From an uncultured Pedosphaera sp. (GTDB lineage: Bacteria > Verrucomicrobiota > Verrucomicrobiia > Limisphaerales > Pedosphaeraceae): 41,470 nucleotides of DNA. The position numbers and the translations under genes were made by a program. The DNA lies in assembly GCA_903930565.1 (NCBI GenBank), contig CAIYZC010000470.1:1-41470 (forward strand), read 5' to 3'. The notes under the pieces are model-generated. The model made no database searches. It worked only from the letters and a program-made list of their open reading frames with translations, and had not been told where the DNA came from. The number at the start of each line of letters is the position of its first letter. The stretch's first letter is position 1. Below are positions 1 to 41,470 of the stretch, in pieces.

Positions 1-1
1 A

Positions 2-691
2 GCCCTCCAAAAGCTCTTCCCCAGCGTCCGCCGGGTCCATAGTTCCAGTCGTACGGATACCGGCGTCCACGCCTTGGGCATGGTCGCCCATGTCGAAATC
101 CCCCGCGCTGAATTCCGCCTCCCCGCGGGGAAACTCGCCCTCGCCCTGAACGCGCATCTGCCGGCGGACGTCCGCGTGATCTCCGCCGTGCGTTGTCCGG
201 CCGCCTTTCACGCCCGGTTTGATGCCGTGGGCAAGCAATACCGCTACCTGGTTTGGAATCATCCCGCCATGAACCCCCTCTTGCGCCATTTGGCCTGGCA
301 GGTGCCCCGGCCGCTCAATCTCCCCGCGATGCGCGCCGCCGCCCGCAGTTTTGTGGGCCGCCATGATTTCAAATCCTTTGCCGGCACCCGGGCCTACGAA
401 ATGGCTTCCACGGTTCGCACCGTCACCAAATTGGACCTGCGCCGCCGCGGCCCGGAGCTCACCTTCATCATCGAGGGCGACGGCTTCCTTTACAAAATGT
501 GCCGCGGCTTGGTGGGCACTTTGGTGCAAGTGGGCGAGGGCAAAATCGCCCCCGGCGAGGTGGCGGGCATTCTGGCCGGTCGCGATCGACGCTTGGCCGG
601 CATGACGGCCCCCGCCCATGGCCTCGTGCTCTGCAAGGTCTATTATCCCCGCCGGGGCGCCGCCCCGGTGCCTCCGCCCGCCGATGAATGA
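2..691 (+). CDS. truA: tRNA pseudouridine(38-40) synthase TruA, 5'-truncated
   Basis: TruA converts uridines 38-40 of the tRNA anticodon arm to pseudouridine. The frame is open from base 2, so the gene starts before the window; about 229 C-terminal residues are visible. The motif SRTDTGVHA lies at visible residues 16-24 and carries the catalytic Asp (about residue 19). Further family landmarks are KQYRY, FVGRHDFKSFAG, GDGFLYKMCR and the C-terminal TAPAHGLVLCKVYY. A Cys stands in GFLYKMCR where Val is common. The stop overlaps the trmL start as ATGA, so the two tRNA-modification genes are probably translationally coupled. An internal ATG at base 74 is not the real start, because the catalytic motif lies upstream of it. 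Confidence 0.95.
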   Translation, partial: ALQKLFPSVRRVHSSSRTDTGVHALGMVAHVEIPRAEFRLPAGKLALALNAHLPADVRVISAVRCPAAFHARFDAVGKQYRYLVWNHPAMNPLLRHLAWQVPRPLNLPAMRAAARSFVGRHDFKSFAGTRAYEMASTVRTVTKLDLRRRGPELTFIIEGDGFLYKMCRGLVGTLVQVGEGKIAPGEVAGILAGRDRRLAGMTAPAHGLVLCKVYYPRRGAAPVPPPADE

Positions 692-1161
692 ACTTTAACA
701 TCGTCCTCCTGGAGCCGGAAATCCCGCCCAACACCGGCAACATCGCCCGCCTGTGCGCCGCCACCCACAGCCGACTGCACCTCATCGAGCCCCTCGGCTT
801 TGCCTTGGATGACAAGCAGTTGCAACGCGCCGGGATGGATTATTGGCGGCAGGTGGATTGGTGCCGCTGGCCCAACTGGACCGTCTTTCGCGCCTCGGTT
901 CCGCCCGGCGCCCAGCTTTGGCTCATTGAGTCCGGCGGCCCGCGGCATTACGCGGATGCCTATTTCACCCCCGGGGACTATTTGGTGTTTGGTCGTGAGA
1001 CGGTCGGCTTGCCGCCCCAATTGCTGCGCGACAACCCCCAACAATGGCTCCGCCTTCCCATGTTCAATCCGCAATCCCGCTCCCTGAATTTGTCCAATTG
1101 CGTGGCCGCTGTCCTCTATGAAGCCCTCCGCCAGCAGGGTTTCGCCGGTGAACTGATTTGA
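688..1161 (+). CDS. trmL: tRNA (cytidine(34)-2'-O)-methyltransferase TrmL
   Basis: This SPOUT-class methyltransferase puts a 2'-O-methyl group on the wobble nucleotide of tRNA-Leu isoacceptors using S-adenosylmethionine. At 157 residues it has the normal TrmL length. The N-terminus NFNIVLLEPEIPPNTGNIAR is diagnostic. The trefoil-knot SAM site is visible as LVFGRETVGLP (about residues 105-115), and RSLNLSNCVAAVLYEALRQ lies near the C-terminus. The ATG overlaps the truA stop by 4 bases, which fixes the start and points to co-transcription. Confidence 0.96.
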   Translation: MNFNIVLLEPEIPPNTGNIARLCAATHSRLHLIEPLGFALDDKQLQRAGMDYWRQVDWCRWPNWTVFRASVPPGAQLWLIESGGPRHYADAYFTPGDYLVFGRETVGLPPQLLRDNPQQWLRLPMFNPQSRSLNLSNCVAAVLYEALRQQGFAGELI

Positions 1162-1196
1162 ACCCGGCCGCCGCTCGCGGTCCGGGTTCCGGTTGT

Positions 1197-1688
1197 TTAC
1201 ATCCGGGCTTCCGCCGCGCGCAGCAACTCCCGCACCTCCACCTCGGTCTCCGCCCCCAGCAATCCTTGGCGCAACTTGGGATCCCGCAGCAGCCGGCTAA
1301 TCCGCGCTAGCATCGCCAGATGCTGCGTGACCGTCGGCGCGACGATCAAAAAGAACAGTCGCGCCGGGGCACCATCAATGGCGCCAAAAGGGATGCCCGT
1401 CGAGTGGCGGCCGAAGACCAAGATCGGGTGCTCCACCACGCCCACCAGCGCGTTCCGCGCATGGGGCAGGGCGATGCCGTCGCCGATTCCCGTGCTGTGC
1501 AGTTTCTCCCGTTCCTCCAATGCGTGCAACAGCGCCTTGCGGGCCGCCGCATCCGGGGCGATCTCCGCGATCTGGTTCACCAACTCCTGCAGCACCTCCC
1601 GCCGCTCGGTGCTTGCCAGGTGCAGGTTGATCGCCGACGTGGGCAACAGGTCGTTCAGACTTCCAATCTCAAGGCCGCTACGATTCAT
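1197..1688 (-). CDS. ptsN: PTS IIA component, nitrogen-regulatory (PtsN/EIIA-Ntr) type
   Basis: This is a 163-residue single-domain protein of the fructose/mannitol EIIA (PTS_EIIA_2) family. Its phosphoacceptor histidine sits in GIGDGIALPHAR (His76), preceded by the typical EREKLHSTGIGDG stretch. The downstream segment VEHPILVFGRHSTGIPFGAIDGAPARLFFLIVAP matches the family core. In the nitrogen PTS such proteins are phosphorylated by NPr and act as regulators rather than sugar transporters; no EI, HPr or permease gene is nearby, which favours the regulatory role (inference). The gene converges on trmL with 35 bases between the stops. Confidence 0.88.
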   Translation of the reverse strand: MNRSGLEIGSLNDLLPTSAINLHLASTERREVLQELVNQIAEIAPDAAARKALLHALEEREKLHSTGIGDGIALPHARNALVGVVEHPILVFGRHSTGIPFGAIDGAPARLFFLIVAPTVTQHLAMLARISRLLRDPKLRQGLLGAETEVEVRELLRAAEARM

Positions 1689-2017
1689 GCCCGAATGTTA
1701 CGCCCAAATTGGCGGGCGGGAAATGAATTCCGCAGCGGCGGGCGCGTCGGCTTCGCTCCCCCCGCCGCGCCTTGATGGTCGCCGGTTTCAGAACGGCATT
1801 TGCGACCTGCTTTCCAGACTTTTGGGTTTTCCTTACCTCGCTTTCGACGGAGCACCTTCGCCTCTGAATCGGTGACCAATGCGCAAATCCGGTTTTTCAC
1901 GGGCACTCCGCCCGGAATGCAAATTTCTGGTCAATCCAACGCGCCGCCGCCCATCCCCTTGGTCACCCTGGCTCGGCCAATTTTGACTGAGTTTCCAAAA
2001 AAACTTTTGAAACTTCG

Positions 2018-2067
2018 TTGACAGGTTGTCACTTCGCGATCAATATACGACCAAGTAGATCGTATAT
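2018..2067 (+). promoter_or_regulatory. Promoter-like box with 8-bp inverted repeat
   Basis: A perfect -35 hexamer TTGACA (2018-2023) is followed by an inverted repeat: ATATACGA (2043-2050), 9-base spacer, TCGTATAT (2060-2067). The dyad falls where a -10 element and start point would lie, as a repressor operator would. No clear -10 hexamer is visible, and no convincing gene follows in either direction, so the target is unknown. Confidence 0.35.
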
Positions 2068-2731
2068 GTGTGATATTGCTTTCACCAAGCGGGCAACCCC
2101 GCCGTCGGGGCGCGCTGCTCAACGCGTCTCTCGGACTGCTCCTGGAATCCCCGGTGTGATCCCTGCCGACCCCTGTTGCGGGTCACCTAACCCCGGATCG
2201 TCCGGCACCGCACTAAATCGCTCCAATTTTGGCCCCTTGGGGACCCTTTTTGACCGTTATGCCGCGGAAGCTCCTTATGCTCCCGCGTGACCCTGGCGCC
2301 TTGGCCGGCCTTGCTTGGCGAAGCTCCTGCTGGGCAGCCTGCACGCTTCGCCCCCACCAAATAGCTCCTCCAGCCTCCGTCGCCATCTTGGCGAGAATGC
2401 GACGCACTTTACTTTCCGCCCAGCCTTGCTTGCCGGCCTTCTCGGCCAAACAATTGAAGCGGAGAAGTCTGGCTATATTTGACCACCTTGCTCAATGTGG
2501 AGCTTTCAGTGCACTAAGGCGGAACGCAAACTCTTGCGCCTTCTCCCTTGGAAGTACCTCTGCCCTAGTGACTTGCTCCCGAGTTGAACTTTCCACGGCG
2601 GCGGTTGCCGATTGGGGGGCAACTTGGCTTAAAAATTGCTTTAACTGCTCATTGAAGCGGGTTTCCACCCTCAGTGGCACGAGAGCGGACCGGGGAAATG
2701 CCTCGGTTGTTCACTCTAATGGAAATTCCGT

Positions 2732-2760
2732 TTGACAACTACGTTACAAATTTGTAATTT
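2732..2760 (+). promoter_or_regulatory. Promoter-like site overlapping a 14-bp perfect palindrome
   Basis: TTGACA (2732-2737) is spaced 17 bases from a weak -10 TAATTT (2755-2760). The interval contains the perfect palindrome TTACAAATTTGTAA (2744-2757), followed by a partial repeat of its right half (TGTAATT, about 2764-2771). It lies about 150 bases upstream of the first pseudopilin gene and could control that cassette. TACA/TGTA half-sites occur in operators of the BlaI/MecI/CopY type; that is only a resemblance. Confidence 0.4.
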
Positions 2761-2907
2761 ACCTGTAATTGACCAGTCCGATTTAATCCTCCTGGGCTCG
2801 GTAGGTTTTGGCAACCGGCGTTCCGGTTTGCGGGCGCGGAAATAGTCAAACGAGCCACCAGTCGATGGAAAATTGGCTGTCAAGCGCATGAACAGAATGA
2901 TTTCTTA

Positions 2908-3819
2908 ATGTTTATGAAAGCATCCCCCGTCCCAACTAAACGTCCACCCCGCCGCAGTCTCTCGGCTTTCACCCTGATTGAGCTTTTGGTCGTGATCGCG
3001 ATCATTGCGATTCTCGCCGGCCTCCTCCTCCCGGTTCTGGCCCATGCCAAACAGGAAGCCCAAGGCACCCAATGCCGGAACAACCACCGCCAACTCGCTT
3101 TCGCTTGGAAAATGTATTCCGATGACAGCCACGGTTATATCGTCCTGGCGAGCGACGACGGCACCGGTGTCAGAAACACCCTCAATCAATACGCTTGGTG
3201 CGCGTCAGATCTCGATTTCGACCCGAACAACCGTGCCAATTATGACATCACGGTGGACATGACCCAACGCCCGCTCTGGCCCTATAGTCCCAACGCCGGC
3301 ATTTATAAATGCCCCGCGGACCGTTCGTACGTAATCGTGAACGGGGTGCGCACTCCGCGCGTTCGCAGCATTTCCATGAATCTTTACCTGGGAGGCTTCG
3401 GCGGCAACAATGGCGGCTTGGCTTATATTGACTCTCTGGGAACAATTTACATGAAGGCCACGGACTTGGACAACAGCCGGGGCGGCACTTGGGGCCCCGG
3501 CAAATGCTGGATCTTTCAGGATGAACGGGAAGACCGCATCAACGTGGGCAATTTCTTGGTGGACATGGCCGGTTTCAATCCGCCCGACCCTGCCTCCTAT
3601 ACATTCACCGCCGATCAACCCGCCTTTTATCATAACGGCTGCGGTGGCTTCAGCTTTGCGGATGGCCATTCGGAAATTCATAAATGGCTGGATCCGCGTA
3701 CCACGCCTCCGCTGCAACTTGAGAATTCCTCGATTGCCAACTCCCAAGACATGTTCGCCTCTCCGCGCAATATTGATATCGGGTGGCTGCAGGATCATTC
3801 CACCCGCCCGAAGAATTAA
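2908..3819 (+). CDS. Pseudopilin-like protein with prepilin-type N-terminus (copy 1)
   Basis: This is a 303-residue exported protein. A basic leader (KRPPRRSLSA) precedes the prepilin-type segment [20 protein letters not shown], with Glu at +5 after the expected cleavage. The residue before the cut is Ala instead of the usual Gly. The body carries features common in Planctomycetes/Verrucomicrobia pseudopilin-like proteins: QCRNNHRQLAFAWKMYSDD, YKCPADRS, and a C-terminal FADGHSEIHKW (HxDG-like) motif. Such proteins are processed by prepilin peptidase and built into type II secretion or type IV pilus-like fibres; the substrate is unknown. It is closely similar to the protein at 8374-9261, and each stands just upstream of a giant LamG protein. 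The ATG at 2914 is an alternative start; neither has a clear ribosome-binding site. Confidence 0.88.
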   Translation: MFMKASPVPTKRPPRRSLSAFTLIELLVVIAIIAILAGLLLPVLAHAKQEAQGTQCRNNHRQLAFAWKMYSDDSHGYIVLASDDGTGVRNTLNQYAWCASDLDFDPNNRANYDITVDMTQRPLWPYSPNAGIYKCPADRSYVIVNGVRTPRVRSISMNLYLGGFGGNNGGLAYIDSLGTIYMKATDLDNSRGGTWGPGKCWIFQDEREDRINVGNFLVDMAGFNPPDPASYTFTADQPAFYHNGCGGFSFADGHSEIHKWLDPRTTPPLQLENSSIANSQDMFASPRNIDIGWLQDHSTRPKN

Positions 3820-4008
3820 GGGCATTCTGGCCCCCCCGGTGCCCCGGGACTTCGTTTTGGGTTTGCGGCAAATCGGTCGGGGTTGGCATTCAGTCATTGC
3901 GCTTTTAGTTGCCCCTGCGGGTGCAATCGTCCCTCCGGGTGGTTGGACGTTTGCCCTTCTCCGGGGGTGTCGGTCGATCCCGAAGTTGCACTCAGAAACT
4001 CCAAAACC

Positions 4009-7000
4009 ATGACCATGACCATGAAACCATCCCTCCGATCACTCTTGGCTCGCGCCACTTATTGTGGCGCCCTGCTCGCCGCCGGGGCCGCCCGCGCGGA
4101 TTTTCCGGGCACCCTCTTGGGCTACAATCCACTCGCATACTGGCACTTTGACGAAGCCGTGGCTTCGCCCCCAATAAATACTTTGGCCGATTCTTCGGGT
4201 AATGGTTCCACCGGCTATGCCGTGCTGAATGCGACGGTCGGCGTGCCGGGCTTGGTTGGCAATGCGGTGGCCCTCCACAATCCCGCGAACAACGCCGGTT
4301 ACATGCTCTCGGCCGTGGATGTGCCAATCAATCCTTTGATCAGTCTGAACCCGCCGTTTAGCGTGGAGTTTTGGGTGAACCCCACCTCCCTGGGTGGGGA
4401 TGGCACGGGCTTCTGCCCGGTTTCTTCGTTCTCCCCATATTTCTTCGCCTCCGACCGCTCCGGCTTTTTGTTTTATTTAAACAACAACGGGCGCTGGAAT
4501 TTCCGCATCGGTGGTGAAAACAGCTATGTGGCTAATCTCCTCGGCGCCAACGGCGCCTCCACCGCGGGCCATTGGACCCATGTGGTGGGCTCCTTCGATG
4601 GCACGAATGCTTTTCTTTTTGTGAATGGGGCGCTGCAGTCCAGCGGGGCGGCGGCGGCGGGTTTTCAAGCCAATTATTTTGCCCCGCTGCGCATCGGCGG
4701 TTCCCCCCTGACCGGCACCTATGGTCCGGAACCGGCCGGCAATCGCGGGTTTGACGGTTTGGTGGATGAAGTGGCGCTTTACCCCACTGCACTGGCTCCC
4801 GCCACCGTTGCCGCCCACTTCAACGCCGCCACCACCAACAACGCCGGGTACCATGCTCAGATTCTGGCGGCCGGCCCTGCGGGCTATTGGGGCTTGGATG
4901 AGCCCGCCTTCACTTATCCGCCCGCCACCAGCTACCCGGCGGCCACAAATTCCATCACCTCCGTTCTCGGCAACACCGCGGACGGAACCAACACGTTTGG
5001 CACCTTGGCCGGTCAGCCGGGCGTGCCCTACAGCGGCTTCCCGGCCGGCAACAAATCCGTTTGGTTCAGTGGCGAACGCGGTTCCTTTGCCATCGGCGAT
5101 CCCGCCGCGGGCAATCCTTCCGCACTGGCCATTTCCGGCTCCCCCATCACTTTGATGGCTTGGATCAAACCCAGTTCCGTGGGCGGCTGGCGCACCATCT
5201 TGGCCCATGGCTACAATGGCAACAATGCCGAAACCTATTTCCGCATCGGCGACACCGTGGATTGGGAAGGTTTGGGCAACGTCGAGACCGCCTATTATGA
5301 GATCGGCGCCACCTCGGACGGCTTAAACTACAACAGCGCCATCTACCCCGTCCCCGCCGGGGACATTGGCAATTGGGTGTTCCTCGCCGGCACTTGGGAT
5401 GGAGCAAATTGGAATCTCTATCGCAACGGGGTCTTGGTTGCGCAGACCGCCGATGAAATCGGCCCGGTTAACGTTGCCAACCGGTGGTCCATTGGTTCCC
5501 GTAGCGATCCTTCGGATTATTTCGGAATGTTTTTTGCTGGGAATATTGACGAACCCGCCATCCTGACGAACGCTCTGGCGGCCGGGGACATTCAAGCCTT
5601 GTATTATTCCGCCAACGTGCCTCCGGTCATCACGGTCGCCCCCGTGCCGCCGGGAACCCTTTTCGCCGGCAGTTCCTTGACCTTGAGTGTGCTGGCCGAA
5701 GGCAATCCCACCTTGGTTTACCAATGGACGAAAAACGGTGTTCCCCTCAGCGGCCAAAACCAAACCAGCTTGACCATCAATAATTTGAAGGTGGCTGACT
5801 CCGGGACCTATGCTGTTATTGTGACCAACAATTTCGGCGCGGTGACGAACGCGGTGGCGCTCTCGGTGGTCGTGCAGCATCCTTTTATTGTCCAACAGCC
5901 TGCTTCAGAAACCCGTTTCACCGGATTCCCCTTCAGCTTCTCCGTCAACGCCGGTGGCAGCGCGCCGCTGAGTTATCAATGGTCTTTGAACGGCACTCCG
6001 ATCAGCGGGGCCAATGCTTCGAATTATACCGCGACCGCGTCGGCCGCCGCCGCGGGTACCTACACTTGCACCATCGGCAACTCCGCGGGCTCCACGAACA
6101 CCGCCCCGGCCATCCTCAGCGTCTTGAGCGTGCCGGCGAATTATCCTTCCGTGGTGCTGGCTGATGCCCCCATCGCTTACTGGCGCCTGGGTGAAGCGAG
6201 CGGCAGCGTCGCGCACGATTATGTCGGAGGCAACGACGGCAAATACGTCGGCGCCACGCTGGGTGCGCCCGGTTATTCCACGGCTGATGCCGACACCGCC
6301 ATCGGCTTGAGCGGAGTGGCCAACACTTACGTGGGCAACATCAGCGGCGCCAACATCAACTTCCCCGGCACCGCCGCGGAATTCTCCGTGGAAGCTTGGG
6401 TGAAAGGCCCCGCCACCCAGACGGATGGCGCCGGCATCGTGGTCAAGGGCACCGGCAATAATGGCGGCACGGCTACCGAACAATTCGCCCTCGCCATCAG
6501 CGGTGGCAACTACAGCTTCTACACCCGGGGCAACAACAACTCCTTGTATGCGGCCACGGCCGGCGTCGGCCCGAATACCACCTGGCAGCATGTCGTGGGC
6601 GTTTACGATGGCACGGGCGGCTCCATTTCCCTCTATGTGGATGGCCAGTTGCTGGGCAACGGCTCGCCGCGCCCCGCTGGCGTGCGGGTCTCCACCGCTG
6701 TGGTCAGCATTGGATCCGAGCGCTCCGGCGTCGCGCCCGATTACGACTTGACGTTTAATGGCTCCATCGACGAGGTGGCCATTTACAATACGGCCTTGAG
6801 CGCCAACCAGGTGCTGACGCACTTCACCTCGGCCTACCCGCCCAATACCAAGCCGTTTATCACCCTCCAGCCCGCCGCCGCCACCAACTTTATCGGCTTG
6901 CCCGCCACCTTCAGCGTCGCCGCTTCCGGTTCTTGGCCCCTTTCCTATCAATGGAAGCGCAACGGCGTCGCCATTCCCAACGCCACGGACGCCCTGTATG

Positions 7001-8088
7001 TGGACCCCGCGGTGGCCCCCGGCGATGCCGGCAATTACACCGTCCAGATCAGCAACGGCGCCGGTTCGATCACCAGTGCCGCCGCTCCGCTGACCGTTCT
7101 GGCCGTGCCGACCAACGCCCCCGTCATCGCCGATCTGGTCTTGCACCTGACGTTCGACAACACCTTGAACGACGCCACCGGCCGCGGCAACAATGCCACC
7201 AACGTGGTGATTGACGCCACCGGGACCAACCATCCCGCGCCCACCTTCGTTTCCGGGGTGTTGGGGCAGGCGTATTCGTACAGCACGGACACGGACACCA
7301 ACAACCTGTTGTACAACTTTGCGACCCTCGGTGTGAAACCCGATTTGCAATTTGGCGCCACCAACAGTTTCACCATTTCCTATTGGGTGCAATTGCCCGC
7401 CAATTACATCGCGGGCGACCTGCCCTTCATCGGCACGGCGGTTGGCGCCACGTTTAATCCTGGCCTCACCTTCGCCCCGTCCTACGGCAGCGGCGGCGCC
7501 TCCATGCCCACCACCGCCGGCACCTACATCAATGGCGGTTGGGGGTTCTGCGCCTATGATTCCAGCTCCGCCGGCATCGCCGGCTGGGGCGTGGTGGGCT
7601 CCATTAACGACGGCGGTTGGCACCACCTCCTGCATGTGTTTGATCGCACCGTCGGGGCCTTGACCTACTTGGATGGCGTGCCCGCCTCGTTCACCCGCGA
7701 AGGGGGCACCACCTTCACTTCCGCCGGGAGCATCGACACCGGGCTGCCCATGACCATTGGTCAGGATCCCACCGGCCAGTATGCCGAAACTGGCGCCGGC
7801 AACATCGATGATATCGCGATCTGGCGGAAAGCCTTGTCCCCGCTCGAAGCCGCCTCGGTTTACGTCGCCGCCTCCGTGAACGGGCTCAGTGTGGCCAACA
7901 GCTACGTGGGTTACCTGACCCTCACGCCGATCGCGGGCGGCAAGTTCCAGTTGACTTGGGCCAACGGAACGTTGCAAAGCGCGCCCGCCATCAAAGGCCC
8001 CTACACGGATGTGGCCGGTGCCGCCTCCCCCTACACGGTCACGCCGGGTGGCGCCAACAAGTTCTTTCGGGTGAGTCTGTACCCGTAA
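4009..8088 (+). CDS. Giant secreted LamG/Ig-like surface protein (copy 1)
   Basis: This predicted secreted protein has 1359 residues. A Sec signal peptide ends near AGAARA|DFPG (about residue 30). Domains in order are: two LamG/concanavalin-like domains (about 33-279 and 281-533), two Ig-like domains (about 536-622 and 623-707; YQWTKNG, YQWSLNG, DSGTY), a third LamG (711-944), a third Ig-like (946-1032; YQWKRNG), a fourth LamG (1036-1299), and a short C-terminal domain (1301-1359) with LTWANGTLQSA and a final FFRVSLYP. LamG hallmarks such as HWTHVVGSFDGT and GNIDDIAIW recur. The role is probably carbohydrate or cell-surface binding (inference). Three in-frame ATGs exist (4009, 4015, 4021); 4009 is chosen because TCCAAAACC directly precedes it, as it nearly does in the paralogue at 9343. 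Confidence 0.88.
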   Translation: MTMTMKPSLRSLLARATYCGALLAAGAARADFPGTLLGYNPLAYWHFDEAVASPPINTLADSSGNGSTGYAVLNATVGVPGLVGNAVALHNPANNAGYMLSAVDVPINPLISLNPPFSVEFWVNPTSLGGDGTGFCPVSSFSPYFFASDRSGFLFYLNNNGRWNFRIGGENSYVANLLGANGASTAGHWTHVVGSFDGTNAFLFVNGALQSSGAAAAGFQANYFAPLRIGGSPLTGTYGPEPAGNRGFDGLVDEVALYPTALAPATVAAHFNAATTNNAGYHAQILAAGPAGYWGLDEPAFTYPPATSYPAATNSITSVLGNTADGTNTFGTLAGQPGVPYSGFPAGNKSVWFSGERGSFAIGDPAAGNPSALAISGSPITLMAWIKPSSVGGWRTILAHGYNGNNAETYFRIGDTVDWEGLGNVETAYYEIGATSDGLNYNSAIYPVPAGDIGNWVFLAGTWDGANWNLYRNGVLVAQTADEIGPVNVANRWSIGSRSDPSDYFGMFFAGNIDEPAILTNALAAGDIQALYYSANVPPVITVAPVPPGTLFAGSSLTLSVLAEGNPTLVYQWTKNGVPLSGQNQTSLTINNLKVADSGTYAVIVTNNFGAVTNAVALSVVVQHPFIVQQPASETRFTGFPFSFSVNAGGSAPLSYQWSLNGTPISGANASNYTATASAAAAGTYTCTIGNSAGSTNTAPAILSVLSVPANYPSVVLADAPIAYWRLGEASGSVAHDYVGGNDGKYVGATLGAPGYSTADADTAIGLSGVANTYVGNISGANINFPGTAAEFSVEAWVKGPATQTDGAGIVVKGTGNNGGTATEQFALAISGGNYSFYTRGNNNSLYAATAGVGPNTTWQHVVGVYDGTGGSISLYVDGQLLGNGSPRPAGVRVSTAVVSIGSERSGVAPDYDLTFNGSIDEVAIYNTALSANQVLTHFTSAYPPNTKPFITLQPAAATNFIGLPATFSVAASGSWPLSYQWKRNGVAIPNATDALYVDPAVAPGDAGNYTVQISNGAGSITSAAAPLTVLAVPTNAPVIADLVLHLTFDNTLNDATGRGNNATNVVIDATGTNHPAPTFVSGVLGQAYSYSTDTDTNNLLYNFATLGVKPDLQFGATNSFTISYWVQLPANYIAGDLPFIGTAVGATFNPGLTFAPSYGSGGASMPTTAGTYINGGWGFCAYDSSSAGIAGWGVVGSINDGGWHHLLHVFDRTVGALTYLDGVPASFTREGGTTFTSAGSIDTGLPMTIGQDPTGQYAETGAGNIDDIAIWRKALSPLEAASVYVAASVNGLSVANSYVGYLTLTPIAGGKFQLTWANGTLQSAPAIKGPYTDVAGAASPYTVTPGGANKFFRVSLYP

Positions 8089-8111
8089 GGTTCGCCGTTC
8101 GCCCCCTTCAT

Positions 8112-8142
8112 GGCCCCCCGTCCATTGGACGGGGGGCCTTTT
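8112..8142 (+). terminator. Intrinsic terminator closing cassette 1
   Basis: Perfect 12-bp arms GGCCCCCCGTCC (8112-8123) and GGACGGGGGGCC (8127-8138) enclose a 3-base loop and are followed by TTTT. The site lies 24 bases after the stop of the first LamG protein. Confidence 0.9.
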
Positions 8143-8373
8143 CATGTTCCGTAGCCGGGATTCCTCCCCGGTTTTACCTTCGATTATTTTGCTGTTTCAC
8201 TCGTGTTCTGGTTGACACGGCGCCCATTTTGAGGGAGGATGATTCGGAAGGCTTAACCCCGCCCGCACGCTTTGTTTCCGCTCCCCGGGGGATTGCCGGC
8301 CAATTAATTTTGAGCACCGCTGAATGATTCCATTGGACGGACCATTCCGTGCGCGACCGTCACGAACGAATAT

Positions 8374-9261
8374 ATGAAATCGCAACCCCAAACTTTTAGC
8401 CGCCCGCGATTTTTCCACCGGTCCGGTTTTACGTTGATCGAGCTGCTGGTCGTCATTGCGATCATCGCCATTATTGCCTCCATGCTCCTGCCCGCGTTGG
8501 CTAGCGCCAAGAAAAAGGCCCAGGGGGTGCAGTGCATGAACAATCACCGCCAGTTGGCCTACGCTTGGCGGATGTACGCGGACGACAGCCACAACTACAT
8601 CGTCCTCGCCAGCGACGACGGCACCGGGACCCGCAACCCGTTGAACCAATACGCCTGGACGCTCTCGCACATGGATTTTGACCCGAACAACCGCGCCAAT
8701 TACGACATTCAGTCGGATCTGGCCCAACGTCCCCTGTGGCCCTACAGCGGGGCCAACCCTGGGATCTACAAATGCCCCGCCGATCACTCTTACGTGTTGG
8801 TCAATGGGGTGAAAAGGGATCGTGTTCGCACCATTTCCATGAATCTCTTCTTGGGCGGCTTCGGCGGCCAGCCCGATTCGACTTATGCGGTTTACATGAA
8901 GCTCACCGAATTGGACGACAGCAAGGCGGGGAGTTGGGGGCCGAGCAAATGCTGGGTTTTCCTGGATGAGCGGGAGGATCGGATCAACTGGGGGAATTTC
9001 GAAACCGATATGACGGGATTTTCGCCGAATAATCCGGCCTCCTACTCTTTCAACGCCGATCAACCCGCGTTTTACCATAACAATGGCTGCGGTTTTTCCT
9101 TCGCCGACGGCCACTCCGAACTGCACCGCTGGTTGGATGCCCGAACCACGCCCCCGTTGTTGTTGGAAAACTCCACCATCGCCGAGTCGGGGGATTTTTT
9201 TGCCTCGCCCCGCAACCCCGACATCGGTTGGCTGCAGGATCACACCACCCGCCCTAAATAG
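8374..9261 (+). CDS. Pseudopilin-like protein with prepilin-type N-terminus (copy 2)
   Basis: This 295-residue protein has the classic prepilin cleavage context [21 protein letters not shown], with Gly before the cut and Glu at +5. It shares nearly the whole body of the 2908-3819 protein: [65 protein letters not shown] and a final [10 protein letters not shown]. The main difference is a short deletion after LGGFGG. The 285-base gap before it contains the terminator of cassette 1 and a TTGACA box (8212-8217) without a good -10. The next gene is again a LamG/Ig giant, so the pair was probably duplicated as a unit. Confidence 0.9.
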
Positions 9262-9342
9262 GGCGGGGGCCGCTTCGCCGTCCGGCGGGGTGCCAACCCA
9301 ATGCTTTGTCTCCGAACTGTACCCATTACTAATCCAAAACCA

Positions 9343-12300
9343 ATGCAATTAAACCAACCTGAAAAGTCATCCCGCCGCGGTTCGCTGCTCGCGCTGGGCC
9401 TGCTGGCCCTGACGGCCGCGCCCGTCACGCACGCCGTTGACTACCCGACGACGGTAGTGGGGCAAAACCCCGCCGCTTACTGGCGATTCAACACCACCGC
9501 CCCCACGCAACCTTCCGTCACCACCGCCCCGAACTTGGGTTCTTTGGGCGCCGCCGACAACGGCACTTATGCGGGCAACCAGGGCTTCTTTCGCAGCGCC
9601 CCGGGCGCGATCGCCGGCGACTCCGGCGTGTTCCTGGACGGCGGCACCCAAGCCATTCAAACCGGTTCCTTCGACTCGGCCTTGAATCCCGCCGGCAATT
9701 TCACGGTGGAAACTTGGGCCGCCCCGGATGTGGTTCCCGGAACCACCACCTGCGTGGTGTCGTGCGGTGATTTTGGCTCCCCGCGCGCGGGTTGGCTGAT
9801 TTATCAAACGGGCACGGGTTTCAACCTGCGGATGTACAATCAGAATGGTTTGAACACTTCCCTGAGCATCACCGCCAACACCAACATGGTGGCGGGCACC
9901 TATTACCATTTGGTGTCCACCTTTGACGGCACCACGGCGAAAATGTACGTGAACGGCGTGCTCCTCGCCACGGGCAACCCGACGGGGTACGTTCCCGGCA
10001 CCGCGGGTGTGTTCTCCATCGGAACCCGCTCCGACAACGCGTTTTATTGGGCCGGCAAGGAGGATGAAGTGGCTTGGTATCCCAGCGTTCTTTCCGCCGA
10101 TACCATCGCCGCCCACTATTCCGCCGCGACGACCAACGCGGCCGGTTATGCCACTCAGATTCTGGCCTCCAATCCCGCGCTGTATTTCCGCTTGGGCGAG
10201 GCGGGGGATCCGTTGATCGCCAACCAGGGCGTGCTCGGTGCTGCGGCCAAGGGCGATATTGTTTATCCTGCCACCACGGGATTCGCCGGCCCCCAGTCCC
10301 CCTCTCTGCCCGGTTTCGAAGCCAATAATTACGCCATGGATCTGAGCGGCGGAGGTTTCATGCAGGTGCGGCCGCTGAATTTGAAAACCAACGGCGTCAC
10401 CATCACTTGCTGGATCCAGCCCAACGGCAGCCAGGCGGGTGGTGCGGGCATTGTCATGCAACGCGCGAGGACCGCTGCGGGCGGGGCCTACAGCTCCACG
10501 GCCGGCTTGGTCGCCGATGCCGCCGGCGGCTTGAACCTGGGCTACAACTGGGACGGGGACGCCTCGACCTACAATTGGTTTAGCGGGGTTGCCTTGAATG
10601 ACGGCGCTTGGAACTTTGTCGCGTTGATCATTCAGTCCAACCAAGCCGTGCTGTTTTCTCCGAATGGCGCCGCCACGGGCCCGTCCACTAACTATGCCAC
10701 CCATGCCTCCCTGCAGTTTGAAGGCACCACTTATATCGGGGAGGATCCGTTCAACAACGCCTCGCCCGCCACGCGGGCGTTCCTCGGGGCTTTGGATGAG
10801 GTGGCTGTGTTTCAACGCACTTTGTCCCTGGGCGAAGTTTACACCGAGTACGGTGCCGCTCTGGGCAATGTCGCCCCCATGGTCTTCAACAGTCCCCAGG
10901 CTCCCGCCAACCCCCTTAATGCGGGTGATCCGCTGAGCCTCGTGGTGGATGCCGGCGGCACGCCGGGGTTCACGTACCAATGGCGCAAAAACAACCAAGC
11001 CATTGCCGGGGCCACCACCTCCGCGTTCAACCTCCCCGCGGCGGCCACCACCGACAGCGGTAATTACGACGTCGTCCTGAACAGCACTTATGGCACCGTC
11101 ACCAGCAGCCCCGCCGCCATCACGGTCAACCCCGCGGTTGCCCCCAGCTTCACGCTGGATATTATCACCACGAATCGCACCCTCTTTGCGGGTGGCACCC
11201 TGAATCTCGCGGTGGCCGCCGCCGGCGGCAAGGTGACCTACCAATGGCTCAAGGGCGGCGTACCTTTGGCGGGCAAGACCGGCTCCTCCCTGTCCATCGC
11301 CTCCTTCGCCGCCGCCAATGCCGGCACTTACACGGTCATCGCGAGCAATTCCGTCGGCGTGGTCACGAGCACCCCGGCGGTCATCGCCCTCGCCGCTCCC
11401 TCGGCCAATTCCTATGCGGCCATCGTGGCCGCCGACGGCCCCGCCAGTTGGTACCGCTTGGACGAGCCCGCCGGCTTCCCCTTGATGCTCGACAGTTACG
11501 GCCGCGCCGATGGTTTTTACACCAACCTCTCCGGTTCGATCACCTTGGGCGCCCCGGGTGCCCTCAGCGGCGACGCCGACACCTCCGCCCATTTCGACCG
11601 GGCGAACGAGAGCTGGGGCCAAGTTTATCCCCCGCCGGTCACCACCGGTGATTTCACCTTGGAAGCCTGGGTGCGCACTACGGACACCACCACCACCGCC
11701 CTTTGCCCCGTCTCCTCCTTCCGCACTCAGTATGGCGAACTCTTCCAACGGAATGGTTCCGGAAGTTGGGCGGTTTTGGATGGCTACGGTCAGCTGGACG
11801 GCTCGAATAAATATCGCGGCCACACCGTTGGGCCTGAAGTTTCCGGCCAGTGGGCGCATCTGATCTTGACCTACTCCAGTGCCGTCGGTTCCAAAACTTA
11901 TATTAACGGCATTTGGGACGGCGGTGGGCCTTTCGTTGATTTTAGCCGTAATCTGAACACTCCTTTCCTCATCGGTGCCGCGGGGCCCTATGCCGGCGGG
12001 CTGCAATTGTTCATGGATGGCGAAGTGGATGAAGTTGCCGTCTACAACAAGGCGCTGAGCGATGCCCAAATCCTCAAGCATTATCAAACGGGATTGTTCG
12101 GTAATTCCACGGCCCCGTTCTTTGTGCAACAACCTGCCACGCAGGCGGTCCTGCCCGGCACGGCGGTTAGCTTCACCGCGGTCGCCCAGGGCAGCCCCAC
12201 CATCACCTATCAATGGTTTAAGAATGGCGTCGCTGTTGCCGGTGCTACCTCCACCACCTTGAGCGTCGCCAGCGTCGGCTACTCCACCAACGCGGACACC

Positions 12301-13251
12301 TACGTGCTCCGCGCGGGGAATCCGGTCGGAACCAACTTCAGCGCTCCCGCCACGGTGCGCGCTTTCCCCGCGAACCCCGCCTTCATCAACGCCACCAACG
12401 GCATGGTGCTCCACCTGAAGTTTGATGGCGATTATTCCGATTCCTCCGGCCACGGCAACAGTGCCACCGCCGTGGGGTCCCCGGTCATCACAAACGGCAT
12501 CATTGGCAGCGGGGCTCTGACGTACAACACCGACACCTCCCTGGGCCTCTACAACTACCTCGCCTTGGGCACGCCCACGGACCTCAACTTCAGTTCCAAT
12601 GTGGACTTCAGCGTCTCCTTGTGGGTCCAGTTGCCGGCCGGCGAACTCAGCGGCGACCTGCCGTTCCTGTCCAGCGCCGTGCAGTCCTTGAACAATCCGG
12701 GCTTCAACTTCTCGCCTTCCTACAAATTGGGTGGTTGGGCTTATAGTTTGAATCCTTCCATCGCCCCGAACGGCGCGAACAACTCCATCAACAATGGCCA
12801 ATGGCATCACTTGTTGTACTCCTTCGCCCGCACCGGCTTGGGCGTCACCTACTTGGATGGCGTGGCCGTGGACACCCGTTCGATCCTGAACGCGGGCGAT
12901 CTGGACACCGGCAATGCCATCAGCATCGGCCAGGACCCCACCGGCACCTACGGCGAAACCGGCGTTGCCACCATCGACGACATGGTTGTTTGGCATCGTG
13001 CGCTCACTGCTTATGAGGCCTACGCCATTCATTACGTCGGCGTGGCCTCCGGCAAGAGCGTGGATAGCTATGGCCCCGTGTCGATCAGCCAGACCGTCGT
13101 GAACGGTCAAATCCAGTTCATCTACAACGGGGGCACCCTCCAGTCCGCCACCAGCCTCAACGGGCCTTGGACCGCCGTCCCCGGCGCCACCGCCCCGTAC
13201 TTCGCGGCGCCGATCGGTTCCGGCACGTTGTTCTATCGCGTCAAACTCTAA
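9343..13251 (+). CDS. Giant secreted LamG/Ig-like surface protein (copy 2)
   Basis: This 1302-residue secreted protein has the same order as copy 1: signal peptide (cleavage near PVTHA|VDYP, residue 31), LamG (about 32-263), LamG (266-506), Ig-like (510-596, YQWRKNN), Ig-like (598-684, YQWLKGG), LamG (686-919), Ig-like (923-1006, YQWFKNG), LamG (1010-1240) and a C-terminal domain (1243-1302) with LQSATSLNGPWTAVPGA and a final FYRVKL. Sequence similarity to copy 1 is clear but lower than between the two pseudopilins. The ATG at 9343 opens directly into a signal peptide; an in-frame ATG at 9301 would add 14 residues and is less likely. Function is unknown; an adhesive or polysaccharide-binding surface role is inferred from the domains. 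Confidence 0.87.
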   Translation: MQLNQPEKSSRRGSLLALGLLALTAAPVTHAVDYPTTVVGQNPAAYWRFNTTAPTQPSVTTAPNLGSLGAADNGTYAGNQGFFRSAPGAIAGDSGVFLDGGTQAIQTGSFDSALNPAGNFTVETWAAPDVVPGTTTCVVSCGDFGSPRAGWLIYQTGTGFNLRMYNQNGLNTSLSITANTNMVAGTYYHLVSTFDGTTAKMYVNGVLLATGNPTGYVPGTAGVFSIGTRSDNAFYWAGKEDEVAWYPSVLSADTIAAHYSAATTNAAGYATQILASNPALYFRLGEAGDPLIANQGVLGAAAKGDIVYPATTGFAGPQSPSLPGFEANNYAMDLSGGGFMQVRPLNLKTNGVTITCWIQPNGSQAGGAGIVMQRARTAAGGAYSSTAGLVADAAGGLNLGYNWDGDASTYNWFSGVALNDGAWNFVALIIQSNQAVLFSPNGAATGPSTNYATHASLQFEGTTYIGEDPFNNASPATRAFLGALDEVAVFQRTLSLGEVYTEYGAALGNVAPMVFNSPQAPANPLNAGDPLSLVVDAGGTPGFTYQWRKNNQAIAGATTSAFNLPAAATTDSGNYDVVLNSTYGTVTSSPAAITVNPAVAPSFTLDIITTNRTLFAGGTLNLAVAAAGGKVTYQWLKGGVPLAGKTGSSLSIASFAAANAGTYTVIASNSVGVVTSTPAVIALAAPSANSYAAIVAADGPASWYRLDEPAGFPLMLDSYGRADGFYTNLSGSITLGAPGALSGDADTSAHFDRANESWGQVYPPPVTTGDFTLEAWVRTTDTTTTALCPVSSFRTQYGELFQRNGSGSWAVLDGYGQLDGSNKYRGHTVGPEVSGQWAHLILTYSSAVGSKTYINGIWDGGGPFVDFSRNLNTPFLIGAAGPYAGGLQLFMDGEVDEVAVYNKALSDAQILKHYQTGLFGNSTAPFFVQQPATQAVLPGTAVSFTAVAQGSPTITYQWFKNGVAVAGATSTTLSVASVGYSTNADTYVLRAGNPVGTNFSAPATVRAFPANPAFINATNGMVLHLKFDGDYSDSSGHGNSATAVGSPVITNGIIGSGALTYNTDTSLGLYNYLALGTPTDLNFSSNVDFSVSLWVQLPAGELSGDLPFLSSAVQSLNNPGFNFSPSYKLGGWAYSLNPSIAPNGANNSINNGQWHHLLYSFARTGLGVTYLDGVAVDTRSILNAGDLDTGNAISIGQDPTGTYGETGVATIDDMVVWHRALTAYEAYAIHYVGVASGKSVDSYGPVSISQTVVNGQIQFIYNGGTLQSATSLNGPWTAVPGATAPYFAAPIGSGTLFYRVKL

Positions 13252-13279
13252 TCGTTGACCAGCCGCTGCGCGGCTTCGC

Positions 13280-13329
13280 ACCGCCCGCAAGGGCCCCTTC
13301 CGGGGAACTTGCGGGCGGTTTCTTTTTTT
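13280..13329 (+). terminator. Intrinsic terminator closing cassette 2
   Basis: ACCGCCCGCAAG (13280-13291) pairs perfectly with CTTGCGGGCGGT (13308-13319). The loop contains an inner CCCC/GGGG pairing, and a T-rich tract follows. It lies 28 bases after the stop of the second LamG protein. Confidence 0.9.
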
Positions 13330-13405
13330 CGAGGGTCACCGCCCGGGGGCGTTTCCATTTCCCGTTTGACCTTTTGGCCGCGTGCGGCAACCTAGGCGAA
13401 CCGTT

Positions 13406-13987
13406 ATGGAGCCCACAACCGCATCGGAAACGTCCTGGCTGGCGCGTCTGCGCACGGCGCTGGCCTGCTTTGGCCGCATTTTGTCCAACCCCGAGTTCTC
13501 GCGGCGCGCCGCCGCCCTGCTGCAACCCGCCCCGGTGACACCCCCGCCCGCCCGGGTGGCGCCCCCGGTCGCCACCCCGGCTCCCGTTCCGCCCCCGCCG
13601 CCGGAGCGCGTGCACGCCTCCGCACTGTTGCTGCTCTCCCTCCTTCAACGGGAAGGCCGCCTGGTTGATTTTCTTCAAGAGGACATGGGCGCTTACAGCG
13701 ACGCCGATATCGGCGGGGCCGCCCGCGTGGTGCATGCCGGTTGCCGCAAGGTCCTGGCGGAATGCCTCACCTTGGAACCTGCCTTGCCCGAAGCGGAAGG
13801 GGCCACGGTGCATGTCCCGGCGGGGTTTGACGCCCAACGCATTCGGTTGACGGGCAATGTCGCCGGTCAACCGCCCTTTCGCGGCACCCTCAAACATCAT
13901 GGCTGGGTGGCCACCAGTGTCCGGTTGCCCGCGGTCGCGACAGCCTTGGATCCGCGCGTGGTGGCCGCGGCCGAAGTGGAGCTTTGA
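13406..13987 (+). CDS. DUF2760-type protein, first gene of an Hsp70 operon
   Basis: This 193-residue protein has a Pro-rich linker (about residues 45-70, PAPVTPPPARVAPPV and PVPPPPPER) followed by a conserved C-terminal half: ALLLLSLLQREGRLVDFLQEDMGAYSDADIGGAARVVH and FRGTLKHHGWVATSVRLP. These are features I associate with DUF2760, a family often found next to Hsp70-like genes; its biochemical role is not known to me. The N-terminus (SWLARLRTALACFGRIL) may form an amphipathic or membrane-associated helix. Start chosen at ATG 13406; a GTG at 13382 is in frame. The Hsp70-like gene follows after 44 bases, which suggests one operon. Confidence 0.8.
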   Translation: MEPTTASETSWLARLRTALACFGRILSNPEFSRRAAALLQPAPVTPPPARVAPPVATPAPVPPPPPERVHASALLLLSLLQREGRLVDFLQEDMGAYSDADIGGAARVVHAGCRKVLAECLTLEPALPEAEGATVHVPAGFDAQRIRLTGNVAGQPPFRGTLKHHGWVATSVRLPAVATALDPRVVAAAEVEL

Positions 13988-14031
13988 GCCGGTTGGTTGC
14001 GGTCTTTGATTCACCTAATTCTTCCCCGCCC

Positions 14032-15870
14032 ATGGCCCAATATTCCATCGGTATCGATCTCGGCACGACCAACTGCGCGTTGTCTTATTTTCCGCTGACC
14101 GCCGCCGCCGGCCGCGGCGCGGCGCAGAGCACCCTGGCCATTCCCCAGCTCACCGCGGTCGGTGCGGTGGCCGAGCGCCCGCTCCTGCCCTCCTTTCTTT
14201 ATTTGCCCAATGAACGGGAATTCCCCGCGGGCAGCTTGGGTGTGCCTTGGGATCCGCCCCGGGCCGACCGCATCGTGGGCGAGTTTGCCCGCGCCCACGG
14301 CAGCAAAGTGCCCACGCGATTGGTCGCTTCCGCCAAGAGTTGGCTCGGCCACACGGGGGTGGATCGCTCCGGGGCGATTCTGCCTTGGCAGGCCCCGCCC
14401 GACGTCGCCCGCGTTTCCCCCTTGGCCGCCGCCGCCCATTACCTCGCCCATTTGCGCGAAGCCTGGGACCATCAATTCCCCGGGGAGCCGTTGGCCGGCC
14501 AGGAAATTGTCCTCACCGTGCCCGCCTCCTTCGACGCCGCGGCCCGGGAACTCACCCTGCAGGCCGCCCGGCAGGCCGGCCTCCCCGCCGCCACCCTGTT
14601 GGAGGAACCGCAAGCCGCGTTTTACGCCTGGCTCGAGCGCATGGGCGAGGGCTTTCGCAAACAGGTCCAGCCCGGCGATTTGGTCCTGGTCGTGGATGTC
14701 GGCGGGGGCACGACGGATTTCTCCCTCATCGCGGTCACGGACCAGGAAGGCACGCTGGCGTTGACGCGTGTGGCCGTCGGCGACCATATCCTGCTCGGCG
14801 GTGACAACATGGACCTGGCCCTCGCCCACCAGGTCAACCAGCGCCTGACCGCGGCCGGGCGCAAGCTCGATGCCTGGCAGTTCAACGCGCTCACTTATGC
14901 CTGCCGGCAGGCGAAAGAAAACCTGTTCGCCCAACCGCAACTCGAAAAGCAGTCGCTGTCCATCCCCGGTCGCGGCTCCTCGCTCGTGGGCGGCACCATC
15001 CCGGCCGAACTGACCCGCGAGGAGTTGTCCCGGGTGCTGACCGAGGGCTTTTTTCCGCGCGTGGCCGTCACTGAAGTTCCGCAAACCGCCCGCCGGACCG
15101 GCCTGGCCCAGATGGCTTTGCCGTATGCCCAGGACGCGGGGGTGACCCGCCACTTGGCCGCGTTCCTCACCCGGCAGGCCCGCGCGCTGGCCGGGGCGCC
15201 GGACGCGCCCGTGCCGGTGGCGGGCCGCGCCTTCGTGCACCCCACCGCCGTGTTGTTCAACGGCGGCGCCTTCAAGGCCGCCGCCTTGCAGGAACGGGTG
15301 CTGGCCGTGCTGAACGATTGGCTGGCGGCCGATGGCGGCGCGCCCGCGCGCGAATTGGCCGGTGCCGATCTCGATCTCGCCGTGGCCCGCGGCGCCGCCT
15401 ATTACGGCTGGGCGCGCCATGGCCACAGCTTGCGCATCCGCGGCGGTACCGCGCGGGCTTATTATGTCGGCGTCGAAACGGCCATGCCCGCGGTGCCGGG
15501 GATCGACCCGCCGTTGAACGCTTTGTGCGTCGCGCCCTTCGGCATGGAAGAGGGCACCCGCGCTGATGTCCCGCCGCAGGAGTTCGGACTGGTCGTCGGC
15601 GAGCCGACCCGCTTCCGGTTTTTCGCCAGTTCCGTCCGCCGCGATGACCGTCCCGGCGATCTTCTGGAGGACGCCGCCGCGCATCCCGATCTGGAGGAGG
15701 TCGCCCCGATCGAGACCGCGCTGGCGGATGTCGGTGGCGATGCCGGCCGCCTGGTGCCGGTGCAACTCCAGGCCGTGGTGACCGAACTCGGCACTTTGGA
15801 GCTCCGCTGCCTCGAGCGCGGCGGCCCCGGCCAATGGCAGTTGGAATTGAACGTGCGGATGAAGGAGTAG
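14032..15870 (+). CDS. Hsp70-family (DnaK-like) protein
   Basis: This 612-residue protein has an actin/Hsp70 ATPase fold: phosphate-1 motif GIDLGTTNCAL (from residue 7), connecting segment LEEPQAAFYAW, phosphate-2 motif DVGGGTTDFSL (Asp222 onward), and the adenosine motif VLFNGGAFKAAALQERV. The region after the ATPase domain is shorter and divergent compared with DnaK and lacks the usual acidic C-terminal tail, so this is not the housekeeping DnaK. No dnaJ or grpE is nearby. The ATG at 14032 places the phosphate-1 motif directly at the N-terminus as expected. The next Hsp70-like gene begins 12 bases downstream and has parallel motifs, so the two probably work together. Confidence 0.9.
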   Translation: MAQYSIGIDLGTTNCALSYFPLTAAAGRGAAQSTLAIPQLTAVGAVAERPLLPSFLYLPNEREFPAGSLGVPWDPPRADRIVGEFARAHGSKVPTRLVASAKSWLGHTGVDRSGAILPWQAPPDVARVSPLAAAAHYLAHLREAWDHQFPGEPLAGQEIVLTVPASFDAAARELTLQAARQAGLPAATLLEEPQAAFYAWLERMGEGFRKQVQPGDLVLVVDVGGGTTDFSLIAVTDQEGTLALTRVAVGDHILLGGDNMDLALAHQVNQRLTAAGRKLDAWQFNALTYACRQAKENLFAQPQLEKQSLSIPGRGSSLVGGTIPAELTREELSRVLTEGFFPRVAVTEVPQTARRTGLAQMALPYAQDAGVTRHLAAFLTRQARALAGAPDAPVPVAGRAFVHPTAVLFNGGAFKAAALQERVLAVLNDWLAADGGAPARELAGADLDLAVARGAAYYGWARHGHSLRIRGGTARAYYVGVETAMPAVPGIDPPLNALCVAPFGMEEGTRADVPPQEFGLVVGEPTRFRFFASSVRRDDRPGDLLEDAAAHPDLEEVAPIETALADVGGDAGRLVPVQLQAVVTELGTLELRCLERGGPGQWQLELNVRMKE

Positions 15871-15882
15871 GCCCCGTCCCGC

Positions 15883-18684
15883 ATGTCCGCCCCCGCCTAC
15901 ATTGTCGGCATCGACCTTGGCACGACCAATTGCGCCGTGGCTTGGGTGGCGCCCGCCGATGGACCGGACGCCGCCGTGCGGGATTTTCCGGTGCCCCAAT
16001 TGCAGCGCGCCGGGGAGGTTGCCGCGCTGCCGTTGCTGCCCTCCTGTTTGTACGCCGCCGGGGAGCATGAGCTGCCCGCCGGGGCGCGCCAACTCCCCTG
16101 GGGCGAGTCGCCCCCTTTGATCGCCGGCGCGTTTGCCCGCTGGCAGGGGGCGCGCGTGCCCGGGCGCCTGGTGGCTTCCGCCAAGAGCTGGCTGTGCCAT
16201 CCCGGCGTGGACCGCGCCGCCGCCATTCTTCCCTGGGGCGCGCCGCCAGAAGTCGTCAAAATTTCGCCGGTTGCCGCCGCCGCGCAATTGCTCGCCCACT
16301 TGGTCGCGGCGTGGAACCACGCCCATCCCACCGCCCCGCTCGCCGAACAGGAAGTGGTCATCACGGTCCCGGCTTCCTTCGATGAAGTCGCCCGCGAACT
16401 CACCGTCGCCGCCGCGCGGCAGGCGGGGCTGCAAAACCTCACTCTGGTCGAGGAGCCCCAGGCCGCGTTCTACGCTTTCACCGCGCGCCATGGCGCCCGG
16501 TTGGGCGAGGTTTTGGGCGGGGCCCGCTTGGTCCTGGTCGTGGATGCCGGGGGCGGGACGACCGATTTCACGTTGATTGCCGCGGCCGCCGGGACCGCCG
16601 GTCCCGACCTGCGCCGGTTGGCCGTGGGCGACCATTTACTGCTCGGCGGTGACAACATGGACGCCGCCCTGGCGCGTCACGCCGAGGAGCAATGGCTCGC
16701 CGGCGGCCGGAAGCTGGCGGCCGCGCAATGGACCCAGTTGCTCCAATCCGCCCGCACCGCCAAGGAAACCCTGCTCGCGGACGACGCGCCGGAACAATTC
16801 GGTGTGGCGGTGGCCGCCGAAGGCAGCAAATTGCTGCGCGGCACCCTCACCGCCCAGATCACCCGCGCCGATGCCGAACGGATTATTTTGGAAGGCTTCC
16901 TGCCCCCGTGTCCGCCCACGGCCGCGCCGCGCAAAGCGGCGCGCACCGCGTTGCAGGAATTGGGGCTGCCCTACACGCAGGACCCCGCGATCACGCACCA
17001 CCTCGCCGCCTTTCTGCGGCGCCACGCCGCCGCGGGTTTCGCCGCCCTCGGAGCCGCCCCCGCCACCCCGGACGCTTTGCCCCGCCCCGACGCGGTGCTG
17101 CTCAACGGCGGGGTGTTTAATTCCGCCCTGCTCGCGCGCCGCCTGCTGACCGTAATCTCCGCATGGTGGCCGGACGCCCCGCCCGTGCCCGTCCTCCCGC
17201 CCGCTTCCCTCGATTACGCGGTCGCCCGGGGGGCGGCCGGCTACGGTCTGGCGCGGCGCGGCCTGGTGCGCCGCATCAGCGGGGGCACCGCCCACGGCCT
17301 TTACGTCGGCCTGGGCGGCGGGCCGGGGCCGGACGGCGCCCCGCGCGCGGTTTGCCTGATCCCCCGCGGCCAGGAGGAAGGCCGCCCCGTCGAATTGCGC
17401 GACCGTCCCTTTGAACTCACCCTCGGCCGCCCGGTGCAATTCCCCCTGTTTTCGACCGCCGAGGACCGGGTGGATCCGCCCGGCGCGATCATTCCGCTCG
17501 GCCCGGAATTCCGCGCCCTCCCGCCGATCCACGCCCTCTTCCCCGGCGGCCGCGCCAGCACCATCCAGGTGCCCGTCCACCTCCAAGCCACGTTGACCGA
17601 GTTGGGCACGCTGGAGTTGTGGTGCGTCTCGCGCCAGGACGCCGCGCAACGCTGGCGGTTGGAATTTGAACTGCGCGCCGCCGGCGGCGCGACCGCCGCG
17701 GGCCCGGTCACCGAAACCCTGCCGGCGCGGTTCGCCGAAGCCCGCGCCGCCGTGGACCGCGTCTTTGGCCATCAACCCACGCCCGATGGCACGCGGGACG
17801 CCAAGCAGTTGTTCCGCACGCTGGAGACCCTGCTCGGCCCCCGCGCCGAGTGGCGCCTCCCCGTGCTGCGCGAACTTTGGGCCGCCTTGTTCGCCGGCGC
17901 CGGCCGCCGCCGCCGTTCGCCCGAGCATGAGCGCGCGTTTTATCAACTCCTGGGCTACACCCTGCGTCCCGGCGCCGGCTATCCCTTGGACGACTGGCGT
18001 TGCGAACAGACGTTCCGGCTCTTCGGCGAGAACGTGAAGTTCCAATCCGAAGCGCCCGTTTGGAGCGAGTTTTGGATTCTCTGGCGCCGCATCGCCGGCG
18101 GTTTGGCCGAGCACGCCCAACAGGCCATCTGGACCTATCTCGCGCCGCACCTGGCCCGGCGCGTGCCGCCGAATCCGCCGAAGGATCCGGCCGGCAAACC
18201 GCGCGGCCCGCAGCCGGAGGGCTTCGATGAAATGGTCCGCCTCGCCGCCTCCCTGGAGCATTTGGAACCCGCCGACAAAGTGCGCTTCGGCAATTGGATC
18301 GTTCCCCGGTTGGCGAATCCCGCCACCGCCGCCGGTCCCTGGGTGTGGGCCTTGGGCCGCCTCGGCGCGCGTGTCCCCGTCCACGGCAGCAGCCACCGCA
18401 CGGTCGACGCCGCCACGGCCGAAGCCTGGCTCGACGCGCTTCTGGCCGCCGGCCTCGCGGGCCGCGACGGCGCCGCCTTCGCGGTTGCCCAACTCGCCCG
18501 CCGGACCGGCGACCGCACCCGGGACTTGGCCGACGAACCCCGCGCCCGCGCCGTCGCCGCCCTCCCCGCCGCCGGCGCCCCGCCCGCCTGGTTGCGTCTC
18601 CTCACCGAAGTCACCGCCCTCGAAGCCGCCGACGAATCCCGCGCCCTCGGCGATTCCCTCCCGCTGGGGCTGCGGTTGCGGTGA
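15883..18684 (+). CDS. Hsp70-family protein with C-terminal DUF3731-like region
   Basis: This 933-residue protein has an N-terminal Hsp70 ATPase domain with GIDLGTTNCAV (from residue 9), VEEPQAAFYAF, DAGGGTTDFTL (Asp221 onward) and VLLNGGVFNSALLARRL. From about residue 610 a long extra region follows, with PDGTRDAKQLFRTLE, YQLLGYTLRPGAGYPLDDW and FWILWRRIAGGL. I recognise this as the DUF3731 region that accompanies some Hsp70-like proteins. It resembles the preceding gene throughout its first 600 residues, which suggests an old duplication followed by fusion to DUF3731. Client and function are unknown. Confidence 0.88.
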   Translation: MSAPAYIVGIDLGTTNCAVAWVAPADGPDAAVRDFPVPQLQRAGEVAALPLLPSCLYAAGEHELPAGARQLPWGESPPLIAGAFARWQGARVPGRLVASAKSWLCHPGVDRAAAILPWGAPPEVVKISPVAAAAQLLAHLVAAWNHAHPTAPLAEQEVVITVPASFDEVARELTVAAARQAGLQNLTLVEEPQAAFYAFTARHGARLGEVLGGARLVLVVDAGGGTTDFTLIAAAAGTAGPDLRRLAVGDHLLLGGDNMDAALARHAEEQWLAGGRKLAAAQWTQLLQSARTAKETLLADDAPEQFGVAVAAEGSKLLRGTLTAQITRADAERIILEGFLPPCPPTAAPRKAARTALQELGLPYTQDPAITHHLAAFLRRHAAAGFAALGAAPATPDALPRPDAVLLNGGVFNSALLARRLLTVISAWWPDAPPVPVLPPASLDYAVARGAAGYGLARRGLVRRISGGTAHGLYVGLGGGPGPDGAPRAVCLIPRGQEEGRPVELRDRPFELTLGRPVQFPLFSTAEDRVDPPGAIIPLGPEFRALPPIHALFPGGRASTIQVPVHLQATLTELGTLELWCVSRQDAAQRWRLEFELRAAGGATAAGPVTETLPARFAEARAAVDRVFGHQPTPDGTRDAKQLFRTLETLLGPRAEWRLPVLRELWAALFAGAGRRRRSPEHERAFYQLLGYTLRPGAGYPLDDWRCEQTFRLFGENVKFQSEAPVWSEFWILWRRIAGGLAEHAQQAIWTYLAPHLARRVPPNPPKDPAGKPRGPQPEGFDEMVRLAASLEHLEPADKVRFGNWIVPRLANPATAAGPWVWALGRLGARVPVHGSSHRTVDAATAEAWLDALLAAGLAGRDGAAFAVAQLARRTGDRTRDLADEPRARAVAALPAAGAPPAWLRLLTEVTALEAADESRALGDSLPLGLRLR

Positions 18685-18754
18685 TTTCGTTTTCCCTTTC
18701 CGGCCCGAACTTGGATTTGCCCGAAGCCGCGTTTCCTGCCATTGTGTGGCTGCG

Positions 18755-19870
18755 ATGAACGACTCACTTGTGGACCAGCCGCCGGGCGAAGCCCGAACGC
18801 TCCAATCCGCCACCATCAGCAAATTTGGCCTCTTTTCGAACGAGGAGTTCACCTTTTCCCCGGGCATTAATATCTTCATTGGCCGCAACGGTTGCGGCAA
18901 GTCGCAGCTCCTGAAATTGCTCTATGCCATCGTCAAGGAATGCGGGCACTCCCCGAAAAACGACAGTGTTTTGGACGCCGAAAAACTGGAGCATCGGCTC
19001 GCCGGCAAACTGGCCGGACTTTTCCGCCCCGACAACCAAAGGATCGGGCGGCTCGTCCAACGCGGAACCGGCCGCAGCAGCGCCGCCGTGAGCGCCGGCT
19101 TCAGTGATGGTTCAACGTGCGGCTTCAAGCTCAGCTCCTTGGATCGAATTAGTGGCGCCCGGAGCAATGTCGGCGTGCTTGAGGAGGCCGCCTTTCTCCC
19201 GTCCCGTGAAGCCCTCGCCTTGTTCGAAGGTTTTATTCCCGCCTATGAGAAACGGGAGCTGTCTTTGGATGCGACCTATTATGATCTTTGCGTTGCCTTG
19301 AGCCAGAGCCAGATTCGGGGCCGACGGCACGGCAAATTGCAGGAGTTGGTCAAGCCTTTGGAGCACGAAATGCGGGGCAGGGTCAGCTTGGAAGGGGGGC
19401 GCTTTTACCTCACCGGCCGGGATGGCAGTATCGAGGCCCATCTGGTTTCGGAAGGTTGGCGGAAGTTGGCCGTTTTGGCCCAATTGATCATTAACGGAAC
19501 CCTCACCCAAAATGGGTTTCTCTTTTGGGATGAACCAGAAGCCAATTTGAACCCCGGCATGGTTGTGCAACTTTCCGAAACCTTGCTCCGGCTCGCTCGC
19601 CAAGGCATCCAGGTGTTTGTGGCCAGCCACGATTACCTCTTGACCACGCGGCTCTCCTTGGCCTCGGAATATGCCGGGCAAATACCCGAAGATCTGCGCT
19701 GCCCCGTGAAGTTTTTTGGCTTGGTCCGCCGGGGAGGTGATGAAAAGGGGGTCGCCGTCAGCAGCGGTGCCAAACTCGCTGACTTGGCCGACAATCCCAT
19801 CCTCGCAGAATATGCCGCACTTTACGATTACGAAGGCGGCCTGTTTGAGAAATCCCTTTCCAAAGATTGA
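18755..19870 (+). CDS. SMC/ABC-type AAA family ATPase (AAA_21-like), partner of downstream nuclease
   Basis: This 371-residue protein has the ABC/SMC-like ATPase layout seen in AAA_15/AAA_21 proteins. It begins with an FSNEEFTFSPGINIFIG strand and Walker A GRNGCGKS (43-50). A Q-loop-to-signature insert of about 180 residues follows, then a signature-like stretch SEGWRKLAVLAQL (from Ser232), Walker B FLFWDEPEANLNP (Asp259, Glu260) and a switch histidine in ASHDY (His292). A C-terminal region (about 310-371) has no recognised domain. No TOPRIM domain is evident, unlike OLD nucleases and GajA. The next gene starts 4 bases after the stop and encodes a PD-(D/E)XK-like protein. ATPases of this kind partner with nucleases in Septu and PARIS defence systems; this pair may be functionally similar, but that is inference. 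The ATG at 18755 is preferred, because the upstream in-frame extension overlaps the Hsp70 gene in another frame. Confidence 0.85.
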   Translation: MNDSLVDQPPGEARTLQSATISKFGLFSNEEFTFSPGINIFIGRNGCGKSQLLKLLYAIVKECGHSPKNDSVLDAEKLEHRLAGKLAGLFRPDNQRIGRLVQRGTGRSSAAVSAGFSDGSTCGFKLSSLDRISGARSNVGVLEEAAFLPSREALALFEGFIPAYEKRELSLDATYYDLCVALSQSQIRGRRHGKLQELVKPLEHEMRGRVSLEGGRFYLTGRDGSIEAHLVSEGWRKLAVLAQLIINGTLTQNGFLFWDEPEANLNPGMVVQLSETLLRLARQGIQVFVASHDYLLTTRLSLASEYAGQIPEDLRCPVKFFGLVRRGGDEKGVAVSSGAKLADLADNPILAEYAALYDYEGGLFEKSLSKD

Positions 19871-19874
19871 TGTC

Positions 19875-20450
19875 ATGCCCACCTCGATTGACGTTGAAAA
19901 CCAGCACTTTGCGTTTGGGGACGCCTGGCGGCTGGCCTTCAAATACGATGACAGTGCCCTTTACCGCCGGGGGCCAGAGCGACTCAAAGGTGAATTGGAG
20001 GGGCACAGCCAAGCCACCCGTGCGGTCGACGTGGTCGCGCTCCATCAAGCGGAAGGTCTCCTATTGTTGGAAGCCAAGGACTGTCGTGGGCACGAGATCG
20101 CAAACCGCACCCGGATCAGAAGTGGCGGAATTGCCCTCGAAGTGGCGCTAAAAGTGCGTGACACGGTGGCTGGTTTGTTGGGCGCAGCCCGGAACGAGCC
20201 GGCGAATACCATGCTTTTGGAAGTTTTCAACGCCCTGCGCCAAGGACAGCAGCTCACCGTGGTGTTGTGGTTGGAGGATGATGCGCAACGGGACCCGCTG
20301 ATGGTCAAGCCGCAACTGCAAGCCTTGAACGCCGTACTCAAAAAGCATTTGGCCTGGCTCAATGTGAAATCTTTGGTCCTTTCTTCGCGGGTGGCCAATC
20401 GATTGCGCGACTTGCACGTTTCAAACCTGCCCGGGGCCGGGCAAACGTGA
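19875..20450 (+). CDS. Putative PD-(D/E)XK nuclease-like protein, partner of AAA ATPase
   Basis: This 191-residue protein has a motif typical of the PD-(D/E)XK nuclease core: RAVDVVALH (Asp52), a short hydrophobic strand, then LLLLEAKD (Glu66, Lys68). An alpha helix with basic residues follows, and beta/alpha segments LTVVLWLEDDAQRD and VKSLVLSSRV complete a small Rossmann-like endonuclease fold. I do not recognise a named family. The start codon lies 4 bases after the ATPase stop, so the two are probably co-translated. The best guess is a DNA- or RNA-cleaving effector regulated by the ATPase. The fold assignment rests on one motif and its spacing, hence the moderate confidence. No strong terminator follows. 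Confidence 0.65.
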   Translation: MPTSIDVENQHFAFGDAWRLAFKYDDSALYRRGPERLKGELEGHSQATRAVDVVALHQAEGLLLLEAKDCRGHEIANRTRIRSGGIALEVALKVRDTVAGLLGAARNEPANTMLLEVFNALRQGQQLTVVLWLEDDAQRDPLMVKPQLQALNAVLKKHLAWLNVKSLVLSSRVANRLRDLHVSNLPGAGQT

Positions 20451-20574
20451 CGGACAAAAACGTGGTGCCCGCAAAATCACGGCTCCCTCTGCTGCCGCTT
20501 CGCCAAACCGCGCTTTGCCTTCCGGAGCAATCTTTCCCTGTCTTTTTACCTCTGACCGTTTAGATTTGTTGGTG

Positions 20575-23052
20575 ATGCGATTCCACGTTTTTCGAGTGTT
20601 CGCGGCGGGCTGGCTGGCGTTTGCCGCCGGGGTGCCCGCGCGGGGTGGGGGACTCACGCCGGAGCAAATCCGGCAGTTGCCCCCGCCGGCGGATCATCGC
20701 GTTGATTTTGGGCGGGAGATTCAGCCGCTGCTGGAGCAAAGCTGCCTGCAATGCCACGGCCGCGGGCGGGACAAGGGCGGCTTCCGCTTGGACTCGCGCA
20801 CCACCCTTTTGCGCGGCGGCGATTCGGGTGCGGCGGTGGTGCCGGGTGACAGTGCGGCCAGCCCGTTGATCGCCCTGGTGCAGGGCTTCGATCCCGACAG
20901 TGTCATGCCGAAGAAAGGCACCCGGCTCACCCCGGTGCAAATCGGCCTGCTCCGCGCCTGGATCGACCAAGGCTTGACGTGGGATGCCAACGTGACCTTG
21001 GGCCGTACGGAACCCAAAAACCTCCTGCCTCATGAACCGGTGCTGCCGCCCGGTGAGTCGGCGGACAATCCCATCGACCGACTGCTGGCACCCTACTTCG
21101 CCGCCCGCCAATTCCACCCGTCCGCGCCGGTTTCGGACCGCGTGTTCGCCCGCCGGGTTTACCTGGATGTGATTGGTATGCTGCCGCCGCCCGCCGAGTT
21201 GGATCGTTTCGAGGCTGATTCAGCCCCCGACAAACGGGCCCGTTTGGTGCGCACCCTGCTGGCCGACAACGCCGCCTACGCCCAGCATTGGCTGACGTTC
21301 TGGAATGACGCGCTGCGGAATGATTACCGCGGCACGGGCTATATCGACGGCGGGCGCGAGCAAATCACCGGCTGGCTCTATTCCGCGCTGGCCACCAATA
21401 TGACGTTCGACCGTTTTGTGGCGCAATTGGTCGATCCGCCCCCGGGGGCCACGGGTTTCACCAAGGGCATCGTCTGGCGCGGCGTGGTCAATGCCAGCCA
21501 AACCCCGGAAATGCAGGCCGCGCAAAATATTTCGCAGGTGTTCATGGGCGTGAACCTGAAATGCGCCTCCTGTCACGACAGCTTTATCAACGACCTCACC
21601 CTCGCGGACGCTTACGGTCTCGCGGGCATCTACGCCGGTCACACCTTGGAAATGGTGCAATGCGACAAGCCCACCGGCAAACAGGCCGAACTGCGCTTCC
21701 TGTATCCCGAACTCGGCGCGCTGGACGCCGGGGCCGACAAAACCGCCCGGTTGCGCCGCCTTGCTCAGGTCATCACCGGCCCGCGCGACGCCCGCCTCAC
21801 CCGCACGATTGTGAACCGGCTCTGGCAGCGTTTCCTCGGGCGCGGCTTGGTCGAACCGGTCGATGAAATGGAGAAAGCCCCGTGGAATGCCGATGTCCTC
21901 GATTGGCTGGCCGCCGACCTGACCGCCCGCCATTACGACCTCAAGGAAACCATTTTCCGCATCCTGACCTCCCGCGCCTATCAATTGCCCGCCGTCAGTT
22001 GGCGCGAGCAGGACGGCGCGGATTACGTCTTCCGCGGCCCCTTGGTCCGCCGGCTCACCGCCGAACAGTTCTGCGATGCCGTCAGCAGCGTGACCGGCGT
22101 GTGGCCGAACCAGTCCGCCGCGCAAATCAATTTCAATCTCGGCCGCTCCAATGCTCCCGCGGCCTCGCAATTCCCCGCCCAGTGGGTTTGGTCCCGCACG
22201 AACGCCATCCAAGCCGCGCCTCCCGGTACGGTCTATTTCCGCAAGACCTTTACGCTCCCGCAGCTCCCCACCGTCGCCTTCGCCCTGGCCACCGCCGACA
22301 ACAGCTACACGCTTTATGTCAACGGTCACAAAGCCGGGGCCGGCAACACCCACACGCAAATCGACGCGCTCAACCTCCAGTCGCTGTTGGTCGCGGGGGA
22401 AAACACCATCGCCGTCAGCGCGGTCAATGGTGGGGATGGGCCGAATCCCGCCGGCCTGTTCGTCTATTTATACTTGCGGCGCGAATCCCCCGGCGCCCCG
22501 CCCGAGGTGCTCGATCTCGGCACCGATGCCTCCTGGTCGCAAACCGAGGCCAAGTTCCGCAACTGGGAGAAGTCCGCCCCGGCCACCACCGGCACGAATT
22601 GGCATCCCGTGGTCGTTCAAGGGCCGATGGGTAGCGGTCCCTGGCCGCTCACGGCCCAATTTGAGAGCGCTTTGGCCACCCCGGCCGAAATGGGCCGCAT
22701 CCGGGCCTCCCTCGTCAACGCCGATCCCCTCATGGTCGCCCTCGGCCGCCCGAACCGGGAGCAAGTCGTCACCACCCGTCCCAGCGCCGCCACCACCCTC
22801 CAAGCCTTGGAACTCACCAATGGCCAGGAACTGGCCGGTCGCCTCAAAGCGGGGGCGGAGAAAATCCTCGCCGAACCCGCCGCCCCCGAAGCCTTGGTCG
22901 CCCGCGTCTACACCCGCGCCCTCGGCCGCCCGCCCGGCCTCGCCGAACTGCCCCTTGCGCTGGACCTGCTCGGCCGCCCCGTCCAACCCGCCGGCGTGGA
23001 AGACCTCCTCTGGGCCGTCACCATGCTCCCGGAATTTCAACTGATTTACTGA
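20575..23052 (+). CDS. DUF1549/DUF1553 protein with N-terminal cytochrome C-like domain
   Basis: This 825-residue exported protein is of the planctomycete/verrucomicrobial type. After a signal peptide (about residues 1-24) comes a heme-binding CLQCH motif (Cys57-His61) in a PSCyt1-like domain (HRVDFGREIQPLLEQS to MPKKGTRLTPVQIGLLRAWIDQG). DUF1549 follows (about 145-360; VFARRVYLDVIGMLPPPAEL and a second CxxCH, CASCH at 330-334). DUF1553 follows from about 390 (TRTIVNRLWQRFLGRGLVEP to the C-terminus). A segment of about 100-150 residues (roughly 543-690; VYFRKTFTLP, YTLYVNGHKAGAG) looks like a beta-sandwich inserted within DUF1553. Such proteins pair with DUF1501 proteins, as here (10-base gap); the reaction is not established. 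Start chosen at ATG 20575, which gives a clean signal peptide. Confidence 0.9.
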   Translation: MRFHVFRVFAAGWLAFAAGVPARGGGLTPEQIRQLPPPADHRVDFGREIQPLLEQSCLQCHGRGRDKGGFRLDSRTTLLRGGDSGAAVVPGDSAASPLIALVQGFDPDSVMPKKGTRLTPVQIGLLRAWIDQGLTWDANVTLGRTEPKNLLPHEPVLPPGESADNPIDRLLAPYFAARQFHPSAPVSDRVFARRVYLDVIGMLPPPAELDRFEADSAPDKRARLVRTLLADNAAYAQHWLTFWNDALRNDYRGTGYIDGGREQITGWLYSALATNMTFDRFVAQLVDPPPGATGFTKGIVWRGVVNASQTPEMQAAQNISQVFMGVNLKCASCHDSFINDLTLADAYGLAGIYAGHTLEMVQCDKPTGKQAELRFLYPELGALDAGADKTARLRRLAQVITGPRDARLTRTIVNRLWQRFLGRGLVEPVDEMEKAPWNADVLDWLAADLTARHYDLKETIFRILTSRAYQLPAVSWREQDGADYVFRGPLVRRLTAEQFCDAVSSVTGVWPNQSAAQINFNLGRSNAPAASQFPAQWVWSRTNAIQAAPPGTVYFRKTFTLPQLPTVAFALATADNSYTLYVNGHKAGAGNTHTQIDALNLQSLLVAGENTIAVSAVNGGDGPNPAGLFVYLYLRRESPGAPPEVLDLGTDASWSQTEAKFRNWEKSAPATTGTNWHPVVVQGPMGSGPWPLTAQFESALATPAEMGRIRASLVNADPLMVALGRPNREQVVTTRPSAATTLQALELTNGQELAGRLKAGAEKILAEPAAPEALVARVYTRALGRPPGLAELPLALDLLGRPVQPAGVEDLLWAVTMLPEFQLIY

Positions 23053-23062
23053 CCTCCCGCTT

Positions 23063-24505
23063 ATGCCCACTCCCCACTCTTGGAACCGCCGGGATTTCCT
23101 CAAGACCGCCAGTGCCGCCACGCTGTCCGCCCTGGCGGCGGGTTACGCCCGCGCGTTGCCCGCGCCGCCGCCGGAAAAGATCCAACCCACGGCCGATACG
23201 GTGATCGTCCTCTGGATGGCCGGGGGCATGGCGTCCACGGAAACGTTTGACCCCAAGCGGTACACCCCGTACGCCCCCGGGCTGGCCTCCAAGGAAGTGT
23301 TGTCCACCTTCCCCGCCATCGACACGGCGGTGGACGGGATCAAGATTTCGCAGGGCTTGGAGCGCATCGCCTCGGTCATGGATCGCGGGACGTTGGTGCG
23401 CACCTACACCGCGGGGGATCTGGGGTTCATCCTGCACTCGCGTCATCAATTTCAATGGCACACCGGCTACGCCCCGCCCCAAACGGTCGCCGCCCCGCAC
23501 CTCGGCTCGGTGATCGCCCGCACTTTGGGGCCGCGCGATCCGGCCATGCCCGCGTTCATTGACATCGGGCAACGTTTTGACTTGGGGGAAGGGGAGGAAC
23601 TCAAGGCCTTTCATACCGCCGGTTTTTTGGGGAGCGAGTTTGGACCCTTCGTCATTGCCAATCCTGAGCAGGCCGCCGCGAGTGTCCAACCGCCCGCGGG
23701 CATGAGCCCCGGCCGGTTCGCCAATCGCGACCAGTTCTATCGGCGGTTGGTGGCGCAAACTCCGGTGGGGGAATATGGCAGTGATTTCCAGCAGCAATCC
23801 CTCTTGCGCTCGCTGGACAACGCCCACCGTTTGCTCGGTTCCCCCGCCGCCAAGGCTTTTGACCTCTCGTTGGAACCGCGGGAGAATTACGACAAATACA
23901 ACACCGGCCACTTTGGTTTGGGCTGCCTCTTGGCCCGCCGCCTGACGGAAGCCGGCGCGCGGTTCATTGAACTGACCACCGAGTACATTCCGTTTCTAAA
24001 TTGGGACACCCACGAAAACGGCCACACCCGTCTGGCCGACCTCAAAAAGTCCATCGACGCGCCCATTGCACAATTGGTGCTGGATTTGGAAGCGCGCGGG
24101 CTGCTCGACCGCACCCTCATCGTCTTGGCCAGCGAATTCAGCCGCGACATGCTGGTGGAGGGCAAGGCCGACCACGGGGTGAAAAACCAAGTGGTCGTCC
24201 CCGATGTCATCAACGATCTTAAATACTACGGCATGCACCGGCATTTCACGGACGCCGGCAGTGTCTTGCTCTTCGGCGGCGGCATCAAAAAGGGCCATCT
24301 CCACGGCCGCACGGCCGACGAACGCCCCTGCAAAACCATTGAAGGCCGCGTTGTCATCGAGGACCTCCACGCCACCATTTATCACGCCCTGGGCATCTCG
24401 CCCAAGCTGGCGTATGAAATCGAAAAACGCCCGTTTTACACCACCCGCGACGGTCTCGGCCGGCCGGTGGAGGAGCTCTTCGCGCGGGCTGCGAAAAAAA
24501 TTTAA
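23063..24505 (+). CDS. DUF1501 protein, Tat-exported
   Basis: This 480-residue protein has a twin-arginine signal (NRRDFLKTASAATLSALAAG, residues 9-28), so it is probably exported folded. DUF1501 proteins have an alkaline phosphatase/sulfatase-like fold and are encoded next to DUF1549/DUF1553 cytochrome proteins across Planctomycetes and Verrucomicrobia. Family segments seen here are VIVLWMAGGMASTETFDPK, RHQFQWHTGYAP, FIELTTEYIPFLNWDTHENGH and LIVLASEFSRD. The Trp-Asp-Thr-His and Glu-Phe-Ser-Arg stretches are likely active-site elements. The substrate is unknown; a polysaccharide- or sulfate-related role is often suspected. It forms an operon with the preceding gene. Confidence 0.92.
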   Translation: MPTPHSWNRRDFLKTASAATLSALAAGYARALPAPPPEKIQPTADTVIVLWMAGGMASTETFDPKRYTPYAPGLASKEVLSTFPAIDTAVDGIKISQGLERIASVMDRGTLVRTYTAGDLGFILHSRHQFQWHTGYAPPQTVAAPHLGSVIARTLGPRDPAMPAFIDIGQRFDLGEGEELKAFHTAGFLGSEFGPFVIANPEQAAASVQPPAGMSPGRFANRDQFYRRLVAQTPVGEYGSDFQQQSLLRSLDNAHRLLGSPAAKAFDLSLEPRENYDKYNTGHFGLGCLLARRLTEAGARFIELTTEYIPFLNWDTHENGHTRLADLKKSIDAPIAQLVLDLEARGLLDRTLIVLASEFSRDMLVEGKADHGVKNQVVVPDVINDLKYYGMHRHFTDAGSVLLFGGGIKKGHLHGRTADERPCKTIEGRVVIEDLHATIYHALGISPKLAYEIEKRPFYTTRDGLGRPVEELFARAAKKI

Positions 24506-24513
24506 ATCTGCTA

Positions 24514-24541
24514 TTGCAATCCCGCTGGTTTGCGTTAAATT
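24514..24541 (+). promoter_or_regulatory. Probable tRNA-Gly promoter
   Basis: TTGCAA (24514-24519) is spaced 16 bases from TAAATT (24536-24541), 18 bases ahead of the mature tRNA 5' end. The position and AT-rich context fit a sigma-70-type tRNA promoter. Confidence 0.5.
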
Positions 24542-24559
24542 CTTTGTGTCGCGCAGGAA

Positions 24560-24636
24560 GCGAGCGTAGCTCAGTCTGGTAGAGCATCACCTTGCCAAGG
24601 TGAACGTCGAGGGTTCGAATCCCTTCGCTCGCTCCA
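24560..24636 (+). tRNA. tRNA-Gly (anticodon GCC)
   Basis: A full cloverleaf can be drawn. The acceptor GCGAGCG (24560-24566) pairs with CGCTCGC (24626-24632), and the D stem is GCTC/GAGC. The anticodon stem is TCACC/GGTGA around the loop TTGCCAA with anticodon GCC (24594-24596). The T arm is GAGGG/CCCTT with loop TTCGAAT. The discriminator is T, and CCA is encoded (24634-24636). It reads GGC and GGT codons, which suits a GC-rich genome. Confidence 0.97.
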
Positions 24637-24659
24637 TCTTCAAACTTCGGTTTGAAGAT
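24636..24659 (+). terminator. Hairpin abutting the tRNA 3' end
   Basis: ATCTTCAAAC (24636-24645) and GTTTGAAGAT (24650-24659) form a perfect 10-bp stem with a TTCG tetraloop; the stem begins on the last A of CCA. The tract after it is pyrimidine-rich but not a pure T-run, so this may be a terminator or a 3' processing signal. Confidence 0.5.
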
Positions 24660-24889
24660 AGGACTTCTTCCTTTCTCTCAATTGCAGCTTCGTAAGGCGA
24701 TTTGCAAATTCAATCGCTACGTCATGTTCGCCCACGTTCCCCCTCCCCGCAGGATGCCCATTCTATTCCGCAGCCCCCCGCGAAATTCAGTGGCGGAAGA
24801 TGAATATCCCTCACTCCGGGTGATTGCGGGGCCATAGGCGGTTTGTGTTCGACAAGTCGGGTAAGAGAGGCTATCATTTAGTCATTCAT

Positions 24890-25090
24890 ATGCGCGTTGA
24901 AATCGAGCAGGAAGAGGATGGCCGTTGGCTCACCGAGATTCCTGAGCTTCCCGGCGTGATGGCCTACGGGGCAACGCCGGAAGAAGCGGTTGCCCGCGCC
25001 CAGGCACTCGCGCTGCGCGTGCTGGCGGATCGCTTGGAGAACGGTGAGCCCGTGCCGCAATTGATCGAGGTTTTCTTCGTCGCAGCATGA
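24890..25090 (+). CDS. hicB: HicB-family antitoxin (short form)
   Basis: This 66-residue protein is almost only the partial RNase H-like HicB fold: MRVEIEQEEDGRWLTEIPELPGVMAYGATPEEAVARAQ contains the typical E-x-G-x-W, PELPG and G-x-T-x-EEA motifs. HicB neutralises the HicA mRNA interferase by direct binding. A C-terminal HTH or ribbon-helix-helix DNA-binding domain, common in longer HicB proteins, is absent, so autoregulation by this protein alone is doubtful. hicB precedes hicA and overlaps it by ATGA. Start chosen at ATG 24890; an upstream in-frame start at 24824 would add 22 residues unlike the family. Confidence 0.85.
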   Translation: MRVEIEQEEDGRWLTEIPELPGVMAYGATPEEAVARAQALALRVLADRLENGEPVPQLIEVFFVAA

Positions 25091-25302
25091 GCCAATGGGG
25101 GGCCAGGAAGGCGCGACTGATTCTCGCCGCGCTACTTCGCATTGGTTGGCGTCTCAAACGTCAAGCCGGTGGATCGCATCGTGTTTTGGAACGTTCTGGT
25201 TGGCCTGATTTCGTATTCGCCTTCCATGATGGCGAGGAACTGGGACCCCGGATGTTGGCAAGGGTGGCTCGCCGAACCGGCCTCCGGCCGGAAGATTTGT
25301 GA
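25087..25302 (+). CDS. hicA: HicA-family mRNA interferase toxin
   Basis: This 71-residue protein has a dsRBD-like fold: LAALLRIGWRLKRQAGGSHRVL matches the HicA pattern, with the catalytic histidine in GSH (His31). FAFHDGEELGPRMLARVARRTGL corresponds to the usual H-x-G-x-E-L and R-x-x-G-L C-terminal half. HicA cleaves mRNA when freed from HicB. The gene overlaps hicB by 4 bases, which supports coupled translation. It looks intact, with no missing key residue. Confidence 0.87.
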   Translation: MSQWGARKARLILAALLRIGWRLKRQAGGSHRVLERSGWPDFVFAFHDGEELGPRMLARVARRTGLRPEDL

Positions 25303-25360
25303 TTCGCCATGGCCCGGCCCCTCCCGTTGTGTGCGATCCGGACGAGTCCACGGTGGCAGG

Positions 25361-25376
25361 CAACGGCTAGCCGTTG
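25361..25376. promoter_or_regulatory. 16-bp perfect palindrome downstream of hicA
   Basis: CAACGGCTAGCCGTTG is fully self-complementary. It can be an operator, or a 6-bp stem with a CTAG loop; TTTT appears about 6 bases later, so a weak terminator for the HicBA unit is also possible. The rest of 25303-25684 shows no gene. Confidence 0.35.
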
Positions 25377-25562
25377 GCGCGGTTTTGCCCAAGCACAACC
25401 CCCTTGCTGAGTTCAGACTTGCGCGGATCACCCATCAAAATCCCGGTTTGAAAGCCGGACATCGTCCGTTTTCTCAATTACAATCCATTTGAATTCCCTG
25501 GCCGGGTTTTTTCCGCCCGGACTTTGCCAAATTCCGGTTGGCCCATTGCCCGCGCCAACGTG

Positions 25563-25579
25563 ATATTCACCGTGAATAT
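25563..25579. promoter_or_regulatory. Operator-like dyad upstream of malic enzyme
   Basis: ATATTCAC (25563-25570) and GTGAATAT (25572-25579) are perfect 8-bp arms with one base between. The site is about 105 bases upstream of the malic enzyme start and looks like a binding site for a dimeric regulator. Confidence 0.4.
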
Positions 25580-25684
25580 GAATGTTTGCGGCTTGATGAC
25601 CGATCCCGGCTCCTTCCCGCTTTCCGGCGGGGGAAGCCCCGGCGGTCGCGATGTTCGCATCATCCCAACCCTTCTCTGCCTCCC

Positions 25685-27124
25685 ATGAGCCACCAAACCC
25701 TGCCCCGACCTTCGGTCAGCTACAGCTTCATCATGCGGTTGTCCTATCCCAACCGCATCGGCATGTTCGCCCGTCTCACCCAGGCCATTGGCCGCGCGGG
25801 CGGCGATCTCGGCGCGGTGGATATCGTGGACCCGGATGCCAAACGCATGACGCGTGACATCACCGTCCGCGCCCGCGATGAGGAGCACATGGAGGCGATT
25901 GTCGCCGCGGTTCGAAAAGTGCCGGATATCACCGTGGGCCATGTCTCGGACCAGGTTTTTCTGCTGCATTTGGGCGGGAAGATCTCCATTCAAAACAAAG
26001 TCCCGGTCACCAACCGCGAATCCTTATCCATGGCCTACACGCCCGGTGTCGCGCGCGTCTGCACCGCCATCGCCGAGCACCCGGACAAGGCTTGGCAATT
26101 GACGATCAAAGGCAATTCCGTGGCCGTGGTCAGCGACGGCTCGGCGGTTTTGGGCCTGGGAAACATCGGGCCGGAGGCGGCCATGCCCGTCATGGAAGGC
26201 AAGGCCATGCTCTTTCGCGAGTTTGGTGGCGTTGATGCCTATCCCATCTGCCTTCGTACGCAGGACACCGAGGAAATCATCCGCACCGTGGCGAACCTAT
26301 CCGTGGGTTTTGGCGGCATCAACCTGGAGGACATCTCCGCGCCCCGTTGTTTTGAGATCGAGCGGCGCTTGCAGGAGATGCTCGACATTCCGGTCTTTCA
26401 CGACGACCAACACGGCACGGCGGTGGTCGTGCTGGCGGCGCTGCTGAACGCCGGCCGCTTGGGCAAGCGTCCGCTGGCCAAAATGCGCGTGGTCATTCTC
26501 GGCGCCGGCGCGGCGGGCACGGCCATCGCCAACATCCTCCTGCACGCCGGGGTGGGGGATGTGGTGGTCTGCGACCGCGAAGGCATTCTCAACGCCCGCA
26601 CCCGCCCCGGTCTGAACCCCGCCAAGGCGGTCTTGGCCGCCGCGACCAATCCCCGCGACCTCAGCGGTTCGGTGGCGGTCGCGCTGAAAGGGGCCAATGT
26701 GCTCGTCGGCGTTTCCGGACCGAACTTGGTCACCGCCGAGCAACTCCAACTCATGGCCGCCAAGCCCATTGTTTTCGGCCTGGCCAACCCCATTCCGGAA
26801 ATCATGCCCGAGGCCGCCGCGGACATCGCTTGGATCATGGCCACCGGCCGCAGCGATTACCCCAACCAAATCAACAACGTCCTGGCCTTTCCCGGAATTT
26901 TCCGCGGCGCGTTGGATGTCCGCGCCCGGTGTGTGAATGAGGCCATGAAACTCGCCGCCGCCGAGGCCATCGCCGCCTGTGTCGGCCCCCGCGAACTTGG
27001 ACCGGAATATATCATCCCCAGCGTCTTCAATCGGTCGGTGGTGGAGCGCGTCGCCGCCGCCGTGACCGCCGCCGCCCGCAAAACCGGCGTGGCCCGCAAG
27101 GGCGCGCTCAAGTCGGCGCATTGA
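25685..27124 (+). CDS. NAD(P)-dependent malic enzyme with N-terminal ACT domain
   Basis: The enzyme decarboxylates malate oxidatively to pyruvate. At 479 residues, an ACT-type regulatory domain (about 10-85; [22 protein letters not shown]) precedes the bacterial short-form malic enzyme. The N-terminal catalytic domain has [41 protein letters not shown] and the metal-site stretch [11 protein letters not shown]. The nucleotide-binding domain has [14 protein letters not shown]. The ACT domain suggests control by an amino acid or similar small ligand (inference). ATG 25685 starts just before the ACT domain; longer in-frame starts run into non-coding sequence. NAD versus NADP preference cannot be told by eye. 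Confidence 0.93.
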
Positions 27125-27156
27125 CGCTCGGGCGCGGGTCTGGCAGCTTCGTCCGC

Positions 27157-28545
27157 ATGCCGCGCCCGCCTTTCGCCCTCCTCTTGGTTTTTAGCCTGCT
27201 GACCACGACGGCCGCGCCCGTGCCGCCGTCGCCCTGCGCCATTGAAGTGGTGGAAGAAGGGGCGGATTGGCCCGTGCCTTTGGTCGAACTGCGGACCACA
27301 CACGGGGTGCGCTTGGTCAGTGACAACGCGGGCCGCATTGCGTGCGACCTGCCCGAACTCTTTGGCCGGGAAAGTTGGTTTACCGTTATCGGCCACGGCT
27401 ATGAGCGGCCCGCCGACGGCTTTGGGAACCGTGGCGTGCGCCTCACCCCGACGCCGGGCGGCCACCTGCGGGTGACGGTGCGCCGCACCCACCTCGCCCG
27501 CCGCCTCGGCCGCCTGACCGGGGCCGGCCTGCTGGCGGAGAGCCAAAAATTGGGCTTGGTTCCGTTGGCCCCCGAGAACGGCGTCGTCGGCTGCGACTCG
27601 GTGCAGACGGCCCTGTATGGCGGCCGTTGCTTTTGGATTTGGGGCGACACGTCGCTGGCCCGGTATCCGCTGGGGATTTTTGACGGCACCGGTGCCACCA
27701 GCGCGCCGGCGCCGTTCGCCTTGCTTCCGCCGCCGCTCCCGTCCATCTACGAGTATTTCACCGATGCGGCGGGTGCGCCGCGGGCGGTCGTCAAGATGCC
27801 CGGCGAAGGGCCGACCTGGATCGGCGGGCTGGTTTCCCTCCCTGATCAAACCGGCCGGGAGCGTCTGGTGGCCGCCTATGCGAAAATTCGCCGCCATTTG
27901 GAGGAGTACGACTGCGGCCTTTGCGTCTGGGATGACGCCGCGGCCCGGTTCCTGCCGGCGGGATCCGCCGCGGGACACTCCGCCCCCGTTCCGCCCCCCG
28001 CGGCGTGGCCCCGCGGTCACGCCGCGCGCTGGCGGGATGACGCCGGGCGCGACTGGGTGCTCTTTGGCAACCCGTTCCCGACCCTGCGTTGTCCCGCCCG
28101 CTACGAAGCTTTTCTGGACGCCGCCACCTGGGAACCCCTGGTGCCTCAGTCCACCGTGGCGGTGGCCGGGGCGGGCACCCAGACGATCCGTCCCCACAGC
28201 GGGGCCATCGCGTGGAACGTTTGGCGGCGGCGCTGGGTGACGGTGTTCCTGCAGCACGAGGGCCGCCCGTCCGGTCATGGCGAAATCTGGTATGCCGAGG
28301 CCCCGGCTCCCACCGGTCCCTGGGGGCCGGCGGTCAAGATTCTGACGCACGAGAACTACACCTTCTACAACCCCGCTTTGCACGCCGGCTTCACGCCCCC
28401 GGACTCCCCGGTGTTGCTGTTCGAGGGCACCTTTACCCGCGAGTTTGCCAACCACGCCGAGCCGACGCCCCGTTACGATTACAACCAAGTCCTGTACCGG
28501 CTCGACCTCGATGATCCCGCCCTTGCCCCCGCCCGGGCGCGTTAG
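27157..28545 (+). CDS. Secreted protein with N-terminal beta-sandwich and propeller-like body
   Basis: This 462-residue protein has a signal peptide (LLLVFSLLTTTAAP). Residues about 27-115 look like a regulatory-type beta-sandwich (PVPLVELRTTHGVRLVSDNAGRI) and end in RRLGRLTGAGLLAESQKLG. The remainder has repeated aromatic/Gly blade-like strands: FWIWGDTSLARYPLGIF, TWIGGLVSLPD, HSGAIAWNVWRRRWVTVFLQ and GEIWYAEAPAPTGPWGPA. These recall five-bladed propellers of glycosidase-like or DUF4185-like proteins. I cannot assign a reaction. ATG 27157 is chosen because it opens directly into the signal peptide. The gene follows malic enzyme after 32 bases, perhaps by chance, and converges with the EF-P-like gene (16 bases between stops). 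Confidence 0.75.
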   Translation: MPRPPFALLLVFSLLTTTAAPVPPSPCAIEVVEEGADWPVPLVELRTTHGVRLVSDNAGRIACDLPELFGRESWFTVIGHGYERPADGFGNRGVRLTPTPGGHLRVTVRRTHLARRLGRLTGAGLLAESQKLGLVPLAPENGVVGCDSVQTALYGGRCFWIWGDTSLARYPLGIFDGTGATSAPAPFALLPPPLPSIYEYFTDAAGAPRAVVKMPGEGPTWIGGLVSLPDQTGRERLVAAYAKIRRHLEEYDCGLCVWDDAAARFLPAGSAAGHSAPVPPPAAWPRGHAARWRDDAGRDWVLFGNPFPTLRCPARYEAFLDAATWEPLVPQSTVAVAGAGTQTIRPHSGAIAWNVWRRRWVTVFLQHEGRPSGHGEIWYAEAPAPTGPWGPAVKILTHENYTFYNPALHAGFTPPDSPVLLFEGTFTREFANHAEPTPRYDYNQVLYRLDLDDPALAPARAR

Positions 28546-28561
28546 CCGGCCCGCACTGGGG

Positions 28562-29137
28562 TCAGCCGCAGGGGCCGGTTACTTCTCCCGTCCGCGTGTC
28601 AATTTCTACCGTGTCCCCCGCGGCGCATTGCGCGGGCACCACCACCGGAAAGCGTGAACCGTGGAGGGCGGCGAGTTTCCGACCGGTGGGATACAAACCC
28701 GCTCGTCCCGGTGGTTCGGTGTGGGCGATGACCCGGCGAACTTTCGGGGGTAGTTCCACCGCCACCGGCCGCCCTTCGTAGAACAACAGGGTCACCGGCT
28801 CCGCCATGGCGCTTTCCAAAAACGGGCAATGGGCACCCAAGGCTTCCTTGGTCACCTCATACTGGCGGGCTTGCGGGTCGGCGAAAATACAACCTTTGGG
28901 GCCGCAAACGCAGGTTTTGCAGTCGGGTTTACGTTCCAGCGGCGCCGGTTCCAAGTCCGTGGTGGCGGCGCCGAGCCAAGGTTCCGCGGGTTCTCCCGTG
29001 CGGAGGTTCCGTAGGCGGAGGCGGACCCAGAGTGCGGTCGCGCCCTGTCGCATCGTCTCCACTTGCAGGACCCGCATCGCTTCCCCGGCCACGAGAATCA
29101 CTGCTCCCGGGCGTAAATATTGGGCGTTCTGTGGCAT
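28562..29137 (-). CDS. EF-P-like translation factor paralogue with cysteine motif
   Basis: This 191-residue protein follows the three-domain EF-P layout. It has a KOW-like N-terminal domain (LRPGAVILVAGEAMRVLQVE to LRNLRTGE), an OB domain (QYEVTKEALG, TLLFYEGRPVAVELPPKV, VIAHTEPPG) and a C-terminal OB domain (GRKLAALHGSRFPVVVPAQCAAGDTVEIDTRTGE). Two things are unusual. The loop that normally reads PGKG with a modified Lys reads RQGATA here, with Ala33 at the lysine position. The link to domain II also carries CxxCxCxxxxC (Cys73, 76, 78, 83), a possible metal site. It is thus probably not the housekeeping EF-P. A TATAAA-like box on the minus strand (29160-29165) lies 23 bases upstream of the start. 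Confidence 0.85.
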   Translation of the reverse strand: MPQNAQYLRPGAVILVAGEAMRVLQVETMRQGATALWVRLRLRNLRTGEPAEPWLGAATTDLEPAPLERKPDCKTCVCGPKGCIFADPQARQYEVTKEALGAHCPFLESAMAEPVTLLFYEGRPVAVELPPKVRRVIAHTEPPGRAGLYPTGRKLAALHGSRFPVVVPAQCAAGDTVEIDTRTGEVTGPCG

Positions 29138-29290
29138 GGTACTGCGGGTTGTTAGCTTATTTATAGGATTAACAGACCTTGGGCTGCTTGTCCGGGAAAA
29201 TTATTAGCAATTCTCATGCCGCCGCGCTAGGTGACGGGTTGGTCAACTCCCCGCACTTTCCCGCAGGTTGGTCCCCGCCTTTCGCTCGGG

Positions 29291-29872
29291 TTATCGCGGC
29301 GGTTCGCTTGCCGGTGCCCCCTTGCCCGCGCGAAGTCTTCGCCCCGCGCGGCGCAGGAGCGCCGCCCCGCCCCATAGCGCACCTGCCGGCAGCCAGATCC
29401 AGAGCAACTCATTGGCCAACACGGCCCATCCCCGCGTGGTGAAAAAGGCGCGTATGCTCAGCGGCGAGACCTCAATGGGCGTCCACGGGAAAAAATAGCG
29501 GGTGGGGGAAAACGGCGTGAAGAAACCCACGCCCAAGCCGCCGTTGGTGAACGCGTCCAAAACCCCATGCGAGGTGGTGACCACCGCGAAAAAACTCCAT
29601 AACCGCCACCACTCGCTCTCCCAACGGCGCGCTTGGGGGAACTCCCAACCGACCACCACCGCCGCCCACAAGCCCGCGAAGAGCAGGGAGTGGGTGAACC
29701 CGCGGTGGCCCCAAACGCTTTCGTAGGGGATGCCGACGGCGAAACCCAAAAAGTCCGCATCGGGCAACGCCGCCGAGGCGGCGGTCAAAAACCAGAAACG
29801 CCAGGATCGTCTCCAGTGGCAGGCCCCGCCCAGTGCCAGCGCCGCCACGGCATGGGAAAAGGGGGAGGCCAC
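29291..29872 (-). CDS. DUF457/YdjM-type membrane protein (predicted metal-dependent hydrolase)
   Basis: This 193-residue inner-membrane protein has several hydrophobic segments. The YdjM/DUF457 hallmarks are an N-terminal SPFSHAVAALALG, ALPDADFLGF, the metal-ligand-like HRGFTHSLLFAG, and SHGVLDAFTNGGLGVGFFTPFSPTRYFFPW. The family is annotated as membrane-bound metal-dependent hydrolase; substrates are poorly known. The start is GTG at 29872, since the family begins with M-A-S-P-x-x-H and no in-frame ATG fits; the upstream in-frame extension overlaps the neighbouring gene. It is the last gene of a minus-strand run with the 225-residue unknown, agmatine deiminase and aldo/keto reductase. Confidence 0.87.
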   Translation of the reverse strand: MASPFSHAVAALALGGACHWRRSWRFWFLTAASAALPDADFLGFAVGIPYESVWGHRGFTHSLLFAGLWAAVVVGWEFPQARRWESEWWRLWSFFAVVTTSHGVLDAFTNGGLGVGFFTPFSPTRYFFPWTPIEVSPLSIRAFFTTRGWAVLANELLWIWLPAGALWGGAALLRRAGRRLRAGKGAPASEPPR

Positions 29873-29894
29873 GGGATGCGGAGGCGGCCGGAAA

Positions 29895-30572
29895 TCAAAT
29901 TCCCGAGCCCTTGGGATGGTGCTGGCCGAAGGCGTGCACGAATCCCGCCCGGCGATGGTAGCCGAGTTGTTCGCACTGCTGCAGGATGTCGCCCAAAATC
30001 GTCGGCACGGGGGGCGTGCTGTTTTGAAATTCAAACACCACCACATGCCCGACGCGGCGCACTTGAATTTTGGCCGCCCCGGGCTGGAGTTTGAGCCAAT
30101 CGGTCACCGCCCGGTCGTCGGTCGGCAGTTGGCCGAACTCGACCCAGAAGGTGGAATACGTGCTTCCCTGTTGGCGGGAATCGAACAGTTTGCCGTTGAA
30201 TTCGGTCCGCCCCAGATAGCCGTAGTTCTCGCAAATATGCGCGAGGTCGAACAAAAGCGCTGCCCCCATGTCCCGCCGGGCTTCGAATTTCACGTTCAGG
30301 CGACCTGCCGCCCGGCTGATTTTTATACTGCTCACGCCGTCCATTCGGTCCAGCCAATGCTCGATCGCCAGGTCATTCGCGGGAAAACGCTCGAACGCGA
30401 TGTCGATGGCATAGGCCACCGGGCGGCTAAAGATTCCCGCGTGCGCGGCCCAACCGCCGGCCAGAACCAAGATCAGCGCCAGCAGGGCGGCCCGAATGCC
30501 ACGACCGCGACCGTGCGGGGAGCGCGGAGCGGAGACGGCGGCGATGACAGCGGCGGCGGCGTTGGAGTTCAT
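29895..30572 (-). CDS. Membrane-anchored unknown with two internal repeats
   Basis: I do not recognise a family. The 225-residue protein has one N-terminal hydrophobic segment (about 28-46, ALLALILVLAGGWAAHAG), so it is either anchored or exported. The rest is two matching units of about 65 residues. Unit 1 spans 56-120 (FERFPANDLAIEHWL, VSSIKISRAAGRLNVKFEA, ICENYGYLG) and unit 2 spans 142-206 (FGQLPTDDRAVTDWL, AAKIQVRRVGHVVVFEF, QCEQLGYHR). The alternating strand/helix pattern suggests a tandem ferredoxin-like fold (inference). Its ATG overlaps the agmatine deiminase stop (ATGA), and DUF457 starts 22 bases after its stop, so it belongs to that operon. Confidence 0.75.
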   Translation of the reverse strand: MNSNAAAAVIAAVSAPRSPHGRGRGIRAALLALILVLAGGWAAHAGIFSRPVAYAIDIAFERFPANDLAIEHWLDRMDGVSSIKISRAAGRLNVKFEARRDMGAALLFDLAHICENYGYLGRTEFNGKLFDSRQQGSTYSTFWVEFGQLPTDDRAVTDWLKLQPGAAKIQVRRVGHVVVFEFQNSTPPVPTILGDILQQCEQLGYHRRAGFVHAFGQHHPKGSGI

Positions 30573-31663
30573 AAGGCGCTCGGCAGGGCCGTCGCTTCCG
30601 CGGCGGGTTCTTGTTGGCTGATGCAATGAAAGGAGCCCAGCCCCCAAATCAGCTCCGTGGAGTCCACGCCCACCACCCGGTGCCGGGGAAAACACCCGCG
30701 CAAGATCTCCAGGGCCGGGGCGTCGTTCGGGGTGCGAAACGTGGGCATGATGACCGTCTGGTTGGCGATATAAAAATTAGCGTAGCTGGCCGGCAGGCGT
30801 TGCCCTTCGTGGAAGAGTCGGCCGGGCATGGGCAGCGTCACGATGCGCAAGGGTTCCCCGTCTTGGTCCCGCAGCGTGCGCAATCGGTCCAAGTTGTCCT
30901 GCAACAGCGCGTGGTTTTCATCGGTGGGATCGTCTTCCACGACCGTCACCACCGTCGTGGCATCCACAAACCGGGCCAGATCGTCGATGTGGCCGTCCGT
31001 GTCGTCCCCCACGATGCCCTCACCCAGCCAAAGAATGTTCGTGATGCCGAGAAAATCGCGCAGGTGGCGTTCGATCTCCGCCCGGGTAAGCTGCGGATTG
31101 CGGTTGGGATTCAGCAGGCAGGCTTCGGAAGTGAGCAATGTGCCGCGGCCGTTCACCTCGATGGAGCCGCCCTCCATCACGATTCCGGGGCTGAACAAGG
31201 GGAGTCCCCGCAGCCGCGCCACGTGCTGGGGAATCGCATCGTCCAAATCATAGGGCGGATACTTCCCACCCCAGGCGTTGTAACCCCAATCCACCACCGC
31301 CCGGTCGCGGCGGCCGGGCAGGTCGCGCACCAAAAAGATGGGCCCGTGATCGCGGCACCAGGGTTCGTAGGCGGGGAAATGATGGAAGCGCACCCGGTCC
31401 AGCGGCGTGCCCTCGGCCGTCAATAAACCGCGCACCCAAGCTTCCATCTCCGCGTGCCATACGTTGATGTTTACTTCCTCCACGGCGGTGAGGTGGCGGA
31501 TAAATTCCGCATACACCGGCGGCACCGTCTCATATTTGCCGGGAAAGCTGATCCCCTCCGGCCGCGGCCAGGTCAGCCAAGTGGCGGCGTGGGGTTCCCA
31601 TTCGGCGGGCATCCGAAAGCCCAGTTGGGCGGGGGTGGGGGCGGGCGGGTTCACGGCAGGCAT
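30569..31663 (-). CDS. aguA: Agmatine deiminase
   Basis: The enzyme hydrolyses agmatine to N-carbamoylputrescine and ammonia in polyamine synthesis from arginine. At 364 residues it has the usual length. Typical elements are FRMPAEWEPHAATWLTWP, YEPWCRDHGPIFLV, WGYNAWGGKYPPYDLDD, VMEGGSIEVNGRGTLLTSEACLLNPNRNP, GDDTDGHIDDLARF, YANFYIANQTVIMP and the catalytic cysteine in GLGSFHCISQQEP (Cys347). The first part of the last motif reads GLG where GGG is common. No carbamoylputrescine amidase gene is adjacent. It lies 25 bases after the aldo/keto reductase stop and is coupled to the following unknown by an ATGA overlap. Confidence 0.96.
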   Translation of the reverse strand: MPAVNPPAPTPAQLGFRMPAEWEPHAATWLTWPRPEGISFPGKYETVPPVYAEFIRHLTAVEEVNINVWHAEMEAWVRGLLTAEGTPLDRVRFHHFPAYEPWCRDHGPIFLVRDLPGRRDRAVVDWGYNAWGGKYPPYDLDDAIPQHVARLRGLPLFSPGIVMEGGSIEVNGRGTLLTSEACLLNPNRNPQLTRAEIERHLRDFLGITNILWLGEGIVGDDTDGHIDDLARFVDATTVVTVVEDDPTDENHALLQDNLDRLRTLRDQDGEPLRIVTLPMPGRLFHEGQRLPASYANFYIANQTVIMPTFRTPNDAPALEILRGCFPRHRVVGVDSTELIWGLGSFHCISQQEPAAEATALPSAL

Positions 31664-31688
31664 GGGGCGGAGCGGTAATCAGTGGGCT

Positions 31689-32639
31689 TCACGGCAACGG
31701 TTCGCCCCGGGCGGCGATGAGCAGCCGGTACCATTCCTCGCGGGAGAGGTTGATTTCGAGCGCCCGCACGGCTTCGTGGATGCGCGCCGGGGTGGTCGAG
31801 CCGACAATGGGAATAATCCGGCTGGGATGCCGGAGCAGCCAGGCCAGCGCGACCGTCGTCCGGGTGGCCCCGTGCGCGTGGGCGAGTTCATCGAGCACTC
31901 CGACGATGGATTCCACCTGGGAATTCACGTTGCGCAGCGGGAAGTTTTGATTGTTCCCATCCCCCAGCAGGCCTTTGGCCAGCGGACTCCAAGCCAGCGG
32001 AGTCAGGCCGGCGGTCAGGCATTGGTCCAGCGTGCCGTCCGTGAAAGTATCCAATTTCGCCAGGCTGATCTCGACTTGGTGCACGATGAAGCGCAGCGGG
32101 CACGCGGCTTGCAGGGCGGCCAGCAGACTGGGCCGGGTGTTGCTCAACCCAAAATAGCGCACTTTGCCCGCTTGGTGGAGTTGGGTGAACGCCTGCGCCA
32201 CCTCCGCGGGGTCGGCCAGGAAGTCCGGACGGTGCAGTTGGTAGAGGTCAATGGTCTCCACCCCCAGGCGGCGCAAGGAGCCTTCGCAGGCGCGAATGAT
32301 GTGTTCGGCCGAGAAATCGTAGCGGCCGGGCGCTCCCGGTGGGTCGTTGGCGACCCGGATTCCCCCCTTGGTGGCGACGACGATGCGGTCCCGCATGCCC
32401 GGCACTTCCTTGAGCACCGTGCCAAAGATGCGTTCGGCCTCGCCGCGGCAATAGATGTCCGCATGGTCAAACAGGGTGTAGCCGGCTTCGTACGCGGCCA
32501 GTACCGCCCGCCGGCCGTCAGCTTCCCGTGCCGGGGTAATCTCCCCGGGGGTCCAAGTCCCCGCCAAACGCCAGCAGCCGTAGGCCAGCCGGCTCCCCAA
32601 CAAGGTGCTCACTCCAATCGGAATCTGTTGCATAGTCAT
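31689..32639 (-). CDS. Aldo/keto reductase (YdhF-like)
   Basis: This 316-residue NADPH-dependent oxidoreductase has a TIM-barrel fold. The family tetrad is visible: Asp and Tyr in FDHADIYCRGEAE, Lys in VVATKGG, and His in YQLHRPD. Cofactor-binding stretches are YFGLSNTRPS, LAWSPLAKGLL and a late IPIVGSTTPARI. The whole protein resembles the YdhF subgroup; the physiological substrate is not evident. A second in-frame ATG (32633) is an alternative start. It is the first gene of the compact minus-strand run with aguA. Confidence 0.93.
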   Translation of the reverse strand: MTMQQIPIGVSTLLGSRLAYGCWRLAGTWTPGEITPAREADGRRAVLAAYEAGYTLFDHADIYCRGEAERIFGTVLKEVPGMRDRIVVATKGGIRVANDPPGAPGRYDFSAEHIIRACEGSLRRLGVETIDLYQLHRPDFLADPAEVAQAFTQLHQAGKVRYFGLSNTRPSLLAALQAACPLRFIVHQVEISLAKLDTFTDGTLDQCLTAGLTPLAWSPLAKGLLGDGNNQNFPLRNVNSQVESIVGVLDELAHAHGATRTTVALAWLLRHPSRIIPIVGSTTPARIHEAVRALEINLSREEWYRLLIAARGEPLP

Positions 32640-32782
32640 GCGCGCGCCATCAGGTTAAAACCAGACCCACTGGCGCGCCAGTCCAAAACGCGGTCCCCTC
32701 GCGGGAAAAAATGGCGCCGCCACGCGGGCCGGCGGGGAATCCGGGCGTCGCGCGGAATGGTTGGCGGGGCGGCCCCCGGCGT

Positions 32783-34015
32783 TTACTTCGGATAGAACAC
32801 GGCGTCGAAGAAAGCCTGCATCTTGGCCGCATTCGGAACGCCGTACTTGGCGAACGTCGCCTTGGTGCCGGCATCGGGCTTCCAGTCGAAGAACGCGTGG
32901 GCGGCGCCCTCCACTTGCACGTATTCCGCTTTTTGGCCCGCGGCCTTGAGCGCGTCGGCGTAGGCCTGCACCGCCGCGTCCTGGATCAGGGTGTCCCGGG
33001 TGCCGCGCAACAGCAGTTGGGGCGCGGGGCGGGACTTGGCGGCCGGAATGTTCGCGAGCGGCGCCACGGCATCCAGCGCGGCGGCGGAGCTGCGGGCGCC
33101 GCGGCCGCCCAGCATCGGACCGGTGAAAACGCCGTAACTCGGGGCCGCCACTTGCACGGCGTGGAGCAGTTCGGCCCGTGCTTGCGCCACCGTTTTTCCG
33201 GCCGGCAAATACGTGGGCTTGAACTCATAAACTCCCTCCTTAACGCCAAAACCCTGGTCGCCGATCCGCTCGATCAAATTGATGGCGGCGGCGGACAAAT
33301 GGCCGCCGGCGCTGTCCCCGGTCACCGCCACCCGGTCTGGATCGCCGCCGTACTCGAGGGCGTGTTCGCGGATGTGCAGGATGCCGCCGTAAACGTCCTC
33401 CACCAAGTTCGCCATGCTGTTCGGTTCCTTGTCCCCGTCGCCCCGGCCGATCCAGCGGTAATCCATGCTCACCGCGACATAGCGTCCGCCGCGGACCAAT
33501 TCCCGCGCCAACCCGCGCATCACGTCCTCCGTGTTCGACGACCAACCGCCGCCATGGATGATCACGACGATCGGCAGGTGCTTCGCGCCGTCCGGCGTGA
33601 ACACGTCATACTTCAACTTTTTGACCCCGGGTTGGGCGTAGACCACATCCGGGATCAGTTTGAACCCGGCCAGCGCGCCGGCGTCGATGAGGGAGGCCCC
33701 GATGCCGATGTCCTGCGTGACGGCAACGGGGAAGGTCGGCGACGAGAATTCATGGTAGGCGCGGCCCCACGGCCCCGGGGTGGTGTAGTAGCCGCTGTCC
33801 AAAGCCTGTCCGGCCGCGGGGGTGATGGCCACCTTCAGCACCGTGCCGGCGGGCACGCGCCCGTCCGCGGGCAACGGCGGGGTGACGGCAATGCGCGCCA
33901 AATCGTTGGTTTCCACCGCGACTTTGAAGGTCTTGGGCGCGGGGGCGTCTTGGGCGGTGGCGGAGAGCGCGGCGCCGAGCAGGCAGCCGGCCAGGAGTTG
34001 CAGGGTCGGATTCAT
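32783..34015 (-). CDS. Secreted alpha/beta-hydrolase esterase
   Basis: This 410-residue protein has a signal peptide (LLAGCLLGAALSATAQ). Residues about 28-125 form an extra N-terminal beta-rich domain. The alpha/beta-hydrolase follows, with oxyanion motif HGGGW (154-158), nucleophile elbow GDSAGG (Ser235), and the likely catalytic His in GAAHAFFDW near the C-terminus; an Asp in LLRGTRDTL probably completes the triad. It resembles the BD-FAE/carboxylesterase group acting on short-chain or sugar esters (inference). Start chosen at ATG 34015, directly before the signal peptide. The Gfo/Idh/MocA gene ends 34 bases upstream, so they may be co-transcribed. Confidence 0.88.
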   Translation of the reverse strand: MNPTLQLLAGCLLGAALSATAQDAPAPKTFKVAVETNDLARIAVTPPLPADGRVPAGTVLKVAITPAAGQALDSGYYTTPGPWGRAYHEFSSPTFPVAVTQDIGIGASLIDAGALAGFKLIPDVVYAQPGVKKLKYDVFTPDGAKHLPIVVIIHGGGWSSNTEDVMRGLARELVRGGRYVAVSMDYRWIGRGDGDKEPNSMANLVEDVYGGILHIREHALEYGGDPDRVAVTGDSAGGHLSAAAINLIERIGDQGFGVKEGVYEFKPTYLPAGKTVAQARAELLHAVQVAAPSYGVFTGPMLGGRGARSSAAALDAVAPLANIPAAKSRPAPQLLLRGTRDTLIQDAAVQAYADALKAAGQKAEYVQVEGAAHAFFDWKPDAGTKATFAKYGVPNAAKMQAFFDAVFYPK

Positions 34016-34049
34016 CTTGCGAGCGAGTGGGTCGGGGTCGGGGTTTGGT

Positions 34050-35171
34050 TTAAGGGAGATCGATTCGGCGGCCGGTGCGGGCGGATTCATGGGCGGCGTC
34101 GAGAATTTCGACCACCGTCAGGTTGACCGCGAGGGAGGAAAGGCCGGACGGGGCGATTTCGCGCCGCACCACGGCCGCCAGGTAACCGAGCGGATCGGCG
34201 TGCGGAGCAGTGAGGCGCGCCGGGATGACTTCGGTTTCCGCCGTTTTGGGCAGCCGCACCCGCAACTGCTCCGCAGTGGGCACCAGCACGTAGCCTTTTT
34301 CGCCGTAGATTTCCATGTCCTTGCGGCTGAACGGCCAGTTCCAAGAGGCTTGAATGATGCCTTGCGCGCGCGGGTAGGTGACGATGATGGTGGCCTCATC
34401 CTCCACCTTGGGATACACGCCGGGCTTGATGTGTTGCGTCACCGCGAACACCGCATCCGGCCGGCGGCCGTCCATGAGCCAGGTGAGCAGGTCCGCGCCA
34501 TAGCAGCCGAAATCATTGAGCGCGCCCCCGCCGTTGAGCACGGGGTCGGTCAGCCAGTTCAGAAAGTCCGGCGAGCAACCAATTTCCTTCGGCCCCTGGT
34601 GGCCGTCGTGGATGACCACCTTGCGCAGTTCCCCGACCGCCTGCTGGTCATGCACCATGGCGTAAGCGGCGTGGTTGGCCGTGTACCAGGTGGTTTCATA
34701 GTTGACGATCACTTGGATGCCGCCCCGGGCGGCCGCCGCCGCGATGGTGCGGGCGTGCTCGTTGTTCACCGCCAGCGGCTTCTCCATCATCACATCCAAC
34801 TTCCGCAGGGCGCATTCCTCCACCACCCGGCGGTGCTCAAAGGTGCTCGTGAACGTGGCCACCGCCTGGATGTTCGTGTGCGCCAGCAACTCCGCCAGGC
34901 TCGGGAAAAACAAGTTCGTCGCCAAATGGTAACGCTGGGCGTAACGGGCCACCAACGCCGCGTTCGTTTCCACGATCCCGGCCAATTGGATATCGTCGCG
35001 GCCGCGGGTGCTGGGGATAAAGCCCGCCGCATGATCATGCGTCAGCCCCACAATCGCGAAGCGCACGGGTGGTTTGGCGGCCGTGGCGGCGGCGGGCGGG
35101 TCGGCGGCCTGCAGGCTGCCGGCGAGGACGGCGGCGAGCGCGCAGGCGAAGATGCGGGCGGATGCTTTCAT
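34050..35171 (-). CDS. Secreted Gfo/Idh/MocA-family oxidoreductase
   Basis: This 373-residue protein has a Sec signal (FACALAAVLAGSLQAADP). It has the Rossmann domain and C-terminal alpha/beta domain of the sugar-dehydrogenase family: FAIVGLTHDHAAGF, VMMEKPLAVN (Glu130-Lys131-Pro132), and GGGALNDFGCYGADLLTWLMDG. The nucleotide loop reads VGLTHDHA instead of a standard GxGxxG. Exported members are common in Planctomycetes and Verrucomicrobia, where tightly bound NAD may be used; the substrate is unknown. The dyad at 35304-35327 lies in its upstream region. Confidence 0.9.
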   Translation of the reverse strand: MKASARIFACALAAVLAGSLQAADPPAAATAAKPPVRFAIVGLTHDHAAGFIPSTRGRDDIQLAGIVETNAALVARYAQRYHLATNLFFPSLAELLAHTNIQAVATFTSTFEHRRVVEECALRKLDVMMEKPLAVNNEHARTIAAAAARGGIQVIVNYETTWYTANHAAYAMVHDQQAVGELRKVVIHDGHQGPKEIGCSPDFLNWLTDPVLNGGGALNDFGCYGADLLTWLMDGRRPDAVFAVTQHIKPGVYPKVEDEATIIVTYPRAQGIIQASWNWPFSRKDMEIYGEKGYVLVPTAEQLRVRLPKTAETEVIPARLTAPHADPLGYLAAVVRREIAPSGLSSLAVNLTVVEILDAAHESARTGRRIDLP

Positions 35172-35303
35172 AAATCGGGCTGTGTTGGACGCACTATGCC
35201 CCCGGGAGCCCGCGCCGGCCAGCCCGGAATAACCAGCGTGCCACGCGGCGGGAACCTCCGGAATCGGCCTGGAATTTTGGTTGAATAAACTTGGACCGCC
35301 CGG

Positions 35304-35327
35304 CTTCGAATAGGGGTAGATTCGAAG
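35304..35327. promoter_or_regulatory. Operator-like inverted repeat
   Basis: CTTCGAAT (35304-35311) and ATTCGAAG (35320-35327) are perfect 8-bp arms with 8 bases between. The site is about 135 bases upstream of the minus-strand Gfo/Idh/MocA gene and about 60 bases ahead of the first TTGACA of the RNA elements, so it could serve either side. Confidence 0.4.
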
Positions 35328-35437
35328 TGGTTCTTTGACGGTCGCGGCGGTGGTCGGATACGGAAAAATCTTAATCGATTTCCGTTGACAAAATCGGGTC
35401 GCGATGATTTGTTGGTGGCGGATTACGCAGTGAGTGC

Positions 35438-35603
35438 GAATTTCGGGCGCAGATTTAAATTGTTCTTTGTGCGCCCACCAAGTTTCGGTTTTGGCTCGAC
35501 ACTGGCCTTTTTCCGAAAACCTACGTAATCCTACTGTTGTGTCACTTCGAAAATTCCCCGGGCCTCTCGGTCATCCCCTGACCTATTGGCCCGGTTTTTT
35601 TTT
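35438..35603 (+). ncRNA. Candidate structured RNA, copy 1
   Basis: This 166-base element ends in a strong intrinsic terminator. Predicted helices are: P1, GGGCGCA (35445-35451) with TGCGCCC (35470-35476); P2, TTTCGG (35483-35488) with CCGAAA (35513-35518), capped by GGC/GCC (35493-35495 with 35505-35507) around a 9-base loop; P3, the terminator. A TTGACA box is at 35385-35390 with no good -10. The same helices can form in copy 2 despite base changes. The reading frames through the identical 5' block differ between copies, so the nucleotide sequence rather than a peptide is kept. I do not recognise a known RNA family. It could be a small RNA or a cis-acting leader. Confidence 0.6.
35558..35603 (+). 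terminator. Nested-hairpin intrinsic terminator, copy 1
   Basis: CCGGGCC (35558-35564) pairs with GGCCCGG (35588-35594). Inside, GGTCA (35569-35573) pairs with TGACC (35579-35583) around TCCCC. Nine T follow. Confidence 0.88.
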
Positions 35604-35723
35604 GCCTTTGGAACTTCGAACGCGGGGCGTCCCGGGAGCTCGGCTGGCGGTCATGGGATCACGATGTTCATTTTTGGCCGGCTAGGTAACAATCCGTACA
35701 CGTAATAATTTTTGTTTTTTTCT

Positions 35724-35752
35724 TTGACAATCTCGATGGGGCGTGGTTTATT
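35724..35752 (+). promoter_or_regulatory. Probable promoter of RNA copy 2
   Basis: TTGACA (35724-35729), 17-base spacer, TTTATT (35747-35752). It lies between the terminator of copy 1 and the body of copy 2, so copy 2 can be its own transcription unit with a start near 35759. Confidence 0.55.
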
Positions 35753-35780
35753 AGGGGCAGGTAACACGGTTTGTTGGTTT

Positions 35781-35944
35781 GAATTTCGGGCGCAGATTTA
35801 AATTGTTCTTTGTGCGCTCATTGAATTTGGGATTTGGTTCGGCACTGACCATTCCTGAAACTCCACGTTACCCTACTGTTGTGCCACTTCGAAAATTCCC
35901 CGGGCCTTTCGGTCATCCCCTGACCTACTGGCCCGGTTTTTTTT
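35781..35944 (+). ncRNA. Candidate structured RNA, copy 2
   Basis: This 164-base element is the second copy of the one at 35438-35603. The first 37 bases are identical, the last 70 or so differ at only a few positions, and the middle has diverged. Predicted helices are: P1, GGGCGCA (35788-35794) with TGCGCTC (35813-35819, one G-U pair); P2, TTTGGGA (35826-35832) with TCCTGAA (35853-35859), capped by GGT/ACC (35836-35838 with 35848-35850) around a 9-base loop; P3, the terminator. The cap pair C-G of copy 1 is T-A here, a compensatory change. It ends 128 bases before the multicopper oxidase start, so it may act as a terminator-type leader of the copper operon or be a separate small RNA. Confidence 0.62.
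35900..35944 (+). terminator. Nested-hairpin intrinsic terminator, copy 2
   Basis: CCGGGCC (35900-35906) pairs with GGCCCGG (35930-35936). Inside, GGTCA (35911-35915) pairs with TGACC (35921-35925). Eight T follow. Confidence 0.88.
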
Positions 35945-36072
35945 GTCTTTCGATCCCACCCGCCCCCCGCGCGCGGGCGGTCCGGGGTGCCGGATTTACG
36001 AAGCCTTAACATTTATTGCGTGGCGGCCAACAATCACTTAACAGTCGCGGCTTAGGTTTGGGCCGCAACGAT

Positions 36073-37797
36073 ATGAAAACATCCATCATCTGCACCGCCC
36101 TGCTGGCCGCCACCATCGCCGGCACCTCCGCCCAGACGTACAACGCACTCTGGATTCCACCCACCCTCTCGGGAACGAATTTTTATCTTTCCTTGAACCA
36201 AACGAACAAACAGTTCTTCCCCGGCCTCACCACCCCGACCTTCGCGTACAACACCGGCAACGTTTGGGGCCCCACCCTGATCATGAACAAGGGGGACACC
36301 GTCCAGATTTACCTCACCAACAATCTGAACCAAACCACCACCACCCATTGGCACGGTTTTCACATCCCGGGAATCATGGATGGCGGCCCGCACGAGATCA
36401 TCCCGTCCGGATCGACCTGGACGCCCACCTTCACCATTTTGAACAACGCGTCGACCTACTGGTACCATCCGCATCTGCATCCGCAAACGCAGAGCCAGCT
36501 TTCGTACGGCGCCGGGGGCATGATCATCATCCAAGACCCGCAGGAATCGGCCTTGGCGTTGCCGCGCACCTACGGGGTGGATGATCTGCCGCTGGCGCTC
36601 ACCAGCCGCCGCTTCACCACCAACGGGTCCACGGCTCTGTTTGTGACCAATAATTGCGCTTATGGGGATTACCAATTGGCGAATGGCACGGTCAACGCCC
36701 AGGTCACCCTCCCCCAGCAATACGTCCGCCTGCGGATCTTGAACGCGGAGATCGAGCGCGCGTACAACCTCGGTTTCAGCGACAATCGCACCTTTTTTGT
36801 GATCGCCACGGACGGCGGCCTCGTCAACACGCCCCTGCCGGTGACCCGGGTGGTGTTGGCGGTCGGGGAGCGGGTGCAGATCCTGGTGAACCTCGGCACC
36901 AATGCCGTGGGCTCCAGTTTGAACCTGATGGCTTACAATTCCAATGCCTCCCTCGGGGGCGCCGGGCCGAACGGATTGCAACACGGCTTTCCCGGCGGCG
37001 AGCCCGCCACGACGGGGATGTTTGGCAGCCTGCTCAACAACGCCAATTACAACCTGCTCAATATCAAAGTCGGCGCGGCCACGACCAACGCCATCACCCA
37101 ATTGCCCGCGGTGCTCACCACCAACTCGTTGTGGGCTGCCAAGGACGTGACCAACTCCCGGACGATCCAAATCACGGGCGGCACGCCGCCGAACGGGGTG
37201 TTCACCTTCGACAACACGGCCTTCAGCCTGAACGTGATCAACCACACGCTCAACCTCAACGCGGTGGAGCAGTGGACGATCATCAACAATTCCCCCTTCA
37301 GCCACTCCTTTCACATCCACGACATCCAATTCAACCTCGTCTCCCGCACCAGTCCCGCGGGCGGGCTGAACAGCTACGAGTCCGCGGGCTGGAAGGACAC
37401 CCTGTACACCCAGCAGAACTCGACCAACGTCTTCATCACCAAGTTCGACACGTTCGCCAGCTATTACAACCCCTTCATGTACCATTGCCACTTCTCCGAC
37501 CACGAAGACCAGGGCACCATGGGCCAGTTCTTGGTGGTGAACAACGCGGTGGAGGATTTGGCCGTCGCCAGCTTTACGCGGTTGGGCACGAACGGCAATG
37601 TCACCCTCCAGTTCAAAGCGACCCCGGGGACCACCTACAAATTGCAGTATTCGCGGAACATGGACAGCAGCAGTTGGGCCGATGTGGGGTACGTGACCAG
37701 CAACGGCACCTCCGCGAACTTCGTCGACACCGATCCGACGCGGCTGGCGCAGCCGCGGGGCTTCTATCGGGTGGCGATTCCCGTGAACAGTTACTGA
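36073..37797 (+). CDS. Secreted multicopper oxidase
   Basis: This 574-residue protein has a signal peptide (cleavage near GTSA|QTYN). All four copper-ligand clusters are present: HWHGFH (92-97), WYHPHLH (His132, 134, 136), HSFHIH (411-416), and HCHFSDHEDQGTM (471-483). It resembles CueO/CotA/bilirubin oxidase types that oxidise Cu(I) or phenolics with O2. At the type 1 site, the position that holds the axial Met in CueO (ten residues after Cys472) is Thr482, with Met at 483. A C-terminal extension (about 510-574, YKLQYSRNMDSSSWADVGYV) resembles the short C-terminal domain of the LamG giants. Start chosen at ATG 36073. The cusB-like gene follows after 25 bases, so a copper-tolerance operon is likely. 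Confidence 0.92.
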   Translation: MKTSIICTALLAATIAGTSAQTYNALWIPPTLSGTNFYLSLNQTNKQFFPGLTTPTFAYNTGNVWGPTLIMNKGDTVQIYLTNNLNQTTTTHWHGFHIPGIMDGGPHEIIPSGSTWTPTFTILNNASTYWYHPHLHPQTQSQLSYGAGGMIIIQDPQESALALPRTYGVDDLPLALTSRRFTTNGSTALFVTNNCAYGDYQLANGTVNAQVTLPQQYVRLRILNAEIERAYNLGFSDNRTFFVIATDGGLVNTPLPVTRVVLAVGERVQILVNLGTNAVGSSLNLMAYNSNASLGGAGPNGLQHGFPGGEPATTGMFGSLLNNANYNLLNIKVGAATTNAITQLPAVLTTNSLWAAKDVTNSRTIQITGGTPPNGVFTFDNTAFSLNVINHTLNLNAVEQWTIINNSPFSHSFHIHDIQFNLVSRTSPAGGLNSYESAGWKDTLYTQQNSTNVFITKFDTFASYYNPFMYHCHFSDHEDQGTMGQFLVVNNAVEDLAVASFTRLGTNGNVTLQFKATPGTTYKLQYSRNMDSSSWADVGYVTSNGTSANFVDTDPTRLAQPRGFYRVAIPVNSY

Positions 37798-37822
37798 GCC
37801 ACCGCCCCCCGCCGGCCCCCCC

Positions 37823-39076
37823 ATGAAATCGCCAATCCGTTCCCTGTTTCTTTTCCTGGCCTTGCTCGCCGCGACCCTGGGCGTCGGCTGCGAAAAAGCG
37901 GGCGGGCCCGCGGGCGCGGCCGCCGCCGGGGGCGGGGCCTATCAATGCCCCATGCACCCCTGGGTGCGGGCGGCGGCCGGGGCGGATTGCACGGTGTGCG
38001 GAATGAAATTGGTCGCCGCCGCCGCCGGTAGTCCGGCGGCGGCGGGCCCCGCCATGGTGATGCTGCCCCGGGGCGGAGTGACCGCGGTGGGTTTGACCAC
38101 CGTGCCCGCGGCCCGGCGCCCCCTCCGGCGCACCTTGCGGGTGGGCGGCATGATCGGGGAGGATGAATCGCGCCACGGGGTGATTTCCGCGCCGGTGGAG
38201 GGGCGGATCGACGGATTGGCGATGAGTTGCGAGGGGGAGCGCGTCAACCGTCGGCAGCCGCTGGTGACCATCTACAGCCGCACGCTGCTGGCCGCCGCGC
38301 AGGATTATCAGCGGGCGTTGACGAATGGCGGCGCCGACCTGGCCGCCGCCCAGCGCTTGTTGCTCTCGTACGGCTTGGTGCATGAGCAAATTATCGCCAT
38401 TCCCGCCCGGCACCCGGACGACGCCTATTTCGGGCTGCTCGCACCCCTGAGCGGGGCGATTGTGAAGAGCTACGTGGCCGAAGGGCAGGTGGTGCGCGCC
38501 GGCGACAAGCTGTTCGAGTTGGCGGATTTCACCAAGCTGTGGTTCATGTTCACCGCCTATGAACAGGATTTACCTTGGTTGAAGGTGGGGCAAACCGTGC
38601 GCCTGACCACCCCCTCCCTGCCGGGCGAAGTGTTCACCGCGCCGATCGCGTTCATCAGTCCGAACCTCAATGAAATGACGCGGTCCACGAAGGTGCGGGT
38701 GGTTTTGGAAAATCCGGAGCGCCGGTTCCACAACAATGCCTACGCGCAGGGGGTGGTGGAGTTGGATGCCCCCGAAGTCCTCGCCGTGCCCCGTAGCGCC
38801 GTGTTGTGGCCCGGCGGGGAGCCACGGGTTTATGTGGCCGTCGCGCCGGGTTCCTATGCCCCGCGCACCCTGCGCCTGGGCCGCGCGGGCGACTCGGATT
38901 ACGAAGTGTTGGCGGGCTTGGAACCCGGCGCGGAAGTGGTCGTGAACGGTAACCTCCTGCTCGACAGCCAGGCGCAATGGGATCAATTGGCCTTTCCGGA
39001 AGCGCCCTCCGGAGCGCCGACCGGGATGCCCGGCATGGCGGCGGAACCCGCCCCTAAACCCGCCGCGCAGCCATGA
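37823..39076 (+). CDS. cusB: CusB-like RND efflux adaptor with heavy-metal-binding domain
   Basis: This 417-residue periplasmic adaptor is probably a lipoprotein (lipobox ending in Cys23, TLGVGC). Residues about 39-65 form a heavy-metal-binding domain (YQCPMHPWVR, CTVCGMKLV) with Cys/Met/His ligands. The membrane-fusion core follows: VISAPVEGRIDGLAMSCEGERV, a helical hairpin (LLAAAQDYQRALTNGG), APLSGAIVKSYVAEGQVVRAGDKLFELAD and VLAVPRSAVLWPGGEPRVYV. In Cus systems this protein passes Cu(I)/Ag(I) to the RND pump. Its stop overlaps the start of the pump gene as ATGA. The C-terminus is an Ala/Pro-rich tail. Confidence 0.92.
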   Translation: MKSPIRSLFLFLALLAATLGVGCEKAGGPAGAAAAGGGAYQCPMHPWVRAAAGADCTVCGMKLVAAAAGSPAAAGPAMVMLPRGGVTAVGLTTVPAARRPLRRTLRVGGMIGEDESRHGVISAPVEGRIDGLAMSCEGERVNRRQPLVTIYSRTLLAAAQDYQRALTNGGADLAAAQRLLLSYGLVHEQIIAIPARHPDDAYFGLLAPLSGAIVKSYVAEGQVVRAGDKLFELADFTKLWFMFTAYEQDLPWLKVGQTVRLTTPSLPGEVFTAPIAFISPNLNEMTRSTKVRVVLENPERRFHNNAYAQGVVELDAPEVLAVPRSAVLWPGGEPRVYVAVAPGSYAPRTLRLGRAGDSDYEVLAGLEPGAEVVVNGNLLLDSQAQWDQLAFPEAPSGAPTGMPGMAAEPAPKPAAQP

Positions 39077-41470
39077 TTGAAGGCCTCATCGCCTGGTCTT
39101 TGCGGCACCGTTTCCTGGTCCTGGGCGCCACCTTGTTGCTGGTGGCCGCGGGTGCGCGCGCTTTGCGCCAAACCCCGGTGGACGCGCTCCCCGACCTGGG
39201 GGAAAACCAGGTGGTTGTTTACGCCGATTGGAGCGGCCGCGGGCCGCGGGAGGTCGAGGCGCAGATCACCCATCCGCTCGCGCTGAGTCTGCAGGGGCTG
39301 GCCGGCGTTCGGGAAGTCCGCGCGGGCAGTCTGTTTGGTTTGGCCCTGCTCACCGTCATTTTTGACGAGGGCCTGAATCACGACGTCACCCGGCAGCGGG
39401 TCTTGGAGCGCCTCAACGCGCAGGGTGACCTTTTGCCGACGGGAGTGGCGGCGCGCTTGGGGCCGGATGCCACCGGCTTGGGTTGGGTGTACCAGTATTA
39501 CTTGGCCGTGGATCCGGCGGTGGTGCCCCTGGGTGGAGGATCCGATCTCGGAGCCTTGCGGGCGCTGCAGGATTTCCTGCTCCGCCCCGAGTTGAACGCC
39601 GTCCCCGGCGTGGCGGAAGTCGCCGGCATCGGCGGTTTTGTCCGCCAGTATCAGATCGCGGTGGATCCGCGGAAAATGAGCGCCGCCGGCGTCTCCTTGG
39701 AAATGCTGCTCCAAGCGGTCGGGCAGGCGAACCTCAACGTGGGCGGCGGCACGATCACGGAAAACGGCATGGACTTCGTGGTCCGTGGCCTGGGCCTGGC
39801 GCGGAACGCCGACGATTTGCAAGGGATCGCATTGACCGTCAAAGCCGGCACGCCGATTTGCCTGCGCGACGTTGCGCGCGTGGAATTGGGGGCGCAGGAC
39901 CGCGCCGGGGCTTTGGATGTCGCCGGTCGCGACGTGGTCGGCGGCACGGTGGTGTTGCGGAGCGGGGAGGATGCGCGGGCCGCGTTGAACCGCATCCGGG
40001 CCAAGGTGGCCCAATTGGGGCCGCGCCTGCCCCCGGGGGTCAGTATTTGCGCCTTTTACGACCGCGGGGAATTGATCGATCGAACGGTGGGCACGTTGCG
40101 TCGGGCTTTGGTCGAGGAAATCCTTCTGGTCACTTTGGCTCACATCATTTTCCTCTGGCATTTCCGCAGCATCCTGATTGTCACGCTGCCCCTGCCGGCA
40201 AGTTTGTTGATCTCATTCTTGCTGCTGCGCCCCTTGGGCGTGACGGCGAATATCATGAGCCTCTCGGGCTTGGCCATCGCCATCGGCGTGTTGGTGGATG
40301 CCGCGATTGTCCTGACCGAGAATGTGCTCCGCCAGGCCGGGTTGGCGACGCGGATCAAGGGTGGCCCGTTGACCTCCGGGGAAACCCTGGCGGTCGTCCA
40401 AGCCGCGGCGCGCCAACTGGGGCGTCCTATCGCCTTCGCGCTGGCGATCATCATTTTCGCCTTCCTGCCCGTGTTCGCGCTGAGCGGGCCGGAGGGACGG
40501 TTGTTTCATCCGCTGGCGCTCGCCAAGACCCTGGCCATGGCGGCGGCCACCTTGCTGGCGCTGACCACCGTGCCGGTTTTGTGCAGCCTGCTGGTCCGCG
40601 GTCACTTGCCGGCCGAAGACCGCAATTGGGTCATGCGCGCCCTTTTGCGTTGTTATGATCCGGTCCTGGCGTTCGCCCTGCGGCGGCCGCGGGTGATCCT
40701 GGGCGGCGCGGCGGTCGTCTTGGCCGGCGCGCTGGGGCTGGCCCCGCGGCTGGGCTCCGAGTTCATGCCACCCTTGAATGAAGGCGCGTTGTTGTTCATG
40801 CCGAGCTACACCCCTGCCACCGGATTCGCCGAGGTGCGCCGCGCGCTCGCCTGGCAGGACCGGGTGCTGGCGGGCTTCCCCGAGGTCGCCTCCGCCGTGG
40901 GCAAAATGGGCCGGGCCGACACCGCCACCGACCCCGCTCCGGTCGAGATGATTGAAACGACCATCACCCTGAAACCCGCGGGCCAATGGCGCCCCGGCCT
41001 GACCCGGGACCAACTGGTGGCCGAAATGGTCCAGGCCCTCCGGCAGGTTCCGGGTTCCGTGCCCGGTTTCCTCCAACCCATCGAAGGCCGGATTCTCATG
41101 CTGGACACGGGCATCCGCGCTCAACTGGGGGTGAAGCTCTTGGGCGACGACGCGGCGCAGTTGGAGCGGGCGGCGCTCGATTTGCAACGGTTGGTGCAGG
41201 ACGTGCCGGGCGCCACCGGCGTCGCCCCGAGCCGTACCTTGGGCAAACCGTACGTCGAAATCGAGTTGAACCGCGCCGCCCTGACCCACCACGGACTCCG
41301 GCCGCAGCAGGTTCTCGAGGTGGTCGAAACCGGCCTCGGCGGGCGGATCGTGACCACAATTCAGGACGGTCGGGAACGGTTCCCCGTCCAAGTGCGGCTG
41401 CAACGCGAGGACCGCGAGGATTTGTCCAAGCTGGATCAATTGCTGGTGAACACCCCCACGGGCTTGACCC
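39073..41470 (+). CDS. cusA: CusA-like Cu(I)/Ag(I) RND efflux pump, 3'-truncated
   Basis: About 799 residues of a protein that is usually some 1040 long are visible; the frame runs off the window end. The pump exports monovalent copper or silver from the periplasm or cytoplasm with proton flow. The N-terminus LIAWSLRHRFLVL and VDALPDLGENQVVVYADWSGR are typical of heavy-metal RND proteins. Proton-relay residues of transmembrane helix 4 are seen in GLAIAIGVLVDAAIVLTENV (Asp409, Glu416). The three metal-binding methionines of E. coli CusA have counterparts at Met576 (LLFMPS), Met626 (PVEMIETT) and Met676 (ILMLDTG), which supports Cu/Ag over Zn/Co specificity. The ATG overlaps the adaptor stop. 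Confidence 0.93.
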   Translation, partial: MIEGLIAWSLRHRFLVLGATLLLVAAGARALRQTPVDALPDLGENQVVVYADWSGRGPREVEAQITHPLALSLQGLAGVREVRAGSLFGLALLTVIFDEGLNHDVTRQRVLERLNAQGDLLPTGVAARLGPDATGLGWVYQYYLAVDPAVVPLGGGSDLGALRALQDFLLRPELNAVPGVAEVAGIGGFVRQYQIAVDPRKMSAAGVSLEMLLQAVGQANLNVGGGTITENGMDFVVRGLGLARNADDLQGIALTVKAGTPICLRDVARVELGAQDRAGALDVAGRDVVGGTVVLRSGEDARAALNRIRAKVAQLGPRLPPGVSICAFYDRGELIDRTVGTLRRALVEEILLVTLAHIIFLWHFRSILIVTLPLPASLLISFLLLRPLGVTANIMSLSGLAIAIGVLVDAAIVLTENVLRQAGLATRIKGGPLTSGETLAVVQAAARQLGRPIAFALAIIIFAFLPVFALSGPEGRLFHPLALAKTLAMAAATLLALTTVPVLCSLLVRGHLPAEDRNWVMRALLRCYDPVLAFALRRPRVILGGAAVVLAGALGLAPRLGSEFMPPLNEGALLFMPSYTPATGFAEVRRALAWQDRVLAGFPEVASAVGKMGRADTATDPAPVEMIETTITLKPAGQWRPGLTRDQLVAEMVQALRQVPGSVPGFLQPIEGRILMLDTGIRAQLGVKLLGDDAAQLERAALDLQRLVQDVPGATGVAPSRTLGKPYVEIELNRAALTHHGLRPQQVLEVVETGLGGRIVTTIQDGRERFPVQVRLQREDREDLSKLDQLLVNTPTGLT

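Follow-up and report, generated by a model that had tools for sequence, protein, structure and literature searches.

The window, meaning the whole 41,470-nucleotide stretch of DNA that was analysed, carries two tandem copies of a structured RNA gene on its forward strand, with a multicopper oxidase and a CusB-like operon downstream of both copies on the same strand. Upstream of copy 1, divergently oriented on the minus strand, is the gene for a GFO/IDH/MocA-type oxidoreductase (34050–35171), and an inverted repeat containing TTCGAA is present between the two (35303–35328). Copy 1 is preceded by TTGACA (35385–35390), a 17-base spacer with an extended TG and the −10 element TTTGTT (35408–35413). 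The gene itself spans 35420–35603, as delimited by covariance model R1 and folding, with an approximate start and a T-run at 35595–35603. Folding and covariation place in it a helix P0, in which 35420–35427 (GGATTACG) pairs with 35524–35531 (CGTAATCC), a hairpin P1 at 35445–35476 (GGGCGCA at 35445–35451 with TGCGCCC at 35470–35476), a hairpin P2 at 35483–35518 (TTTCGG/CCGAAA, upper stem GGC/GCC), and a two-tier terminator with its T-run at 35558–35603 (CCGGGCC/GGCCCGG, GGTCA/TGACC and a C-rich loop). Covariation further points to a pseudoknot between the P2-loop strand GACAC (35498–35502) and GTGTC (35539–35543), while conservation marks out, within the P1 loop, a boxA-like motif at 35460–35469 (UUGUUCUUUG) and, further on, a single-stranded linker, ACUUCGAAAAUUCC, at 35544–35557. 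For copy 2, a promoter spanning 35724–35752 (TTGACA at 35724–35729, a 17-base spacer and TTTATT at 35747–35752) precedes a gene at 35760–35945, with P0 (GGTAAC at 35760–35765 with GTTACC at 35867–35872), P1 (35788–35819, boxA-like motif at 35803–35812), P2 (35826–35860), the pseudoknot (GGCAC at 35841–35845 with GTGCC at 35881–35885) and the terminator hairpin with its T-run (35900–35945).

The copies share two pairs of direct repeats, 35438–35510 with 35781–35853 (85% identical) and 35510–35602 with 35852–35944 (89% identical), and they were the only two found when the genome was searched with R1 (35418–35594, 164.1 bits, E = 1.6e-39; 35757–35936, 152.7 bits, E = 1.6e-36). A first-pass annotation of this DNA had located both units correctly, and the sequence bears out what it described: a head of 37 identical bases, a nested terminator followed by a T-run, a P2 apex changed from C-G to T-A, and a single G-U in P1. 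The extent it gave was too short, as P0 begins before the head and the units are longer, and the pseudoknot and the copy-specific promoters were absent from its description.

The predicted fold, shown by comparison, consists of the closing helix P0 around the hairpins P1 and P2, a pseudoknot joining the P2 loop to the linker, and the two-tier terminator. P0 was found by folding copy 1 with approximately 20 upstream bases added, and its letters differ between the copies in a compensatory manner (GGAUUACG/CGUAAUCC in copy 1, GGUAAC/GUUACC in copy 2). Copy 1 folds alone with a z of −2.77 and copy 2 less clearly (z = −1.04), thus the evidence for the structure is the comparison and not single-sequence folding. 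In alignment A2 (102 sequences), the fitting of which to a covariance model favours nested helices, 92.8% of the cells in 41 pairs and eight helices were paired, against 76.0% in shuffles, and sliding the partners by one base reduced pairing to 46% or less. Double changes occurred in 36 of the 41 pairs (28.4 in shuffles) and in 636 cells (151 in shuffles), counts that are inflated by kinship among the aligned sequences; common descent alone is an insufficient explanation of the covariation because many pair types occur in distant families. Covariation was seen in all helices, including all six pairs of P0 (helices 1–2, double changes), all five of P1 (helix 3, 89.9% of cells paired) and all 11 of P2 (helices 4–5), and the outer helix of the terminator was 99.7% paired. 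The pseudoknot, which is absent from the model and was counted alone, was 96.2% paired in A2 with double changes in five of five pairs, and its covariation score was reached by none of 500 shuffles. Variants of P2-loop strand and linker strand among the members include GUACA/UGUAC, GUUCA/UGAAC, GCACA/UGUGC, AUACA/UGUAU and GUAAA/UUUAC, and those of the two copies in the window, GACAC/GUGUC and GGCAC/GUGCC, are mutually compensatory. Across the same 102 sequences, several columns of the linker are 96–100% identical and the C residues of the terminator loop are conserved at 93–100%. Homologues with covarying helices were found outside this locus, which speaks strongly for the tandem structured RNAs with compensatory changes that the first-pass annotation had proposed.

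Judged from its sequence features, each copy is almost certainly a complete gene for a free-standing structured RNA of about 180 nt. Of 100 family members, 93 have TTGAC in the 60 nt upstream, compared to one of 100 control stretches; its distance to the model start is 33 or 34 nt in 55 members, most often 33. The family consensus, TTGACA-17-TGnTTTAnT, is of the sigma-70 type, and at least five of the eight bases after the terminator stem are T in all 100 members checked. An own promoter and an intrinsic terminator, the marks of a small RNA gene, are thus present for each copy, in keeping with an earlier suggestion of sibling small RNAs. A CTAATAC-like element recurs approximately 15–25 bases before the −35 box in many loci (e.g., L045, L047 and L040). 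A conserved coding peptide is ruled out because the frame of the tail is stopped or closed in many members, with the structure kept rather than the frame: among the 38 members that keep the exact motif, 14 have a stop in this frame, and in other members it is closed one residue upstream. The common block had been described as read in different frames in the two copies, which holds for the head and fails for the tail, where both copies share a frame (RKFPGP[L/F]GHPLTYWPGFF); the verdict against a conserved peptide is unaffected.

The family is widespread in the order of the window's genome (Limisphaerales, or Verrucomicrobia subdivision 3, going by record titles). Searching 293 genomes of the order at the DNA level gave matches in 148, while R1, built from 32 sequences (alignment A1), matched 231 of the 293, usually as a single copy per genome, including 132 of 154 good-quality genomes and 102 of 118 genera. 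R1 gave no match in the remaining 62 of the 293 genomes, many of them incomplete, and a second model built from 102 sequences (R2) recovered just two weak, divergent members from 20 of these. In the class sample, R2 matched 48 genomes of the order, with four of the order listed without a match. Neither model found a credible member outside the order in the phylum and class samples. The sole match in the phylum sample besides the window's own genome (G517, 27 bits) has no boxA, linker or pseudoknot, and two matches outside the order in the class sample (G666 and G718, 25 and 23 bits) do not have these three in combination; all look like chance. A pattern scan of public genomes matched records with the titles Verrucomicrobia subdivision 3, Limisphaerales bacterium and Pedosphaera sp., which names the order. 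Searches of phage and plasmid records and of viral contigs gave no match that would indicate a mobile or viral element. The RNA is also found in one record titled Akkermansia muciniphila (L111, CAMCWI010000043.1), which matches a genome of this order in the set (G176) and is likely to be a metagenome assembly under the wrong label.

More than one copy is present in some other lineages too (G165, G032 and family f62). The tandem copies of G032 (L191, genome of 2.6 Mb) lie about 140 bases apart and keep the pseudoknot and terminator while the boxA is missing, a natural loss that could show what the boxA is for. Divergent members in family f2 (L189 and L190, from G061 and G001) have kept P2, the pseudoknot and the terminator and lost the conserved linker.

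In the upstream half of the RNA, conservation is highest at GUUCUUUGA in the P1 loop, which is nearly invariant (G and UCUUU at 92–94% over 102 rows, counting the few rows without the region). Sequence identity and conservation indicate that this motif is probably a true boxA. G[UC]UCUUUGAAA, identical to the boxA of the RNA, stands in the rRNA leaders of three genomes of the order, approximately 125–145 bases before the 16S match, and two of these genomes have the core a second time in the 16S–23S spacer; all these leaders come from other members of the order, since the window's own assembly holds no 16S gene. The gammaproteobacterial consensus for boxA is GYTCTTTAANA (PMC5725501). NusB is encoded in five of five genomes tested. 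Against this reading, the motif sits in a hairpin loop, while the boxA of rRNA leaders is known only as single-stranded, and some members (the G032 copies) do not have the motif.

We give an even chance to the overall reading that this is a stable, trans-acting RNA made from a stand-alone gene, with a boxA that recruits NusB-S10 during transcription. NusB-S10 would bind the boxA in the P1 loop as RNA polymerase passes, and once bound may shield the untranslated transcript from Rho and help the long-range P0 helix and the pseudoknot to form, after which the finished RNA would act in trans on a partner through the invariant linker and the C-rich terminator loop. The full Nus-assisted mechanism, with each of these steps, is put forward tentatively and is somewhat more likely to be wrong than right. 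In rRNA transcription, NusB-S10 on boxA is proposed to make the polymerase withstand Rho, and formation of the leader-trailer helix of 16S rRNA is proposed to be aided by the antitermination complex. A role for the boxA as an aid to transcription and folding is favoured because an untranslated RNA with a long-range helix and a pseudoknot faces the same two problems as rRNA.

The near-identity of the linker columns and of the loop C residues would also suit a base-pairing regulator, in which mRNAs would be recognised by two seeds, the linker (UUCGAAAAUUCC) and the C-rich loop of the terminator, and the boxA either serves transcription only or is no boxA. This possibility is a doubtful one, as inspection revealed no complementarity to the leader of glnB, a frequent neighbour of the gene, and complementarity to the rRNA loci did not exceed 9–10 bases. 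Pairing of the linker with 16S rRNA was dropped, with no complementarity above chance length. An inverted repeat at 35313–35330, considered as a target of the linker, owes its likeness to the TTCGAA palindrome, and it is not a target because it would be sense, and not antisense, in the mRNA of the minus-strand gene.

The most interesting rival assigns the boxA itself a decoy role, such that abundant mature RNA would titrate NusB-S10 through its boxA and feed back on rRNA transcription, comparable to the action of 6S RNA on RNA polymerase though by other means. Consistent with such a decoy are a boxA core that hardly varies and matches the order's rRNA leaders exactly, a conserved promoter near consensus and an order-wide, housekeeping-like distribution. 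However, the linker and the terminator loop are as conserved as the boxA and would be needless for a plain decoy, and the boxA is missing in a few members; we consider the decoy unlikely. It would be similarly speculative to propose that the order-wide, pseudoknotted boxA RNA is either a Nus-factor decoy or a Nus-dependent global regulator of ribosome synthesis. If true, it would be a second 6S-like housekeeping regulator, working via Nus factors and not the polymerase active site.

The genes surrounding the RNA bear on the earlier idea that the two copies are ligand-sensing leaders with a link to copper. In 26 of 66 loci, the RNA gene is head-to-head with glnB (P-II; Pfam P-II), beyond which lie dnaA in most of these loci and glnA in some; glnB seems to have its own promoter near its start. 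The nearest large open reading frame downstream is on the plus strand in 37 loci and on the minus strand in 29, and an identified convergent gene follows in 19 (amidohydrolase in 14, dnaE in five), within approximately 130 bases in 17. The sister genome G143 has a single copy, at the glnB locus. The window's own genome retains glnB and then dnaA on a different contig, where the site of the RNA is taken by another gene. The simplest reading is that in this genome the gene was relocated from the apparently ancestral glnB site and then tandemly duplicated. At no other inspected locus did a neighbour cluster with the multicopper oxidase, and the position before the copper operon is a coincidence, arisen by chance. 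An aptamer-like fold followed by a terminator, upstream of a same-strand copper operon, would suit a leader or attenuator of the downstream genes, but the own promoter, the head-to-head placement with glnB and the frequent convergent gene downstream argue against a copper leader. The downstream genes differ between loci, where a cis-acting leader would stand on the same strand before one or a few related genes. The leader reading is largely refuted and has very little probability left.

That the RNA is a divergent member of a known family, 6S RNA or another housekeeping RNA, is hardly credible despite its size, usually single copy, own promoter and order-wide occurrence, given that a separate 6S gene scored above the family cut-off in 12 of 12 genomes of the order tested, that RF00013 gave no match to the RNA loci at its gathering score, and that the RNA in 16 homologous loci had no Rfam match. 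As the first-pass annotation had anticipated in recognising no family, a scan of Rfam 15 returned nothing at gathering score for the RNA of the window or for that in the same 16 loci. The best sub-threshold match to a small RNA, suhB / mmgR sRNA (RF00519; 14.1 bits, cut-off 41, E = 4.7), is attributed to chance. An Acido-Lenti-1 RNA (RF01687; L062:110–155, 51.2 bits, cut-off 37) is present on the same contig as one homologue and is unrelated. No description of the RNA was found in the literature, a search that did not cover a 2017 set of 224 candidate RNAs, where it could conceivably stand under another name despite the lack of an Rfam 15 match. With no match in Rfam 15, a separate 6S gene and no description in the literature, this is a new RNA family of a kind already known, the free-standing structured bacterial RNA, and unusual for its boxA.

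The analysis adds a structured RNA that has no Rfam entry and occurs in the majority of the members of a large order of environmental bacteria. With its fold, promoter, terminator and probable ancestral site described, the RNA can be looked up directly in existing environmental transcriptomes, and the boxA makes the action of Nus factors on small RNAs a testable question.

Several known systems share individual features with the new RNA. The likeness to suhB / mmgR sRNA is weak and confined to the terminator half. Riboswitch and terminator leaders have the same arrangement of a pseudoknotted, multibranched domain followed by an intrinsic terminator, but the new RNA has no conserved downstream gene and often a convergent one. 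The boxA sites of Nus antitermination, which in this order stand before 16S rRNA and in the 16S–23S spacer, have the same core, GYUCUUUGA. The boxA of the suhB mRNA acts outside of rRNA, in a study that left non-coding RNAs out of consideration (PMC5725501). In the new RNA, unlike in rRNA leaders or the suhB mRNA, a hairpin loop holds the boxA, and the RNA itself is short, non-coding and ends at a terminator. 6S RNA (RF00013) is likewise about 180 nt, free-standing, encoded by one gene per genome with its own promoter and housekeeping-like in distribution; yet 6S RNA is a long rod with a central bubble, whereas the new RNA is multibranched, with a pseudoknot and a boxA.
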